Positions 1 to 64,000 of a DNA stretch of 64,000 bases are shown piece by piece. The notes beneath the pieces were generated by a model. The model saw nothing but the letters and a program-made list of their open reading frames with translations, was not told where the DNA came from and did no database searches. The stretch comes from Bradyrhizobium sacchari (GTDB lineage: Bacteria; Pseudomonadota; Alphaproteobacteria; Rhizobiales; Xanthobacteraceae): positions 63,739 through 127,738 of the forward strand of contig NZ_LWIG01000059.1 in assembly GCF_002068095.1 (NCBI RefSeq). The letters are read 5' to 3'. The translations under genes and the position numbers were made by a program. The stretch's first letter is position 1. The number at the start of each line of letters is the position of its first letter.

Positions 1-438
1 CGGCGGCGGCAGGTCGAGATAGGCGGCCGCGGTGTTTGACCAGACCGTATCGCCGCCAAATGGTGGGATCACAACTCCTCGCAGTACCGAAATCTTGGGG
101 TAGGCATCGACGAAGGTCATATCGGTGTGCCAGATATCGGCCCGGCCGCCGCCGCGGGCAGAATCAAGCTCGAGGATCGACGTCGTCCCGTTGTTAGCAC
201 CGAGCGTCGGATGAGGCACAAGCTTTCCCAGACGAAGAGCAAAGCGCTCCTGCTCGATGTCGTCGAGATGACTTTGGTCGCGGAAAAAGATGACTTTCTG
301 CTCAAGCAGCGCGCCATTGATCGCCGCGATCGTCTGGTCCGGCAAATCGCCCGACAGCTTGATATTTCGGATTTCAGCGCCGATGCGCGCTGCGCGTTTG
401 TTGACGTCCGCAGGCCGAATGACATCAGTTTTACTCAT
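1..438 (-). CDS. TauD/TfdA-family Fe(II)/2-oxoglutarate dioxygenase, N-terminal part
   Basis: The frame starts at ATG 438 and is still open at the left edge, giving 146 residues of the N-terminal half. A GGAG ribosome binding site lies about 10 nt upstream. The iron-binding H-x-D motif is visible as WHTD near residue 110, followed by the family block PPFGGDTVWSNT. Family members oxidise taurine, alkylsulfonates or aryloxyacids with 2-oxoglutarate; the substrate here cannot be told. The protein is about three quarters identical by eye to the complete dioxygenase at 41809-42741. Only the left edge truncates it; there is no sign of decay in the visible part. Confidence 0.88.
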   Translation of the reverse strand, partial: MSKTDVIRPADVNKRAARIGAEIRNIKLSGDLPDQTIAAINGALLEQKVIFFRDQSHLDDIEQERFALRLGKLVPHPTLGANNGTTSILELDSARGGGRADIWHTDMTFVDAYPKISVLRGVVIPPFGGDTVWSNTAAAYLDLPPP

Positions 439-785
439 GGTGGTATTTCTCCAAGCTTGTGGTTTCGTCGCCAGACAAAGCTATTCAGCTACGGGGCGTT
501 CAGGTGAATGCCAGATTGCGGACTCAGAACCCGCCTGCATGCAGCGAATAGAAGGTGACCACGGCGCTGACTTTCACACGTTGGCCTCCCGTCGGGCAAT
601 TCCTAGCAAGCACAGCGCCAATCGCGAAAACCGGGCGCCACGCCGAAATGTCGTGCCGTATGATCGACGATACGACAAGTGCAGTTCGATACGCAGCCAA
701 AGCGGGGAAACGCATCGACTTTCTACGAAAACTGCGCAGGCAGATTCTGGGACAGAGCTTGGCATTCCGGGCGGCTCCTCTAAAG
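439..785. other. intergenic, divergent or tail-to-head spacer, no gene seen
   Basis: About 350 bp between the start of the left dioxygenase and the end of the methyltransferase. The open frames here overlap each other and show no family motif or convincing ribosome binding site. The dioxygenase promoter must lie here, but no clear -35/-10 or -24/-12 element was recognised. Confidence 0.5.
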
Positions 786-1592
786 CCTAGCTCTACTCAA
801 AACGATATCAGTTAGCCATTCAACCGCCACATCGCCTGACGCATTTTGGTGACGCTCCAAAAGCGCATCGATCTCCTGCGCGATTGCGGCGGCACCAGAC
901 CGATCGATAGCCTTTTTCATATGCGACATGGAATGGCAGTAGCCCCGAAACTGATCGGCGCTAACCGTCTGGCACCATTCTACGTTGTGTCGCTCTACCG
1001 CTGTTAGATCCGGACGCGAACGGAGTTCCGTCTCAAAATCAGCTTTCCCGTAGCCCCCTACGGAATCCGAATAGTACCCACGACGATATCCAGGGATATG
1101 CCGCTCTTGAAAGCTATAGAAATCGTCGAGGAATGCGCTCTCCCAGTACCGGTGGTTGTTCTGCAGCAGCAGCAACGTTCCGGAAGGCTTCAGCACCCGG
1201 GTGGCCTCACCGAAAAATAGCGGCCTATCGAACCAATTGGCCGACGTCGCTGCGGCTACAAGATCGCATGAACCATCGGGCAGTGGAAGTTTTTCAGCAA
1301 ACCCAACCTTCACGTCCAGCCCATTAAAGCCGGTCGAACGCTCTTTGGCGATAGTCGCCATATCTGAGTTCGCGTCAATGCACGTCAACTTCACAATGCT
1401 CGGCACCGCCTGCATGAGCTGTCGACTGAAGATGCCCGTTCCAGCTCCAACATCTACAGCTGAGCGGATCGGCGCAGGTGACATATGATAGCGTGAGAGA
1501 ATGTCAAAGACGTCTTCAGGATACCTCGGTCTATGCTCATCGTAGCCGACCGCGCAGCCATCAAAGAGCTGCCATGTTACGGGGGTATTCAT
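780..1592 (-). CDS. class I SAM-dependent methyltransferase
   Basis: A 270-residue protein with the Rossmann SAM-binding motif VDVGAGTGIF near residue 45, an acidic loop end (CIDANSDM) and the motif-IV region around residues 105-115 (SCDLVAAATSANWF), as in Methyltransf_11/25 proteins. I chose ATG 1592, preceded by GAGGTGG, over an upstream in-frame start that adds 28 poorly conserved residues. It is a paralogue of the protein at 5189-6031: both share W-x-x-FDG near the N-terminus, RP-x-YP, a PGYRR block and similar length. The acceptor substrate is unknown. Its orientation is opposite to the second copy. Confidence 0.85.
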   Translation of the reverse strand: MNTPVTWQLFDGCAVGYDEHRPRYPEDVFDILSRYHMSPAPIRSAVDVGAGTGIFSRQLMQAVPSIVKLTCIDANSDMATIAKERSTGFNGLDVKVGFAEKLPLPDGSCDLVAAATSANWFDRPLFFGEATRVLKPSGTLLLLQNNHRYWESAFLDDFYSFQERHIPGYRRGYYSDSVGGYGKADFETELRSRPDLTAVERHNVEWCQTVSADQFRGYCHSMSHMKKAIDRSGAAAIAQEIDALLERHQNASGDVAVEWLTDIVLSRARL

Positions 1593-2464
1593 GACCACCT
1601 CTTCATTCGGAGTCACCGTTCGATGGCTGCGGCCGGTCTCCCGGCACGGCACCGATGAGCATGCCAGCCGCATCACTCGGACACACTCAGGGGTTCGCGA
1701 GCAAAGTCTCGTAGTTACTCAAATCCGCCAGAAGCTACGAGGACCCGAGCTGAGAAATAGCAAGGCTCATGCCAATCATGTCGCTCGCGAAGATTTCACT
1801 TGGAACCATAGGCTTGGGATTTTGTGTCGATTGCGACGTGTTAAGCGCATCTTAGAATTCGCGACATGCGTCAGAGATCCGACACCTGTGTTTGTACCAA
1901 CGGCGACATTAGCGATGACATAAATCAAAAGAACGGCACCATGCAACGCGGGATGCCGGTTGTCGGAGCATCTTCGGCGAGCAAATGGCTCCGCCAGAGA
2001 CGCGGATCTCGCGGCGCTCACAGGTGGCCAGTAAGCTCGCCTGATTCGCGTTCGGGGATGCTTATATCTCCAGAAGAACATCTATCTGGAATGTTGGAAC
2101 GATCATGTCGACGGTTAGCAGGTAGATCTGCAACAATTCTGTCGGGACTTACAAAACTCTCGCCCCGGTCAACTACCCACGTCAGCAATTGATCGAGAGA
2201 GCCGACGCATGGCAATTTTTATGAATGACGAGCGAAGACACGCTTTCGGAATTCGGTACGCAACCTCAGCCAGGATCTGGGCTCGCTAGGAAACCTGATC
2301 GATGCGGTGCCTAGCCGCTCACAGAACTGCTGCATGCTCAGATCCGCTTCAGTATTCGACTAGCTCGTCAGACGGGTAAGTGAGATCTGCAAGTAGATCG
2401 CTTAGCGGTGGCCAGGCGGTTTCGACCACCTTCAAATTCGCAATCAGCTCAGGAGTTGACGGGC
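1593..2464. other. gene-poor spacer with a short repeated remnant
   Basis: About 870 bp without a supportable gene. Around 2140-2220 a short stretch resembles sequence at about 41545-41610; on the minus strand both read like DQLL-x-x-VVDRGES-x-V. This may be the tail of an unidentified dead gene. No promoter was recognised with confidence. Confidence 0.45.
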
Positions 2465-3505
2465 ATGTTGGCGCAGCAGATTTCATCCGTTCCAGGTTCT
2501 GGCACTGCCGCTGCCCGTGAGGCCGCCGAGATAGCCGCCGAAGCCGGCGGTCAGCTGATCGACCTGACCGGTGGCCAAGTCATTATCGAGCCACCATCCT
2601 CTCTGGCAGAAGGAGCGATTGCCGCCATCAATGCAGGAACGAACCAGTACACCGATTCGATCGGGCTGAAGTCGTCTTGCAAAGCTTTCGCCGACAAACT
2701 TTCGGCGCAAACAGGACTCGGCTGGAATACAGAAGAGATACCTATCACTGCGGGTGCAAAGCAAGGACTGCTCGACGCTATCCCGGGCGTGCTCGAGCCG
2801 GCTGACGAAGTCATCATCATTCGCCCCTGCTGGCCGACATTCCAGTCTCAGGTTATTCTCGCCGGCGCAAAGCCCGTGTTCGTTGAGGCTCGTTCTCCGA
2901 CATACGTCCCAGAGATCATTGCAATTCGGACTGCCGTCACACCTCGCACTAAGGCCATTATCATCAACTCGCTGAACAATGCGACTTGCGCAGTCTCTGA
3001 TCAAACACCCCCCCAGACCATCGGCGATCTCGCAATCAACTACCTGCTCTGGATCGTTTCCGACGAATGCTACTCCAGCTTGGCATTTACCGGTGCGCGC
3101 CAGGAGTCGATCGTCATGGCGCATCTCGGTCCGCGTTCGGGGACGATCCTGATCAACGCCTTCCACAAGGAATTGGCGATCACCGGTTGGCGCCAAGGTT
3201 ATTTCGTAGCCGCTCCGGAGGTCGTTGCCGCGGCCAAGAAGCTGCACAGCTATACGACCTCAACCCCCAATGTCGCGATCCTGGACCATCTTCAATTCGG
3301 CGACGGCAGCTTCGAACGGACGATGCATCAGCGCCTGTCCCTGGCTCGCAAGACTGATCTTCGCATCCTGCCTGGCCTAGTCGACGTGCCCACGCCGTCC
3401 GCCGAGGGCTCATTCTTCTTTTATCTGAATCTCAGCAGATTTTTCGCTGATGTGACGGTTAACCCTTCCGTTCGATCCGCCACGATAGCGTACGATTGGT
3501 CTTAG
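2465..3505 (+). CDS. PLP-dependent aminotransferase class I/II, C-terminally truncated
   Basis: A fold-type I aminotransferase resembling AspB-type enzymes. The N-terminal arm leads into IDLTGGQ, the cofactor loop AGAKQGL is near residue 100, SDECYSSL precedes the active site, and the PLP lysine lies in FHKELAITGWRQGY near residue 240. The start at 2465 has AGGAG about 10 nt upstream; a GTG at 2408 would add 19 residues. The protein has about 346 residues and stops soon after the FFFYLNLS strand. About 50-60 residues of the small domain, including the usual substrate-binding arginine, are missing, and the last 20 residues look like read-through of unrelated DNA. It is probably non-functional or altered. 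Confidence 0.75.
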   Translation: MLAQQISSVPGSGTAAAREAAEIAAEAGGQLIDLTGGQVIIEPPSSLAEGAIAAINAGTNQYTDSIGLKSSCKAFADKLSAQTGLGWNTEEIPITAGAKQGLLDAIPGVLEPADEVIIIRPCWPTFQSQVILAGAKPVFVEARSPTYVPEIIAIRTAVTPRTKAIIINSLNNATCAVSDQTPPQTIGDLAINYLLWIVSDECYSSLAFTGARQESIVMAHLGPRSGTILINAFHKELAITGWRQGYFVAAPEVVAAAKKLHSYTTSTPNVAILDHLQFGDGSFERTMHQRLSLARKTDLRILPGLVDVPTPSAEGSFFFYLNLSRFFADVTVNPSVRSATIAYDWS

Positions 3506-3816
3506 ACGAAGCCGATTTGGGATGCGTGGCTGACGCAACGTTTGGCGACGTGAACGGCTTTCGGTGTCTCCTTGTGCTCCACCAGACCAGGTGGAGTTGG
3601 GGCTGAGACGCGTAGGCGAAACGTTGAACAACCTGAAAACCAGGCTAACAGCCGCCTGAACCTCTCAAGGAGATCTTGAAAATGTGGATTGTAGCGATAC
3701 CCGCTGGCTCCGGACGGGTACCAAGGATTTGCGCCTGGCGAGGAGATTTTCGCATTACCGATAGGCTGTGCGCTTCGCGCGGCAATTTCCCACCCGCTGA
3801 GAGCAGGAGCAAGGTG

Positions 3817-3960
3817 ATGATCGGGTATCTGCGTGACTATGCAAATGCGATCACGGCCGTCGCATACGTGTTTGCCATCCTCGGGCTGTTTTTGGCCTTG
3901 AATGGCAAGATAGAGCTCGGCATTGCGGCGATGCTCTGGAGCTGGTTTCTGGATCACTGA
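3817..3960 (+). pseudogene. 5' stub of a CDP-alcohol phosphatidyltransferase (PssA/Pcs-like)
   Basis: A 47-codon frame starts at ATG 3817 after AGGAG and ends exactly after the sequence SWFLDH. It resembles the first transmembrane segment of CDP-alcohol phosphatidyltransferases, where LRDYANAIT and WFLDH lead into the catalytic DG-x2-AR motif. That catalytic motif and all later membrane segments are absent, so this can only be a relic or an uncharacterised small membrane peptide. The identification rests on about 45 residues. Confidence 0.5.
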
Positions 3961-4001
3961 GACGGACATGTTGCTCGCAAGACATCTAGGAGAACGCCCC
4001 A

Positions 4002-5165
4002 ATGAACACGGCAGCACCGGCTGTGAAAACCCCACTTCAAACCCAGGTTAACAATCGCCCCAACGACCCGATCGCGCTCAGGCTGAATCCTCCGCCGCCA
4101 GTACCATATGTCTTTGATCCGGTCGTCAGCACCGCAGCAACCAATATTTTGGCGAAGGAGGCTCTGAGCAAAGTTATCGGGCATCATCGTTGGTGCGGAA
4201 CGGAAGCTGACCGGCGAGCGGGGGCTGAATTCTGCGCCTCGCGCCTGGGTTATCGAGCTGACGAAGGGCGTTTGGTCCTGACAAGCAGCACACAAAGTAC
4301 GCTAAACATGCTTATTCCCGGCCTCGTTGGTGCTGGCGGGATGCTGGCCGTCGATGAGCTAACCTACCCGCCGATCAAGGCATTTGCAGCCCGTTATGGT
4401 GTAGGGTTGGCACCGGTCCAGATGGATGACGACGGCATGATCCCGGATGCGTTCCGAAAGGTGTGTAAGATACATCGTCCGAAAGCGCTATATGCTCTTT
4501 CCACGCTCCAAAACCCGACCACCGTCACCATGTCCTTGGAAAGACGCAAGGAAGCCGTCGCGATTGCTAGAGAGTTCGGCGCCTTCATCATCGAGGATGA
4601 TATCTACAGCCTTATTCCTCAAGATGCGCCATCACCGCTCTCTGCACTTGCCCCTGAAATTTCTTGGTATCTGCTCGGCTTGGCCAAGAGTGTCGCGCCG
4701 GGAATGAAGGTGGCCTATGTCGTTGCGCCGTCAATGGAGGCGGCGGCGAATTTATTTTGGCCAGGAGTCAGGGCTACCTTCTGGATGACGGCCCCCCTCA
4801 GTGCTGCACTCGCTACAGAATTGATTGAGACTGCATCAATCGGAAAGATTCTCGATGCTGTTCGTAGTGCAACCGCAGCGCGGCATACTTTGGTCCATCA
4901 ATACCTCACAAATATCGATCACCGACTCGGGGATGGGGGTCTCCATGTTTGGATGCCAACGCCACCTAATATAACCAGTACCGATCTAACCACGAGGCTT
5001 GAGCAAGCTGGCGTGCTCGTTTCGAAGAGTGATGGCTTCGTGATCGGTGAAGCGGAGGCGCCGCGAGCGATTCGGTTCGGCCTCGGCAACCCCTCAGACG
5101 ACTCAACCCTTGAAAGTGCACTCGCGATCATTGCGGCAGAGTACGACAGGTGCCGATTGGCCTAG
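4002..5165 (+). CDS. MocR-type aminotransferase domain protein (PLP-dependent, no DNA-binding domain)
   Basis: A 387-residue aminotransferase of the class I/II group found as the C-terminal domain of MocR regulators and in 2-aminoadipate transaminases. The cofactor region includes TSSTQSTLNM near residue 95, LSTLQNPTT near 165, the PLP-phosphate aspartate in EDDIYS near 198, and the Schiff-base lysine in LGLAKSVAPGMKVAYV near residue 228. A C-terminal RFGLGNP segment carries the carboxylate-binding arginine. There is no wHTH domain, so it should be an enzyme and not a regulator. It is 24 nt from the next gene, in the same direction. Confidence 0.85.
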   Translation: MNTAAPAVKTPLQTQVNNRPNDPIALRLNPPPPVPYVFDPVVSTAATNILAKEALSKVIGHHRWCGTEADRRAGAEFCASRLGYRADEGRLVLTSSTQSTLNMLIPGLVGAGGMLAVDELTYPPIKAFAARYGVGLAPVQMDDDGMIPDAFRKVCKIHRPKALYALSTLQNPTTVTMSLERRKEAVAIAREFGAFIIEDDIYSLIPQDAPSPLSALAPEISWYLLGLAKSVAPGMKVAYVVAPSMEAAANLFWPGVRATFWMTAPLSAALATELIETASIGKILDAVRSATAARHTLVHQYLTNIDHRLGDGGLHVWMPTPPNITSTDLTTRLEQAGVLVSKSDGFVIGEAEAPRAIRFGLGNPSDDSTLESALAIIAAEYDRCRLA

Positions 5166-5188
5166 GCATCGCGTTAGGGAGACACAAT

Positions 5189-6031
5189 ATGTCCATAAAA
5201 AGCACGACAACGAGCCAACCTGCGTCGGGCCAGATGCACAGGCCCTGGGACGACTTTGATGGTCTCGGCTACTTTTATAAATTTCGCCCGAAGTACCCGC
5301 CGCGCATCGCAGAACAATTGAGGTCCCTGCTCCGTGATTGCAAAGGTGGTCGCATCGTCGAAGTCGGCGCCGGGACCGGTCTGTTCACGCGAAGCTTAGC
5401 CGCGGCTTTTGGCTCGAGCTTCCAGATCTCCGCTGTTGAGCCTAATCAAGATATGAGGCGACACGCGGAGTCTGAAACATCAACCAGTATGCGCGTGCAC
5501 TACGTGGATGGGGTCGCCGAACATCTGCAAGGGGTAGACAGCTCCGCTCAATTGGTGACCGCTGCCAGCGCGGTGCATCGTTTCAATCGTCCGGCGTTCT
5601 ATCGAGAGGCCCAGCGTGTCCTGGCGCCTGGGGGCGTCCTCGCGATCGTTCAATATGAACCTCACGACAGGGGTAGCGCCTTCGCGGATGGCTTTCTCTC
5701 GGTCATCGAGGCCGCACTCCCCGGTTACCGGCGGCATCGACATTCCAGACCTGAGGGCGGCTACTCAGAGATCGATATTGCGGACGAGCTATTAGCCGAA
5801 GCCGGTCTGAAGGACGTGAGGCGAGAAGCATTCCTTTTTTTCGAGCTGATCGATCGCGAAAGGTTCGAGAATCGCGCAAGGTCATTCACAATCGTACAGA
5901 AAGCAATTTGCCGCGCGGGAGAGAATGCGATCCTTACGGCGCTCGGCACCCTCTTCGAACAGCACCGGGACAGCGACGCCCTTGTTGAGATGCCTTACGA
6001 GGCCGAAATCATCACAGCACGTCGCGCCTAG
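5189..6031 (+). CDS. class I SAM-dependent methyltransferase
   Basis: A 280-residue methyltransferase with motif I VEVGAGTGLF near residue 50, an acidic VEPNQDM after strand 2, and the block RVLAPGGVLAIVQ. ATG 5189 follows AGGGAG; the longer in-frame start at 5150 overlaps the upstream gene. It is a paralogue of the protein at 780-1592. It follows the MocR-type aminotransferase by 24 nt and precedes an amidohydrolase by about 40 nt, so the three genes are probably one transcription unit. The substrate is unknown. Confidence 0.87.
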   Translation: MSIKSTTTSQPASGQMHRPWDDFDGLGYFYKFRPKYPPRIAEQLRSLLRDCKGGRIVEVGAGTGLFTRSLAAAFGSSFQISAVEPNQDMRRHAESETSTSMRVHYVDGVAEHLQGVDSSAQLVTAASAVHRFNRPAFYREAQRVLAPGGVLAIVQYEPHDRGSAFADGFLSVIEAALPGYRRHRHSRPEGGYSEIDIADELLAEAGLKDVRREAFLFFELIDRERFENRARSFTIVQKAICRAGENAILTALGTLFEQHRDSDALVEMPYEAEIITARRA

Positions 6032-6073
6032 GGGTCTACGGGAGTCTTCCGGCTGTGGATGGCGGAGATCAGA

Positions 6074-7294
6074 ATGCGTTTGGTATTCAGTGGCGCAACA
6101 TTAATCGATGGTCGGGGGGGCCGCCCAATTGCGAATGCTGAGGTCGTTGTGGAGGCCGATCGCATAATGGCCGTCGGCTCTGCAGGTGAGTTGCCTGACC
6201 AGGGCGACGCGAGATTTATAAACCTGACCGGGAAGTATCTTTTGCCAGGCTTTATTAATGCTCACGACCATCTAACAACTAAACGACTTCGTGGCTCGCG
6301 GACAGATCGCGCGAGTGCCGATGATGCGCTAATGGTCGCGCGGGGCATCCAAAACGCATTGGTCAACTTGCGAGAGGGCGTAACAACAGTTCGCGACGCC
6401 GGCGCCCCCAGAGGATTGTCGCTGTCGCTGAAGTCTGCGATTACAAGCTCCGATATCGTCGCGCCTCTCATTCTCGCCGCCGCTCAGGGCCTTACTGAAA
6501 CAGCGGGGTACGCGCACGAGATCTTTGTTGAGGTGGATACTCCTCTCGAGGCGAAGAAAGCCACCGGAGTGATGATTAAGCGCGGCGCTGACTTCATCAA
6601 GTGCATGGCGAGCATCGAATGGGGCCATGCCGAAGGCGAGCCATTAAGCACGGTTAACATGGATGTTGCAACAATGCGGGCCGCTTTCGACCTTGCGCAC
6701 CACCATAGCCGCAGATGCATGGCACACGCGCTCTGCGACGAAGCGATCGCGAATGCTGTCGAGGCTGGAGCTGACACCATCGAGCACGGTGTATTCCTGA
6801 GCGCTGCTACCGCAAAAAACATGTCAAAAAGGGGCGTGGGGTTGGTGCCCACTCTTAGTGGCTATAAGGAACTCCGAAATGATTGGGGTCGAGGTCAAGG
6901 CATCATGCGTCAGAGCGCCAAGCTCGTTGAACACCATAAAGTAGGCTTTCGAAATGCTCTTGACGCGGGAGTGACGCTTGCCTTTGGCTCGGATAGCCTC
7001 GGCAATCTGATGGATGAATGCAGCACGATGCAGGAATGGGGGATGACCCCGATGCAGTGCATTGAAGCCATCACCCGGAACGCCGCGATCCTGTTAGGCA
7101 TCGATGATCGAGTGGGGATCATAGCTGCGGGAAGAACGGCCGACCTCGTCGTTCTCGATTCCGACCCGATATCAAATATCGCTGCACTTGGCGAAGTCGA
7201 ATTGGTCGTCAAATCCGGCCGCTTAATAGATCCGGCGAGGCTGCCCATAAAGTTCCCGGGCGGTGCGGTTTTGTCCACCGCCCCCGGTGAGTGA
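6074..7294 (+). CDS. imidazolonepropionase-like amidohydrolase
   Basis: A metal-dependent amidohydrolase of about 406 residues. It has the N-terminal beta-sandwich strand with GATLIDGRGG, the metal-binding INAHDHL motif near residue 65, a metal-lysine candidate in GADFIKCMAS, histidines in MAHALCDE and DTIEHG, and the late aspartate in LAFGSDSLGN. The C-terminal AAGRTADLVVLD is typical of the superfamily. ATG 6074 has GGAG six nt upstream and is preferred over ATG 6059. The family hydrolyses cyclic amides and acyl-dipeptides; the substrate is not determined. It closes the three-gene unit starting at 4002. Confidence 0.88.
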   Translation: MRLVFSGATLIDGRGGRPIANAEVVVEADRIMAVGSAGELPDQGDARFINLTGKYLLPGFINAHDHLTTKRLRGSRTDRASADDALMVARGIQNALVNLREGVTTVRDAGAPRGLSLSLKSAITSSDIVAPLILAAAQGLTETAGYAHEIFVEVDTPLEAKKATGVMIKRGADFIKCMASIEWGHAEGEPLSTVNMDVATMRAAFDLAHHHSRRCMAHALCDEAIANAVEAGADTIEHGVFLSAATAKNMSKRGVGLVPTLSGYKELRNDWGRGQGIMRQSAKLVEHHKVGFRNALDAGVTLAFGSDSLGNLMDECSTMQEWGMTPMQCIEAITRNAAILLGIDDRVGIIAAGRTADLVVLDSDPISNIAALGEVELVVKSGRLIDPARLPIKFPGGAVLSTAPGE

Positions 7295-7730
7295 GTTCCT
7301 CTGGACTCCTGCAGCAGAGGCTGCCGCTTCCATTCAGCCCCTTCTCAAACAATCAGGAATCTGTATGCAGCAGAACTAACGCTTATCACGAAATCGTAGG
7401 CAACAGATGATCCGACCTCACTCGCGAGTGACATCCCTCAGTTGTCGCAAGGGAGCAACGTGCCGGGAAGAAGGATTTGACCGTCGTTTGGCAGGGAGCC
7501 CCCTCCCACTCCTAGTCCTCAGACGTGGCTTTGATCACGAATGCTAGCCCTCAGCGCTAACCCCGCCAAGGACGAGAGGGGTGAATTTCAGACGCAGAAC
7601 TCCGAGCAGGTGCCGTTGCTGCGATGGGCACAGTTGCGGAGCTGCCGGCCAACGCTTGAGTCCCACTTAGATGCTGCACCTGTTGACCTAGCGGCAGATG
7701 AAACGAAAGGGTCGAAAGGCGTCAATTGCC
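7295..7730. other. non-coding spacer downstream of the amidohydrolase
   Basis: About 440 bp with only short overlapping frames lacking motifs or ribosome binding sites. No stable terminator hairpin with a T-tract was recognised by eye. Confidence 0.4.
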
Positions 7731-8226
7731 TCACATGATGCCTCCGTTGAAATTTCTGTGGTGAGCAGTAGCGCGATATATGGGGCAAGCGTCATATCTG
7801 CATGCGTAACTGTAACGAATATCCGCGGTTGACACGGTCACTTCATTTTTGGCGAGATGACGCGCAACCGACGCGCCCTTGATCCCGGCTCCGAGAACAG
7901 CGACCGGATCGGGGCCTCCCTTAGCCAGACAGGCACTTGTTAAAGAAGGTTCTTGGATCTTGATTACCGCGCCAACGTCGATTCAATGCTCCGCGGTCAG
8001 CGCGATTCCCCAGGGCCCGACCAGCCGGACAATGCGTCGATATCGTTCGAAGAAATGCGACGATTTCATCTTCGGAAAGCAGCCAATCGAGCCCGATGCT
8101 GGCATGGCTGCACTCACGGAAGTTGCGCGCCAGTAGACTCGCATTCGTGAAGTTCCAGATGCCGTTCTCGGCGTCAACAAGCACCGGCGGTTCGATCGAA
8201 TCCAGGATGCGCTCATGCGCTTTCAT
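7731..8226 (-). pseudogene. decayed gene with a Rossmann-type dinucleotide-binding motif
   Basis: Reading the minus strand from 8226, one frame encodes a plausible protein segment (ILDSIEPPVLVDAENG...), then sense continues in another frame through VGPWGIALTAEH. An in-frame TGA interrupts it, and the same frame goes on with VAVLGAGIKGASVARHLAK. That last string fits the G-x-G-x2-G nucleotide-binding fingerprint of FAD/NAD-dependent oxidoreductases. So at least one frameshift and one stop codon disable it. I cannot name the parent enzyme; a GlpD-like or other FAD oxidoreductase is possible. Confidence 0.45.
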
Positions 8227-8651
8227 GGCGAGGAGGCATCAAGGCCGGACAGGTCTGAACGTGCCCCCTTCCGCCGTGAAAGGGTGAGTGATCGATCAGG
8301 TCCCCAGAGGACTGACCCTGGTCTATATTGCAGGTCTTATTCTACGCAGGCGTTTTTGACTGGCCCGCGCCTTGATCAATAGACAGGTGACAGACTGCTG
8401 TCTTCTAGATCAAACACCGATGTTGATAGTTGATAGAGATCTGATTGGGGGTCGCGCTTTGGCGACCTCGTTTCTGTTAATCACCTACGGCAAGACCGCC
8501 GCGTTAGGCAAAAACCAAAGCACGCTCAACGCCACGCGCGTGAGTGGTGTCGAATTGATAAGATCCGCACAAAGCCGTCAGGTTCACTACACTTGCCGCG
8601 GGCTGGAGGAGACCTTCAAGTGCCTTCAGGCGCTCAATGCGCAAACGGTGC

Positions 8652-8667
8652 TGGCACGGCCGTTGCT
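8652..8667 (+). promoter_or_regulatory. RpoN (sigma-54) -24/-12 promoter
   Basis: TGGCACG, four bases, then TTGCT: an exact match to the sigma-54 consensus with the correct spacing between the GG and GC elements. It points at the thioredoxin-HAD-UbiA fusion gene whose start is about 150 bp downstream. In rhizobia such promoters are usually driven by NifA or NtrC. I looked for an upstream TGT-N10-ACA NifA site within about 250 bp and did not find an exact one. Confidence 0.65.
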
Positions 8668-8817
8668 ATTGAGATGTGGCAACACTGAGTTGGGCCGAGT
8701 TCACTCAGATACGAAGATGAGCGCCACTCTCCTTCCGCTGAAAACGCTCTCCCCGCATTTCTGAAAGGGCGGGCTCGCGCACAATGTGCGTGTACCGCAA
8801 TAGCGTTAGAGAGCAAC

Positions 8818-10731
8818 ATGGTGCTGCGTGTGGCGTCCATCGTTCCCCCAATTAAAGTGGAGAGCTGGTTGCGCGGCCAGCCCCTCACGAGCTTCCAGCC
8901 CGGGAAAGTGTACATCATCCAATTTTGGGCCGCTTGGTGCGGCGCATGTGTGGCAGCAATATCCAATCTGATCCAGCTACAAGAGACGTATAAAGATAGC
9001 GGACTTGAGATCATCGGAATCGCAGCATGCGAACGCACTCCGACGCCGGACGAGGGTCGAACCAGGTTGGACGCATGGTTGACCGAAACGTTCCCGAATC
9101 TAAATTATCGGATCGCGTTGGACGACACGGGTGAAATGAAAACGCTTTGGATGGACGCCACCGTGTCTTTCCGAATTCCTACTTGCTTTGTCATCGATCG
9201 TGAGGGCTACGTCGCCTTTATCGGTGATCCGGCCCGATTGGGCGACGTTTTGCCAACAGTTCTCCAAGGCATCCGGCGCACTAGTGATGATGCTACACTG
9301 GCGGATGCGGAATTGTCTCACGAAAAACCTTTGGTAGTAGATCTAGACGGATCGTTGCTGCTCACAAATCTGCGGTATGAGTCGTTCTTAAACGTATTGC
9401 ATCTCGGGTTCCCCGCGAGTTTTGCAGCGGTCCGCGCCCTGGCCAATGGCAAAGCGGCCGCCGAAAATGATTTGGCCGAAGCATCCGAACTGGATTATGC
9501 GACTCTCCCGTACAACGCCCGCGTTATGGAACTAATCCAGGCAGCCAAAGAACGAGGCACGAAGGTTTACTTGGCCACCGCAGCCAACGCGAAGCACACC
9601 AAGGCCATCGCAGACCACTTTGGCATTTTCGATGGCTGGTTTGCTTCTGACGCAAACACGAGTTTGTCGGGATCTTTGAAGGCTGAGACACTCACGGCTG
9701 CCTTCGGCAAGAACGGCTTTGATTACATCGGCAACACTCCCGCAGATTTACCAGTGTGGGAGATTGCCAACAAAGCCTACGTGGTCGGCCATTCCAATTC
9801 AGTAAAGCGCCGGCTCGTGGCGCTCAAGAGTAACCACGTCGCATTAGATCACTCGAACGCGACCAGCGCGGCGTGGTTCAAGGCTCTTCGGGTCCACCAA
9901 TTTGTCAAGAACCTTCTTATCTTTGTGCCATCGGCGACCTCGCATCAATTTACGTTGGCCAAAATCATCGCAGATGTAATCGCGTTTCTTGCTTTTTGTG
10001 TTTGTGCGTCGGCCGTCTACATTCTCAACGATCTGCTAGATCTTAAATCTGACCGCGCGCACCCCCGCAAGCGTGCTCGTCCCTTTGCGAGTGGCCTTCT
10101 CGAATTGCGGACCGGCTTGCTGATCGTTCCGGCGCTCCTCATATTGTCTTTGATGTTGTCGACCACAATCTCACTTGAGTTTGTCGGCGTATTGGCGGGC
10201 TATTTTGTTCTAACGAGTGCCTATTCTCTTTATTTGAAGCGAAAGATGATTGTGGACGTCGTGGTGCTGGCAATGCTCTACGCGACACGCGTTCTTGCGG
10301 GCGGCGTGGCAGCTGAAATTCAACTTTCGCAGTGGCTCTTCATGTTCTCTATGTTCATTTTCACCTCGCTCGCGCTAATCAAGCGGTACGTTGAGCTGTC
10401 GACGAGACTCGACCGCGGCCTCCCGGATCGTTCAGATCGTGACTATAGGGGCGGAGATGCTGACATCGTTGTCACTTTAGCTGCTGCCTCTGGCTTGAAT
10501 GCTATTACGATTTTTGCACTCTATGTTGCATCACCGGATGTGCAGATGCTGTATCGACATCCGAAGGCACTGTGGCTCATTTGTCCAATTCTTCTGTATT
10601 GGATTGGCAGGGCGCTTATGATGGCGAACCGGCGTCTAATGCACGACGACCCTATTGTCTTCGCACTTACGGACCGTATCAGCGCGATTGCCATCGCTTC
10701 GATTGTTGCCGTAGTTATACTCGCCATTTGA
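8818..10731 (+). CDS. thioredoxin-HAD-UbiA prenyltransferase triple-domain fusion
   Basis: A 637-residue protein with three parts. Residues about 1-165 form a TlpA/redoxin-like domain with the active site WCGAC. Residues about 175-345 are HAD-like, beginning VVDLDGSLL (motif DxDG). Residues about 355-637 are a polytopic UbiA-family prenyltransferase with the first diphosphate motif in NDLLDLKSDRAHPRKRARP and a second polar loop DRSDRDYRGGD. HAD-UbiA fusions resemble decaprenyl-phosphate phosphoribosyltransferases and NoeC, the UbiA-family protein implicated in arabinosylation of Azorhizobium Nod factors. The added redox domain is unusual. No signal peptide precedes the thioredoxin domain, so it should face the cytoplasm. 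AGAGAG precedes the ATG. An RpoN promoter lies upstream. Confidence 0.85.
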   Translation: MVLRVASIVPPIKVESWLRGQPLTSFQPGKVYIIQFWAAWCGACVAAISNLIQLQETYKDSGLEIIGIAACERTPTPDEGRTRLDAWLTETFPNLNYRIALDDTGEMKTLWMDATVSFRIPTCFVIDREGYVAFIGDPARLGDVLPTVLQGIRRTSDDATLADAELSHEKPLVVDLDGSLLLTNLRYESFLNVLHLGFPASFAAVRALANGKAAAENDLAEASELDYATLPYNARVMELIQAAKERGTKVYLATAANAKHTKAIADHFGIFDGWFASDANTSLSGSLKAETLTAAFGKNGFDYIGNTPADLPVWEIANKAYVVGHSNSVKRRLVALKSNHVALDHSNATSAAWFKALRVHQFVKNLLIFVPSATSHQFTLAKIIADVIAFLAFCVCASAVYILNDLLDLKSDRAHPRKRARPFASGLLELRTGLLIVPALLILSLMLSTTISLEFVGVLAGYFVLTSAYSLYLKRKMIVDVVVLAMLYATRVLAGGVAAEIQLSQWLFMFSMFIFTSLALIKRYVELSTRLDRGLPDRSDRDYRGGDADIVVTLAAASGLNAITIFALYVASPDVQMLYRHPKALWLICPILLYWIGRALMMANRRLMHDDPIVFALTDRISAIAIASIVAVVILAI

Positions 10732-10929
10732 CGCATTCTAGATTGCTTCCTGGGCGGCATTGGCTTGATGCGCTCGTCGCCTCCATACCTCGCGACAGCG
10801 CGCAGGACAGAAATACTCGAGGTCGGACTATGCGGCGGTCGCGTGCGTTGAGAGTGACGTGGACACAAGCTGGCGGGACATGGTTGAGGACCTGGCTGAT
10901 TTCGCGATGGCGACGGGCGACGGCGGAGA

Positions 10930-11110
10930 TCGTGACGGACCTCCGGGGTCTGCCATGAATATCTGCGGCAACGTAGACAGAGGCCAAGTAGCTGCGCGAC
11001 AGCGATTGCTCCTCGATGCTACCTACCACAGCTCGGAATGACGGCCGTGGTCGGCACTCGATGAGCTGGCCGCGAGGTTCAACGATGTCGTAAGCCTTTG
11101 TCGCTGAGCA
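10930..11110 (-). pseudogene. possible IS5-family transposase C-terminal remnant
   Basis: On the minus strand a frame reads KAYDIVEPRGQLIE, then a short degraded part, then SRSYLASVYVAA. This resembles the DKAYD...L-x-E and ARNYLAS-x-x-x-AA segments near the C-terminus of IS5/IS427-type transposases. The middle is shortened, no start or ends of an IS are visible, and the similarity is weak. Confidence 0.3.
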
Positions 11111-11226
11111 TGTGTAGTGCACTCTATCAATCCTGGGAGGAGATGGCTGGCCTCGGGCCAGTTAAAATCGTCTCGGGAGCTGATCCATCGAAAGGGGCGT
11201 CCCCTTCGAGCTGGCAGGAGGAGCCT

Positions 11227-12474
11227 ATGCTAAGAGATAACCACTTTGCCAACGGAAGAACGTTGTCAGTCTTGCTCGATGGGAGTTTGCTAGCTCTTTC
11301 TGCCGTAACCACAGTCATCCTCTTTGCTCGGCTGCTATACTACAGCAGGTACGGCCTCGGAATCATGGTGGATGGTCTCTACCTCAACTCTATTGCGAAC
11401 CCATTCGCCTACGCGATCAATAGTCCGCCTTCCCTTTTCGGCTTCGTCTATCATTGGCCATATCAGTGGGCGGATGGCGACATCGCAGTGCTTCGCATGG
11501 CGAACGTCACACTCACCATGGCACTGAGCTGGATTCTCAGCTATCTGATGGTCGGGCGCCTCTGGAGAGTGAGCTGGCCGCATGCTGCGGTGCTATCGGC
11601 GGGCATCGCCAGCATGGCATTAGTCGCCTTTCACCTCTGGCTGCTCACCCCCAACTACTTTATACTGAACATTCAATCGGTCTTGATGGTGATGATCGGT
11701 CTGCTGCTAGGCGATCGGCCGGGACGCATGCGCCAAGTCTTGGGGTGTATCCTGGTCGGCGTTGGCGGCTGGTGCTGCTTCATGGCCAAGCTGACTACCG
11801 CTGCGGCCATTGCGCTGATCGTTGGGCTTTATGTCATTTTGCGCCGAAAGTCGCCGCTGCTCGTGGTCGGCTCGGCGCTGGTCGCGCTCTCGCTACTCAT
11901 AGTTACCGCGTACTTGATCGACGGTGGCATCGCCGGGCTGGTAGGCCGTATGGTCAACAGCGCCAAGATTGAAGTTCTGCTGGGCAGCGGGCACGAGGTG
12001 GCTAGCATGTTCAGGATCGACTGGCTCGCCACCAGTCGCTCACAGCTCGCTATCGCTGCGGTGGCGGCGACTGCCCTTCTGCTCAGCACTCTCATGGAGC
12101 CTACGCAGAGGTTGATCCGATCGCTGGCTCGCACTGCGGTGTTGATCTTAACCATTGCGATTGCGCTGCTGGGGATCGATCCGATCGGCATCGATCCCTC
12201 GACCGTATTCTTGGTGGCCGTCTTCACATGCCTTGGCGCGACGCTTTATCGGGATGGAATGGTTCTGCGCTGCCAGGCTCCGACCAGCATCGCTCTAGCG
12301 CTGACCTTTTTGATTCTGCCGCACCTGTCCGCGTTGGGCTCCGCTGTCAATTACTGCTGGATGCTCGCGGTCGTTGCTTTCCTGAGCCCTCTTGCGCAAA
12401 CCGGACGTAGCGCCGCCACCCTGCTGCCCCTAACGGTGTTGGCACAATTGCTTACTAGATCGCGGGCGATATAG
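11227..12474 (+). CDS. polytopic membrane protein, possible truncated GT-C-type glycosyltransferase
   Basis: ATG 11227 is preceded by a strong AGGAGG. The 415-residue protein has about ten hydrophobic segments starting near residue 15. The first periplasmic loop has DG-x-YLNSIANPFAY, reminiscent of the acidic first loop of GT-C glycosyltransferases that use polyprenyl-phosphate sugars. No soluble C-terminal domain follows, and the frame ends at the point where a truncated PQQ dehydrogenase begins on the other strand, so the 3' end may be lost. It lies about 500 bp downstream of the UbiA fusion gene on the same strand; a shared role in lipid-linked sugar transfer is an inference. Confidence 0.6.
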   Translation: MLRDNHFANGRTLSVLLDGSLLALSAVTTVILFARLLYYSRYGLGIMVDGLYLNSIANPFAYAINSPPSLFGFVYHWPYQWADGDIAVLRMANVTLTMALSWILSYLMVGRLWRVSWPHAAVLSAGIASMALVAFHLWLLTPNYFILNIQSVLMVMIGLLLGDRPGRMRQVLGCILVGVGGWCCFMAKLTTAAAIALIVGLYVILRRKSPLLVVGSALVALSLLIVTAYLIDGGIAGLVGRMVNSAKIEVLLGSGHEVASMFRIDWLATSRSQLAIAAVAATALLLSTLMEPTQRLIRSLARTAVLILTIAIALLGIDPIGIDPSTVFLVAVFTCLGATLYRDGMVLRCQAPTSIALALTFLILPHLSALGSAVNYCWMLAVVAFLSPLAQTGRSAATLLPLTVLAQLLTRSRAI

Positions 12475-13052
12475 GGCGCACCCGTGCTCTTGTAAGCGCG
12501 AGATCTGTCGATGATCGTATCAGCCTTCCAGATAAGGCCACCCGTCTTCGAGTCCAGGGCATATAGCGTTCCGTCGAACGCCGCCACATATACTCGGCCT
12601 TTCCAAAAGGCGACGCCGCGATTTACGGGGCCGCAGCACGCTTTCGAGTACAAAGCTGCAAAACTTGCCACGCCCGGATCGAACCGCCAAAGTTGTTCGC
12701 CTGTCGCCGCGTTAAGCGCATAGACGATGCCTGCTATGCTGCTGAGGTACATGACGTCGTCCACAACTATCGGGGTGGCCTCCAGTTTCGACGCGCCGTC
12801 GATGTCACTCGACCAGGCATAGCCAAGCTTAGCTACATTGTCCTTGTTGATCTGGTTGAGCGGAGAGTTGTAGCTTTGGCGCCAGTCGCGACCACCGGTC
12901 GTCCACTGGCCGGGCTCGCACCGCCACTCTGGAGTCACGGCGCAGGTCGCGTGTGAAGCAGGTAGCTTAAGAGATACGGCCGCAAGCAGTGATGCAGTTA
13001 AAGCGACAACAATAGCGACTCCAATGACCGTCATTTGTTTGTATGTGGCCAT
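12351..13052 (-). pseudogene. PQQ-dependent alcohol dehydrogenase, N-terminal fragment
   Basis: ATG 13052 follows AGGGAG by six nt. After a signal-anchor (VIGVAIVVALTASLLAA) come PQQ beta-propeller blades: GGRDWRQSYNSPLNQIN, TPIVVDDVMYLS, GEQLWRFDP and KACCGPVNRGVA. The vicinal cysteines CC are typical of quinoprotein alcohol dehydrogenases. Homology stops near 12475 after SRAYKSTGAP, at the end of the facing membrane-protein gene, and the rest of the frame is unrelated. Full-length family members have about 600 residues, so about two thirds is missing. Confidence 0.8.
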
Positions 13053-13247
13053 TTTCATCTCCCTAATGGTAGTTGGGGAAGTCCGAAGTGAGCAATCAAC
13101 GGCCGAGCTGCTTAGGGGCCGGCCTCGTGCGCTTGTATTCCCTCCAAAAAAGGAGGCGGGGCCGATCTGGATCGATGGTGCTCGCCGCCAGCAGTCTGTT
13201 GCTTGGGGCGGCCTCATGTTGCCCATCGGCCGACCGGCAGGCATCGT

Positions 13248-15412
13248 TCAGACTGTTGGAAATTCCGCGATACGGAGTCTCGAGCAGCCGTAGGGAATGA
13301 GCTCGACTACGGTCTCGGGTTGGTTGGTCTTGACCGGACTCATGGGCACCGGCGCTGCATTGGCCCCGTTCATGCCCCATTGAGGGACTAGCTTCGCCTT
13401 CACTCTAAGAAGCATCGGGACATCGTTTTGCGAGGGAAGATATTCGTTCGAGCCAGGCGCCCGAACTGGCTCTCCCTTTTGAGCAAACGGCATTGAACTG
13501 ATCTTATTGAAGATCATCTCGCACTGTGGGTTGTTCCTATCGATCGAGAGCGCGTAATTCCAATCGGTGGTCGGCGCGATATGCCAGTCGACACAGCCGA
13601 GCGGCGCCGAAACCGGCAGCTCGTCCGTTCTATAAGCGGTCAGCGTCGGAATTCTCTCGAAGGCCACCCCAATTCGAAGGACGAAAAAGAGCGGCCCCCA
13701 GGCAACGGCCACGGCGTTGTTATCACGCGTTTCTGTACGTATCTTGAAATTGAAGTTCAACGTAACGACGTCGCCGTCCTTCCATTCGCGGTCCACCTTC
13801 AGCATGGTGCCACTCTGCGGTCGCCACGGGGTCGCGTTGCCCGAGACGGAAACTTCGGCTTGGCTTGACCACTTAGGAATCCTGAAGTGAAGCGGGAAGC
13901 GGACCGGCTCCTTGCATCGGACGGTCACACGTACGCGGTCGGAAAACGGATAGTCTGTCTCGACGGCAAGCTCTATCGGCGCACCTTTTCCGATTTTGCC
14001 ATTAACGCGACAGGGACCATAGCTCATCGCTGCCAAGCCCTCGTCCGCGGTGGCCATCCACATGGAGGCTACATAACGTGGCCATGGCGCATGCACGTCG
14101 GCCAAGGGCCCCGGATAACAGGGCTTGAATCCGTAGATATTCCCGGCGTCGGTCCCCGGCGAATTCCATGGACGCTTGGCAACCGATACCAGGACCTGAT
14201 TCGACTGCTGGTAGAACTGCCGCGCCCACATGTCGGCCGTACAAGCGCCAGGGAAAGCGTTGAAGATCAGTTGCTCGATACGATCGGCGACCTCCACGTT
14301 ACCCATGACCGCCACGATGTTCTCGAGAGAGAAAAATGACTGCGCGACAGCACACGTCTCGCTCCCAACGATAGGGTCGGTGCTTACGAACCATCCATCG
14401 GCTCCCCATCTGCCTCCTACCTGACCATAAGTTTGATCGAGATTGGCCATTCCTTGCACAACACTTTCGCTTTCACTCCGATCACCGGAGATGAGCGAGT
14501 GGAACGCGGGATAGCTGAGAGCCATCACTGCGGTGAAGCCGTGACGGCCAATTGGGGTCTGGCCTTCATAGGCAGGTTCACCGGCCTTGCCCTTGGCATC
14601 GCAATAATGCGGGACGAAGTCGCACATCTCCGCAAAAGCCTTGGGGTCTTTTGGAAAGTTCCTGAAATAGTTCTCGAAGTCATCGATAGAACGCTTCGTG
14701 CAACGTTGCAGCAAGGCAAGCACATCCGCATCGCCGGTCTGGTTATAGTACCAGATGCCCGCACTCAGCAGCACGCCGGACCATTTCGAGCTGAATACCG
14801 CGAGGTTCTCGGGTTCGCGCACACTATCCGCATAATCCAAGAAGCGGCGAACAAGCTGAATGGCTCGCTGATCGCCGGTCAACTCATGGTATTCCGGCAT
14901 GACTCTGGCCAACCATGACCACGCGATGACGCTCGGCGTCACGCTGGTGAGGTCTTTGACTGAAAGCGCGTGGTCATATAGGGTTTTCCGACGGCTTTAA
15001 GCTCGTCGTCATGAAGGACACCGGCGAGCATCGTCAAACCCTCAAGCCAACGCGGTACGAAACGAGCATTGGTGTCGAACACGCCGTCGCTGACATTCTT
15101 ACCAGTATCGCCTTTCCATCCAGATTGCCCAACGATATCCCACAGTCCGGGAAGATCACGAGTGATACCGCGCGCCTGCAAATTAAGTTGGTCGAGGAGC
15201 CACCCCGTTGGACGGACCGCACCCAGCGGCAGTTTGACGTAACGGCTTCGGCCCAATGGGGCGCGATTGTTCGGATAATTTGCGTTTGCCGCCCAGGATG
15301 GTTCGTGGTCAGCAGGTAAGACCCCCGAAGGAGCGCCTTCGACAACGTTGGAGCTAAGCACGCCGGAAGCAGCGACCGCAGCAATGAGTTCACAAAACTC
15401 GCGTCTATTCAT
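13248..15412 (-). pseudogene. GH127-family beta-L-arabinofuranosidase, interrupted by a frameshift
   Basis: The start at 15412 (AAGGA upstream) gives a Tat-type leader MNRREFCELIAAVAAS, then the GH127/DUF1680 N-terminal region (PLGAVRPTGWLLDQL, LPGLWD). The frame breaks near 14985-14990 in a run of four A residues; one extra A would join it to the long frame ending at 13248. The joined protein has about 720 residues. The zinc/catalytic segment SETCA is present. The vicinal cysteine pair expected later (C417-C418 in HypBA1, nucleophile plus zinc ligand) appears only as PCYPG. The C-terminal ELIPYGCSRLRIAEF matches the family. The family removes beta-L-arabinofuranose, for example from hydroxyproline-rich plant glycoproteins. 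It was probably exported; activity is doubtful. Confidence 0.8.
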
Positions 15413-15470
15413 TTGCATTCCTTCGGAAGAACTTCGATCTAAGTCCGGTCGGAATTCGACCTGAACAGCG

Positions 15471-15570
15471 CCCCTCTTGGTCTCGAAGATGAGCTCGGCA
15501 TCTGATGCGCCGATGTCGGTTCGTCTAAACCGCCCTGACAATTTCGAGACGAATTTGACAGACGTACCCT
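15471..15570 (-). repeat. 100 bp repeated upstream element, copy 1
   Basis: Shares a core of 20 bases (ctgatgcgccgatgtcggtt on the plus strand) and flanking blocks with copies at 18330-18429 and 21194-21292. It lies about 60 bp upstream of the GH127 start in sense orientation. On the gene strand it contains GTTTAGAC within GGTT-N6-AACC, close to GntR-type operators. It could equally be the end of a lost insertion sequence. Confidence 0.6.
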
Positions 15571-16479
15571 GTCAGCCGACGGCCCCCGGGAAACGGAAAC
15601 TCTCATTGATCTCATTCTAGGTTGCGGCGCGCCGGAGCAGGCTACGAAGCTACGATTCGTAGGCGGGCTGCATCTCGGATATAGTAATGATGGCTCAATC
15701 CCGCACGCTGCGCACTTCCCATTACTAGTCGTGGACGCCAATCGCGTAGCAACACCAGGTTAGCGCGCACACGAGATGACCGAAGCGAGACGACCTCAGT
15801 GAGGGCACGACTCTCGTCGAGACGACGGAGACCGGATCGAGTTGCAGCGCGATATGCAGGAAATATTGGGAATTCGGCCATCGTAAGGGACGAGTTGCAT
15901 CATGGCCCGCACGATGGCAGAAAAAAGATGAGGGCCATAATGGACGAGTATTGTCCGAGCCCACGATCACAGCAGCATCGCGGCCAGGATTGTGGCGCTC
16001 GAAAGCCAGCCATGCTCCGGCGTACGGTTATGGTAGCCGGCAAGAGGATCCGAGCCGATGCCAACCCCAGCTGAAGACTTGGAAGCAGTCGCCGGTTCTG
16101 AAGAGTGCACCGACGGCCTTTCAAGACCGTCCGCCCTCGAACACAACGAAAGCCCGACTCCATGTCGCGCAACGCTCGCTCTCCCAGCTAGGGCTAGGAC
16201 ATGAACCGGACATCGCCAAGCAGTCCATTGCAAATCTCATTGCTCATGAGAAACACCTTGGTTGTCGATGTTCAGGCGTTATCCGGTCCGTTCATTTCAA
16301 ACGGGTGGGACAGGGTCGCACTCAAAAGAAATTCGCGAATTTAGAATGCGCGAGTACGAGCTCTGACGCTCCACCACCCGGTGCAGCGACCCGCGCGGCG
16401 CTTCAATTCGCGCAGGCGCGCTCCGTTAATTCCTGCTCACATTCGCCGGGATAAGCATCCCTACCGCGGCTACAAACAG
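15571..16479. other. gene-poor spacer between GH127 and porin genes
   Basis: About 900 bp with no supportable gene. Just beyond copy 1 the sequence GGCC...GGCTGAC...GGTACG resembles the junction that follows the GntR gene at 21.3 kb, so the tail of a lost GntR gene may have stood here. The rest shows no recognisable family. Confidence 0.4.
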
Positions 16480-17913
16480 CTACCAAAAGATGTTCAACGC
16501 AGCCAAGGCATTCAGAGCGCTGCCAGTTTGCGTTGTATAAGTCACGCTGGTAGGGTGATCTATATAACTCAGGCCCACGCTGCCATAGATGCCTGGTGCA
16601 AGATGAGCGTTGTAACTCACCGTTATGGCTTTGCTGTCGGTGTGGGCTAGCTGGTTCTTGAGCAGAGCTTGGTAGACCGAGTAGTTGCTGAAAACCGTAT
16701 CGGTCAACACCAAGGATATCAAATCGTCTGGACGGCTATTGAATAGACCCTTGCCGTACAGCCTTGCCTCATAATATTGGCTAATTGTATTAAGCTCTGG
16801 TGGCGCGTACATGACTGAAAACCCGGCGTAGACGCCACGGCCTGCGGAGCCCTTAACCGGAACACTCTGCCAAAGCTGCCGATCGGCCAAAAGGTAATAG
16901 AAGCTATTTCCTTCCGTTCTGGTTCCGGGAAACTCCTTATTGTTGTAATTACTCGTATTGTACGCGGCGCCGGCCCGTACCCACATTTGGGCTACATTTG
17001 GTGCGGCGTCGCGTTTATAGCCAAATTCGTTGAGATAAAGCACCCCAGCATTCGGGACCGTCCAATCGACAGCTGCCGGATTAGCATTGACCTCAGCAAC
17101 TTGGCCGTCGGGACTGACTGAGCGTTGCGCAGTCACCTTATCATAAAAATGATCATCAATATTGTATTTGAAGATCACACCTGGGGTAGGCACATTCGCA
17201 TTGTTGATCCCACCCTGGTAAATGATACTCCCTGCCGGACCGAAGACGCTTGAGGCCAAGCTTCCGCCCACGTTAGTGCCAGCGAATTCCCACCCGTTGT
17301 GGACATAACCTAACTTCAGCTCGAACGTTCGGTCCAAGAATGTCTGATAGTAGGTCGCCATAGTGAGTCCGAAGCGGCTAGGGCCACCGCCATTCCACGT
17401 GTACTGACTATCCCCAGCGGCGACAACGATCTGACCATCCTGAATCCCAAATCGACTGAGATCGTATGTGATGAACATGAAATTTTGGGAGCTCGCCGTG
17501 AAATTCTGCCCATTGTACAGCTGTTGAGCGTGCGTGGGCGCGAACGCGTGAGGCAAGGTGTTTTCGTAAAAGTTGTTCAGACTCATGCCTATATAGCCGA
17601 TGCCAGCTTTCGCAAGCTCGGATCGAGCGCCCCCAACATCCGGATCAATCGTATCTTTGAAGCCCGGGAGCCCGATGTTCAAACCCTTAATGCGGAGAGA
17701 ATCGGGATCTACCGGCGCGTCCGTTTTGACTTTATCTGCTGGCGACGCAACTGATCCGTTGTTGTCACTCCGTATGTTCGCATCGGCAGCATACGCCGAG
17801 GTCGCTCCACTCATCCCAGCTACTGCCAGAAAGGCGGCAAAGGAAAGCGGCCATGCATCAATCGCAGAGTTAGAAACAAGTGCGCTTCCAGGACGAAAGT
17901 TCGCGCATCGCAT
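16480..17913 (-). CDS. OprB-family carbohydrate-selective porin
   Basis: A 477-residue outer-membrane protein. ATG 17913 follows GGAGG; the longer in-frame start is not supported. A signal peptide with a hydrophobic core (LSFAAFLAVAGMSG) ends at AYA-AD. The mature part has OprB hallmarks: alternating beta-strands with NFYEN, SRFGLTM, FELKLGY, a PTPGVIFKYN block, GRGVYAGFSVMYAPPELN and a final aromatic residue W. OprB porins pass glucose and other sugars. A copy of the 100 bp element lies about 415 bp upstream. It lies between a glycosidase and an ABC importer, which fits an extracellular sugar-scavenging role. Confidence 0.88.
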   Translation of the reverse strand: MRCANFRPGSALVSNSAIDAWPLSFAAFLAVAGMSGATSAYAADANIRSDNNGSVASPADKVKTDAPVDPDSLRIKGLNIGLPGFKDTIDPDVGGARSELAKAGIGYIGMSLNNFYENTLPHAFAPTHAQQLYNGQNFTASSQNFMFITYDLSRFGIQDGQIVVAAGDSQYTWNGGGPSRFGLTMATYYQTFLDRTFELKLGYVHNGWEFAGTNVGGSLASSVFGPAGSIIYQGGINNANVPTPGVIFKYNIDDHFYDKVTAQRSVSPDGQVAEVNANPAAVDWTVPNAGVLYLNEFGYKRDAAPNVAQMWVRAGAAYNTSNYNNKEFPGTRTEGNSFYYLLADRQLWQSVPVKGSAGRGVYAGFSVMYAPPELNTISQYYEARLYGKGLFNSRPDDLISLVLTDTVFSNYSVYQALLKNQLAHTDSKAITVSYNAHLAPGIYGSVGLSYIDHPTSVTYTTQTGSALNALAALNIFW

Positions 17914-18329
17914 CGATCCTCCGGGCATCACTAAACGCAATCGCCTAGCAGTGGTTGCGAAACTCATCCAACCGACAGCAGCAGAACCAAAATGCAAAGC
18001 TCCGCAACCAGTGAAAGCGCTAGACACGGTCGATCGCAATGTAACGAACTTGCCGGACCGCCGCGGCCTCGCAAAATCAGAATCAGCATGGGTAAATATC
18101 ACTCCGATCGTTCGTTTTAGCACGGAAAGTCTCCAGAAAGTACGCAACCATGGATTGGTGAATTAGGCCCCCCACGCGAATGGGACGTGTATGCTCAAGC
18201 CTCGGTGAATTGGCTAGTGCGACGACAATCAACCGCCGACCCCAGCAGACTGGATGCAGTCGCACCAACGCAAGATATCTTCGTCATGAGCATCTCCGGG
18301 GCCTGGATGTTTTGTTCTGAAAGCAAGGG
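17914..18329. other. long leader upstream of the porin gene
   Basis: About 415 bp between the porin start and repeat copy 2. The porin frame stays open through half of it without conserved sequence. It may be an untranslated leader; no riboswitch-like structure was recognised. Confidence 0.35.
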
Positions 18330-18429
18330 CCCGACGTGGCTGCGAAGATGCTCTCCGCATCTGATGTGCCAATGTCGGTTTGGCTAAGCAGCAACGACGA
18401 TTTCCAGACCACTTTCACAGACGTACCCA
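18330..18429 (-). repeat. 100 bp repeated upstream element, copy 2
   Basis: The most diverged copy: ctgatgtgccaatgtcggtt replaces the shared core, and the flanking tttccagac...acgtaccc block is kept. It is directly preceded on the minus strand by a GntR remnant, the same arrangement as copy 3. Confidence 0.55.
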
Positions 18430-18712
18430 ACGCTTCGTGGCAAACGTCCTCGATCGCATGGATGTTCGGGACCACCGGCTGCCGACACGCCAAGGGGACT
18501 AGAAGAGAGTCGACTTGCGAGAATCGGCGCATTCCGTGGAGCCTGCAGTGATCCAGCATAGAAAGCAGGAATCGAAGAAACTGCGGCCCGTTCGATGAAG
18601 GGCCTGTTTCCTGTCAAGCTGAGGCAGCGGAAGAGGCTCGGTACGATGGATGTAAGGTACGCGATCGCAATCGCGCGGTGCGAAATGGACCGGCAAGGGA
18701 AGACGCTTCAAA
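18430..18712 (-). pseudogene. GntR/HutC-family regulator, C-terminal (UTRA) remnant
   Basis: Minus-strand frames contain PLPLPQLDR...LHRTGRSFFDSC and RRFSQVDSLLVPLACRQPVV. These align by eye with PLPRFEGIETFIERTGSFTESW and GSLSQADSILLALPRRQPVI of the intact regulator at 21322-22152. The parts lie in different frames and the DNA-binding domain is absent. It shows that the GntR-element pair was duplicated. Confidence 0.6.
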
Positions 18713-18965
18713 AAACGTCCGCAGCAACATTCAAATTCGTATCAGCTGGTCAAGGTCGCCAAGATGCGCCCATTCATGGAGCGCGATTACAATAAGAGGT
18801 CGGTCCTGGCACTTCCCTTGCTGTGTGGTCCGGCTTTGACCATTCCGGAAGACTGCGCACCGCAGCGCGTTGAAGTGGGGACCAGTCGAGGCCTTCCTGA
18901 TTCGCTTGGCTCGAGTATCCTGAAGCCGCTAGTGCGCAATCGAGAGAGTTTCTTCCTCCTGTGAG

Positions 18966-19820
18966 CTAGCGTCTCGAATGGGATGTCCATCTGCGAATTT
19001 CGTCGGCGACGAGATCCGGCCGCTCTTGGTGGACTGGGTGGCCGCAACCGGGCACGACCACGAGGCGGGAATCCGGTATGCCCTCGGCCAAGGCGGTGGA
19101 AAATTCCTGGGGACAGATCCAATCCTCCGCGCCGCAAATGACTAGGCTCGGGACCCTGATGTCACGCAGCCGATCCCGCAGGTCGTAGCGCTCGCCCTGG
19201 TAAAGACGGGTATGAACCTCGGCGCTAAGCGGCATGGTTCGAGCCGCTTCCAGCGCGACGTCGGGTGTCCACCGCGCGTCGTCGAGGGGGCTCATGGCCA
19301 AGCGGATGAGGCGAAACTCAATGTCGTCTACCATCCCTATCCCGAACCGCTTCTCGGCCATCTGACGGGTCGCCATCGGCGCCAGTGCCGCCCGGCGGTC
19401 GAAGCCTTCCAAGGCGCGCGCCTTAAAATGATGGCTCGCCGCCGTTCCGATAAGTACGAGATGCGAAACGCCTTGCGGATATTTGAGAATATGAGCAAGG
19501 GCAACCATACCGCCGAAGGAAAAGCCGGCCACAGCAACCGGTCGGTCGCCGGTAACAAGTTTTCGTAGCGCCTCCAAATCATCCACCAGTTGATCGAAGG
19601 TGATTGGTTCGGCCTGTTCCGATCGACCGAAACCGCGCTGGTCATAGGCGACGAGACGAAAGCTGTCGGCGAGCGGACGGAAGGCCGCAAAATCTGGCCC
19701 GTGCTCCGACGAGCCCCGCCCACCATGGACAACAATCAACGTCCGGGCGCAATCTTCACCGGCAAACGCACAAAGGAGACGGGCGCTGTTGACCCGTACA
19801 TAGTCATATCTGACTGTCAT
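18966..19820 (-). CDS. alpha/beta-fold hydrolase
   Basis: A 284-residue hydrolase of the proline-iminopeptidase/esterase type. It has the oxyanion HGGRGSSE near residue 33, a nucleophile elbow GFSFGG (serine near residue 100), a late acid in CGAEDW and the histidine in GCGHPVHQ. The start at 19820 lies 45 nt after the binding-protein gene, on the same strand, so it is probably the last gene of the importer operon. The substrate is unknown; a role in deacylating an imported compound is an inference. Confidence 0.85.
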   Translation of the reverse strand: MTVRYDYVRVNSARLLCAFAGEDCARTLIVVHGGRGSSEHGPDFAAFRPLADSFRLVAYDQRGFGRSEQAEPITFDQLVDDLEALRKLVTGDRPVAVAGFSFGGMVALAHILKYPQGVSHLVLIGTAASHHFKARALEGFDRRAALAPMATRQMAEKRFGIGMVDDIEFRLIRLAMSPLDDARWTPDVALEAARTMPLSAEVHTRLYQGERYDLRDRLRDIRVPSLVICGAEDWICPQEFSTALAEGIPDSRLVVVPGCGHPVHQERPDLVADEIRRWTSHSRR

Positions 19821-19865
19821 CGTGGTTGGCTTGTCTGATGCTCTCCGGGCTCGAGCTGCTCCCGC

Positions 19866-21137
19866 TCACTTGGCTGCTTTGCAGGGCGGCAACAAGGCGG
19901 TCACGGCTACACCAAGCTTCGGCATGGCCTCTCCCGCACCTGCCTTGCCGGTGACGATCGCGTCCACATGCTCCTGGATAACGGAAGGGATCTTCAGCCC
20001 GTTGGGGCCCGGCCACATATACCAGCTAGTCAGTTTTCCCATCTGGGCGAGGGCCGTCGCCTGATTTGGATGGCTCTTGTAGAAGGACCCGAGCAACGCC
20101 GGATCATCGACTGCGCGCTGGCTGACCGGAAGATAGCCAGTATTCTGGGCCATGATGGTCTGGCCTGCCGGTCCGGTGGCAAACTCGACGTAGTCCCAAG
20201 CCACTTTCTGCTTTTCCGGATCGGAGGTGGTGACGACGAGAATGGTTCCGCCGGCGGGCAGCTTCCCATTGGCCGATGTTATCGGAAACGGCAGGGTTCG
20301 ATATTCGAAGGCCGTTTTGATCTCCGCCTCGTTGCGAACCGTCGAGGCGCCGGATGCGGCGGAAATTCCGATCGTGCCGGAGGAGAAGGCCTGTAGCACC
20401 TGCTGCCATGACATCGCCGGCATGCCTTTGTCATGAAACAACTGGAGAGTCTCAAGCGCCCACCGCCCCTCGGGATTATCGAAGCCGATGCCGCAGCCGT
20501 TCGTCGCGTCCATTCGCCCGCCGGCGCCCCGAATGAGAGCTTGAAGCGTCCAGTTGCCCCAGGAATCGTACTGGAATGCGAAGCCGGTAAGCTTGGGATC
20601 AAGCGTCGAGATCTTCCGCCCAAGCTCGGCGATGCCCTCCCAGCTGGAGGGGAAACTCTCCATGGACCCGCCAGCGCGGCGCACGAGACCGACATTTACA
20701 TGCAGCACTGGAAGTGAGATCGCGAAGGGCACGCCGTACTGGCGCCCGGCGACGGTGCCGAGCGACAGGATTGGCGGATAATAGCCGAACGCCTCCCATC
20801 CGCCCTGGTTTTGAACAAACCGGTCCAACGGCAGGGCGAGACCACGTTCGGCGACCAGATCGATATGGTTCATGCCGACGAATGCAATGTCAGGTGCCCC
20901 GCCGGTGAGACGAGACTTGAGGAGTTCGTTGACGACGTCGTCATACGTTGCAAGCGGCGCACGTAAGTCGATTCGAACGCCGGGATGCTCGGCCTCAAAG
21001 CGCCTCGCAATTTGCTCCTGCGTCGTCCTGTAGCTGCTCGGCAGCGCGTAAGAGACGGCCAGTACTGTCTCCGCATGAACGGCGGCTGAACCTAGCAAGC
21101 TCAATATAATCGCGCTGAGGCAGACAGTTTTGGTCAT
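19866..21137 (-). CDS. ABC transporter substrate-binding protein, UgpB-like (extracellular family 1)
   Basis: A 423-residue periplasmic protein. ATG 21137 follows GGAGAGA; the leader TVCLSAIILSLLGSAAVHA-ET is a clear Sec signal peptide. The mature part resembles UgpB: FEAEHPGVRIDL, GGAPDIAFVG, WEGIAELGRKIS, AAAFSSGT-type segment QAFSSGTIGIS, and AWDYVEFATGPAGQ. UgpB binds sn-glycerol 3-phosphate and related compounds. Its permeases and ATPase are encoded upstream at 22.9-25.9 kb, with a GDPD and a GntR gene between. Copy 3 of the 100 bp element sits in its 184 nt leader. Confidence 0.88.
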   Translation of the reverse strand: MTKTVCLSAIILSLLGSAAVHAETVLAVSYALPSSYRTTQEQIARRFEAEHPGVRIDLRAPLATYDDVVNELLKSRLTGGAPDIAFVGMNHIDLVAERGLALPLDRFVQNQGGWEAFGYYPPILSLGTVAGRQYGVPFAISLPVLHVNVGLVRRAGGSMESFPSSWEGIAELGRKISTLDPKLTGFAFQYDSWGNWTLQALIRGAGGRMDATNGCGIGFDNPEGRWALETLQLFHDKGMPAMSWQQVLQAFSSGTIGISAASGASTVRNEAEIKTAFEYRTLPFPITSANGKLPAGGTILVVTTSDPEKQKVAWDYVEFATGPAGQTIMAQNTGYLPVSQRAVDDPALLGSFYKSHPNQATALAQMGKLTSWYMWPGPNGLKIPSVIQEHVDAIVTGKAGAGEAMPKLGVAVTALLPPCKAAK

Positions 21138-21193
21138 AGATGATCTCTCCGGGAAAACGCAGGTCCGATCTTCCCATTCTGGAAGCACCGGCG

Positions 21194-21292
21194 CCCCTTT
21201 GGTTTCGAAGATGGGCCCGGCCTCTGATGCGCCGATGTCGGTTCGCTTAAAGCACAGTGACAATTTCCAGACGACTTTGACAAACGTACCTT
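21194..21292 (-). repeat. 100 bp repeated upstream element, copy 3
   Basis: Lies in the gap between the intact GntR gene and the binding-protein gene. Contains the shared core, the tttccagacgac block and acgtacctt end. The gene strand holds the short palindrome GCTTTAAGC at the position where copy 1 has GTTTAGAC. Confidence 0.6.
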
Positions 21293-21321
21293 CAGGAGCG
21301 CGTCAGCCTGGGGCCGGTGAA

Positions 21322-22152
21322 TCACTCGCTGAAGCGAATGACTAATTCCATGTGTTGCGGGGCCAGTCGAGATCTCGTGACCACGATCGGAACGCCTTCG
21401 CCATCCACATTGATGTTGGTAATCAGGATTACGGGTTGCCGGCGCGGCAGCGCAAGCAGAATGGAATCGGCCTGCGAGAGTGAACCGGCGGAAATCCGCG
21501 TCTCGAACCGACGATAGTCGAGGACGCCGAACTGTCTCCAGGATTCGGTAAAACTGCCGGTCCGTTCAATAAACGTCTCGATTCCCTCAAAGCGGGGCAG
21601 CGGGAAATAGCTCGATGCGACCGACGTCGCGATGCCGTCTACGACGCTCAATGTATCAACCCTGCGCGCGAACTGGCCCTGAGGTAGGCGAAGATCGCGC
21701 GCCAAGTCTCTATCGACGCGGATCCGTACGGAACGGACGAATCGGCGCTCGCCGACCCGGTCCATGTCACGCAACGACGTGGACATTCGGGTCTCGGGGC
21801 CCAATCGGTGGCGCACGATGCGTTCCTTGACGAAGGTGCCCCGCCCCTGCTCGATGCGCACATAATCGCGCTCTTTGAGCACTGCGAATGCGCGCCGGAC
21901 AGTGTTGCGATGAACGCCGAAGATCGCCGCCAGCTCAGTTTCGGTCGGCAGGCGCTCGCCGGGCTTATACTTCCCGCCGGCGATGTCCTTGCGGATTGTC
22001 TCGACCACGATCCGCCATAGCGAGGTCGCACCGCGCCTTGCGTAGAGGGACGATGGTCGTTCCTGGTCGCGCACCATCATCGCTTGGTCTCTGGCTTGCA
22101 ATTTACGAAAGTCTGCGCCAAGACTCCGATGACGTCCAGCCGCTTCGTGCAT
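21322..22152 (-). CDS. GntR-family transcriptional regulator (HutC/PhnF subfamily)
   Basis: About 276 residues if translation begins at ATG 22152, which overlaps the stop of the upstream gene as TGATG; ATG 22080 would give a more typical 252. The wHTH domain includes LWRIVVETIRKDIAGGKYKPGERLPTE-type sequence, HRNTVRRAFAVL and IEQGRGTFV. The C-terminal half is a UTRA ligand-binding domain with RRVDTLSVVDG and PLPRF. HutC/PhnF regulators respond to small metabolites such as sugar phosphates or phosphonates. It probably controls the surrounding ugp-like operon. Decayed relatives occur at 18.4-18.7 and 26.1-26.6 kb. Confidence 0.88.
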   Translation of the reverse strand: MHEAAGRHRSLGADFRKLQARDQAMMVRDQERPSSLYARRGATSLWRIVVETIRKDIAGGKYKPGERLPTETELAAIFGVHRNTVRRAFAVLKERDYVRIEQGRGTFVKERIVRHRLGPETRMSTSLRDMDRVGERRFVRSVRIRVDRDLARDLRLPQGQFARRVDTLSVVDGIATSVASSYFPLPRFEGIETFIERTGSFTESWRQFGVLDYRRFETRISAGSLSQADSILLALPRRQPVILITNINVDGEGVPIVVTRSRLAPQHMELVIRFSE

Positions 22153-22937
22153 CAAGCTGGCGACCCGGCGGATGAGAGGCGCGGATCCTCGGCGAGATCC
22201 GGTCGGTCGGTGATAACGGCGTCAATCCCAAGTTGTGCGATCGCGACGATCGCATCGATATCCGTTGCGGTCTGGAAGCTCGATCGCGGTGAGGCGACCG
22301 CGATGGTCCCAAGACCGGTGCGGCGGATGTTATCGATGGTCGATCGGTCATAGTCGGAGGGCAGGACGCGGATCCAGCGAGCGCCGACGGACACGGCCAC
22401 ATTGAGGCCGGCGCCACCGCTCGGAAAGAAGGCGCCAATGGTAGACGGCGCCGCCCGCTGCCGGACCGCCACGGCAATCTCGGCCGTGTAGGCGGTAAAG
22501 AGGATGCGATTGATGGCCCCGAGGGCTTGGCAGCGTCCGACGTAGATGCCGACCTCGGCGGCAGTGGCGTGTTTCAGGTCTACAATGACCGGCTTGCCAC
22601 AGGTCATCTCCAGAAAGTCGTCAAAGGCAAGCAGAGCCGGAAAGAGACGCCGCGCGGCCTTAATATCAAGGTCGCGGATCGCATCGTGAAAACCGGCTAC
22701 GCGCAGCAGGTCCTCATCATGTAGGCAGACGATTGTTCCATCCGCCGTCAAGTGCAGGTCCGTTTCGACCCCATCCGCACCCGATGTCAGGGCATGGCGG
22801 AAGGACGCGGCGGTATTCTCGAGGACGTATTCTGGCGCGCCCCTGTGGCCGATGACCCGCAAAGGCCCCGATTGGAGTGGCGGCGCCCAAAAACTGGCAG
22901 CAGATGTACTGTCCGATTGCGATTGCGTGCCGTGCAT
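22152..22937 (-). CDS. glycerophosphodiester phosphodiesterase (UgpQ-like)
   Basis: A 261-residue GDPD. The catalytic signature is present: GHRGAPEYVLENT near residue 30 (HRG and the first metal glutamate), ETDLHLTADG (E-x-D metal ligands) and CLHDEDLLR (second histidine). Later IVDLK and AVITDRPDL complete the barrel. It hydrolyses glycerophosphodiesters to glycerol 3-phosphate and an alcohol. No signal peptide is seen, so it acts in the cytoplasm on imported substrate. Its gene is 28 nt after the permease gene and overlaps the GntR gene, so co-translation is likely. Confidence 0.9.
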   Translation of the reverse strand: MHGTQSQSDSTSAASFWAPPLQSGPLRVIGHRGAPEYVLENTAASFRHALTSGADGVETDLHLTADGTIVCLHDEDLLRVAGFHDAIRDLDIKAARRLFPALLAFDDFLEMTCGKPVIVDLKHATAAEVGIYVGRCQALGAINRILFTAYTAEIAVAVRQRAAPSTIGAFFPSGGAGLNVAVSVGARWIRVLPSDYDRSTIDNIRRTGLGTIAVASPRSSFQTATDIDAIVAIAQLGIDAVITDRPDLAEDPRLSSAGSPA

Positions 22938-22965
22938 TGCTTCTACCTTTCCGAAATTAGTATGT

Positions 22966-23799
22966 TCACTTTACTGCTCCTCCTGTCATTCCTTCGACGA
23001 ACCATTTCTGAGCGGCGAGGAAAGCGACCACGAGGGGGAGAACAACGATTGTGGCGGCGGCCATAAGAGGGCCGTAGTCGTTGCCGGCCTGCTCATTAGC
23101 AAATGCGATAATCCCGAGGGGCGGCGGCATTAGGCTTTCGGAGCGCACTGCGATCAGGGGCCAAAAGAGATCGTTCCAGTGCCCGACGACGGAGAAGATG
23201 GAGAATGCTATTACTGCCGGGAGCGCCATCGGCACCATCACCTTCCAGACGATGCCGAGTTCCGAGAGGCCATCGAGCCGGGCGGCATGGACCACGTCGT
23301 CGGGAATGGTCTTGAATACCTGGCGGAAGAGGAAGATGCCAAACGGCGAGACCACGAAAGGAAAGATCAGCGCTGCATAGGTGTTGAGGATGCCAAGCTC
23401 ATAGCCCAGCACGAACAGCGGCAGCGACAGCACCTGATGCGGCAGAAGGAGTCCGATCAGTACGAAGCCGAAGATCAGATCCCGGCCGCGAAAGCGCAGC
23501 TTGGCCAGGGCATAGGCGCAAGGGGCGCAGATTAGGATCTGGAGTGTCAAGATTGCCGCGCAGACCAAGACGCCATTGCCCATGTAGCGCGGCAGCGGCG
23601 CGGAGGTCAGCGCTTTGCTGTAGTTCTGTACGGCGTACCATTGCTCCGGCAGGAACGAGAAGTGTTGGCGGAAGATCTCGCCCGGCGGCTTCAGCGACAG
23701 GCTAACCATCCAGACGAAGGGCACGAGGACGACGGCGGCGGTGATCAGCAAGACCCCGTGACGCATGATGGCGGCCGTAGGTGAGAGGCGAACGCTCAT
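22966..23799 (-). CDS. ABC transporter permease, UgpE-like (carbohydrate uptake CUT1)
   Basis: A 277-residue inner-membrane permease with about six membrane segments and the EAA coupling loop DVVHAARLDGLSELGIVWKVMVPMALP near residues 175-205. The start ATG overlaps the stop of the upstream permease (ATGA). It pairs with the UgpA-like permease and the UgpC-like ATPase. The general subfamily imports glycerol 3-phosphate, disaccharides or glycerophosphodiesters; the flanking GDPD favours the last. Confidence 0.9.
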   Translation of the reverse strand: MSVRLSPTAAIMRHGVLLITAAVVLVPFVWMVSLSLKPPGEIFRQHFSFLPEQWYAVQNYSKALTSAPLPRYMGNGVLVCAAILTLQILICAPCAYALAKLRFRGRDLIFGFVLIGLLLPHQVLSLPLFVLGYELGILNTYAALIFPFVVSPFGIFLFRQVFKTIPDDVVHAARLDGLSELGIVWKVMVPMALPAVIAFSIFSVVGHWNDLFWPLIAVRSESLMPPPLGIIAFANEQAGNDYGPLMAAATIVVLPLVVAFLAAQKWFVEGMTGGAVK

Positions 23800-24773
23800 T
23801 GGTAGTGCACCCTCTTGTCCATGGCGCGGGCTTGAATAAGCGTCAACGCTACGACGATAGCGAGGAATATGACGGCCACGGAGGCGCCGTAGCCAGTACG
23901 CAAATACTCGAAGCTCTCGCGGTAGAGGGTGTAGAGCAGGACGTCCGAGGCGTGGCCCGGCCCTCCTTGTGTCAGCACCTTGATGGTGTCGAAGGCCTCG
24001 AAGGCACGGAGTGCAACGACGATGACAACGAACATCGAGACCGGATTGAGCATCGGCAGCGTGACGGTGCAGAGGCGATCGAGCCAGCGGTCGGCGCCGT
24101 CGATCTCAGCTGCATCGTAAAGGTCGCGGGGGATCGACTTGAGGCCAGCGAGGAAGAGGACCATAGCGAAGCCGAGATTCTGCCAGATGCCAATGATGGC
24201 AAGCACCGGCAAAGCGGTTACCTCGTCGCGCAACCAGTTAGCTGTGGGCAGCCCCATCGCCAAGAAGGTCTGGTTGACGAGCCCGATTGTGGGATGGAGC
24301 AGCGCTTCCCACGCGATGGCCATAGCGGCAATCGTCGCCATGAAAGGCAGGAAGTGAAGGGCACGGTAGAGAGCGCGCAGCGACCGTCCGCTCTCGATCA
24401 GCACTGCAATGGCAAGGCCTAGGATCACCGTGCCGGGCACGACGATAAGTACATAAACGATGGTGTTGAGTAGGGAAGCCCGAAATCCCTCATCGGCAAG
24501 CACCTCGCGGAAGTTCGCGATTCCCACAAATGCGAAAGTGGGCGCGCCGAACTGCCAATCCGTAAGCGAGATAACGAACACGGCGATCACGGGTACGAAG
24601 AATAGCGAGAAAAGAAGCAGAACCGCTGGACCGGCTAGCGCGCACGCTAGCATGCCCTCGGCGAGGCGGCGCCGGCGCAAGTGCGCGCAAGTTGTTTGTA
24701 GCGGCGCCGCCGCTGACGGCGCGGAACGGATTGCGCTCACAGTGCGAACTGCCGGAGCGAGGGGACCTTGCAC
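23796..24773 (-). CDS. ABC transporter permease, UgpA-like
   Basis: A 325-residue permease with an extended cytoplasmic N-terminus, then six membrane segments from about residue 40. The EAA loop DLYDAAEIDGADRWLDRLCTVTLPML lies near residues 212-240. The frame opens with GTG 24773 and overlaps the end of the ATPase gene by 37 nt; a later start near residue 40 is possible. It forms the heterodimeric channel with the protein at 22966-23799. Confidence 0.88.
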   Translation of the reverse strand: MQGPLAPAVRTVSAIRSAPSAAAPLQTTCAHLRRRRLAEGMLACALAGPAVLLLFSLFFVPVIAVFVISLTDWQFGAPTFAFVGIANFREVLADEGFRASLLNTIVYVLIVVPGTVILGLAIAVLIESGRSLRALYRALHFLPFMATIAAMAIAWEALLHPTIGLVNQTFLAMGLPTANWLRDEVTALPVLAIIGIWQNLGFAMVLFLAGLKSIPRDLYDAAEIDGADRWLDRLCTVTLPMLNPVSMFVVIVVALRAFEAFDTIKVLTQGGPGHASDVLLYTLYRESFEYLRTGYGASVAVIFLAIVVALTLIQARAMDKRVHYQ

Positions 24774-25915
24774 ATCTCCGCCGGCCCTGCAGCTCTAAGC
24801 CTCTTCCCGTCACGGCTGAAGGCCAGGACGCGGTCGGGTTTGACGGACAGATGCAGCGTTTGCCCGGGCGCGATGTGGGGCGCCCGGTCGGCTGTTAGCC
24901 TGACGATAAGTGCATGATCGAGACCGGCGAGGTCGAGGTGCACGAAAAGATCGGAGCCCATGTGCTCTATGAGCCGGACCGCGCCGGTCAAAGTATTCAC
25001 GCCTCCGCCATCGGAGAGGTGGAAAGCTTCCGGACGGATGCCGAGCGTGAGCGCCGTTCCAGGCTCCGCATCGGAAAGAAGCTGGAATCTGGTGCCAACA
25101 GCGTCGACCGAACCGCGCTCTCGTACCACCGAATCGAGAAGGTTGATCTTCGGGCTTCCGACGAATTCGGCGACGCGGCAGTCGTCGGGGTTGGCATAGA
25201 TCTCCTGGGGCGGGGCAACCTGGATCAACTCGCCCTCGAGCATCACCGCGACGCGGTCAGAGAGCGTCATCGCCTCAGCCTGATCGTGGGTGACGTAGAC
25301 GAAGGTAACGCCGAGTCGGCGATGGAGGTCCTTGATCTCCGCGCGCATCTGGACACGGAGCTTAGCGTCCAGATTGCTGAGCGGCTCGTCCATTAGGAAT
25401 ACGGCCGGATGGCGGACCATGGCGCGGCCGACAGCGACTCGCTGGCGCTGGCCCCCGGAAAGCTGGCCGGGCTTTCGGGAAAGCAGATGGCCGATGTCGA
25501 GCGCCTTGGCAGTGCGGCTGACTTCCGCCTCGATCTCGGCCGCCACGCGCCGGGTGCCCGGCACGACCCATCCCAGGATCGGCAGCCTTTGCCAAGCATT
25601 CAATCGCCGCATGCGCAGCGGCAGGGCCATATTGGCGCCAACCGTCATGTGGGGATAAAGCGCGTAAGATTGGAACACCATGGCTATATCGCGGAGCTTC
25701 GGTCGCACGCCATCGACTGGGCGCTCGCCGATCCACACGGAACCGCTATCCTGCACCTCCAACCCCGCCAAGATCCTGAGAAGGGTCGACTTCCCGCACC
25801 CTGACGGCCCCAAAAGGGTCAAGAACTCCCCGTCCTTGATCACAAGCGAAACATCCCGAAGTACGGGCGTTGGGCCAAAGGATTTGGTAATTTGATGGAG
25901 GTGTATGTTGCTCAT
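24737..25915 (-). CDS. ABC transporter ATP-binding protein, UgpC-like
   Basis: A 392-residue CUT1-type ATPase. Walker A GPSGCGKST is near residue 37, the signature LSGGQRQRVAVGRAM near 155, Walker B VFLMDEPLSNLD near 178, and the switch histidine in YVTHDQAEAM. The C-terminal TOBE/MalK-like regulatory domain is present (LTLGIRPEAFHL, LHLSVKPDRVLAF). ATG 25915 with GGAGAA upstream is preferred over the longer frame to 26056. It is the first gene of the importer operon, 800 bp from the divergent phn operon. Confidence 0.92.
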   Translation of the reverse strand: MSNIHLHQITKSFGPTPVLRDVSLVIKDGEFLTLLGPSGCGKSTLLRILAGLEVQDSGSVWIGERPVDGVRPKLRDIAMVFQSYALYPHMTVGANMALPLRMRRLNAWQRLPILGWVVPGTRRVAAEIEAEVSRTAKALDIGHLLSRKPGQLSGGQRQRVAVGRAMVRHPAVFLMDEPLSNLDAKLRVQMRAEIKDLHRRLGVTFVYVTHDQAEAMTLSDRVAVMLEGELIQVAPPQEIYANPDDCRVAEFVGSPKINLLDSVVRERGSVDAVGTRFQLLSDAEPGTALTLGIRPEAFHLSDGGGVNTLTGAVRLIEHMGSDLFVHLDLAGLDHALIVRLTADRAPHIAPGQTLHLSVKPDRVLAFSRDGKRLRAAGPAEMCKVPSLRQFAL

Positions 25916-26143
25916 ATGCCAACTTCTCCAGGGCCGGGTTGGCCCTCCATCGCGGTGGGCGTCTCTGAGGCAGCCTAGGACCTCTATCGGCCCTTGATGA
26001 AATCGCGCTGACAGAACCGGTACGACGACGCGAGTCATACCCATTTCGACGGCCATAGGACAGGCCCAGCTTGCACATGGCCGCCTTGGATTTGTATCGC
26101 GAGGCGGGCAGCGCGCTCGGCATCAAGGTTAAGAGGACATCGG

Positions 26144-26650
26144 TCATGACGAGTTAGGGCGGCTTCGCACGAGGGCTGCCGTTGACCACCTCGCCGAGAC
26201 CGAATGGGTGCACTGTCGCCGACTTGCGCTTTTCGAAAGCGCGGGACCTGCGACGTCCCTGAGCCTAACAAAGGCGAGAGCGCCGACACGGCCCAGTCGA
26301 GGTTCACCAACAGTTCCAGATGCTGCGGGAGCGCGGATACTCGATAGCACGATCGGAGTGCCGGCGGCGTCGACATTGACGTTGGTCGCCAGGATTCATT
26401 GGATGGCCGCGCGACAGGCCGAGCGATTCCGTATCCGTCTTCGAGAGCGCGAGCGCCGAGATCCGGCTTTCGGGGCGCTTGTACTTGTTCACGCGGCAAC
26501 GGGATATATAGCTGGACGCGGCGGCGATGGCGAGGCCGTGCATGTCGCGTAAGACGGCAGTGAGGCGCGACATCGGGCCGATGTGATGCAACGACCTCTT
26601 CTTTGAAAGAGATTGGTACAAGTCTGTCAAAGTCACACGATTTGTCATTG
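26144..26650 (-). pseudogene. GntR/HutC-family regulator remnant
   Basis: Minus-strand pieces align by eye with the intact regulator at 21.3-22.2 kb: RSLHHIGPMSRLTAVLRDM, ASSYISRCRVNKY (PLPRF region), ISALALSKTDTESLGLSRGHP and, in another frame, VLSSIRAPAA. The DNA-binding domain is missing and at least one frameshift is present. It lies between the ugp-like and phn operons, where a PhnF-type repressor of the C-P lyase operon would be expected. Confidence 0.6.
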
Positions 26651-26724
26651 GGCTGTCTCTCGTCGCTTCTCTGATAGCTGATAGAACCTAGCGGGTCCAC
26701 AGACAGGAAAGAGGCGTTCTACCG

Positions 26725-27894
26725 ATGGGTCAATTGGCAAGTTATGCAACTCCAAGACGACAAAACGCCACTCAGGTTAGCGAAGTTGTCTTTACGAATG
26801 CGAAGATCGTGACCCGGTCGGAGTGTTTCAACGGAACGGTTCAGATCATCGATGGGGTGATTGTCGACATCACCAGCGGTAAGACGACCGCATCGGGCGC
26901 GCTTGACTTCGACGGCGATCACCTGCTGCCTGGGTTGATCGACGTTCACACCGACCACCTCGAAAAGCAGATTCTGCCCCGTGCCGGCGTGACGTGGGAT
27001 CCCCTCGCCGCTGCGATCGCCCACGACATCCAGCTCTGCTCCGCGGGCACCACAACGGTGTTCGATTCCCTCATAGTCGGCGCGATGGGCAATCCGGAAC
27101 GTCGGCGGCTATTGCCGATAATGCTGGAAGGACTCGACGAGGCACGCCGGCACGGACTGCTCAGGGCGGACCACCTGCTCCATCTTCGTTGCGATGCCCG
27201 CGAGCCCAGGCTTGTAGACCTCTTCCTTGCCCATGCCGATCACTCCGAACTTCGGTTCGTGACAATCATGGATGACGGACCGCGGCGGGACCCGAACCGG
27301 TTCCGCTATCTTGAACGCCGCAAGAATACGCCCGAGCTGGAAATCGAGGCAGCAATTTCCGCGGTCGCCAGCACAGAGGACTGCACCGAAGAAAATAGAC
27401 GTCGCCTCGTGGCGCTCTGTCGTGCTCGGGGGCTGCCTTTCGCGAGCCATGATGACACCACGGCCGCTCAGATCGCAGAAGCGGTGACATACGGCCTCGC
27501 GATCTCAGAATTCCCGATCACGCTGGAGGCTGCGAAGGCCGCGCGCGCCGCCGGCATGACGATTATCGTCGGCGGTCCCAACCTCGTTGCAGGACGGTCC
27601 CACATCGGCAATGTCTCCGTGAGGGAGCTGGCGCAGAACGGGCTCGTCGACATCATTAGCTCCGATTACATCCCCTCGAGCATTTTGCGCGCGATCTGGC
27701 ACCTGGCAGATCAGTCCGACGGGCCGACTCTTGCGGAGGCGGTAGCGCTCGGAAGCTTGCGCCCAGCAGAGACGTTCGGGCTTGCCGATCGGGGCGAGAT
27801 CGCGCCGGGCAAGCGCGCTGATCTCATTCGCGTGGCTGACCGGGCCGGCCCGATTGTCCGCGCGGTTTGGACGGTTGGCCGGCAGGTGCTCTAA
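26725..27894 (+). CDS. phnM: alpha-D-ribose 1-methylphosphonate 5-triphosphate diphosphatase
   Basis: A 389-residue amidohydrolase-type enzyme. It carries the metal motif DVHTDHLEKQ near residue 70, FDSLIVG, HLRCDAREP, the ASHDDTT motif near residue 240, and ISSDYIPSSIL near 310, all typical of PhnM. It removes pyrophosphate from ribose 1-phosphonate 5-triphosphate in the C-P lyase pathway. It is the first gene of the phn operon, 23 nt before phnG. The first ~20 residues are extra relative to the conserved start (VVFTNAKIV). Confidence 0.93.
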   Translation: MGQLASYATPRRQNATQVSEVVFTNAKIVTRSECFNGTVQIIDGVIVDITSGKTTASGALDFDGDHLLPGLIDVHTDHLEKQILPRAGVTWDPLAAAIAHDIQLCSAGTTTVFDSLIVGAMGNPERRRLLPIMLEGLDEARRHGLLRADHLLHLRCDAREPRLVDLFLAHADHSELRFVTIMDDGPRRDPNRFRYLERRKNTPELEIEAAISAVASTEDCTEENRRRLVALCRARGLPFASHDDTTAAQIAEAVTYGLAISEFPITLEAAKAARAAGMTIIVGGPNLVAGRSHIGNVSVRELAQNGLVDIISSDYIPSSILRAIWHLADQSDGPTLAEAVALGSLRPAETFGLADRGEIAPGKRADLIRVADRAGPIVRAVWTVGRQVL

Positions 27895-27917
27895 AGCCGG
27901 GAGAGAGAGAAGTGGAT

Positions 27918-28391
27918 ATGTCCTCGACGCAAATCGCTCTCGACGAGCAATGCACCCGTCAAGGTTGGATGACCTTGCTAGCCAAGGCGCCGCTCACCGA
28001 ACTCGAGCGACACTGGGCAGAAATCGTCCATCCAAAGTTTCAATGGATTCGCCGGCCGGAATACGGCGCAGCCATGCTCCAAGGGGCAGTTGGGCGGACC
28101 GGCGCGGCCTTCAATCTTGGAGAGGCGACGGTGACTCGCTGCACGGTTCAGATCGAGACTGGCGAGATCGGTATTGCCTATGTGCTCGGTCGCAACAAAC
28201 GCCACGCCGCGCTCGCCGCCCTATTCGACGCGCTGGTGCAGCGCGACCAAGTCAAAGGGACTAGCACGATCACCCCGATCATCGCCGCGCTCAAGCGTTG
28301 CGTGCGCGAAGCGGAGGGAGCAGTCCGGTGCGAGACTCAACAGAGTAAGGTGGATTTCTTCATGCTGGGGCGGGAGGTTACCGGCGAATGA
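27918..28391 (+). CDS. phnG: C-P lyase core subunit PhnG
   Basis: A 157-residue protein from ATG 27918, preceded by GGGAGAGAGAGAAG. It has the PhnG N-terminal RQGWMTLLAKA, RRPEYGAAMLQGAVGRTGAAFNLGEATVTRC, and YVLGRNKRHA that define the family. PhnG is part of the PhnGHIJ core complex that attaches methylphosphonate to ribose of ATP. The stop overlaps the phnH start (ATGA). Confidence 0.93.
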   Translation: MSSTQIALDEQCTRQGWMTLLAKAPLTELERHWAEIVHPKFQWIRRPEYGAAMLQGAVGRTGAAFNLGEATVTRCTVQIETGEIGIAYVLGRNKRHAALAALFDALVQRDQVKGTSTITPIIAALKRCVREAEGAVRCETQQSKVDFFMLGREVTGE

Positions 28392-28984
28392 GGGCTGATA
28401 TGATACCGCTCGCCTTCCGCGATCCCGTTCACGATTCGCAGTCGGCCTTCCGCCGGCTTCTGAGGGCACTCTCCCGACCCGGCACCCCCGTCTCGCTTCC
28501 CGGCCCTGCGGAAGCGCCGGAGCCGATGGGCGGGCCGCTCGCAGCGATCGCTCTAACGCTCGCCGACGCCGATTGCCCGATTTGGCTTGACCCGGCCCTG
28601 TCGACTGAGCGGGTGCGGCGCTATCTTCATTTTCATACAAACGCGCCGCAGCTTGCCGATCCGAGGGCCGCGGCCATCGCCCTGATCGGAGATGCCGGCT
28701 GGCTGCCGGGACTTAATGGCTTTCACCCGGGCGATGCCCCTTACCCGGACCGGTCAACAACGCTGATCCTCCAATTGCCCGCGCTCACCGGCGGGTCCAC
28801 GGTCCGTCTCTCTGGACCCGGTATCGAGACCACCACAAGCCTCGCGCCCCTGGGCCTGCCGAACTGGTTCTGGCCGGCCTGGCACGAGAACGCCGCACGT
28901 TATCCGCTCGGCGTTGACATCTTTCTCACCGACGATCGCGCTGTCGTCGGCCTTCCGCGGTCCACCAATGTTGAGGTACCATGA
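28388..28984 (+). CDS. phnH: C-P lyase core subunit PhnH
   Basis: A 198-residue protein with the family start FRDPVHDSQSAFRRLLRALS, LLP-type segments and QLPALTGG, ending in GVDIFLTDD-x2-VVGLPR. PhnH is a structural subunit of the C-P lyase core complex. Translational coupling to phnG and phnI is suggested by 4-nt overlaps on both sides. Confidence 0.93.
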   Translation: MRADMIPLAFRDPVHDSQSAFRRLLRALSRPGTPVSLPGPAEAPEPMGGPLAAIALTLADADCPIWLDPALSTERVRRYLHFHTNAPQLADPRAAAIALIGDAGWLPGLNGFHPGDAPYPDRSTTLILQLPALTGGSTVRLSGPGIETTTSLAPLGLPNWFWPAWHENAARYPLGVDIFLTDDRAVVGLPRSTNVEVP

Positions 28985-30162
28985 TCACCTCGATTAAGGG
29001 CGGTGAAGCCGCTATCGCCGCGTCGCACCGTCTCCTTGCCAAGCGCCGGCGCGGCGACCCGGCGATTGCCAATCTAAGCGTCGGCCAGATCCGCGAGCAA
29101 TTGTCGCTCGCCGTCGACCGAGTGATGAGCGAAGGCTCGCTCTATGATCCGGAGCTTGCGGCGCTCGCTATCAAGCAGGCCGAGGGCGACCTTGTAGAGG
29201 CGATCTATCTGTTGCGCGCTTTCCGAACCACACTCACTCGCTTCGGTCATGCCGAACCGATTGATACGGCTGCGATGATTGTGCGGCGCCGAATCGCAAC
29301 GACCCACAAAGATGTGCCAGGCGGCCAGCTCCTCGGGCCGACCTACGACTACACCCATCGCATGCTCGACATTGCTCTGATGGGAGAGGCTGGACATGAG
29401 AACCTCTCAGATCTCACCGGCGAGCGCGAAGCGGAAGACGAGTTAGAAAACACAGCGGCCGATGCCGACGCAGTGGCCTCCGCATTGAGGAGAGACTGCG
29501 GTGTGCTCGCGCGGACCGACCTCGTAGAGCCCGCGCTGTCGGAGGCGCACGGCAAGGTCGCCGACATCACGCGCGCCCCCGTGATGTTCCCGTCGAGAAG
29601 GGACGAGCGGCTGCAGAGCCTGGCCCGGGGGGACGAGGGGTTTTTGATGGGCCTTTGCTATTCGACCATGCGTGGTTATGGGCGCAGCCATCCCTTCATT
29701 GCCGAGCTGCGCTACGGTGACGCTACGGTTGTCCTGACCGTCCCCGAACTCGACATATCGGTCGGCATCGGCGCTGTCCGTCTGACCGAATGCCAGACAG
29801 TACATCTGACCAGCCGAGATGACTCGGTGCCCCCACGTTATACGCGCGGGTATGGCCTCGTGCTCGGTCATGGCGAACGCAAAGCGATCTCGATGGCGAT
29901 GCTCGACCGGACGCTGCGATCGGCTGAGCTGGGCGAAACGGTCGCTTACCCGGCACAGGATGACGAATTCGTCCTCTCTCATTGCGACAGTGTCGCGGCA
30001 TCCGGCTTGGTGCAGCATCTGAAGCTGCCTCACTACGTCGATTTCCAGGCCGAGCTGCAGTTGCTCAGCCAGATGCGTGCGGACTACGCGAAACGACGTG
30101 CCGAGCCGGGCTTCAAAACCGCTGACCCGGCTACAATCACGGAGACGCTCGGTGGGGATTGA
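28981..30162 (+). CDS. phnI: C-P lyase core subunit PhnI
   Basis: A 393-residue protein. Hallmarks are VKGGE-like IKGGEAAIAAS at the N-terminus, LRAFRTTL, LDIALMGE, FPSRRDERLQSLARGD, GFLMGLCYSTMRGYGRSHPF near residue 220, and SHCDSVAASGLVQHLKLPHYVDFQ near the C-terminus. PhnI has nucleosidase activity toward purine nucleotides and helps couple phosphonate to ribose. It overlaps phnH by 4 nt and phnJ by 11 nt. Confidence 0.95.
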   Translation: MITSIKGGEAAIAASHRLLAKRRRGDPAIANLSVGQIREQLSLAVDRVMSEGSLYDPELAALAIKQAEGDLVEAIYLLRAFRTTLTRFGHAEPIDTAAMIVRRRIATTHKDVPGGQLLGPTYDYTHRMLDIALMGEAGHENLSDLTGEREAEDELENTAADADAVASALRRDCGVLARTDLVEPALSEAHGKVADITRAPVMFPSRRDERLQSLARGDEGFLMGLCYSTMRGYGRSHPFIAELRYGDATVVLTVPELDISVGIGAVRLTECQTVHLTSRDDSVPPRYTRGYGLVLGHGERKAISMAMLDRTLRSAELGETVAYPAQDDEFVLSHCDSVAASGLVQHLKLPHYVDFQAELQLLSQMRADYAKRRAEPGFKTADPATITETLGGD

Positions 30163-31018
30163 TCTCGCGTTCGATGACCATGGCGTTTACAGCTTCGCTT
30201 ATCTCGACGAGATGACGAAGCGGATGATCCGGCGAGCGATCCTGAAGGCGGTGGCCGTTCCCGGCTACCAGGTGCCGTTCGGCAGCCGCGAGATGCCGCT
30301 TCCCCCGGGCTGGGGCACGGGTGGGCTCCAGGTCACCGCGAGCCTCCTCGGCCGCGAGGACATGCTGAAGGTGATCGACCAGGGTGCCGATGATACCACC
30401 AATGCCATCTCGATTCGTCGCTTCTTCGCCAGGGTCGCAGGCGTCGCCACAACGGAGCGCACCGGAGAGGCGACTGTGATCCAAACCCGCCATCGCATTC
30501 CCGAGCGGGCGCTCACCGAGGACCAGATCATCGTCTTCCAGCAACCGCAGCCGGAACCCTTGCGCCGGTTCATCCCGCATGAGGTCGTCGCGCGGAAACT
30601 CCACGCCTTCGCCCAATACGGTGTGATGTACGTGCGACTGTACGAGGATATTTCCCGGCTCGGCCACGTCGCCATGTCGAGCGATTATCCGGTCATCGTC
30701 AATGGGCGCTACCTCGCCTCGCCGTCACCGATTCCGAAATTCGACAATCCGAAGTTACACCGCAGCCGCGCGCTCGCCCTGTTCGGTGCAGGCCGTGAGA
30801 GGCGTATCCATGCCATCCCGCCTTTCACTGATGTAAAAAGTCTCGATTTCGTCGACCATCCTTTTACCGTGCAACACTTCGAATCCTGCTGCTCGCTTTG
30901 CGGCGCACAGGATAGCTATCTGGACGAGATCCTCCTCGATGATGGCGGTAGGCGGGCCTTTGTTTGCTCAGATACCGCCTATTGCGCCGAGCAGCGCGGC
31001 GAAAGGACTAAGTCATGA
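30152..31018 (+). CDS. phnJ: C-P lyase (alpha-D-ribose 1-methylphosphonate 5-phosphate C-P lyase)
   Basis: A 288-residue radical SAM enzyme. The iron-sulfur ligands form CX2CX21CX5C near the C-terminus (CSLC ... CSDTAYC), exactly as in PhnJ. The glycine-radical region PFGSREMPLPPGWGTGG is near residue 45. The start is GTG 30152 with GGAG seven nt upstream, inside the end of phnI. It cleaves the carbon-phosphorus bond and is the catalytic subunit of the pathway. Confidence 0.95.
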   Translation: MGIDLAFDDHGVYSFAYLDEMTKRMIRRAILKAVAVPGYQVPFGSREMPLPPGWGTGGLQVTASLLGREDMLKVIDQGADDTTNAISIRRFFARVAGVATTERTGEATVIQTRHRIPERALTEDQIIVFQQPQPEPLRRFIPHEVVARKLHAFAQYGVMYVRLYEDISRLGHVAMSSDYPVIVNGRYLASPSPIPKFDNPKLHRSRALALFGAGRERRIHAIPPFTDVKSLDFVDHPFTVQHFESCCSLCGAQDSYLDEILLDDGGRRAFVCSDTAYCAEQRGERTKS

Positions 31019-31797
31019 AAGCGAGAGCGAGGGAAATTCTTCGGGTGGAGCGTCTCTCCAAGACTTTCGGGGGGCGCGTTCCTGCTTGCAGCGCAGTATC
31101 GTTCTCGCTGCGCCAGGGCGAGGTTCTCGGCATTGTCGGAGAGAGCGGCTCCGGCAAGTCGACCCTGCTCCGCTGTCTTGCGGGCCGCATCCAGCCAGAT
31201 GAAGGAAAAGTACTGATCGCCTCCGATGACCATATCATCGATCTCTGGACAATGGACGAAGCCTCGCGCGAGCAATTTCTGCCAACTACTGTCTCACTCA
31301 TTCACCAAAACCCGCGCGACGGATTGCGCCTCGATATCAGTGCTGGCGGCAATATCGCCGAGCCTCTAATGGCCGCTGGCGGTCGCCACTACGGCTCCTT
31401 ACGAACGACGGCGTTGGAATGGCTTCAGAAAGTCGATATCGAGAAACGGCGCATTGACGATCTGCCCGAGATTTTCTCCGGCGGCATGCAGCAGCGCCTA
31501 CAGATTGCACGGGGGCTAGCCACTCATCCACGCCTCGTGTTGATGGATGAACCGACCGGCGGCCTCGATGTCTCGGTTCAGGCAAAGCTCCTTGACCTAC
31601 TGCGCAGCCTCGTCCGAGAGCTCGGCATCGCCGTCGTTGTTGTTACCCACGATATTGGCGTGGCACGTCTCCTCGCTGACCGGCTGATGGTGATGCAGCG
31701 CGGGCGAGTCATCGAGGAGGGACTCACGGACCAAGTGCTCGATGACCCTCATCACGCCTATACGCAATTACTCGTCTCCTCTGTACTACAAGGCTAA
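31015..31797 (+). CDS. phnK: C-P lyase ABC-type subunit PhnK
   Basis: A 260-residue ABC ATPase. Walker A is GESGSGKST near residue 44, the signature [15 protein letters not shown] near 160, Walker [13 protein letters not shown] near 180, and the switch [14 protein letters not shown]. PhnK binds the PhnGHIJ core through PhnJ and does not form a transporter. ATG overlaps the phnJ stop (ATGA). Confidence 0.93.
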
Positions 31798-32546
31798 TGA
31801 AAGACACCATTATGACCATTCTCGTTAGCGTCGACGGTCTGTCCAAGGCCTTTACGCTTCATACTCAGGGCGGCGCAGAGATTGAGGTCTTCAAGGATGT
31901 CTCACTTGAGGTCCTCGCGGGAGAGTGCGTCTGTCTGCATGGCCCCTCCGGGGCCGGCAAGTCGACGTTGCTGCGCTCGCTTTACGCCAACTACAAGCCG
32001 GACGCCGGGCAGATCATCGTGCAACACGGCGGCGAGTCGATTGACCTCGTGAGTGCGGAGCCCTGGGAAGTGCTCGAGGTGCGTCGCCATACGATGGGGT
32101 ATGTCAGCCAATTCCTACGCGTCATCCCCCGCGTCGTCACCATTGACGTCGTCGCCGAGCCGGCGATCGCCATTGGTATTCCGGCAGATGAAGCACATGC
32201 AAAGGCGAAAGCGCTGCTTGCTCGGCTCAGCATTCCCGAGCGACTCTGGTCGCTGGCACCTGCAACCTTCTCGGGGGGCGAGCAGCAGCGCGTCAACATC
32301 GCTCGCGGCTTTATGGTCAACTACCCGGTTCTGCTTCTCGATGAGCCAACAGCCTCGCTCGACTCCGCCAACCGCCGAAGCGTGGTCGAGCTGATCAACG
32401 AGGCGAAGGCGCGCGGGACCGCGATTGTCGGCATCTTCCATGATGAGGAGGTACGCGAGGCTGTGGCCGACCGCCTGTTTGAGGTGGGCCACTCGTCCGT
32501 TCGCAAGTCTCGCCGCCGCACCGCAACGGCGGAGGCAGTCGCATAA
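31797..32546 (+). CDS. phnL: C-P lyase ABC-type subunit PhnL
   Basis: A 249-residue ABC ATPase with Walker [10 protein letters not shown] near residue 46, signature [15 protein letters not shown] near 157 and Walker [13 protein letters not shown] near 178. FTLHTQGG and [22 protein letters not shown] are typical of PhnL. The start overlaps the phnK stop as TAATG; ATG 31812 is an alternative. It acts with PhnK on the C-P lyase complex. Confidence 0.92.
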
Positions 32547-33280
32547 TGTCCGAGTCGTCCACGTCGCGCTATGCGATCTACTACACGCCCGCACCGGAAC
32601 ACGCGCTGACGGTGGCGGCGAGAGCCTGGCTTGGGCGGGACGCGTTCGCTGGAGGCTCGTTCACTCCATCCGATGAAATCACAGCCAGTGGTACGACCTT
32701 GGCTCGCCGCGCGCTGACCACCGCGGCGAGCCGCTATGGCTTCCACGCGACGCTCAAGGCGCCCTTCCATCTGAAAGAGGGCTATTCGGTCGAGGAACTG
32801 GAGCGAGCACTCCGTACGTTCGTCAGGAGCTGGCTTCCCTGCCCGGTCGGCCCCCTGAAGATCGATCTTCTTGGCGGCTTCTTCGTTCTGGTTCCCATGA
32901 ATCCGATCCCAACTTTGGTTGGCTTTGCCTCTCAGATCGTTAAGGAGTTCGATCGGTTCCGGGGGCCCCTTTGCCATGACGAGTTTCAACGGCGTCTGCG
33001 CGGTCCGCTTGATGAGATCGAGACAACTCATCTGGTGCGATGGGGCTATCCTTACGTATTCGATCGTTTTCGTTTCCACATGACCCTGACCGATCGTGTT
33101 CCCGTTGCAAGTCAGGCCGACGTAAAGAAAGAGCTGAATGCGTTCTTCGGAACGCTACTTTGCGAAGACTACAGCATCGATACTCTTTCTCTCTTTGTTC
33201 AGGAACATCCTGGCGCAAATTTCGTCGTGCGGTCGCAGTTTGCTTTGAGGACCCGTACCCTTCTCAAGGAGGCAGTCTAA
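32546..33280 (+). CDS. DUF1045 phosphonate-operon protein (2H phosphoesterase-like)
   Basis: A 244-residue protein of the family found inside many phn operons. It begins RYAIYYTPAPEHAL and carries two H-x-[ST]-type motifs expected of 2H phosphoesterases: GFHATLKAPF near residue 72 and FHMTLTDR near 178. By analogy it may act on a cyclic or diphosphorylated ribose intermediate of phosphonate breakdown. It overlaps phnL as TAATG. Confidence 0.85.
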   Translation: MSESSTSRYAIYYTPAPEHALTVAARAWLGRDAFAGGSFTPSDEITASGTTLARRALTTAASRYGFHATLKAPFHLKEGYSVEELERALRTFVRSWLPCPVGPLKIDLLGGFFVLVPMNPIPTLVGFASQIVKEFDRFRGPLCHDEFQRRLRGPLDEIETTHLVRWGYPYVFDRFRFHMTLTDRVPVASQADVKKELNAFFGTLLCEDYSIDTLSLFVQEHPGANFVVRSQFALRTRTLLKEAV

Positions 33281-33284
33281 GCTG

Positions 33285-33822
33285 ATGCTTTCTGCACACC
33301 GCCATCCCGTTCTCGATTTTAGCCCCGGCGGCGCGGGCAAGTACACGTTCATCGATTTTGCTCGCATGCAGCTGCAGTCAGATCCCTGTTTTCATTTCGC
33401 CCGCCAGGTGATCACCAGGCTTCGTTCCATCGCTGAGGATCACGGATCCGTCGATGTAGAAGAATTCCAACGACGCGCCAGCGCCGGCATGTTGGCTCTG
33501 AATTGGCACCCACACGAGCTGTTCTACGGGATTACCATTGTTGGCGACGACGAGCTTGATTGCGGCGCTGTGGCGCTAGCGGACGGCTCTCGAACCATCG
33601 TGCGCTTGGCTCGTAACCGCCACCCAGAATTACGTGTGGTCAATGTCACCGCACAGTCAGAAGTCTTATCCGAGCGCCGGGAAAGTGAGCCGGCTGTTGA
33701 AGCGGCGCCTCGAGCGAAGCGACATGGCGCCGATGCAAGGAAATGACGTGCTGCACATAGAAAACGCCGGTTCCGTGAACGTGGCCGGTGATCGGTTTAT
33801 CGATGCGCTACGCGCGTACTAA
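33285..33822 (+). pseudogene. phnN: ribose 1,5-bisphosphokinase PhnN, frameshifted
   Basis: The first frame (33285-33746) matches PhnN: SPGGAGKYTF in place of the P-loop (the first glycine is replaced by serine), FARQVITR, SAGMLALNWHPHELFYGI and ADGSRTIV, VVNVTAQSEVLSER. Near 33670-33700 the homologous reading moves to another frame, LLKRRLERSD...LHIENAGSVNVAGDRFIDAL, ending at 33822. In PhnN that segment forms the C-terminus. One indel separates the frames. The kinase makes PRPP from ribose 1,5-bisphosphate; loss could be tolerated because another kinase can act. Confidence 0.75.
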
Positions 33823-34130
33823 TTCAGACCCCAAAGGTCCTGAAAGTTTGCGTACAACATCGTGCAAGATCAAGAGGAGGTAAGCCAACGCCAGCTTCAC
33901 GGACTCATCAAGCATGTGAGCTCCCAGCCAGCCGGTGTTTAAGTGCACGGCCGGCTTCGCCGGGTCGTGAGGCAGACCGATAGGATAGTTGCAGTCAGCC
34001 ATCCGTCAGTGCTCGTCATCGGACCGAGCAGCGGCGAGTGGTTTGTTTTTTCTTGATTGTGCCCTGAGCGGCACGCTGGCGTGCGGCCAAACCAACCCGG
34101 ATCATCTAAGACACACACAATGAGCAAGAG
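33823..34130. other. spacer between phnN and the LysR gene
   Basis: About 310 bp. A 64-codon minus-strand frame (33808-34002) contains a short hydrophobic stretch but has no recognised family or ribosome binding site. I see no clear promoter for the LysR gene. Confidence 0.4.
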
Positions 34131-35078
34131 ATGGCGCGCGCCACAAAACGCAACCCAAGGACGCCGAGAAAGAATAGTACAATCCATTTCCAGCAGCTGC
34201 GTTACGCCGTTGCAGCAGCGGATCACGGCAGTTTTCGAGCGGCCGCCGAAATGTTGAAGGTTCAACAAGTGACGGTGAGCCGCTGCGTTCGTCAGCTTGA
34301 AAAGGCGGTCGGCACTCGCATCTTCGATCGATACAGCGGGGGCGTCCGTGCGAGTCAGTTTGGTCGTTCATTCCTGCGCGTCGCAAGAAGCATCATGGAA
34401 CAGGCCGACAGCTTGGAAAACTCAGGACGGATGACCGAACGTGGTGAGTCTGGCCGGCTTGCAATCGGCTTTTATACGTCAATTAGCGCTGGCAGCCTTC
34501 TTGCGTTGTTGGTCGAATACAAGCAGCAATTTCCACAGGTCGATATTCAAATGATTGAACGTTCGAAGGACCGTCTCACGACAGCCTTACGCAACCAGGC
34601 CGTGGACGCCGCCATTGTGACCGGCGAAGGAGCTCTTCCTGGAGCGAGGTCGATGCCGCTCTGGAGCGAGCGCATTATGGCAGTCTTGCCCGCAGGCCAC
34701 CGATTAGCCGAAAGCCAAACCGTTTCGTGGACGGATCTCAGCGGCGAGACCCTCTTGCTTGGTCGGCGAGATCCTGGACCTGCAATTCACGAATGTCTCC
34801 TCGCAAATCTCCTCTGCCTAGAGGATCGACCCAAAATCGAATGGCACGATGCGACGCGAGAAACTCTAAGAAGCCTTGTTGGCGCCTTTCCGCGTATTGG
34901 ACTCACACTCGAATCGTCCCTTGGCACGAACTCCGAGGATATCGTTTACAGGGAGATCCGGGACGGCGCTGGTTCGACGCGGATCGGGCTCTCTGTGAGC
35001 TGGCGAGCAGAGAACGAAAGTCCAGCGCTGGCAAATTTCTTAAAGTTGCTGAAACGACGATACCCGTCACCTTCCTGA
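34131..35078 (+). CDS. LysR-family transcriptional regulator
   Basis: A 315-residue regulator. The winged HTH spans about residues 18-78 (IHFQQLRYAVAAADHGSFRAAAE, VQQVTVSRCVRQLEKAVG, LFDR-like IFDRYSGG). The effector-binding domain begins LAIGFYTSISAG near residue 108 and includes MAVLPAGHRLA. A basic tail precedes the HTH. It is encoded downstream of and co-directional with the phn operon, so its target is uncertain; LysR proteins often control a divergent gene, and none is present here. Confidence 0.88.
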   Translation: MARATKRNPRTPRKNSTIHFQQLRYAVAAADHGSFRAAAEMLKVQQVTVSRCVRQLEKAVGTRIFDRYSGGVRASQFGRSFLRVARSIMEQADSLENSGRMTERGESGRLAIGFYTSISAGSLLALLVEYKQQFPQVDIQMIERSKDRLTTALRNQAVDAAIVTGEGALPGARSMPLWSERIMAVLPAGHRLAESQTVSWTDLSGETLLLGRRDPGPAIHECLLANLLCLEDRPKIEWHDATRETLRSLVGAFPRIGLTLESSLGTNSEDIVYREIRDGAGSTRIGLSVSWRAENESPALANFLKLLKRRYPSPS

Positions 35079-35148
35079 TTTGTCTGCCGCTGTAACACCG
35101 ACGCTCCGATTGATTGGCGAGGGCACCAGAACGCGTAGCGCAACGATG

Positions 35149-35515
35149 TCAAGCGACAGGCGACGGCGCTCGTATTCTGGCGGAGGAGAAGAAGGACGAT
35201 TGGCAGGCGTTCAACTTGCTTCGGGATCGGCTACGGCTGCCGGAGCCCTCCCTCGATCTCTTAATTCTATGCTGCCCCTTGAGCACCGTCGTCCGTTGGA
35301 GAGCCGTTGAATTCGAGGAAGGCCGCGAACGGTTGGGCGGCAGAACGGCAACGAGCTCACCCAACGTCCAATGGTGTAGTCTCTTGCAGGCGATAGAGGC
35401 CGATCGGCACTCTCGCTGAAGCGTTCCCAATGTACAATTGCGTTCCGTATTTGGGGGACGCCAGAGCGAGAAGAGTGGCACCACAGGCGGCTAGAATGGC
35501 CGAAAACCGTCCCAT
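35149..35515 (-). pseudogene. traF: conjugal transfer TraF / S26 signal-peptidase remnant
   Basis: From ATG 35515 the minus strand reads MGRFSAILAACGATLLALASPK, YGTQLYIGNASARVPIGLYRL and PLDVG, then the sense moves one frame to ELVAVLPPN. This is the N-terminal part of TraF-type peptidases that process the conjugative pilin; the serine follows NASARVPIGLY. The downstream catalytic lysine region is not recognisable. It lies in a row of decayed ICE genes. Confidence 0.6.
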
Positions 35516-35523
35516 CAGAGTGT

Positions 35524-35980
35524 TACCCTTCGACGCTGGAGCCAACCTGGCGAGGGGCGCGGGTGCAGGCCCACGGGGCTTCGTTGACGGAGAGGCGGTT
35601 GTCGACGTGATGCCAATACTCACGCGCAGGCTCGGCGGGATTGATGCCCAGAGCTTCCACCGCATCGATCAACTGGAGCGCGCGGCCGACCTTCGGGCAC
35701 TCAGTTAGCGGCAGCAGGCTTCCCCGCCGGGCCTACCGAGGAGACGGTGGAAAAACGCGGCCCTGGTGCGACCGCGCGCATCACATCAATGCGTAACAGG
35801 ACTGGCCCGAAGTCGTTGGACAAACAGCGAACGAAGGCGAAGATGCTGCCGGCGCAAATGAAGGGATGCGGCGCTGACGATGATCCGTTCGGCTGCGGGC
35901 TTGCCGAAACGAATTCGGTTCTCGATCCGCGTTGCAAGCTACAAGAGTCAGAGGTTTGTGAGTTCGCTCGCTCCAGATGA
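35524..35980 (-). pseudogene. DUF2840 protein remnant (ICE-associated)
   Basis: Minus-strand pieces in at least three frames: RIENRIRFGKPAAERII, then SIFAFVRCLSNDFGPVLLRIDVMRAVAPG split across frames, GRALQLIDAVEALGINPAEPA and YWHHVDNRLSVNEAP. This order and content match DUF2840 proteins that precede traF in alphaproteobacterial ICEs. Several indels and stops disable it. Confidence 0.6.
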
Positions 35981-36009
35981 TTGAGACAGATGGGGCTGTA
36001 CCGCCGGGC

Positions 36010-36396
36010 ACGGCAGCCGAGGCGCATGCACAGCAGAGCCCAGGCTGGGCAGAGAGGTCATCATGAAGCAGCGCTCATCGGTGTTGCCGAACCGCCGCAG
36101 CCATCCTGCCGACTTTGCCGCCGAGAGGCGGCGATCCCCGCGAAGACCGCCAGTTCAGAAAGTCCGCAGCATAGATCGCCCACGCCATATTCCGGCGTGC
36201 TGGCGAGGTCATCGTGATCGTTCCAGGCGAAAAACGGTTGCTGAAATTCCCTCAAACTGGCGAGCGTGAGCAACGGATATGTGCTCAGGTCTTGCCGCTC
36301 ACGGAGCAGCAGATCGTCAGGATCCACGCGAGGCAGCTCGAACTGGTCGCGCGCTGAATGAGGTGAGCTATATTGAGACAGGTTACGGTCTGACAT
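36010..36396 (-). pseudogene. ICE replication initiator (RepA-like) remnant
   Basis: The frame starting at 36396 has DDLLLRERQDLSTYPLLTL, resembling the start of RepA-like proteins of these ICEs (RDAQDLM-x-YPFFSL). Further on, a different frame reads NMAWAIYAADFLNW, similar to GMATIWDADVLIW of the family. The rest is missing, as is the parA gene usually found next to it. It lies 4 nt from the excisionase-like gene, on the same strand. Confidence 0.5.
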
Positions 36397-36399
36397 GGC

Positions 36400-36678
36400 T
36401 CAGCGACGCTCTTTGCCGGCATAGGGAATGGGTGTCTGCCGTTTGGCAGGCAGCACGAACCCGTTGCCGGGATCGCTGGTCGAAGTCTTGGCACCGCGAT
36501 CCACCCAGACCTTCAGGTCGTCAATCCCGTAGACGACGCGGCCTCCCAGCTTCCGGTACATCGGGCCGGTGCCATAGGTGCGGTGCTTCTCCAGCGTGCG
36601 GCTGGACAGGCCGAGAAAGCGCGCAGCTTCGGGCGTGCGGAGGTAGCGTGGCGGCAAGCCGGCGTTCAGATGGGGCAT
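36400..36678 (-). CDS. AlpA/RdfS-like helix-turn-helix excisionase
   Basis: A 92-residue protein starting at ATG 36678. The MerR-like HTH_17 domain covers residues 10-60: RYLRTPEAARFLGLSSRTLE, KHRTYGTGPMYRKLGGRVVY and DDLKVWVDRG. Short proteins of this type act as recombination directionality factors in ICEs (RdfS of Mesorhizobium symbiosis islands) or regulate prophage integrases. Its neighbours, DUF2285 proteins and traF, support the ICE role. The integrase itself is not in the window. Confidence 0.75.
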   Translation of the reverse strand: MPHLNAGLPPRYLRTPEAARFLGLSSRTLEKHRTYGTGPMYRKLGGRVVYGIDDLKVWVDRGAKTSTSDPGNGFVLPAKRQTPIPYAGKERR

Positions 36679-36805
36679 TGGCGAGACCCCGTGATCGTCT
36701 GGAGCGCGGCCAGGTTCGGCCAGCGCGCCGACGGTCATGATGGCGCAATGCATGGGCTGACGGGGATGCCGAAAGATGTAGGGGCAGAAATTCGGCACCG
36801 CCTCG

Positions 36806-37583
36806 CTATTTCGTTGTCTTACGGGAAGGGGGACGCAGCAACCTGCGATAGCCGCCGCCAATGAGCTTGCGGCCGTATTCGACGAGGCGGCGTACTCGGC
36901 TTCGCAAGCTGTGGATCTTCCAAACGCCTTCGGAGATGCGATCGATGCCAAACAGGACTTCGGCGATTTCACGATAAGTCGCTCCCCCGGTTTGCGCATC
37001 AATTGCGCGCAGGGCCAGAACCACGCGGCGCCGGCGCGGCCGCGACAAGGTTCGCAGAGGATCTCCAGGCCGCCTGCCATTTGCGGCGCGCCACAAGCGC
37101 GTGCATGCATGCGCTCGGACATCAACGTCGCGGTCGAGCAGAAACTCGACCGCATAGGCAGCGGCAAGAAGGGGCGGCTCTTTTACCCAGACGCGGTGCT
37201 CCACGTCGCGCAAGTGAAACACGGCGTGCCAACCGTCCGGACCTTGCCGGATCTGGTCCTGACTCAAGGCGCTGAAATCCAGGCGAACGAGGCGAGCCTG
37301 CGCGTCTGCGAGCAACACGGGGCGCACGGGAACGACAGTCGGCAGAACCTCCGGCGCCCAGAAGATGGTCTGTTCAAGGTGGGATTGACCTGGATCAGCT
37401 GCGAAAAACCAACCCCCAACGCTTGCGAAAGACAGGCGTCACGCTGAAGGAGGTGGACGGCAAATCCTGCTGATCGCGTCGGAAGTCGGCATTGCGGCGC
37501 AGGCATTCCCAGGCCAGGGCGGCCCCTTCTGCATCAACAGCCCGATCATATGCGTCCGACGACCTCCAATCCAAGCCAGGCAT
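36806..37583 (-). CDS. FseA-like DUF6499-DUF2285 activator in two frames joined by a +1 shift
   Basis: ORF 1 starts at ATG 37583 (GGAG six nt upstream) and encodes a DUF6499-type segment, DWRSSDAYDRA...LAWECLRRNADFRRD, ending WGLVFRS-stop at 37395. ORF 2, in the +1 frame, encodes ADPGQSHLEQTIFWAPEV and a DUF2285 domain through YGRKLIGGGYRRLL, ending at 36806. The frames join at T5C (37408-37403): slipping from TTT to TTC puts F-A-A-D in frame. FseA of ICEMlSymR7A, the activator of rdfS, is made from two such ORFs by programmed +1 frameshifting. A simple dead frameshift is the alternative. Confidence 0.7.
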
Positions 37584-37748
37584 CTCACTCTCCGTCGCAT
37601 CACAGATTGCATCACATCGTCGTGATGATCAACGGTTGTCCGAAATTGCCAGCGAGTCGGGAAGTACGAAATCATGATCCACGTTGTGCGTACGATCGAA
37701 CTGCAAAGCCGGAGAGAAGGTCGTTCTATAGTCCGCTCAATTGGGAGA

Positions 37749-38036
37749 CTAAAGATTGGGATTCGCTGTCCCGCCTCGCAACAACTGACGGTATCCGTGT
37801 TCGGACATCCATTTTGCGCGGGCCAGATGCGTGTCGAACGCGCGTCTCGCACGGTCGTGTTCTCGCTCGGGATCAATATGCAGCACGAGTTGAGCAACTT
37901 CGCGCCAATCTGCCCCCTCGCTGTCGGCGTCGAGCATGCGCCAATAGATAACAAGGTGCTGTTCGTCGTACACCGTTAGCTTGGAATCCGTCGGGGCAAC
38001 GTCAGCAACCGTCGGATCGGGAGGTGATTTTTTCAT
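37749..38036 (-). CDS. short DUF2285 protein (QseM-like)
   Basis: A 95-residue protein from ATG 38036 with DPTVADVAPTDSKLTVYDEQHLV, LLDAD-like MLDADSEGADWREVA, LHIDPEREHDRARRAF and HLARAKWMSEHGYRQLLRGG. Stand-alone DUF2285 proteins of this size include QseM, the antiactivator that binds TraR and FseA in Mesorhizobium ICEs. No strong ribosome binding site is seen; an in-frame ATG 48 nt upstream is possible. Gene order with the FseA-like and RdfS-like genes supports a role in excision control. Confidence 0.7.
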   Translation of the reverse strand: MKKSPPDPTVADVAPTDSKLTVYDEQHLVIYWRMLDADSEGADWREVAQLVLHIDPEREHDRARRAFDTHLARAKWMSEHGYRQLLRGGTANPNL

Positions 38037-38439
38037 GTGTGCAACAACACGTGGATCGACTGCAGCGTTCCAACAACCATGCAAGTCCGATCGACTTACT
38101 TTTGCCCCATTTCAATCAGCGCCACCACTACGAATTAGTCACAGCGGCTTCATAGGTGCTGCTCAAACGGCGATTTCTGATTCCCTCACAGCGCATCCGG
38201 CCGCTGATTCGTAAGGCACCCTGAAAACGGGACGCCGGTGGCGCCGCAAAATTCTCCTGCGACGGAGGCTCAGCGTTGAGGCGGTCTATGAACAAGGGAC
38301 ATCCGTCCACGACGGCCGACCACTCGCTTCCAGTCCACGCAATGCGCAAAACGAGAGCAATCGGCATCGCAACGCAAACTTACAACAATAGTAGGTATAT
38401 AGCCAGTGGTTTTATTGACTGCTAAATCGCTGCTCTAAC
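38037..38439. other. spacer between the DUF2285 gene and an IS remnant
   Basis: About 400 bp with no recognisable gene. A 79-codon minus-strand frame (38128-38367) has no known family and no good ribosome binding site. Confidence 0.4.
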
Positions 38440-39180
38440 CATGAGAGCTCGTGCGCTTGTTGCCTGGAATCGATGACAAGGTCGATGTCATTTTGGATGT
38501 CGCGGTCACGACTGGGCAAACGAACGAAGGGGAGATGATCGAGCCGCAAGTCGATGAGGTTGAAAGCGATTACAGGCATCGACATCAAGGTGGTCACCGC
38601 CGATGCCGGCTATGCCTACGCTAAAGTCTACGGTGCGCTCGAGAGGCGCGGCATCGATGCCCTGATCTCAGCTAAAGCCGACCCAATCAAGGGTTGCGTA
38701 CCGCTCAGACGCTTCCGGTACGACGCCAAGAACGACCTCTTGAAGTGCCCGCGAGGACGTATCTTGCGCCCGCGCGGCCCATCAAGCACGGCCGTTTCTT
38801 TTACCCGAAGGCGAAGGATTGCGCCCGGTGTCCGCTCAAGGGCGATTGCCTATCCAAAGGGCGGGTTAACAAAGTGGTCGTTGTCGGTGACGATTATCCG
38901 GCACTGCTCCGCGCCCGCCGCCGTCGCGAGCGATGGAGTAAGCAGGATCGACGGCTCTATCGACGCCATTGCTGGCGCTCAGAGGGCTTCCACGGCGAAA
39001 CCAAAACCTGGCACGGACTAGCGCGCGCCATACGGCGCGGTCTACCGAATATGAACATCCAGGCCTACCTGACGACCGCCGCCATCAATCTGCGCAAAGC
39101 CGCTCGCTCGCGACGGCGCTATATGAGGGCGCGCGTGCGGACGGCTTCGCTCTACCGAGCTACACCATCACTGGGGACAC
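38440..39180 (+). pseudogene. IS1182-family transposase, C-terminal half, frameshifted
   Basis: Consecutive plus-strand pieces in three frames follow the family order: DDKVDVILDVAVTTGQTNEGEMI, then TGIDIKVVTADAGYAYAKVYGALERRGIDALI, PLRRFRYDAKNDLLKCPRG, then HGRFFYPKAKDCARCPLKGDCLS, DDYPALLRARRRRERWS and RWRSEGFHGE-like CWRSEGFHGETKTWHGLARA. The cysteine cluster and the late glutamate of DDE enzymes are present, but frameshifts occur near 38560 and 38770 and the N-terminal half is absent. Confidence 0.8.
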
Positions 39181-39540
39181 GACCCCTTATCAGTTCAAAT
39201 GGCGACAGATGGTCGCTCTGCCGCGGACGACGGGCGGGTGTTCGTCCTGCATCGAGCGAATCCGGCGTCTGGCAGGTCTTCGAAAACACTCGACATTGCG
39301 GAATGTCTCGCTCCCGGCAACGCCGATCCCGCGCAGCAGGCTCTCATCCAGCTAATCGAATACTTACTTCCTAAAAGCAGGGTGCAGGAAATTCGGCTTC
39401 ACGACGAGCGGGCCACTGCTCCGGAGGGCGGCGACGTCCTCTGCAAAGGCGCAGTGCGCCAGACGAGAACGCTTTCGCGGCGGCATCCGGCATTGTCGCC
39501 GCGGGCGGCGAGCGCAACGAAAGAGATACAATCCTGAGCG

Positions 39541-39948
39541 CTACTCGGATGGTTTAGTGAGCGCCGATCGCTCTGCGGCTGGCTTGCGCGAGATCATCGC
39601 CTCCACCTTCTTCAGCGTCTGCACAAACTCAGATCGAAGATATCGCTCGTGGTCCTGGTCTTTCGGCTCGGAGAGGAATGCGACCTTCACAAGGAACCGG
39701 TTCAATAGCGACGCAATTGCAAGGTTGTCCAAGTGCTGCGAACGGAGCGCTGTGAGTTGCCGACGCATCTCAACGAGATCGAGTTGTTCGCTTTTTTGTT
39801 GCCTTTTCACATGACACCCGCGCGAGATTTCTACAATCAAACGAAGCCACCGCACCAAGTATAATGGCCCGACGACTTCGCCATTGGGGACCGGACCAAC
39901 GGCAATGTCCGGCGCTTTAGAAGGTAGCGCTTCGCAGTGACGCTGCAA
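39541..39948 (-). CDS. hypothetical protein
   Basis: A 135-codon frame. Its C-terminal two thirds looks coding: alternating charged and hydrophobic helices (LDLVEMRRQLTALRSQHLDNLAIASLLNRFLVKVAFL) with no low-complexity bias, ending in a polar tail. I recognise no family. A shorter start near the middle (VKRQQKSEQ) would fit the better-composed part. It stands alone between IS remnants, so it could be a fragment. Confidence 0.35.
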   Translation of the reverse strand: MQRHCEALPSKAPDIAVGPVPNGEVVGPLYLVRWLRLIVEISRGCHVKRQQKSEQLDLVEMRRQLTALRSQHLDNLAIASLLNRFLVKVAFLSEPKDQDHERYLRSEFVQTLKKVEAMISRKPAAERSALTKPSE

Positions 39949-41808
39949 TCGAGTTGTGGGATTAAGCTTGATGCAGCGAGATCGGGTTAATTCTGGAACA
40001 TCAGTTGTGCCTGTGAAGGTAGAGCCAAGGCAACCCTACTGCTCGCGATCCATTGCCGGATGCCGGCGGTTCTTCCGGCTAGCTCGCTGGTACAGGTCGC
40101 GATCCGTCGAGAAGATATCTATCTCTTGGCTAGCGTTAGGGTGGAACCTCCTCTCTTTCAACGCGGCGCCAAAAGGGACGGGACGATTTTTTTTTGCGCG
40201 GGTAGTAAACTGTGGCGCAGGAGAACGAATAGAGTTCTCCAGTCGATGCTAGCCGCCCCCTGCGACGTCCTCCATTCGCGAATGGTCCCGCTCTTTGTAT
40301 CGGTAGTGAATGCGAAACGAACTCATCGGGTCAGCAAGTTCGTCGTCACCTTCAAATGACGGCGCACACTCTTTGAACGAAGCTCGCCGTTTTCGAAACG
40401 CAACTGATTGATCTGCGCCAGCAAGTCCTCACTCGCTTTTATTCAACCAACTGCAGGATGTTTTGAAATCGCCTTGTGAAGCGAGATGATGAGCTTCGAT
40501 TTGAGCTCCTCCCTTGTATTCCAAAACTGGACGAAGCGATTTTTAGTTCGAAAGCCGTGCGAAGGCTCGGGCCGTTCTTCGCAATTAAGGCAGCCGCGAC
40601 GATCCGCGCGAGGTCAGACAAGGTGAATATGTGCCCTTGCCCTTGCCCTTGCCCTTGCCCTTGCCCTTGCGCTCACCGAGGCCTTTGAAGAACCCCAGGC
40701 GACGCCAATCACGTAGTGTCTCAGGTTTGCAGCGCGCCGCGTATGGGACATATTCCCTCGGGCATGGCGGCCTTTCCTGCCGCCGGATCGTTGGCGCTCC
40801 CAGACGGATTCCGCTCATGCGCGACAATCGCGTCGATCAAGCCGCCGAGTTGACCGACCAATCGACGACAAACGTCAGAAAAGGTATCACCGGGGCTCCG
40901 ATCTCAGGCATCGAATTTTCGACCAAGCCCACGGCCGCTTTGCAGGTCAACCTGTCAAAGCTGCTCCGATCGGCGATGGAACGGCTCGACATCTACGAAC
41001 AGTGGGGTGATTACTCCGATGCATCAGAAGCATTGCGATATGGCACCCGCGCTCAAATCTGAGTTGCCGCCTGATTTTGAACAGCGCTGCTCCGCGACCC
41101 TGGCGCAATTGGAAGGCAAAGACACTGAGCTGCTTGATCTCTTTCTGTTCAGTGCGCTCCTTCACCTTACAAGCAAAGACGCGGCGGAACTTGTCCTGCT
41201 GGACGGTCCAGCAGCTCGCCCCGTGAGCAGCATATCGATCGTTCGTCCTTCGGCGGGGTGCCTGTCGGGTGGCATGGCCGTGAAGATGGAACGGGTGGAA
41301 AACGAGTGCGTCCCGCTGGCCGATATGGGCCGCAAACCGGATGACGTGCGCGACGCGCTCATGCGCCATTCCGGTGACAATCGCAACCGATCTTCATGCT
41401 CCGCCTTCATCTCGAGAAGGACGTCTTCCGGATGCCGCTCGTAAAGGGCTGCCCTCCACCCGATGACAAAGTCTCTGTCACCGTGTATTTCGAACGCACT
41501 TCCTATTAATTCGGCAGCGGACGCAAGAGCAAACGCTCACCGAAGTACAACGCTTTCGCCGCGGTCAACTACCACTGCTAGTAATTGATCAAACTTGCGG
41601 ATTTGTTCAATATTCGATCAAGCGGACGCTGCGGCCACCAGTCCTGCGGACACCAATCCGAAGCCTCGTGAAGATCAAGCGGGAAACCACTCGCTGCGAC
41701 CCACAGATGATGCAGTATCCAGCTAGCGGTCGGCCGATCGGCGTTGGTCTGCGTGGTCGCAGTGAATAGTGTGACCCAGGGGCAACGCAATATGGGGCCG
41801 TGGCTGCA
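39949..41808. other. gene-poor region upstream of the second TauD gene
   Basis: About 1.86 kb. Several frames of 60-145 codons overlap on both strands, none with a recognised domain. Frames at 40631-41062 and 41007-41444 (plus) are the longest but share sequence with antisense frames and lack good ribosome binding sites. A hexanucleotide repeat lies at 40634-40669. Near 41545-41610 is the short remnant also seen near 2140-2220. Confidence 0.4.
40634..40669. repeat. (CCCTTG)6 hexanucleotide tandem repeat
   Basis: Six perfect CCCTTG units, 36 bp. Being a multiple of three, each unit would add two codons without changing frame: KG on the minus strand in the frame 40585-40827, or PL / LP-type dipeptides on the plus strand. 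No host gene is identified. Confidence 0.95.
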
Positions 41809-42741
41809 ATGATCTTGTCGGACAATGTCATTCCTCGCACCGATGTCATCAAACGCGCAGGGCGCATCGGCGCAGAAATCCGAAATATCAAGCTGTCAGG
41901 CGATTTACCGGAGCAGATGATTGCCTCGATCAATGAGCTGCTGTTGGAGCACAAGGTCATCTTCTTTCGCGACCAGCTCCACCTCGATGACGCGGAGCAG
42001 GAACGCTTTGCCATTCGTTTCGGAGAGTTGGCACCTCATCCGACTCTCGGCGCGATCAAGGGAACAGCGTCGATCATCGAACTTGATTCCACCCGCGCAG
42101 GTAGCCGGGCGGATCTCTGGCACACTGATGGAACCTTCGTGAATGCCTACCCTAAGATCGCGGTGCTGCGAGGCATTGTGATGCCACCATTCGGTGGCGA
42201 TACGGTCTGGTCAAACACCGCCTCGGCCTACCTCGACCTAGCGCCGCCGCTCCAACGGCTTGCAGATAGGCTATGGGCCGTTCACAGTAACGCCTTTGAC
42301 TACGCAATACTTGCCCGCGTCAGCGAGCTCGACAAGAAGCACTTGGACGAAGTCTTCACTAAAACAATCTATCAGACTGAGCATCCCGTTGTGCGCGTGC
42401 ATCCGGAGACTGGCGAACGCACGCTCGTGCTCGGCGCCCTGGTGCAAAACTTCGTTGGTCTGCCGAAATACGTTGGCCAGAAGCTGTTCGATTTATTTCA
42501 GTCTCATATCACCGCGCTCGAAAATACTGTACGTTGGACTTGGAAGGATGGTGATGTAGCGATCTGGGACAATCGCGCTACACAACATTATGCAGTGAAT
42601 GACTACGGCGACCAACATCGTCTCGTTCATCGCGCAACCGTGGCCGGTGAGGTGCCAGTCAGCATCGATGGTCGGAGCAGCGTGACCCGCATAACGGGAC
42701 CCAAGGCGCCGGCCACCAAGACAGGTCACACCATTGGCTGA
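41809..42741 (+). CDS. TauD/TfdA-family Fe(II)/2-oxoglutarate dioxygenase
   Basis: A 310-residue dioxygenase; ATG 41809 is preferred over GTG 41800. The iron ligands are WHTDGTF near residue 105 (H-x-D) and the late histidine in ATQHYAVNDYGD near 262; the 2-oxoglutarate-binding arginine follows in LVHRATV. Length and layout are normal for the family. Substrates of relatives include taurine, sulfate esters and aryloxyacids. It is the paralogue of the left-edge gene at 1-438. No sulfonate transporter lies beside it, but an organosulfur operon lies 4 kb to the right. Confidence 0.9.
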   Translation: MILSDNVIPRTDVIKRAGRIGAEIRNIKLSGDLPEQMIASINELLLEHKVIFFRDQLHLDDAEQERFAIRFGELAPHPTLGAIKGTASIIELDSTRAGSRADLWHTDGTFVNAYPKIAVLRGIVMPPFGGDTVWSNTASAYLDLAPPLQRLADRLWAVHSNAFDYAILARVSELDKKHLDEVFTKTIYQTEHPVVRVHPETGERTLVLGALVQNFVGLPKYVGQKLFDLFQSHITALENTVRWTWKDGDVAIWDNRATQHYAVNDYGDQHRLVHRATVAGEVPVSIDGRSSVTRITGPKAPATKTGHTIG

Positions 42742-43205
42742 GACACGCACGATGGAAACTCTGCGGTTACGGCTTGATCGCCGTGTGCAATATTCGGCAG
42801 CTAGGTTCCCCGTCGCAATCAAAAAAGTGAACTTGAGCTGCGTCTCTCAACTTGAAAAGCAACAACTGTTCCGGAGCGGCCGCAAACAGGTTCAGCGGCT
42901 GCTCGTAGCGGTACAATACTCATTTAAACAGCGGGGGAGTGTCCTCGGCGGCAGATGTTGAGTCTCGATCGGCGCGACGTGGCGGGACCTTTCGAGGAAT
43001 GCTCCGGTCGTGAGTTTTTGCGCAATCGCCCCACGATCTCTGCTTTTTGTGGGTAATGGCCGCGACAGGATAGTTGGTTAGCACCGCGCTTTCTGAACCG
43101 CCATCTGCACCTTTCGTGTCCATCCTTTGCGGTAGTCGCCTCCTCGCCTTGCGGCGCTTGGGACGGCGATACCGCTTCAAGCACACAGTCTCGGAGCCGA
43201 CGCTA
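42742..43205. other. spacer between TauD gene and IS630 element
   Basis: About 460 bp. A 124-codon minus-strand frame at 42920-43294 runs into the IS and has a biased, arginine-rich composition typical of a shadow frame. Nothing supportable. Confidence 0.4.
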
Positions 43206-44249
43206 AAGCGGGATGGGGTTAGGTTGAATCGATTTGGGATTCCCAAATCAGTGAGTTTCTGATTCACCATGCTGGCTGGGTTGGAGGCCAGCATGGATGG
43301 GCAAGCCTTATTCTCTGGATCTCCGTAAGCGTGTCGTGTCCGCGATCGAGGGCGGGATGTCCCGCAATCAGGCAGCCAAGCAGTTTGGGGTCGCGATCAG
43401 CACGGCCATTGGCTGGATGAAGCGGGTCGATGAGACCGGCAGCGTCGAGCCGGGCCAGATGGGCGGTCACAAGCCGAAGGCGGTTTCGGGAGACCACGCG
43501 GTCTGGCTGTCGCGACGGATCAAGGACGGCGATTTCACCATACGCGGGCTCGTTGCCGAGCTCGCCGGACGCGGCCTGAAGGTCGACTACCACTCGGTGT
43601 GGGACTTTGTGCATGCCGAGAAGCTCAGCTTCAAAAAAAAGCGTGGCGGCTGGCGAACGCGATCGCCCCGAGGTGGCGCGGCGGCGAGCCCAGTGGGCAA
43701 AGTATCAAGGTCGCGTCGAAGCTGAGCGGCTGGTCTTCATCGACGAGACCTGGACCAGGACCGATATGGCCCCCTTGCGGGGATGGGCGCCGCGCGGACA
43801 CAGACTTCACACCAAGGTTCCCCACGGCCGCTGGAAGACCATGACCTTCCTGGCGGCCCTGCGCCATGACCGGATCGATGCGCCATGGTTCATCGAAGGG
43901 CCGATCGATGGCGTGAGCTTTCGCACCTATATCGAGAAGGTTCTTCTGCCCGTCCTTCGACCTGGCGATATCGTCGTCTTGGATAACCTCGGCAGCCACC
44001 GGAGCAAAGCAGTTCGTCAGCTCATCCGTTCGGTCGGCGCCAAACTGTTCTTCCTGCCGAAATACTCGCCCGACCTGAACCCGATCGAACAGGTCTTTGC
44101 CAAGCTAAAGCATCTGCTCCGAAAGGCCGCCGCGCGAACTGTCGACGCGGTCTGCGCCGCAATCGGCTACGCACTCGATGCCTTCAGCTCCGACGAATGC
44201 GCCAATTACCTCAAAAACTCAGGATATCGAACCTAATGCCATCATGCTT
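43206..44249 (+). mobile_element. IS630-family insertion sequence, apparently complete
   Basis: A 1044 bp element flanked by the dinucleotide TA on both sides (43204-43205 and 44250-44251), the target preference of IS630/Tc1/mariner. Terminal inverted repeats are imperfect: left AAGCGGGATGGGGTTAGGTT, right (reverse complement) AAGCATGATGGCATTAGGTT. It carries one transposase gene in two frames. The length fits the family. Confidence 0.88.
43297..44236 (+). CDS. IS630-family transposase, ORFA/ORFB joined at an A8 tract
   Basis: ORFA (43297-43725) carries the N-terminal HTH: SLDLRKRVVSAIEGG, MSRNQAAKQFGV, GWMKR. ORFB (open from 43607 to 44236) carries the DDE catalytic core: VFIDETW, IVVLDNLGSHRS and PKYSPDLNPIEQVFAKLK (D, D and E in the usual spacing). 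The frames meet at eight A residues (43633-43640), where loss of one A, by transcript slippage or +1 shifting, joins FKK to SVAAGERDRPE. Such slippery tracts are common in this family. The gene is likely functional. Confidence 0.88.
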
Positions 44250-44251
44250 TA

Positions 44252-45294
44252 GCAGAAACGCTTAACCCGTTGCTCTATCTGTAAGCAAAGCCGCTCCTTG
44301 AAATAGTCCTGGCATCCATCGGGACAAGCGGAGGGAACGAGCACGAAGGGCGCGTCGTGTCAGACGATACCAACCTTCGCAATTGATGCAATGTGGACTG
44401 CCTGGCAATCGAGCCGGCGGCGAAAATCGCGTCTTACACGTTAAGGAAGTAGGTATCCACTATGGAACTGCCTGCACAAGCAGGCGGGAGGGATCTACCT
44501 CGCAAAATAGGAAGACTCACAAGCGGACCAATGCGACCTTAGCGCTGTCGGTCCGCTCTGCGTAATGCCCAACGTAAATGGCCATTATTGGTGGCGACAG
44601 GATCCTGAACTTTGGACCCGGCTTCTTGGCTGCATGCAGTTGAGGCCCGCTTGCAATTTGGGTATGCAGCAGGCGTCATTTGGCAAACTAAGGCTGTCTC
44701 GGCTGGTCCTTCTGCACTCTACAAGGAAATGGAATTATCGAGGTGGCGGACGGGATCAAAGCGGTACTCGCCAGGGCAGCTTTAGGATTTGGCTTCGCCA
44801 GTCCGCGGTCGAATTCAAAGAAATTGCTGGAGATGTTGTCTCACTGCACCTCTGCTAGCCTGGCGAAGCGCCGTGCGGATATCGACGAGATAGACGCAAG
44901 GCGGCAACGCCGGTCGACGGCATCGGCGGCGGAAGCAGCCGAGGGCGGAAGGTTGGTCGGCCTGACCGTTCTGCGAAGCTCATTGCGGCAACGATGTCGT
45001 TTCGTGCGGCGACAAGATTGCACGCGTCTATGGAGGGAGCTCATATTAGCTTGAAGGCTCAAGACAGACGAGGCCGCCAAAGTCTCCGCAGAAAATTTGC
45101 GCATCAGTTGATTTCGGCCCTTCACGGCAAGCGAACTCTCTCTACACCGTGGGTATCTGGCTCCGAATGCACTGTGCAATAGGTACCCCTCCGGCGAAGG
45201 ATCCAGAACGGCACGAAGTCGCACTTCCGAAGCGGCAGGTGTCGCTGGCCCCGAGCGAGCGGGCCAGCACCCCGCCGGCCCTGCGAAGTTCAGC
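44252..45294. other. gene-poor spacer right of the IS
   Basis: About 1.04 kb. Frames such as 44743-45054 (plus) and 44841-45365 (minus) are antisense to each other and have no recognisable domain. No RNA gene or IS remnant could be identified. Confidence 0.45.
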
Positions 45295-46491
45295 CTATTC
45301 TCCGCCCTCGTAGAACAGCTCGAGCGGCAGGCCGACCAATGCCTTACCGATCCAGTCGCGAGCAATCACGTTTGACGGTCCCATGGCGATAGCTGCCCGG
45401 GCGTCGCGGAATAAGCGCTCGATGGGTCCGCGATGATAGCCGTAACCTCCCGTGACCGTGAGCGCCGCCGCAGCGACCTTGTTCGCAACCTCGGCGGCAT
45501 GGACCTTGAACTCGGTCAGAGGAATCAGGATCTCGCTCTGCGGCTTGCCGGCTCGCCAGAGTTCATCCAGCCTTGCCGCGAGTTCCAGGCGCCACGGCCG
45601 CAAGGTCTCGACCAGGACCTTGGCCGCACCGAGCTCCTGCCGGATCGCCTGGTAGTCCGACAGGCTCTTGTTTCGATCCTTGTGCACGAAATTCGTGGCG
45701 TGCTTGACGGCTGCGTTCAACGCGCCGCGGGCGACGCCCTCCCAAACCGCGCCGAGGCCGATCAGATAGACCGGGGATACGCCATTATAGATGATCTCCT
45801 TCCCCTGCCCCTCGGTGCCGAGCCGATCACGCCGCAGCACCCGTACGTTGTGGTAGCGGATAGGACCTGAGTGATTGCCGCGAACACCGAGCGCATCCCA
45901 AGGCTTGGATTCGATCCCCTCGGACTTGCCGTCGACAATGAAGAAGACGATGTCGGTCTGGTCCTTGGCGCCTGGGGTACGCGTCTGCACGACGTAGAAA
46001 TCAGCTTGGCCGGAGCTTGTCGTGAACGACTTTTCGGCGTTGAGGAGATAATTGTCCCCATCGCGCGATGCCTCCGAGAGGTTATACCACCAGTGACCAC
46101 CGGTGGCGCGTTCGCTGGTCGAGTATGTACCAAGGAGAGCGCCATTGTTCGCCTTGAGCCAGCGCTCCTTCTGCTCGTCGTTACCAAAGAGACTGATCGT
46201 CTGAGCCGCGCCGACATGCATCACGTAGACGAGGCCGGTCGACGCATCGGCCTGTCCGATGCGGTAAGCGGCTTCGGCAAAATCAATATGGCCAAGACCA
46301 AGGCCGCCAAAGCGCGTTTCGTTCAGCACGCCGGTCCAGCCGGCTTCCGCCAATGCCCTCAGATTCTCTCTCGGAAAACGGCTTTCGAGATCATTGCGGT
46401 CTGCGTTAACCTTGACGGTCGCATCGATCGCGGCATCCAGCCGGGAATAAACGTCGGAATCGATCTTGCGTGCCAGATTGTCGTTAGCCAT
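45295..46491 (-). CDS. acyl-CoA dehydrogenase-type flavin monooxygenase (DszC/SfnC-like)
   Basis: A 398-residue protein with the acyl-CoA dehydrogenase fold: N-terminal helices with FPRENLRALAEAGWTGVLNETRFGGLGLG, the FMN-binding GTYSTSERATGG and EKSFTTSSGQADFYVVQ, and the C-terminal four-helix part with GGYGYHRGPIERLFRDARAA. This subgroup includes DszC and SfnC, reduced-flavin monooxygenases acting on organosulfur compounds. GGGGAG lies at best distance from ATG 46491. It is the last gene of the operon that starts with an SfnG homologue, so a sulfur substrate is likely. Confidence 0.82.
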   Translation of the reverse strand: MANDNLARKIDSDVYSRLDAAIDATVKVNADRNDLESRFPRENLRALAEAGWTGVLNETRFGGLGLGHIDFAEAAYRIGQADASTGLVYVMHVGAAQTISLFGNDEQKERWLKANNGALLGTYSTSERATGGHWWYNLSEASRDGDNYLLNAEKSFTTSSGQADFYVVQTRTPGAKDQTDIVFFIVDGKSEGIESKPWDALGVRGNHSGPIRYHNVRVLRRDRLGTEGQGKEIIYNGVSPVYLIGLGAVWEGVARGALNAAVKHATNFVHKDRNKSLSDYQAIRQELGAAKVLVETLRPWRLELAARLDELWRAGKPQSEILIPLTEFKVHAAEVANKVAAAALTVTGGYGYHRGPIERLFRDARAAIAMGPSNVIARDWIGKALVGLPLELFYEGGE

Positions 46492-46512
46492 GGTCATTCT
46501 CCCCTGTGTTCG

Positions 46513-47307
46513 TCAAAGTGTTGCAACGGCATGGATAAGCGGTTTCTCGGCGACGTCAGCTTGCGGCGAACCGCCGAGGTAAAGAGCCTTGATGTCGTCG
46601 CGGCTGCGTAATTCGACTGACGAGCCGGACAGTACGCTGCGGCCGTTCTCGAGCACGACGGCATGGTCGGCAAAGCGCAGCGCAACCGTCGAATTCTGTT
46701 CTGCGACGAGGATCGAGAGACCCTGCTCGCCGTTGAGCTGCTTGAGCGCACGAAAAATGCCTTCGACGACAAGCGGCGCGAGCCCCATCGACGGCTCGTC
46801 GAGCACCAGCAGTCGTGGCCGCGACATCAATGCGCGACCGATCGCCGTCATCTGCTGCTCGCCGCCTGAGGTAAGGCCTGAGATCGAGCTGCGGTGATCC
46901 TTCAGTCGCGGGAAAAGCTCGTAGATCTCTTCAAGGTCGGCTCGGATTAGGCGAGACTTTGCATCGCGGCCAATGGCGCCGGTGATAAGGTTCTCCTCGA
47001 CCGTCAGCGACCGGAAGCAATGCCGGCCTTCGAGCACCGGAACGATCCCGGCCCGGACGAGGTTCGCGGGCGATGCGGACACGATGTCGCGGCCGTCGAA
47101 AAGAAGCCGCCCGGCCGCCACTTGGCCGCGCCGAGCCGGCAGCAGCGCCGAGATCGCCTGGAGGGTCGTCGACTTCCCGGCCCCGTTTGCGCCGAGGACG
47201 GCGACGATCTCACCGCGCCGGACGGTGAACGACACGTCGCTCACCGCGCGATTGGCATGGTTGTAGGTTGCCGCAAGCCCTTCGACCGAAAGCAGAACGT
47301 CACTCAT
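46513..47307 (-). CDS. livF: branched-chain-amino-acid-type ABC transporter ATP-binding protein LivF
   Basis: A 264-residue HAAT ATPase. Walker A GANGAGKST near residue 37, LVRAGIVPVLEGRHCF, the signature LTSGGEQQMTAIGRAL and Walker B LLVLDEPSMGLAP are typical of LivF. ATG 47307 follows GGGGTGAG. It partners with the LivG homologue at 50674-51597. The operon context suggests that the transported solute is not an amino acid but a sulfur compound or amide. Confidence 0.9.
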   Translation of the reverse strand: MSDVLLSVEGLAATYNHANRAVSDVSFTVRRGEIVAVLGANGAGKSTTLQAISALLPARRGQVAAGRLLFDGRDIVSASPANLVRAGIVPVLEGRHCFRSLTVEENLITGAIGRDAKSRLIRADLEEIYELFPRLKDHRSSISGLTSGGEQQMTAIGRALMSRPRLLVLDEPSMGLAPLVVEGIFRALKQLNGEQGLSILVAEQNSTVALRFADHAVVLENGRSVLSGSSVELRSRDDIKALYLGGSPQADVAEKPLIHAVATL

Positions 47308-47375
47308 GACCGGACTCACCCCGTGAGAACTGCGGAAGCCGAGGCTCCCGCAGTGACCAAAGCTTTGCTTTTCCG

Positions 47376-48704
47376 CTACTGGCCGACCTGATCATCGCCG
47401 GAGGCACGGATCTTGATACTGTGCTCCTTGGCATAGGCGGCCGACGACTTCTCGATGATGGGCCTCAGGGCCGCCCAATCCGGCGCGATCCAGTCCGAGA
47501 CGACCTTCCACTTGCTGCCATCCCACTGCTGGAAAGTGACCCGGCCGTCCCCTTCGTGATTGTCCCAGGTGACGTTGATCGAATGGAACAGGCCCTTCGC
47601 GCCCAGGGCCTCGACCCGTGCCGGGTCGAGCTGGAGGTGCTCAAATCCCCAACGGACCTCGTCGCCCGTCAGAGTGCGCTTGCCGAACTTTGCCTGCGCG
47701 ATCCGGACAGCTTCGACATTGAGGATGCCGTTTACGATTCCGAGGTTGTGATAGACGCTGCCGATGCGCTTCTTGTCCTCAAGATTGCCCTTGTTCGCGC
47801 CATAGACGGACTTGATCACCTCCTGAAGAACGGGATACTCGGCACCCGAGGCCTGGGTCGTGATCGCGATGTAGCCCTTGGCAGCGTCACCGGCGGGAAT
47901 GACGTCTTCCTCGGAGTTGGACCAGACGTTGCCGATGATGTGATCGGCAGGGAAGCCCACCTTCTGCGCGGTCTTCAAGGCCACCGGATTCATCACGCCC
48001 CAGCCTCGCAGCACCACGTAATCGGGCTTCGCCCTGCGGATCGACAGCCATTGCGATTGCTGCTCGTTCCCCGGGTGCGGGACTTCGATCTGCTCCAGCT
48101 CAAAGCCGTATTTGTCTGCCAAGAGCTTGTAGATCGGGATCGTTTCCTTGCCGTAGGGCGAACCGTGATAGAGCACGACGATCTTCTTGCCCTTCAGCTT
48201 GTCCGCGCCGCCTTCCCTAGAGGCAATGTAGTTCACGATGCCGGACGTCTCGCTGTAGGGATTGAGCAGCAGCGGAAAGACGTAAGGGAATACGCGGCCA
48301 TCGGTCGAATCGGTGCGGCCATGGTTGATGGTGATCAACGGCACCTTGTCCTTGCTGATCCGGTCGATCATGGCATAAGCAATGCCGACCGACAGCGGGT
48401 TCCAGGCCGCAATCCCGGGACGGCTCTTCAGCCGCTCATAAACCTCGACGCCGCGCTCGACCTCGTACTGGGTCTCACCTTCATCCCAGGTGAGCTTGAC
48501 GCCGTTGATGCCGCCGTCGCGGATGTTGATTAGGTTCAGATAGTCGATGAAGCCCCCGAAAAACCCGGTTCCTCCAGCGGCATAGGGTCCGACACGGTAG
48601 CTTTGCAGCGGAAAGAACTGTTCGTCGGCGCGCGCCGCCAACGTACTGGCAAGGCCTACGGCGAGTGCCGCAGCCAGCACCTTCAGACGTCTCATCACGT
48701 TCAT
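47376..48704 (-). CDS. HAAT-family periplasmic substrate-binding protein (LivK-like)
   Basis: A 442-residue binding protein. ATG 48704 follows AAGGAG; the leader VLAAALAVGLASTLAARA-DE is a Sec signal peptide. The Peripla_BP_6 fold shows GGINGVKLTWDEGETQYEVERGVEVYERL, YHGSPYGKETIP, and FPADHIIGNVWSNSEEDVIPAGDAAKGY. It lies between the LivM-like and LivF-like genes. The ligand is not predictable from sequence alone; its operon carries two flavin monooxygenases linked to organosulfur use. Confidence 0.88.
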   Translation of the reverse strand: MNVMRRLKVLAAALAVGLASTLAARADEQFFPLQSYRVGPYAAGGTGFFGGFIDYLNLINIRDGGINGVKLTWDEGETQYEVERGVEVYERLKSRPGIAAWNPLSVGIAYAMIDRISKDKVPLITINHGRTDSTDGRVFPYVFPLLLNPYSETSGIVNYIASREGGADKLKGKKIVVLYHGSPYGKETIPIYKLLADKYGFELEQIEVPHPGNEQQSQWLSIRRAKPDYVVLRGWGVMNPVALKTAQKVGFPADHIIGNVWSNSEEDVIPAGDAAKGYIAITTQASGAEYPVLQEVIKSVYGANKGNLEDKKRIGSVYHNLGIVNGILNVEAVRIAQAKFGKRTLTGDEVRWGFEHLQLDPARVEALGAKGLFHSINVTWDNHEGDGRVTFQQWDGSKWKVVSDWIAPDWAALRPIIEKSSAAYAKEHSIKIRASGDDQVGQ

Positions 48705-48733
48705 TGCAAGCTCCTTTGGGTTTTGCAAAAATC

Positions 48734-49780
48734 TCAAGACGGAAGCAGTGAGCGATTGGCAGGCCGGATGGCGGCCCAGGCGCGGTCCCACAGCGCGATC
48801 AGCCCGCGCGGCTCTGCGCTCAGAAAAACGATGATGAGCCCACCGATCACGATGCGCTGGCTCATCTCCAGAACACCCGAATCGAACACGCTGCCGAGCA
48901 ACGCGGCACCGATCCGGGACAGCAGGAGCGGGAACACAACGATGAAGGCAGCGCCGATGAAGGAGCCCCGCAGCGAGGCCAAGCCGCCAATGATAATGAT
49001 AAACAAGATCTGGAACGAGCGATCCAGATTGAAGCCGGCCGGCTCGACCGTGCGCAAATATGCGAATGCCCAGAGCACGCCGGCGACGCCGATCAGGAAG
49101 GACGAGGCCGCAAACGCAAGCAACTTGGTGCGCAACAGCGGCACGCCGATCACGCGTGCCGCGATCTCGTGATCGCGTACCGCGATGAAGTTGCGGCCGG
49201 ATTGGGAACGCAGGAGGCGCAGCGTCAGCAGGGTCAGAACGATCACGACCGTCAGCGTGAAGACGTAGCGTTCAGCGGGGCTCGTGAATGCGACGCCGCC
49301 GATACTGAGAGTCGGCGCGTCAATCACCCCGGATGGATTGTCGTTGGAGAACCAGCTGAACTTGGTCAGCGCCCACTGCACGAAGAATTGCGCGGCGAGC
49401 GTCGATACGGCGAGGTAGAATCCGCGTAGCCGCAGGCTCGGCAGGCCGAATACGATGCCGATGGCCGCCGCAACGCCTCCGGCCAGCACCAGATCGATGA
49501 GCAGCGGCAATGCCGGGAAGCGAAGGTGAAGATTGTAGGCGGCGTAGGCGCCGACAGCGAGAAAGGCGGCAGAGCCGAGCGAGACCTGCCCGGCGTAGCC
49601 GGTCAGGACGTTGAGCCCGACGGCAGCAAGCGACAGCGCAAGAAACGGCGTGAGCACCGCGTCGAGCAGATAGTCTGTTCCCGCTAGCGGAATGATGCCG
49701 TAGGCGGCCACAATCACAAGCCCGATCCACAGCGCCTCGCTGGAGAACCAGTTCGATTTGGCGGAGATGAGAGTCGGCAT
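48734..49780 (-). CDS. livM: HAAT-family ABC permease LivM
   Basis: A 348-residue permease with about ten membrane segments, LNVLTGYAGQVSLGSAAFLAVGAYAAY near residue 65, the coupling loop around AVRDHEIAARVIGV and LIGVAGVLWAF. It starts 3 nt after the LivH homologue ends and should pair with it. The C-terminal EPRGLIALWDRAW is typical of LivM. Confidence 0.9.
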   Translation of the reverse strand: MPTLISAKSNWFSSEALWIGLVIVAAYGIIPLAGTDYLLDAVLTPFLALSLAAVGLNVLTGYAGQVSLGSAAFLAVGAYAAYNLHLRFPALPLLIDLVLAGGVAAAIGIVFGLPSLRLRGFYLAVSTLAAQFFVQWALTKFSWFSNDNPSGVIDAPTLSIGGVAFTSPAERYVFTLTVVIVLTLLTLRLLRSQSGRNFIAVRDHEIAARVIGVPLLRTKLLAFAASSFLIGVAGVLWAFAYLRTVEPAGFNLDRSFQILFIIIIGGLASLRGSFIGAAFIVVFPLLLSRIGAALLGSVFDSGVLEMSQRIVIGGLIIVFLSAEPRGLIALWDRAWAAIRPANRSLLPS

Positions 49781-49783
49781 GAT

Positions 49784-50674
49784 TTACACCCTCTCGACCA
49801 GCTTCTGCCCGAACAGGCCCGATGGCCGGATCAAGAGGAGCGCCAGTGCCGCGACATAGGCGGCCCAGGCCTCGATGCCGCCGCCAAAGAGCGGTCCGAC
49901 ATAGACCTCGGCAAGTTTTTCGATGGCGCCCACCAAAAGACCACCGACGATCGCTCCCGTGATCGAATCGAACCCACCAAGGACCAAGACTGGGAGCGCC
50001 TTCAGGACGACGAGCGACAGCGAGAACTGCACGCCGAGCCGCGCGCCCCATAGGAGCCCACCGACCAGGGCAACGATTCCCGCCACTATCCAGACCGCGG
50101 CCCAGACCCGTGGCAGCCGCAGGCCGACCGCAAGCGCGGCAAATTGATCATCGGCGACGGCGCGAAACGACAGCCCGGTGCGGGTGTAGCGAAAGAACAG
50201 CGCAAACAGCGCGACCAGGCTGCCGGCGACCGCTGCCGCAAACAGGTCGAACCGGCTGATCAGCACGCCCGCCACCTCGAACGGCGCGTCGCTGATGCCA
50301 ATGTCGAGGCCATGCACCTGCGTGCCCCAAAGAAGCTGGGCTGCGCCCTCAATAACGTAGGAGAGCCCGAGGGTCGCCATGAACAGGGTGACCGGCGGCT
50401 GGTTGACGAGTGGCCGCAGCACCAAGCGCTCGGTGGCGATGCCCAGCACGACCATGATGACCAGCGTCGCGGCCAGTGCAGCAAGGAATGGCGCGCCCCG
50501 CTCGACCAGGCTGACGAAGGTCAGGGCAGCGAACAACAACATCGCGCCTTGTGCGAAGTTGAGTACGCCGGAGGTCTTGTAGATCAGCACGAACCCGATT
50601 GCGACCAGGGAGTACATCACTCCCGAGAGCAGACCGCCGATCAGCACCTCAAGCAGAAACTGGTAATCGAACAT
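49784..50674 (-). CDS. livH: HAAT-family ABC permease LivH
   Basis: A 296-residue permease: LEVLIGGLLSGVMYSLVAIGFVLIYKTSGVLNFAQGAM at the N-terminus, FRYTRTGLSFRAVADDQFAALAVGL as coupling loop near residue 165, and KALPVLVLGGFDSITGAIVGGLLVGAIE. The start ATG overlaps the stop of the LivG gene, indicating translational coupling. Confidence 0.92.
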   Translation of the reverse strand: MFDYQFLLEVLIGGLLSGVMYSLVAIGFVLIYKTSGVLNFAQGAMLLFAALTFVSLVERGAPFLAALAATLVIMVVLGIATERLVLRPLVNQPPVTLFMATLGLSYVIEGAAQLLWGTQVHGLDIGISDAPFEVAGVLISRFDLFAAAVAGSLVALFALFFRYTRTGLSFRAVADDQFAALAVGLRLPRVWAAVWIVAGIVALVGGLLWGARLGVQFSLSLVVLKALPVLVLGGFDSITGAIVGGLLVGAIEKLAEVYVGPLFGGGIEAWAAYVAALALLLIRPSGLFGQKLVERV

Positions 50675-51597
50675 CAGATCTCAAACTCCGTATCGGTCTC
50701 ATGCGCGACGCCGAGATAGGCGTCGATCACCGCAGGGTCGGTGCGGACCTGGGCGGGCGTGCCGTCCGCGATCTTTCGTCCGTAATCGAGTACGGCCACG
50801 CGATCGGACAGCCCCATCACCACGCCGATGTCATGCTCGATCAGGACGATTGTTGTGCCAAAACTGTCGCGAGCGTTGCGCACATGCTGCGACAGCTCCC
50901 GCTTCTCGGCGAGAGTCACGCCCGCGAATGGCTCGTCCAGCAGCAGGAGCTTCGGCCGCGTAACAAGGGCGCGCGCCAACTCGACCCCCTTCTGCACTCC
51001 GTAAGGCAGCGTTCCGGCAAGGCGGTCACGAACTTCGGTAAGATGCAGGAAGCCGATCACTTCTTCGGCGGCCGCGCGATTCTCCGCCTCTATCCGCCGC
51101 GCCAGTGGCGAGCCGACGATCTGCTGCAAAAACCCCGCACGCACGCGATGCGCCAGCCCCATCAGCACATTGTCGAAGACGGAAAGCCCCTTGAAGAGCG
51201 CCAGATTCTGAAACGTCCGCGCCACGCCTAAGCCTGCCAGCTTCGAGGTCGGCACCTCGCGAAAGGAGCGCTCGCCAAACCACACTTCACCGCGATCGGG
51301 CCGGTAAAGCCCACTGACGATGTTGAGGAGCGAGCTCTTGCCGGCGCCGTTCGGCCCGATGACTGCACGGATCTCGCCCTCCGCGACGTCCAGATCGACC
51401 TCGCGTAGCGCTGCTACGCCGCCAAATGTCAGCGAAATGTGCGCAAGTCCGAGCGCTGGCCGTACGGGGGTTTTGGCAGCGTGCTCCGCGCGTCCCTCCA
51501 GCGCCTCCTCGCGTTGTCCGCCCGATGCATCGGCGCATCGGTGTGGAGGACTGTCCTCCAGACGAAACACGCGCGCCCCTGTCGCAATCGCCGTCAC
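50674..51597 (-). CDS. livG: HAAT-family ABC ATP-binding protein LivG
   Basis: A 307-residue ATPase with a longer N-terminus than usual (about 45 residues before LGLAHISLTFGG). Walker A is GPNGAGKSS near residue 83, ARTFQNLALFKGLSVFDNV follows, the signature is LPYGVQKGVELARAL, and Walker B LLLLDEPFAGV. The switch is VLIEHDIGVVMGL. The frame opens with GTG 51597, 22 nt after sfnG; a start nearer residue 45 cannot be excluded. Confidence 0.9.
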   Translation of the reverse strand: MTAIATGARVFRLEDSPPHRCADASGGQREEALEGRAEHAAKTPVRPALGLAHISLTFGGVAALREVDLDVAEGEIRAVIGPNGAGKSSLLNIVSGLYRPDRGEVWFGERSFREVPTSKLAGLGVARTFQNLALFKGLSVFDNVLMGLAHRVRAGFLQQIVGSPLARRIEAENRAAAEEVIGFLHLTEVRDRLAGTLPYGVQKGVELARALVTRPKLLLLDEPFAGVTLAEKRELSQHVRNARDSFGTTIVLIEHDIGVVMGLSDRVAVLDYGRKIADGTPAQVRTDPAVIDAYLGVAHETDTEFEI

Positions 51598-51619
51598 GTG
51601 GCTGCCTCTCGCTTTGCGC

Positions 51620-52726
51620 CTATTCGGCGGCCTGAACGCGTACAGGCGTTCTTGCCTCGAGTTCGCGGACCAGCGGGATCACATGCTTGCCGAAATGCTC
51701 GACCTCTTCCTGGAAATGCAGGAACCCGAGCAGGATCAGGTCGGCGCCAGCCTGCTTGAGCTCGATGATCCGATTAGCGACTTGCTGCGGCGTGCCAATC
51801 AGGTTCGAGCGGAAGCCATCATTGTATTGAACGAGATCCTGGAAGGTGGATTTGGCCCAGTTGCCCTCGCGCTCGGGGCTGGCATTGCCGGCGTTCTGGA
51901 CCTCGTGGTGGAAGCCGCGCACCGCATCGGGTATCGCCTTGTCGAGGATCTCCTGCAGCACGTCCTTGGCTTCCTTCTCCGTCTGACGAACGATGCCGAA
52001 AGCATTGATGCCGATTTTGGTTCGCCAGCTCTTGCCGAAGGTCTTCTCCTTGGTCCTAATGTCCTCGACCTGCGCTTTCAGCCCCTCCGGCGTATTTCCG
52101 TTGGTAAAATACCAGTCGGAAACCCGGGCGGCCATGTCGCGGGCCGCGCGCGAGGAGCCGCCCTGGAAGATTTCGGGCAGCGGATCGAGCGGCTTCGGCT
52201 TCAGCGAGTAGTCGTTGAATCGATAAAAGTCTCCCTTGAGCGTGAAGCTCTCCTGCATCCAAATCCCGCGTAGAGCGTTGATGAACTCTTCCGAACGCCG
52301 GTAGCGCTCGTCGTGATCAAGCCACGGCTCGCCGATCGCATGGAATTCGCCGCGGAACCATCCTGATACAATATTGACGGCAACGCGCCCATTGGTGAGC
52401 TGGCTGATCGTCGCAATCTGCTTTGCCGCCACCGCCGGATTCCAAGGGCCCGGAAGAAGGGCAGCAATGACCTTCAGCTTTTCGGTTGCGGCGAGCAACG
52501 CGTGCGAGAAGCTCACCGGCTCATGCTGCTTGTCGGCTCCGTAACCCGCCGTGAAACGGATCTGGCTGAGCGCGTAGTCGAAGCCTGCCTTTTCCGCGAT
52601 CTGGGCGAGCTTACGATTGTAGTCGATGTCCCAGCTGGTGCGCTGCTCGATCGAAGAAATCACAAGGCCGCCGGATACGTTCGGCACCCAGTAGGCGAAT
52701 TTAACCGGTTCGTTATTCACAGACAT
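51620..52726 (-). CDS. sfnG: FMNH2-dependent dimethylsulfone monooxygenase-like (SfnG)
   Basis: A 368-residue luciferase-like (LLM) flavin monooxygenase. It begins FAYWVPNVSGGLVISSIEQRT, has AEKAGFDYALSQIRF, LPGPWNPAVAAKQIATISQLTNGRVAVNIVSGWFRGEFHAIGEPW-type sequence, and FQGGSSRAARDMAA, which match the SfnG group of dimethylsulfone monooxygenases. These enzymes oxidise dimethylsulfone to methanesulfinate using reduced FMN. It is the first gene of the unit sfnG-livG-livH-livM-binding protein-livF-monooxygenase. The FMN reductase needed is not in the window. Confidence 0.85.
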   Translation of the reverse strand: MSVNNEPVKFAYWVPNVSGGLVISSIEQRTSWDIDYNRKLAQIAEKAGFDYALSQIRFTAGYGADKQHEPVSFSHALLAATEKLKVIAALLPGPWNPAVAAKQIATISQLTNGRVAVNIVSGWFRGEFHAIGEPWLDHDERYRRSEEFINALRGIWMQESFTLKGDFYRFNDYSLKPKPLDPLPEIFQGGSSRAARDMAARVSDWYFTNGNTPEGLKAQVEDIRTKEKTFGKSWRTKIGINAFGIVRQTEKEAKDVLQEILDKAIPDAVRGFHHEVQNAGNASPEREGNWAKSTFQDLVQYNDGFRSNLIGTPQQVANRIIELKQAGADLILLGFLHFQEEVEHFGKHVIPLVRELEARTPVRVQAAE

Positions 52727-53705
52727 CCTGGTTTGTCCCTTGAGAATGACACTTACTGCGAGCAGGCGGCGGCATGAGCGCGCAGCGCCATGCGACCACG
52801 CCGCTCAAGACGAGCGAACGCCGACACTGCTGTGCAGCTACGGTTTGCGCTATTGATTTCGAGGAGCTAGAGCGATCTCAGGCCAGATGGTTCTTGCGAA
52901 TTGAGACGCCACTCAAAATCGACACGGACACAACTGATCGACAAGCTCGCGCATAATCGAATGCCTCATCCTGCCGAAGATGTTGTTGCGCATCATCAGC
53001 GCTCCTGAATGGCACCATCGCCTGATGATCAATCCTCTCAGAGATTCCTCGACGGTGCGAGTCCAAGACGAACTATTTTTCGTCGCGCGCAGATAATCTG
53101 CTTCCTTTTTTTCGTCGCGCACGCATCGTTTGTTGCTGTGAAGGTGAGGCTGATCATCGCATCAACGCAAAGAGGCTTTTCCAAAGGTCGCGGCCGTTTG
53201 GGCGCTCCAGTATGGTCATCTTGGCACTTGATTGTGCGACATCGGCAATCTTGGGAATAGTTGTATTGCATTCGCCGGCATCTGAGACCAAGTGCCCCAA
53301 AATCGCTAAACAGCTTGAATTTGCAATTTTTGATGAACGGACACTGTTCTACAGTCGACCATGCAAGCACACTTTGCACCGCGCGGTTTGACTGCTCACG
53401 GGTAAGAAGATGAGAGTGCTGCAATAGTATCGATCGCGATCGGAAGATCCTGCTCCTTGGTGGCTGCTCAACGATGTTCGGCGTCCGCGCGCCAGGTATC
53501 TGAAAGACCTTGCTCGAATGTGATCTTCTGGACAGCATCCAAACAACTGAAGCAGGTTCCCTATCCGCATGGTCAGGCTGGAACGCCGAGGTCGAGCAAT
53601 TCGCTCGTCACGAGGGATAAGCAATCGCTCCGCAGGGATTGCTTGGGATAACGAAAATTGCCGAAGGTGATCTCGGGTTACCGTCGTGTGATCAAGAGCC
53701 TCTAA
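52727..53705. other. gene-poor spacer between organosulfur and biotin operons
   Basis: About 980 bp with only unsupported frames. The organosulfur operon promoter should lie at its left end, but no -24/-12 or clear -35/-10 element was found. The minus-strand frame 53038-53538 is cysteine- and arginine-rich and looks non-coding. Confidence 0.4.
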
Positions 53706-53850
53706 ATGCTCCCAATCGAGGGCATCGCGGTCGCGGCCGGCTTCGGCTCGGCTGACGCGCTGAGACATCATTTCAGACAGCGAATTGGTACGAGTCCCAT
53801 GCGTTATCGCGCGGCCGTTCAGTTACCTGCGCGAGCTAGCGCCGAAAATT
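53706..53850 (+). pseudogene. AraC-family regulator, C-terminal HTH remnant
   Basis: From ATG 53706 a frame reads PIEGIAVAAGFGSADALRHHF and then RQRIGTSPMRYRA, the second helix-turn-helix and tail of AraC/GlxA-type regulators. Everything N-terminal of it is broken by stops. No intact copy is present in the window. Confidence 0.65.
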
Positions 53851-54186
53851 GCTGAGCAGCATATGGCGGTTGAATCGTTAGGCGCGAGCTTCAGGACGGT
53901 CGCCTACTCCTTTTGTCGATTGACCCAAATGCCAAAGCTCGTGCTTGAAGCAAGCTGGCTAGCGTCGGCAGTATCCATGGCGGCCGAAGTCCCCTACGTT
54001 TGAGATGATGCAATGATATTCGCACGACTTAAGATTCGATTGTTCGCTACCTTAGGATCCCGCCAACACTCTAAACTTGCGCAAAAAAAGCCCCCTACAC
54101 GGTGGCGCAGTCAGGAGGAACTGCGAACGCTGATCGACAACGCGGATCTTTCGCATCGTATCCATCAGCGGGCGATTGAGCCCCCT
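53851..54186. other. spacer downstream of bioA
   Basis: About 340 bp between the AraC remnant and the end of bioA. A 96-codon plus-strand frame (54013-54303) is antisense to bioA over its second half. No terminator hairpin was recognised by eye. Confidence 0.4.
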
Positions 54187-55452
54187 CTATACCAACTCAT
54201 CGGCTGCATCGTTTATTGCGGTGTAGATTTCGTCGAGGTCTGCCGCCGTGACGCAATACGGCGGCAGGACGTATATCGTGTTGCCAAGCGGGCGCAGCAG
54301 TAGATTTCGATCGTTAAAGAACGCCAGAAGCCTCGGACCGATATTGGCGAGATATCCCTCGTCACCCACTTTCAGTTCAAGTGCTGTGATTGTACCGGTC
54401 CGACGGACGCTGGTGAATCGCTCATCCCCGCGAAATGGCGCGATCTGCTGTTCCTGCATTGCAGCGACGGAAGCGACGCGCTCGTAAATTTCATTACCTT
54501 GCCAAAGATCGAGGTTCGCCTTGGCGGCGGCGCACGCCACTGGATTTGCCGTGTAAGAACTTGAGTGGAAGAAGGTGCGCGCACGGTCCCTCGAATAATG
54601 CGCGTCGAAAATCTCCGCGCGGCAGAGCGTCACTGCAAGCGGAAGAGAGCCACCCGTAAGGCCCTTGGAATAGCAGGCAATGTCGGGCGTGACACTTGCC
54701 TGTTCGCAAGCGAATAGTGTTCCGGTCCGGCCCCAGCCGGTCATGACCTCGTCGGCAATAAACAGGACGTCTGAGGTCTCACAAATCCGTTTCATTTCCC
54801 TCAGGACCCAGGCGGGATACATGAGCATCCCGCCGGCGCCGAGGATCAAGGGCTCAACAATGAAGCCTGCTGGATTTTCGTTGCGACACGCGGCCTCGAG
54901 TGCATCGAGCGTCTCTTGTTCATGGCCACGCGCCGGAAACGGAACTGAGGTGACCTCGAACAGAAGCGGCTCGTACGCCGCATTGAACACGCCCCGCGCG
55001 CCGATCGACATTGTTCCCACCGTGTCGCCATGATAGGAATGCTGCATCACGACGATACGTGAGCGCGGTTCACCAATATTCCGCCAATAACCAAGCGCCA
55101 TTTTCAGTGCGACCTCCGCGCTGGTCGAGCCACTGTCGGAGAAGAAGACGTGGTTGAGGCCGCGGGGCGCGAGCTTCAAGAGCAGGGTGGCAACCTGTTC
55201 GGCGGGTTCATGGGTGTGGCCCGCAAAGATGATCTGATTGAGAGTTTCCGCCTGCTTTTGAATGGCGCTCACGATCTGTGGATGGCAGTGGCCATGGGTC
55301 ACGACCCACCATGATGCGATCGCGTCGATGATGCGCCGGCCATCCTCCGTATAAAGATACGCGCCTTCGCCGCGCGCAATCTTTGTCATCCCGCTTTGCA
55401 GCGCATGTTGGGTAAATGGATGCCAGATCCGCGACATCGCCTTGTCCATCAT
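54187..55452 (-). CDS. bioA: adenosylmethionine-8-amino-7-oxononanoate aminotransferase
   Basis: A 421-residue class III aminotransferase. It opens IWHPFTQH, the biotin-specific substrate block, then ASWWVVTHGHCHPQI, FSDSGSTSAEVALKMALGYW, HSYHGDTVGTMS, FIADEVMTGWGRTGTLFACE, and the PLP lysine in IACYSKGLTGGSLPLAVTL near residue 272. It converts KAPA to DAPA with S-adenosylmethionine as amino donor. ATG 55452 overlaps the bioD stop as TAATG. It is the last gene of bioBFDA; a following bioZ, present in some rhizobial islands, is absent. Confidence 0.95.
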   Translation of the reverse strand: MMDKAMSRIWHPFTQHALQSGMTKIARGEGAYLYTEDGRRIIDAIASWWVVTHGHCHPQIVSAIQKQAETLNQIIFAGHTHEPAEQVATLLLKLAPRGLNHVFFSDSGSTSAEVALKMALGYWRNIGEPRSRIVVMQHSYHGDTVGTMSIGARGVFNAAYEPLLFEVTSVPFPARGHEQETLDALEAACRNENPAGFIVEPLILGAGGMLMYPAWVLREMKRICETSDVLFIADEVMTGWGRTGTLFACEQASVTPDIACYSKGLTGGSLPLAVTLCRAEIFDAHYSRDRARTFFHSSSYTANPVACAAAKANLDLWQGNEIYERVASVAAMQEQQIAPFRGDERFTSVRRTGTITALELKVGDEGYLANIGPRLLAFFNDRNLLLRPLGNTIYVLPPYCVTAADLDEIYTAINDAADELV

Positions 55453-56081
55453 TAATCAAAATCGTCGCGATGGAATGAGGCCTTGAAGGTAGTTTGAAGC
55501 GCATTGGCCGTGAGCGGAGCAAGCCAGGGTAGTCGGCCGAGCCTCCGTACTCGTCCAATCTGGCAGATCGTGCTCTCCGTATCGATATTCTCTTCTCCGA
55601 TGAACGCGATACCGAGAATTTTTATGTTGCGATTTCGCAATGCCTCGATCGAAAGCAGCGAATGATTGATAGTACCGAGCGCGGTGCGCGCGCAAAGAAC
55701 GATTGACAACTGCCATCGCGTAAAGACGTCGATATAAAGTTCGTTACGATTGAGAGGCACCATCAGCCCACCTGCGCCCTCGATCACAAGCGGGCGATCC
55801 CCGGTGTCCGGCACCTCAAGCGACACAGCGTCGATGTGCATCCGATCAAGTTCAGCCGCCAGATGTGGTGATGCAGGCGTTTCAAGGCGATACCGCTCCG
55901 GAACAATCCGATCGCCGGGAACCTCGGCCAATCGTTTAACCGTCTCGGAATCGGTCTCGCCTCGAAGACCGGCCTGGACAGGTTTCCAATAATTGGCGCT
56001 AAGAAAATTGACAAGGCCCGCGGCAAAGACCGTCTTGCCGATGTCAGTGTCGGTGCCGGTGATCACGATTCGCCGAGCCAT
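55452..56081 (-). CDS. bioD: dethiobiotin synthetase
   Basis: A 209-residue ATPase with the P-loop [14 protein letters not shown] near residue 8, [19 protein letters not shown] and [13 protein letters not shown]. It closes the ureido ring of biotin from DAPA, CO2 and ATP. It overlaps the end of bioF by 19 nt and bioA at its stop. Confidence 0.95.
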
Positions 56082-57232
56082 CTGGCCTCGCTTCCGGTCT
56101 CTTCCATTAGGGCATCGAGTAGCGCGCGCACATCGTTTTCTCCGACATTCAGCGTCAGGGAGATCCGCAGCCGAGCTGTGCCCGCTGGCACGGTCGGCGG
56201 CCTGATTCCGCGAACGTCAAACCCACGAGCCTGCAGCGCCGAGGCCAGTTTTATGGCGCGCGCATTGTCCCCGACAATGTAAGGGACAATCTGGGAATCG
56301 GAGGGACTCCGGCCAGCGCGCAAGCGGATCTCCCGATGTGTGAAGGCGACCAAGCTGGCGAGGCGCTGCAGCCGTTCCGGTTCATCCTTCAAAATTGAGA
56401 GCGCCTCCTGCACGGCAACAGCCAGCAAAGGAGACGGGGCGGTCGCAAAGATGAATGGACGGCAACGGTTGACCATGAAGTCGCGCAGCACCCGGCTTGC
56501 GGTAACGAGGGCACCAGCAGCGCCCAACGCCTTGCCACAGGTATGCACGACAACCAGGTTCTCGCGACCTTCATACGGAGCGGTCAGCCCCCTTCCCTGC
56601 TCGCCGTATACACCAGTGGCATGGGCTTCATCGACCACCAGGAACGCATCATGCCTATCGGCGATGGCGACGAGCTCCTCGAGCGGCGCGAAATCACCGT
56701 CCATGCTGTACAGACTTTCGGCCACGATCCAGACGCGGCCCTTTCCGCCTTTGTCGCGCCAGTCCCGAATTGTGTTTTCGACCGACATCGGGTCGTTGTG
56801 AGCGCTTTCGCGAAACTCGGCTCGTCCGGCCCGTGCGCCTTCGTGAATACTTGCGTGCACGAGCGAATCGAGCACCAGAAGATCGCCCCGTTGCGGCAGC
56901 GTCGTTAGGATGGCAAAATTCGCCATATATCCGGCGCCGAAAAACAGCGTCGTCTCAGCCCCGAAAAAGCGCGCGGCAAATGCTTCGAGACGTTCGTGCT
57001 CGTCGCAGTTCCCGCGCAGCAGCCGTGAACCGCCGGCCCCAATCGGAGTGCCTGCTGCAAGTGCCGTCGACACAGCCTTCTTCATGCGCGGCGCACTTGC
57101 TAGCGCGAGATAGTCATTGGATCCAAAGTCGATCCCGGAACGGGGGGCGAGGAGCCGCAGCCGGTCCTGCTCCTTGAGCGCTCGCAAGGCGGCTTCATAA
57201 ATGGCCAGTGTGCCCTTGCGTGTTGAAGCCAT
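56063..57232 (-). CDS. bioF: 8-amino-7-oxononanoate synthase
   Basis: A 389-residue alpha-oxoamine synthase: [40 protein letters not shown]-type block, [33 protein letters not shown] and the PLP lysine in [16 protein letters not shown] near residue 239. It condenses pimeloyl thioester with alanine. ATG 57232 is used; an adjacent TTG gives one more residue. It lies 90 nt from bioB. Confidence 0.94.
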
Positions 57233-57322
57233 CAATCAATCCCGTGGGCAGAGAGGAGTTCGCGCGAATCGTTCGGTCAGGAGCCAATCGCAAAAAACAC
57301 CCGATGAGGGCCAGCGCCGGGC

Positions 57323-58411
57323 TCAGGGCCACCCGGTCTGAACGTCGTCATGAGCTGGCGCAGGCTGTCCCCTAACCGGTTGCATTTGGTCGAGATTGGA
57401 TTTGATACCGAGCCGCCCCAGCAGCCCGGCGTCGCGGTCGCGCTGCGGGTTGCGCGTGGTCAGCAATACGTCCCCGATGAAGATCGAGTTGGCACCGGCA
57501 AGGAAGCAGAGTGCCTGCAATTCATCGGTCATGTACTGCCGTCCGGCGGAGAGCCGGACCACGCTTCTTGGCATCATGATGCGCGCTACCGCAACGAGAC
57601 GCACCACATCGATGGGATCCGGTCGTTCCGCGCTGACGTTGACAGGCACGCCCTTGACCTCATTCCAGAGATTGATGGGAACACTCTCCGGGTGAACGGT
57701 CATGTTGGCGAGCAGCACCAGCATGCCAAGTCGATCGGTTGTCTGCTCGCCCATGCCGATGATCCCGCCACAACAGACCTTGATTCCAGCCGCGCGCACG
57801 TGGTCTAGCGTTGCGATGCGGTCCTGCAAGGTGCGGGTGGTGATGATCTTATCGTAGTGCTCAGGCGAGGTGTCGATATTGTGATTGTAGAAGTCGAGAC
57901 CGGCGTCCCGCAGCCGCTCGGCCTGCGATGGCGTCAGCATGCCGAGCGTGACGCACGTCTCCATGCCAAGCCTCTTGACTGCGCTGACCATCTCGCAGAC
58001 CCGGTCGAGGTCGCGATCCTTCGGATTGCGCCAAGCGGCCGCCATGCAGAAGCGCGCTGCGCCGGCATCCTTGGCACGCCGCGCCGTCGCGATCACGTCC
58101 GCCTTGTCCATCAGGCGGGTTGCCTTTAATCCGGTCTCGTAGTGGGCGCTCTGCGAGCAATAGCCGCAATCCTCTGGGCAGCCGCCGGTCTTAATGCTGA
58201 GTAGACTAGCCGTCTCCATAAGGTTTGGGTCGAAGTGATGGCGGTGAGTGGTCTGAGCGCGAAACACCAAGTCGGAAAACGGCAGGCCATACAACGCCTC
58301 CGTCTCGGCGCGTTTCCAATCATGACGCACGAGTGCGATTTCGCGGTCATCGTTCGGCTTTGCGCACGCGGTATCGGGCGCCTGAATCGTAATGCTTCCA
58401 ATTGCGGCCAT
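57323..58411 (-). CDS. bioB: biotin synthase
   Basis: A 362-residue radical SAM enzyme. The [4Fe-4S] motif is [14 protein letters not shown] near residue 78; [48 protein letters not shown] and the [2Fe-2S]-linked RLSAGRQYM follow. It inserts sulfur into dethiobiotin. The gene starts only 46 nt after the SSADH gene, so it can belong to the long upstream unit. Confidence 0.95.
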
Positions 58412-58457
58412 TGCTGCACTTCCTTACACGAGATCAGTCAGAATCGAGGAGGCGGCT

Positions 58458-59915
58458 TCAATTGAGGCCGCCGATATGGAAGGTCTTCATTTCCAGATAT
58501 TCCTCGATGCCGACCTGAGCCCCCTCTCGACCAAGCCCCGACTGCTTTACCCCGCCGAAGGGTGCGACCTCCGTCGAGATCAGCCCCGTGTTCAGGCCGA
58601 CCATGCCAAATTCGAGCGCCTCGCCGACACGCCAAGCACGCTTGAGACTCTCGGTGTAGAAATAGGCGGCCAATCCGAAAGGCGTCCCATTGGCAATCGC
58701 GATTGCCTCCTCTTCCGTCTCGAAACGGAAGAGCGGTGCCACGGGACCGAAGGTTTCCTCACTTGCAAGTTGCATCTGCGTCGTTGCGCCGGTCAAGACG
58801 ACAGGCGCGACATATTGCGTGCCCGGCGGCAGAACGTGCCCCTTAGTGGTGGCCTTCGCGCCCTTCGCGAATGCATCTTCTAGATGGCGATTGATCTTGA
58901 CCACGGCCGCTTCGTTGATCATTGGACCGATCGAGACGCCAGGCTGCGTACCGTCACCGACCGTCATCGTGTTTACGCGGGCGCTCAGCTTTTCCGCGAA
59001 CACATCATAGATGCCGGCCTGCGCCAGAATGCGGTTCGCGCACACGCAGGTTTGACCGCCATTGCGAAATTTTGAAACGATAGCTCCCTCAACTGCGGCG
59101 TCGAGATCGGCATCGTCGAATACGATAAATGGCGCATTGCCGCCGAGCTCGAGAGAGAGCCGCTTCACACTGTCGGCTGCGCCTCGCATCAGTATGGACC
59201 CGACGCGCGTCGATCCGGTGAACGAGATCTTTCGAACCGTCTCATTCTGCAGCAGCTCGTTGCCAATTTCTGTCGGCATACCTGTAACAATATTGACGAC
59301 GCCCGATGGTATTCCGGCTCGCTCCGCTAGTAAACCAAGCGCGATTGCGGAGTAGGGGGTGAATTCCGATGGCTTGATGACGACTGTACAACCTGCTGCC
59401 AGCGCGGGGGCGACCTTTCTCGTGATCATGGCGTTTGGAAAATTCCACGGAGTGATAATGCCGCAAACGCCGACCGGCTCCTTCAGCACCACGATACGGC
59501 GATCAGCTGTCGGAGACGGAATCGTATGGCCTCCGATGCGCCGAGCCTCTTCCGCGAACCATTTCACAAAGGACGCACCGTATCGTATTTCGCCTCGCGC
59601 TTCGTCCAGCGGCTTGCCCTGCTCCAACGTGAGAAGTTGCGCGAGATCTTCCAGATTTTCGATCATGAGCCTGTGCCAGGCCTCCAGCAAGGCCCCACGC
59701 TCGGCATGTGTTTTCCGCTTCCACGGTCCGAAGGCACGTTCGGCGGCTTCGATCGCGGACCGCGTTTCGGCACGCGACATATCTGGGACAGTACCGATCG
59801 CCTCCCGCGTGGCGGGATTCATGACCGCAATCGTATTTCCTGTAGCTGCGCCGATCCACTTACCGTCAATCAGGGCAGCCTGAACTAGCAGATTGCCATA
59901 GCGTTGATGCTTCAT
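58458..59915 (-). CDS. gabD: succinate-semialdehyde dehydrogenase (NAD(P)+)
   Basis: A 485-residue aldehyde dehydrogenase close to GabD. It has PATREAIGTVPDM, TPWNFPNAMITRKVAPALAAGCTVVIKPSE (cofactor), SFTGSTRVGSILM, the general base in LELGGNAPFIVFDDADLD, the catalytic cysteine in NGGQTCVCANRI near residue 290, and the C-terminal FGGVKQSGLGREGAQVGIEEYLE. ATG 59915 with GGAG eight nt upstream is preferred over ATG 59921; the frame stays open to 60164 without similarity. It would oxidise succinate semialdehyde from GABA to succinate. Confidence 0.88.
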   Translation of the reverse strand: MKHQRYGNLLVQAALIDGKWIGAATGNTIAVMNPATREAIGTVPDMSRAETRSAIEAAERAFGPWKRKTHAERGALLEAWHRLMIENLEDLAQLLTLEQGKPLDEARGEIRYGASFVKWFAEEARRIGGHTIPSPTADRRIVVLKEPVGVCGIITPWNFPNAMITRKVAPALAAGCTVVIKPSEFTPYSAIALGLLAERAGIPSGVVNIVTGMPTEIGNELLQNETVRKISFTGSTRVGSILMRGAADSVKRLSLELGGNAPFIVFDDADLDAAVEGAIVSKFRNGGQTCVCANRILAQAGIYDVFAEKLSARVNTMTVGDGTQPGVSIGPMINEAAVVKINRHLEDAFAKGAKATTKGHVLPPGTQYVAPVVLTGATTQMQLASEETFGPVAPLFRFETEEEAIAIANGTPFGLAAYFYTESLKRAWRVGEALEFGMVGLNTGLISTEVAPFGGVKQSGLGREGAQVGIEEYLEMKTFHIGGLN

Positions 59916-60069
59916 GTCCATAACTCCGCTCGTCGTGTTGGAGGGCCGCATTTGCTGCGGCAGTGGTAAATTCGTCAGGCTTTTTGCGGAACGCCGCCGA
60001 TGTCTAAAGCTGTCGGGCTTTCGAATTGGATCCAGGGAGCAAACCCGCAAAGGTTTGCATTTGAATGCG

Positions 60070-61440
60070 CTAGAAGCGGCTAGCCTCCAGCGCGCCGCCG
60101 GCCATCCAGCTCTCCAACCAGGCTGTGTGGAAAGCGCCCTCACCCACGTCATTATCCCTGGCAAGTGCCTTATGTAGCGGCACTGTCGTGTGGATCCCCT
60201 CTACCTTGAGACTATTCAACGCGGTCTGCAGGGTGACGATTGCGGCGCGACGATCCGGTGCCCAGACAATCAACTTACCGACAAGAGAGTCGTAATAGGG
60301 CACTATCCGATAGCCTTCGAACAGCAGCGTATCGAAGCGGATATTGCTGCCTTCCGGTGGGCTATATGTTGCCACCAAGCCGGGCGAGGGCATGAACATC
60401 TTGGCCGGATTCTCGGCGTTGATACGCACTTCGATCGCGTGACCGGTTTGCGTGATGTCACCCTGTCCGAACCACAATCGCTCGCCCCCGGCGATCCTGA
60501 GCTGGGCCTGCACAACATCAATTCCCGTGATTGCCTCGGTGATTGGATGTTCCACCTGGATCCGGGTGTTCATTTCGATGAAGAAGAACTCCTGAGTCTT
60601 GCTGTCGTAGAGGTATTCAAGCGTACCTGCATTGCGGTAGTTCACCCGCCTTGCGAGTAGAACAGCTGAAGCACCAAGGGCATCGCGGACCGACCTCGGC
60701 AGCATAGCCGCAGGTGCCTCCTCCCACACCTTCTGGCGCTTGCGCTGAAGCGAGCATTCCCGCTCGAACAAATGCACGACGTCTGTGCCGTCCCCCAACA
60801 CCTGCACCTCGATATGGCGTGCATGCTGGATGTACCGCTCCATGTACAAACCGTCGTCGCCGAAGGAAGCACGCGCTTCCGCCATGGCCTGCGGCACCAG
60901 TTTTTCCAGGCTGGCCTCGTCCTCCACGATACGGATGCCGCGACCGCCTCCGCCGGCGCTCGCTTTGATCATGACAGGATAGCCTATGCGGGCGGCCTGT
61001 CGGCGCGCATCGGCGAGGTCACCGATCCGGCCGTCACTTCCTGGAACGACGGGAACGCCCGCTGCCACGGCCTCAGCGCGCGCCATTGCTTTGTCGCCCA
61101 TCTTTGCGATCGTTGCCGCGTCCGGACCTACAAACGTGATCCCTGCCGCCTCTACAGCTGAGACGAACCGCGGGTTCTCGGACAAGAAGCCGTAGCCCGG
61201 GTGCACCGCGTCGGCGCCACTTGCCTTGATTGCCTGAACGATCGCCTCCACGTCCAGATAAGACTTCGCGGCTTGCGGTGGACCGATCACGACCACCTCG
61301 TCGGCCAGACGGCAAGCAAGCGAGTCCAGGTCCGCCTCGCTTGCAGCCTGAACGGTCCGAATCCCCAAGGCCTTTGCCGCCTTGTTAATTCGCACGGCAA
61401 TTTCGCCGCGATTGGCGATGAAGAGCGACTTGATAGCCAT
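60070..61440 (-). CDS. biotin carboxylase (AccC-like)
   Basis: A 456-residue ATP-grasp enzyme: SLFIANRGEIAVRI, AVHPGYGFLSENPRF, the glycine-rich KASAGGGGRGIRIV near residue 160, MERYIQHARHIEVQVLGD, ECSLQRKRQKVWEEAP, and catalytic EMNTRIQVEHPITEAITGIDVVQAQL. It carboxylates biotin on a carrier protein using bicarbonate and ATP. It lies 6 nt from the carrier gene and beside PxpB/PxpC-like genes, so it is probably dedicated to that enzyme and not to acetyl-CoA carboxylase. Confidence 0.93.
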   Translation of the reverse strand: MAIKSLFIANRGEIAVRINKAAKALGIRTVQAASEADLDSLACRLADEVVVIGPPQAAKSYLDVEAIVQAIKASGADAVHPGYGFLSENPRFVSAVEAAGITFVGPDAATIAKMGDKAMARAEAVAAGVPVVPGSDGRIGDLADARRQAARIGYPVMIKASAGGGGRGIRIVEDEASLEKLVPQAMAEARASFGDDGLYMERYIQHARHIEVQVLGDGTDVVHLFERECSLQRKRQKVWEEAPAAMLPRSVRDALGASAVLLARRVNYRNAGTLEYLYDSKTQEFFFIEMNTRIQVEHPITEAITGIDVVQAQLRIAGGERLWFGQGDITQTGHAIEVRINAENPAKMFMPSPGLVATYSPPEGSNIRFDTLLFEGYRIVPYYDSLVGKLIVWAPDRRAAIVTLQTALNSLKVEGIHTTVPLHKALARDNDVGEGAFHTAWLESWMAGGALEASRF

Positions 61441-61446
61441 GACGAG

Positions 61447-61692
61447 CTACTCCAATTCAGCAATGGCTTGATCGGCGTCGACGGTGTCGCCATCCTGCGC
61501 CAAAAACCGAGCGAGCGTGCCGGCAACGTCCGCCTCAACCGGAAAGAAGGATTTCATCGCTTCAATGAGCCCGATCGTTTCGCCGGCCGCGACGGGATCA
61601 CCTTCCTGCTTGAACGGAGCGGCGTCCGGGGAGGGTTTGCGATAGAAAAGACCTGGCAGGGGCGCCAGAACTTGTTTGACCATGTCGGACAT
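61447..61692 (-). CDS. biotin carboxyl carrier protein
   Basis: An 81-residue biotinyl-lipoyl domain with no N-terminal extension. The biotinylation lysine lies in IEAMKSFF near residue 46, where most carriers have EAMKM. PLPGLFYRKPSPDAAPF and GDPVAAGETIGLIE match AccB-type thumbless/short carriers. GAAGAGG precedes the ATG. It transfers carboxybiotin from the adjacent carboxylase to the PxpB/PxpC-like carboxyltransferase. Confidence 0.9.
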   Translation of the reverse strand: MSDMVKQVLAPLPGLFYRKPSPDAAPFKQEGDPVAAGETIGLIEAMKSFFPVEADVAGTLARFLAQDGDTVDADQAIAELE

Positions 61693-61708
61693 TTCCTCTT
61701 CTTAAGGA

Positions 61709-62683
61709 TCAGGCGTTTACAAGAATTTCGCGCACGCAACGTTCAGCAATTTGCTTGGCCATGCGTTGAGCTTCCGCGACGCTGACGAGCCGGAAGTGCA
61801 GGTGCTCCCCGGGCCTCGCCTGACCCAACTTCCAGAATGCAGCTGAGGGAACCGTATAGGGGTTGATGAAGCCTCCCATTGAGGGACCGTCATTCACCAG
61901 TATGATAGGCGTTTGGCCGGCGAGATTGATCGCTCCCAAAGGATAACCGTGATCGATAATGTTGGACGGTAACGATCCGTGTTCTTTCGGCTTGTTGTAA
62001 GCCTTCTCTGTGAACGTCCATTCGGGGCCTTGCAGGCGGAAGCCGGTGCGATCCGACTTGGCGGAAAGTGTCCACGCCGAGCTCAGAAAGCGCTTCTTAC
62101 CAGCATCGTCGATCCAGTCATCATTTGGCCCCGCGCAGACCTCGATCGTCCACGTTCGGTCTGTGCGGATGTCAGGCCTATGCTCGTTGGGAACCAAGAG
62201 GCCGGGGGTCCCTCTCCCTTCAGCAACTGGCAAGTCCTGTCCGGCCTTGATGGAATGGCCATCTATGCCGCCGACGCCAGCTTTGTTGAAGGTGGAGCGC
62301 GAACCAAGCCTTTCCTCATTCGCGAACCCACCAGCGACCGCGATGTAGGCACGGCCACCGACACGAGCTGCCCCTAGGGCAAGTGTCTGCCGCGCTCTTA
62401 CGGCGACCGACTGCCACATGGGGAATGGCTCGCCATCGAGTGCCGGGCGCATGTCTGCACCCGTAACGGCGATCACGGTGTCAGCATCGAAGAAAAGCGT
62501 AGGCCCTAGGAACTGGCATTCAAGGCCCGCAGCTCCGGGCTGATTGCCGACGAGCACGTTCGCGAAGCGGAATGACCAGCTATCCATAGGACCAGAGGGT
62601 GGAAAGCCTTGATTCCAATATCCGATGCGGCCTGGATAGTCTTGGATCGATGTTTCAAGTCCGGCTTTCAAGACCTTGATCAT
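61709..62683 (-). CDS. biotin-dependent carboxyltransferase-type protein, PxpC/AHS2 family
   Basis: A 324-residue protein of the allophanate hydrolase subunit 2 (KipA/PxpC) family: VLKAGLETSIQDYPGRIGY at the N-terminus, GPMDSWSFRFANVLVGN, GADMRPALDGEPFPMWQS, AYIAVAGGF and PIILVNDGPSMGGFINPYTV. With AHS1 it forms the carboxyltransferase-like part of urea carboxylase and 5-oxoprolinase (PxpABC). The start overlaps the pxpB-like stop (ATGA). Beside a biotin carboxylase and carrier it suggests a split-subunit urea-carboxylase-like enzyme. Confidence 0.88.
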   Translation of the reverse strand: MIKVLKAGLETSIQDYPGRIGYWNQGFPPSGPMDSWSFRFANVLVGNQPGAAGLECQFLGPTLFFDADTVIAVTGADMRPALDGEPFPMWQSVAVRARQTLALGAARVGGRAYIAVAGGFANEERLGSRSTFNKAGVGGIDGHSIKAGQDLPVAEGRGTPGLLVPNEHRPDIRTDRTWTIEVCAGPNDDWIDDAGKKRFLSSAWTLSAKSDRTGFRLQGPEWTFTEKAYNKPKEHGSLPSNIIDHGYPLGAINLAGQTPIILVNDGPSMGGFINPYTVPSAAFWKLGQARPGEHLHFRLVSVAEAQRMAKQIAERCVREILVNA

Positions 62684-63561
62684 GTCGATACACGCGCGTT
62701 GTTGGCCCCGCCCACCTTCGAGACCCAGTTGTTGTAGTTACGGACCGCGAACTTCTGGTATTCCACGATCGTGTAGTCGTAGCACCCCTCCTTCACCGCG
62801 ACCTCAGCGTCGTCGTATTCCTCGCGTGAGACTGGAACGAACTTGATGCGATCTCCTGGACGAAAGAGGCACAGACTTCCCTCGAAAGCCGGGCGTTTGC
62901 CAGTCGGATCCCAGATTGGCACCGGCGTGCGCGCAAAGATCTGGTAGCCGCCGGGCGTGGCGACAGGATAGATGGAGTTTGCCGCGCCGCCCAATCCAAC
63001 CGCCCCCTCCGGCGTGTCCGTCCGCGGAGGGTTGTATTTGGGGGCCGTCAGACGCGCCCGCGGGTCGAGCGCCATCAAGAAAGGCAGCCCCGGCCAGAAG
63101 CCCAGTGATGCAACCCAATACTCCGAGGACGAGTGAAGCCGAACGAGATGGTTGGTATCCTTAAGGCCATTTTGCTGCACCAGCAGCTCGGGATCTGGCA
63201 CCTTCCTCGCGATCTTCGCGCAGTAGTCTTCGACACAAGCCTTCGTCCACGGATCGAGGTAGAGGGTCGGCAGGTAGAACAGCCGGCTTTCCAATTCGAT
63301 ATCGTCCGATGAGCCCAGAGAGCCCAAAAGCCGAGAGAACTCGCGCACTACATCATCATAACCGATCAGCGTCGGCTCATAATGAACGAGAAGCGAAGCA
63401 AAGCAAGGCGCCGTTTCGATGACGCCCTTCACCTTTGCCTCCGCAGCCGCTGATGCCAGGCCTTGTGCCGTGAAGTTGAGATCGAGATTCATCTCGTTAC
63501 CAAACTCAATCAGCAGATATCGGTCGCCAGCAGGCAGACACTTTGGCTGTTCGTAAATCAC
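62680..63561 (-). CDS. carboxyltransferase subunit, PxpB/AHS1 family
   Basis: A 293-residue AHS1-family protein. GTG 63561 has a perfect GAGGAGG five to seven nt upstream and is preferred over TTG 63585, which overlaps the aminotransferase stop. Motifs are PAGDRYLLIEFGNEMNLDLN, IETAPCFASLLVHYEP, YWVASLGFWPGLPFLMALDPRA, and GAVGLGGAANSIYPVATPGGYQIFARTPVPIWDP, the last being the diagnostic AHS1 block. It pairs with the AHS2 protein at 61709-62683. At nearly 300 residues it is longer than short PxpB proteins and closer to the urea-carboxylase version. Confidence 0.87.
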   Translation of the reverse strand: MIYEQPKCLPAGDRYLLIEFGNEMNLDLNFTAQGLASAAAEAKVKGVIETAPCFASLLVHYEPTLIGYDDVVREFSRLLGSLGSSDDIELESRLFYLPTLYLDPWTKACVEDYCAKIARKVPDPELLVQQNGLKDTNHLVRLHSSSEYWVASLGFWPGLPFLMALDPRARLTAPKYNPPRTDTPEGAVGLGGAANSIYPVATPGGYQIFARTPVPIWDPTGKRPAFEGSLCLFRPGDRIKFVPVSREEYDDAEVAVKEGCYDYTIVEYQKFAVRNYNNWVSKVGGANNARVST

Positions 63562-63581
63562 AAACCCCTCCTCGCTGACCG

Positions 63582-64000
63582 TCAACTAAGGTTCTCGGCG
63601 GATCGCCATTGGGCTGCATCGTCGAGCGCATCGCTCAGACGGGCGACCAATTCGTGCACCTGATCCTCATTGATGATGAGTGGAGGGCACAGGGCGATCG
63701 TGTCGCCGATCGCGCGCACGATGAGGCCGTGGTTTTGGGCCGCCACAAACGCCATTGCTCCAAGCTTGCCGGCGGCGCCAAAAGGACGACGTGTTTTCTT
63801 GTCGGAGACAAGTTCAATCCCGGCTATTAGCCCTGCTCCTCTCACTTCGCCTACAAGCGGATGTTCGCTAAGCTCGCCAAGCCGAGTCTGAAGAATTCGC
63901 CCCATACGCGCGGCGTTTCCAACGAGATCGCGCTCTTCGATGATCTCGAGATTTTCCAAAGCTACCGCGGTCGCAACAGGATGTCCTGACGCAGTAAACC
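63582..64000 (-). CDS. class III aminotransferase, C-terminal part
   Basis: The frame is open from the right edge to the stop at 63582, giving 139 residues. It reads FTASGHPVATAVALENLEIIE, the usual segment after the PLP-phosphate threonine, then LVGEVRGAGLIAGIELV, HGLIVRAIGDTIALCPPLII and an amphipathic C-terminal helix. This fits GABA/beta-alanine/putrescine-type omega-transaminases. The catalytic lysine lies outside the window. It heads the visible ten-gene unit and would supply succinate semialdehyde for gabD if its donor is GABA. Confidence 0.85.
   Translation of the reverse strand, partial: FTASGHPVATAVALENLEIIEERDLVGNAARMGRILQTRLGELSEHPLVGEVRGAGLIAGIELVSDKKTRRPFGAAGKLGAMAFVAAQNHGLIVRAIGDTIALCPPLIINEDQVHELVARLSDALDDAAQWRSAENLS

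Follow-up and report, generated by a model that had tools for sequence, protein, structure and literature searches.

The locus raises the question of how a single open reading frame in the window (the whole stretch of 64,000 nt analysed) came to place a redoxin in front of a HAD phosphatase and a UbiA-type phosphoribosyltransferase, and if the redoxin controls the enzyme that follows it. The parts of the gene are:

8818–10731, + strand: fusion gene of 637 aa, redoxin / HAD phosphatase / UbiA-type phosphoribosyltransferase, one open reading frame.
8818–9312, + strand: redoxin part, aa 1–165, most likely from the redoxin-TPR family by sequence homology.
8938–8949, + strand: CxxC motif, Cys41-Gly-Ala-Cys44 (WCGAC), read from the sequence.
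9310–9327, + strand: fusion junction, where DNA homology to redoxin-TPR genes stops and homology to HAD-UbiA genes starts (junction DNA alignment).
9328–9852, + strand: HAD phosphoribose-phosphatase part, aa 171–345, retaining Asp175/Asp177 (9340–9348), Lys288 and Asp310 in alignment.
9853–10728, + strand: UbiA-type polyprenyl-phosphate phosphoribosyltransferase part, aa 346–637, with NDxxDxxxD at 10027–10053 (profiles, alignment).

Pfam matched Redoxin (aa 25–135, 1.4e-12) and UbiA (aa 387–606, 3.3e-23), and HAD weakly, under the cut-off (aa 203–313); the NCBIfam model for HAD-UbiA proteins, PRK08238, spanned residues 164–637 at 597 bits vs. a cut-off of 351. The first-pass annotation had read the gene as one protein of three domains and proposed searching databases for the same architecture, and the search bore it out: the uninterrupted frame recurs within Bradyrhizobium in at least 10 of 265 genomes, the window strain included, and the other nine uninterrupted fusions are 68–85% identical to the window protein. 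Four more genomes carry a split form, with redoxin and HAD-UbiA in different frames and one inserted base at the junction; 10 of the 14 fusion/split genomes thus retain the uninterrupted fusion. The four genomes in which the two parts do sit in different frames could suggest an assembly or sequencing error joining two separate genes. Such an error is excluded as the source of the join because the intact frame recurs in other genomes, the assembly of G051 among them being independent of the window; with ten uninterrupted frames, and with splits that carry their extra base at one common place and form one clade, we give it practically no chance. Among 80 HAD-UbiA loci checked, a redoxin accompanied HAD-UbiA only at L005, and a 25–625 match in Pacificibacter (L034), outside Bradyrhizobium, was spurious. 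The fusion and its origin appear to be new; the reaction of HAD-UbiA proteins is already known.

We examined if the UbiA part would group with quinone or heme prenyltransferases, and the outcome was against such a grouping. As had been suggested, it sides with the phosphoribosyl-polyprenyl-phosphate synthases (150 bits vs. less than 40 for quinone/heme enzymes; cyoE 39.8 and ubiA_proteo 27.3 bits on the fusion protein, far under their cut-offs of 210 and 275). PRK12324 (mycobacterial-type decaprenyl-phosphate phosphoribosyltransferase) and related models scored 150, 142.8 and 118.6 bits vs. cut-offs of 207, 234 and 474; judged by these scores the UbiA part is a relative, not a member, of the PRK12324 mycobacterial type. 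Its best PDB match was the phosphoribosyltransferase 8j8j (4e-25 by sequence; TM 0.82 by target length for the fold). The residues N404, D405, D408 and D412 of NDxxDxxxD, together with D175 and D177 of the HAD part, were invariant across the 25 sequences of alignment A2 (of an initial 34). The occurrence of “GN” for “GD” in HAD motif IV was rejected as the sign of a dead phosphatase; it is not specific to the fusion because many HAD-UbiA members without a redoxin have GN or GH there too. The fusion enzyme probably attaches a pentose to a membrane lipid.

The HAD-UbiA layout makes farnesyl-P-ribofuranose from PRPP, as described biochemically (PMC11127046), and ORF15 of Citrobacter youngae O1 is described there as HAD(PRP) followed by a UbiA-type phosphoribosyltransferase in one chain. 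The window protein retains the NDxxDxxxD motif and the HAD nucleophile Asp of this layout, ORF15 being compared through its published description, but has a redoxin before the HAD part and a sigma54/NifA-type promoter, whereas ORF15 lies in an O-antigen locus. The mycobacterial system of Rv3806c (8j8j/8j8k) with DprE1/DprE2 is similar in the sequence and fold of its transferase, and DprE1/E2-like genes occur in genome G210 and in the window strain's chromosome. It differs in that the solved 302-aa chain has no room for a redoxin, and in that the phosphatase, Rv3807c, is described as separate and unrelated to HAD (PMC11127046).

The lipid-linked pentose pathway proposed at first pass is likely, for in G210 the fusion, DprE1-like and DprE2-like genes are consecutive on one strand. 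Searching the window by tblastn at 1e-8 gave no DprE1-, DprE2- or NoeP-like gene; the window strain has a DprE1/DprE2-like pair on its own chromosome. No DprE1/E2 remnant was seen behind the window gene, and among nine fusion loci scanned a fragment was present in G193 only. The HAD-UbiA-GtrA-DprE1-DprE2 cluster of Rhizobium etli IE4803 (L260) is comparable in its DprE1/E2-like genes and in its HAD-UbiA, to which the fusion protein is 46.9% identical, but the match starts at residue 171, hence without redoxin, and the cluster has GtrA and two hypothetical genes that are unrelated to the membrane gene next to the fusion:

11227–12474, + strand: 3'-truncated copy of a conserved membrane protein of ~627 aa (candidate GT-C transferase), a linked neighbour (comparison with relatives).

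This neighbour had been called a possible GT-C-type membrane protein. It is a conserved membrane protein, a full-length relative having 13 hydrophobic segments in aa 1–425, though the window copy comprises 415 of about 627 aa, with the last third missing, and GT-C stands as a candidate assignment. Pfam, NCBIfam and PDB profiles gave no match to the gene, hhalign showed no relation to the R. etli hypothetical proteins or to the NoeP-like protein, and an AF2 model of the ORF from two sequences had a mean pLDDT of 36. For the Fisher test of this ORF (ORF2), 29 genomes with matches at E of 1.4e-75 or lower were counted; G010, one of them, holds a fragment.

Upstream of the fusion gene the following elements were found:

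8556–8571, + strand: degenerate TGA-N10-ACA, resembling a NifA activator site with one mismatch (motif scan).
8576–8591, + strand: degenerate CGT-N10-ACA, resembling a NifA activator site with one mismatch; comparable sites in relatives align with it.
8652–8667, + strand: sigma54 -24/-12 promoter TGGCACGGCCGTTGCT, zero mismatches to TGGCAC-N5-TTGC.
8668–8817, + strand: leader, within ~270 columns common with redoxin-TPR genes at 68% identity (upstream alignment).

The RpoN promoter noted ahead of the gene is present as a perfect site, the sole zero-mismatch sigma54 match in the 64 kb (matches with up to one mismatch numbered 3 vs. 0.8 expected). A strict sigma54 site preceded 8 of 10 fusions, all four splits and 39 of the 46 redoxin-TPR genes counted (L196, L198, L202 and one L194 fragment set aside), whereas it preceded none of 96 distinct unfused HAD-UbiA genes (99 minus two duplicates and one locus with masked upstream; “upstream” here covering the 600 nt ahead of the open frame, plus 90 nt). 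The rate in shuffled fusion upstreams was 0.001. The two fusions without a strict site are those of G207 and G185. Among genes with the sigma54 site, exact TGT-N10-ACA occurred in 5/8 fusions, 4/4 splits and 33/39 redoxin-TPR genes (0.036 per 200 nt in shuffles); before the window fusion only the one-mismatch sites listed above were found.

The similarity to redoxin-TPR genes extends beyond these motifs. The 350 nt upstream of each of the 14 fusion/split genes matched a member of a set of 47 redoxin-TPR upstream regions, in 12 cases over 177–339 columns at 65–73% identity (the window over its 270 columns at E 1e-10), and in G207 and G185 over just 73 and 47 columns adjoining the start codon; the upstreams of unfused HAD-UbiA genes gave no match. 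In a midpoint-rooted tree of 72 rows, with frames containing a stop or shorter than 150 aa left out, splits excepted, the 14 fusion/split redoxins formed one clade (99/95) inside the redoxin-TPR part; the split redoxins formed one clade (100/97) and grouped with four fusions (98/83). At the junction the splits hold one base more than both the fusions and the redoxin-TPR genes, and their redoxin frames remain open over 140–159 aa. The idea of several different redoxin partners was rejected, all 47 sampled C-terminal parts belonging to one TPR-like family (at least 76 redoxin places within the loci retrieved, from part of the matches listed), as was H58, a redoxin match in R. leguminosarum with no annotated gene beneath it. 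FixW and TlpA-like rhizobial redoxins are described from symbiosis regions, and in R. leguminosarum a NifA-autoregulated promoter is described before an operon with fixW (PMC6969944, PMC3538637); FixW, known here by description, differs in that the Bradyrhizobium donor family mostly has a TPR-like C-terminal part. The fusion protein scored 22.5 bits against NF047696 (TlpA, rhizobial periplasmic thioredoxin; cut-off 230), and no hydrophobic N-terminal segment was seen in it by eye. The TlpA of rhizobia has a membrane anchor or signal; the redoxin of the fusion would lie on the cytoplasmic side.

Capture of a promoter and first domain is the most likely origin because of the upstream DNA, the single clade and the sigma54 contrast with unfused genes. 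We consider it probable that a HAD-UbiA gene became fused in frame to the start of a redoxin-TPR gene, from which it took promoter, leader and ~165 codons, the redoxin being mainly a passenger. Both nodA and nifH were present in all 14 fusion/split genomes; in G053, G210, G105 and G190 the fusion/split gene sits between a nodA and nifH, and in G193 a full nifH lies far from it. Neither nodA nor nifH matched on the window contig. Since both lie on other contigs of the window strain, its symbiosis location is inferred from the relatives. In the relatives the gene is thus shown to belong to a symbiosis region and to have a promoter of the sigma54/NifA type; in the window strain the sigma54 site is exact and the NifA-type sites are not.

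If the redoxin were a working switch, the thiol state of its CxxC would control HAD or UbiA and tie the lipid-linked pentose supply to bacteroid redox. The motif is present in the window, G051, G210 and G015, and is shifted by one residue in G105 (CAGC). Purifying selection persists on the fused redoxin (median dN/dS 0.27, with HAD 0.21 and UbiA 0.20; pairs not independent), close to the 0.26 of redoxin-TPR proteins, although at dS 0.4–0.8 the values were 0.34 vs. 0.26. The CxxC is, however, lost or altered in 5/10 fusions and 3/4 splits; it was kept in 5/10 fusions (G105 scored as kept, G193, with CxC, as altered) vs. 38/39 redoxin-TPR proteins (365–400 aa, clear start, the set also used for dN/dS), with a Fisher p of 0.0007, relatedness being ignored. 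No cysteine pair specific to the fusions was found in HAD or UbiA on comparing fusions, splits and 21 others: C396 and C589 each occurred in 10/10 fusions, 4/4 splits and 15/21 others, and C394 in 10/10, 4/4 and 3/21. No CxxC geometry could be read from the AF2 model, because the redoxin part had a pLDDT of about 50. Once split off, the redoxins are under relaxed selection while HAD-UbiA stays constrained (dN/dS 0.66–0.94 over 3 pairs, s054 set aside, vs. 0.19–0.30 over 6 pairs; pairs not independent). Redox control, as first proposed, is thus weakly supported, and we regard a working switch as improbable; the attached redoxin often resembles a relic that has lost its catalytic activity. Four fusions do have a normally placed CxxC, and constraint is about that of redoxin-TPR proteins; therefore a redox or binding role is possible in some strains, though the redoxin of the window strain may itself be inert.

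The redoxin might be retained for a role in binding or folding that needs no catalysis, such as keeping hold of a partner or making HAD-UbiA more stable in bacteroids. This would account for a fold that is constrained even without the Cys and for the intact fusion in 10 of 14 genomes. The frameshift that uncoupled the redoxin in four genomes, leaving it relaxed and HAD-UbiA intact, speaks against this, and the constraint could also reflect the harm a misfolded N-terminal domain does to the rest of the chain; we hold this role to be doubtful, if clearly less so than a switch. The gene might instead be of the noeC type, supplying polyprenyl-P-arabinose for Nod-factor arabinosylation in early signalling. 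Published accounts describe Nod factors as the target of pentose transfer in rhizobia, place the UbiA-type phosphoribosyltransferase NoeC of Azorhizobium (noeCNHOP operon) in a symbiosis region, and fit noeC, noeH and noeO to three of the four steps by which decaprenyl-P-arabinose is made (PMC5080398). S. alkalisoli has a UbiA-GtrA-FAD-SDR-hypothetical set near a NodA-family gene. Its 387-aa UbiA, of the NoeC-like kind that decorates Nod factors, is 41.3% identical to the UbiA part, so that the fusion is closer to the R. etli HAD-UbiA; together with the sigma54-type promoter this identity may connect the gene with Nod factors, only indirectly. The promoter class of noeCNHOP differs from that of the fusion. 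Control of the sigma54/NifA type suggests the nitrogen-fixing stage, and with a neighbour ORF unrelated to the NoeP-like protein, a noeC-type role seems unlikely, about as much so as the redox switch or marginally less.

In our preferred reading, capture of the redoxin-TPR 5' end would have started from a gene for a HAD-UbiA polyprenyl-phosphoribose synthase/phosphatase, located in the symbiosis region of a Bradyrhizobium. Joining it in frame behind a NifA/sigma54-type promoter, leader and first ~165 codons would subject a lipid-linked pentofuranose enzyme to control of the nitrogen-fixation type, with expression expected in nodules. The HAD part would strip the 5' phosphate to give polyprenyl-P-ribofuranose, which the chromosomal DprE1/DprE2-like pair (in G210, the copies just downstream) may epimerise to the arabinofuranose, for periplasmic transfer onto a putative bacteroid surface glycan. 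The redoxin would be there mainly because the promoter and start region brought it; being in one chain with the enzyme, it presumably has to fold, its thiol chemistry usually not being needed.

The locus offers a rare readable case of possible gene entry into a symbiosis regulon, in which one can follow the likely donor family, the junction, the clade and the subsequent uncoupling by one base. It also cautions against “Rosetta stone” reasoning, in that a domain fusion need not imply functional coupling. The fusion gene suggests a testable nodule-stage lipid-linked pentofuranose pathway, and we are evenly poised on the full proposal: that one regulatory fusion event created this pathway, leaving an inert N-terminal passenger, and that the bacteroid surface may bear an undescribed D-ribo- or D-arabinofuranose decoration.

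The fusion gene and the membrane gene that follows it lie in the window as follows:

8818-10731, + strand: redoxin-HAD-UbiA fusion gene, 637 aa, one open frame (ORF reading)
aa 24-135 of the fusion: Redoxin/AhpC-TSA match (Pfam)
aa 203-313 of the fusion: HAD match, weak (Pfam)
aa 387-606 of the fusion: UbiA match (Pfam)
11227-12474: membrane protein gene downstream of the fusion, C-terminal third missing in the window copy

The HAD-UbiA model PRK08238 (NCBIfam) matched aa 164-637 of the fusion with 597 bits. The first-pass annotation read the gene as a single protein, and this held: among the matches listed, the triple architecture was uninterrupted in 10 of 265 Bradyrhizobium genomes (the window genome G000, and G051, G193, G207, G210, G145, G015, G094, G185 and G105), the nine others being 68–85% identical to the window fusion. 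Four further genomes (G053, G004, G054 and G190; the "splits") have separate redoxin and HAD-UbiA frames that overlap at the junction. Redoxin was absent from 79 of 80 other HAD-UbiA loci compared, the exception being L005 from B. hipponense aSej3. No paper on the fusion, or on promoter capture of the kind proposed below, was found in the open-access literature as judged by title and start of abstract.

The first ~165 residues of the fusion shared ~65% identity with the N-terminal region of ~400-aa Bradyrhizobium proteins (redoxin-TPR), in which a redoxin with CxxC is followed by a C-terminal region that matches TPR weakly. Redoxin was detected at E 1e-20 or better in at least 85/265 genus genomes among the matches listed; a plasmid search at E 1e-5 matched 143 records, 105 of them from Rhizobium, Sinorhizobium, Mesorhizobium or Bradyrhizobium, and 25 records matched at 60–80% identity. 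Redoxin-TPR is a multi-copy family with NifA/sigma54-type promoters (e.g., G053:C1:5596225, G214:C1:7653872), and its TPR part evolves fast (median dN/dS 0.50). The family may be related to FixW, which is described as TlpA-like (PMC6969944); an operon with fixW is reported to be preceded by a NifA-autoregulated promoter (PMC3538637).

For each of the 14 genes, fused or split, the 350-nt upstream stretch matched redoxin-TPR upstream DNA, and none of the 14 stretches matched that of unfused HAD-UbiA genes. Twelve aligned over 177–339 columns at 65–73%; for G207 and G185 the match was confined to 73 and 47 columns, respectively, beside the start codon. A strict sigma54 (-24/-12) pattern was present upstream of 61/71 redoxin genes in the counted sample (fused, split or neither), often ~165 nt from the start codon: 8/10 fusions, 4/4 splits and 39/46 redoxin-TPR genes had it, as did 0/96 distinct unfused HAD-UbiA genes, and its value for shuffled fusion upstreams was 0.001. 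Among genes with a sigma54 site, the exact NifA-type sequence TGT-N10-ACA occurred in 5/8 fusions, 4/4 splits and 33/39 redoxin-TPR genes, mostly about -111 or -83 relative to that site; it was upstream of only 3/10 stand-alone redoxins, and the window's own sites of this type each have one mismatch. The most economical account is that a NifA/sigma54-type promoter was captured together with the donor's first domain.

Split junction DNA has one extra base relative to both the fusions and the redoxin-TPR genes, and AADTE, read in frame by the latter, now begins the HAD-UbiA frame in 3/4 splits. A maximum-likelihood analysis of 72 redoxins gave a tree, rooted at the midpoint with the distant L202 at one end, in which all 14 sequences from fusions and splits formed one clade (99/95) inside the redoxin-TPR part, and the splits one clade (100/97) grouping with four fusions (98/83). 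Because of the junction base and these clades, the data fit one fusion and then one later uncoupling.

CxxC was kept in 38/39 redoxin-TPR proteins versus 5/10 fusions (Fisher p 0.0007, relatedness ignored) and in 1/4 splits. It is in place in the G000, G051, G210 and G015 fusions, displaced by one residue in G105 and reduced to CxC in G193; G207, G145, G094 and G185 have each lost a Cys from it. Median dN/dS among fusions was 0.27 for redoxin, 0.21 for HAD and 0.20 for UbiA, the redoxin value in redoxin-TPR proteins being 0.26. The split redoxin frames, still open, gave 0.66–0.94 (3 pairs, with low dS of 0.11–0.15) and split HAD-UbiA 0.19–0.30 (6 pairs). From the CxxC counts and dN/dS values, the fused redoxin appears to be retained as a fold, in many cases without thiol-enzyme function, and to relax once detached. 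In the AlphaFold model of the fusion, ten-residue means were good for HAD and UbiA (73–96) and poor for redoxin (~50). The redox control suggested earlier is unlikely, since CxxC is often lost and no fusion-specific Cys pair was found in HAD or UbiA.

The UbiA part scored 150 bits against PRK12324, below that model's cut-off, versus <40 bits against heme and quinone prenyltransferase models; 8j8j was its best PDB sequence match (4e-25) and best fold match (TM 0.82 by target length). The UbiA part thus resembles polyprenyl-phosphate phosphoribosyltransferases, the kinship first proposed. Across 25 aligned sequences, neither the Asp-rich motif nor the Asp pair of HAD varied. ORF15 of C. youngae, with the same HAD-UbiA layout, is reported to make farnesyl-P-ribofuranose from PRPP experimentally, the main product of its HAD Asp mutant being the 5-phosphate (PMC11127046).

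In G210 a DprE1-like gene (409.8 bits, cut-off 500) and a DprE2-like gene (178 bits, cut-off 250; PRK07102 320, cut-off 267) come after the fusion, with all three on one strand; G193 retains a DprE1 fragment. The window strain's core chromosome carries a HAD-UbiA-type paralogue (G000:C1:754948-755826; locus L204 8942-10291, - strand), the N-terminal part of which matched no Pfam family. LptC-like, LptA-like and sigma54 (rpoN) genes are nearby, and DprE2- and DprE1-like genes lie a few kb from this paralogue. Because of the DprE-like genes in G210 and on the window strain's own chromosome, arabinose is a possible end product; ribose is equally possible in the window strain.

The downstream membrane gene family was present in 29/265 genomes, including all 14 with a fusion or split (Fisher 1.7e-12 among nodA-positive genomes, not corrected for relatedness), in varying orientation. 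The protein is a candidate, unproven GT-C transferase. Relatives are mostly ~600–630 aa, and window 11227-12474 encodes a shortened member of a 627-aa family; behind its first hydrophobic segment the window protein, like L005, has VDG, and the consensus of 24 has DEG. A GH127 (beta-L-arabinofuranosidase family) gene lies at 13248-14942 and 14939-15541 (- strand), its N-terminal part seemingly in another, overlapping frame; homologues in L118 (9599-10066, 10079-11770) appear in one frame. Among fusion loci compared, only the window has this arabinose-active family near the pentose-lipid gene. In L129 (11270-13747, - strand) a single 825-aa frame encodes both an epimerase and a class-III aminotransferase; these are separate adjoining genes in L127.

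Every one of the 14 genomes with a fusion or split has nifH as well as nodA above cut-off, the latter found in 160/265 genus genomes. In G053, G210, G105 and G190, each one contig, a nodA lies on one side of the gene and nifH on the other; G193 has its full nifH far from the gene, and the window genome carries nodA and nifH on contigs other than that of the fusion. Rhizobial pentose transfer has been described for Nod factors (PMC5080398, PMC2443382), and noeC, noeH and noeO are reported to correspond to three steps of decaprenyl-P-arabinose synthesis (PMC5080398). The symbiosis-linked, lipid-linked pentose role proposed at the outset is a well-supported prediction, drawing on the phosphoribosyltransferase-type UbiA part, the G210 DprE genes and the nodA/nifH genomes.
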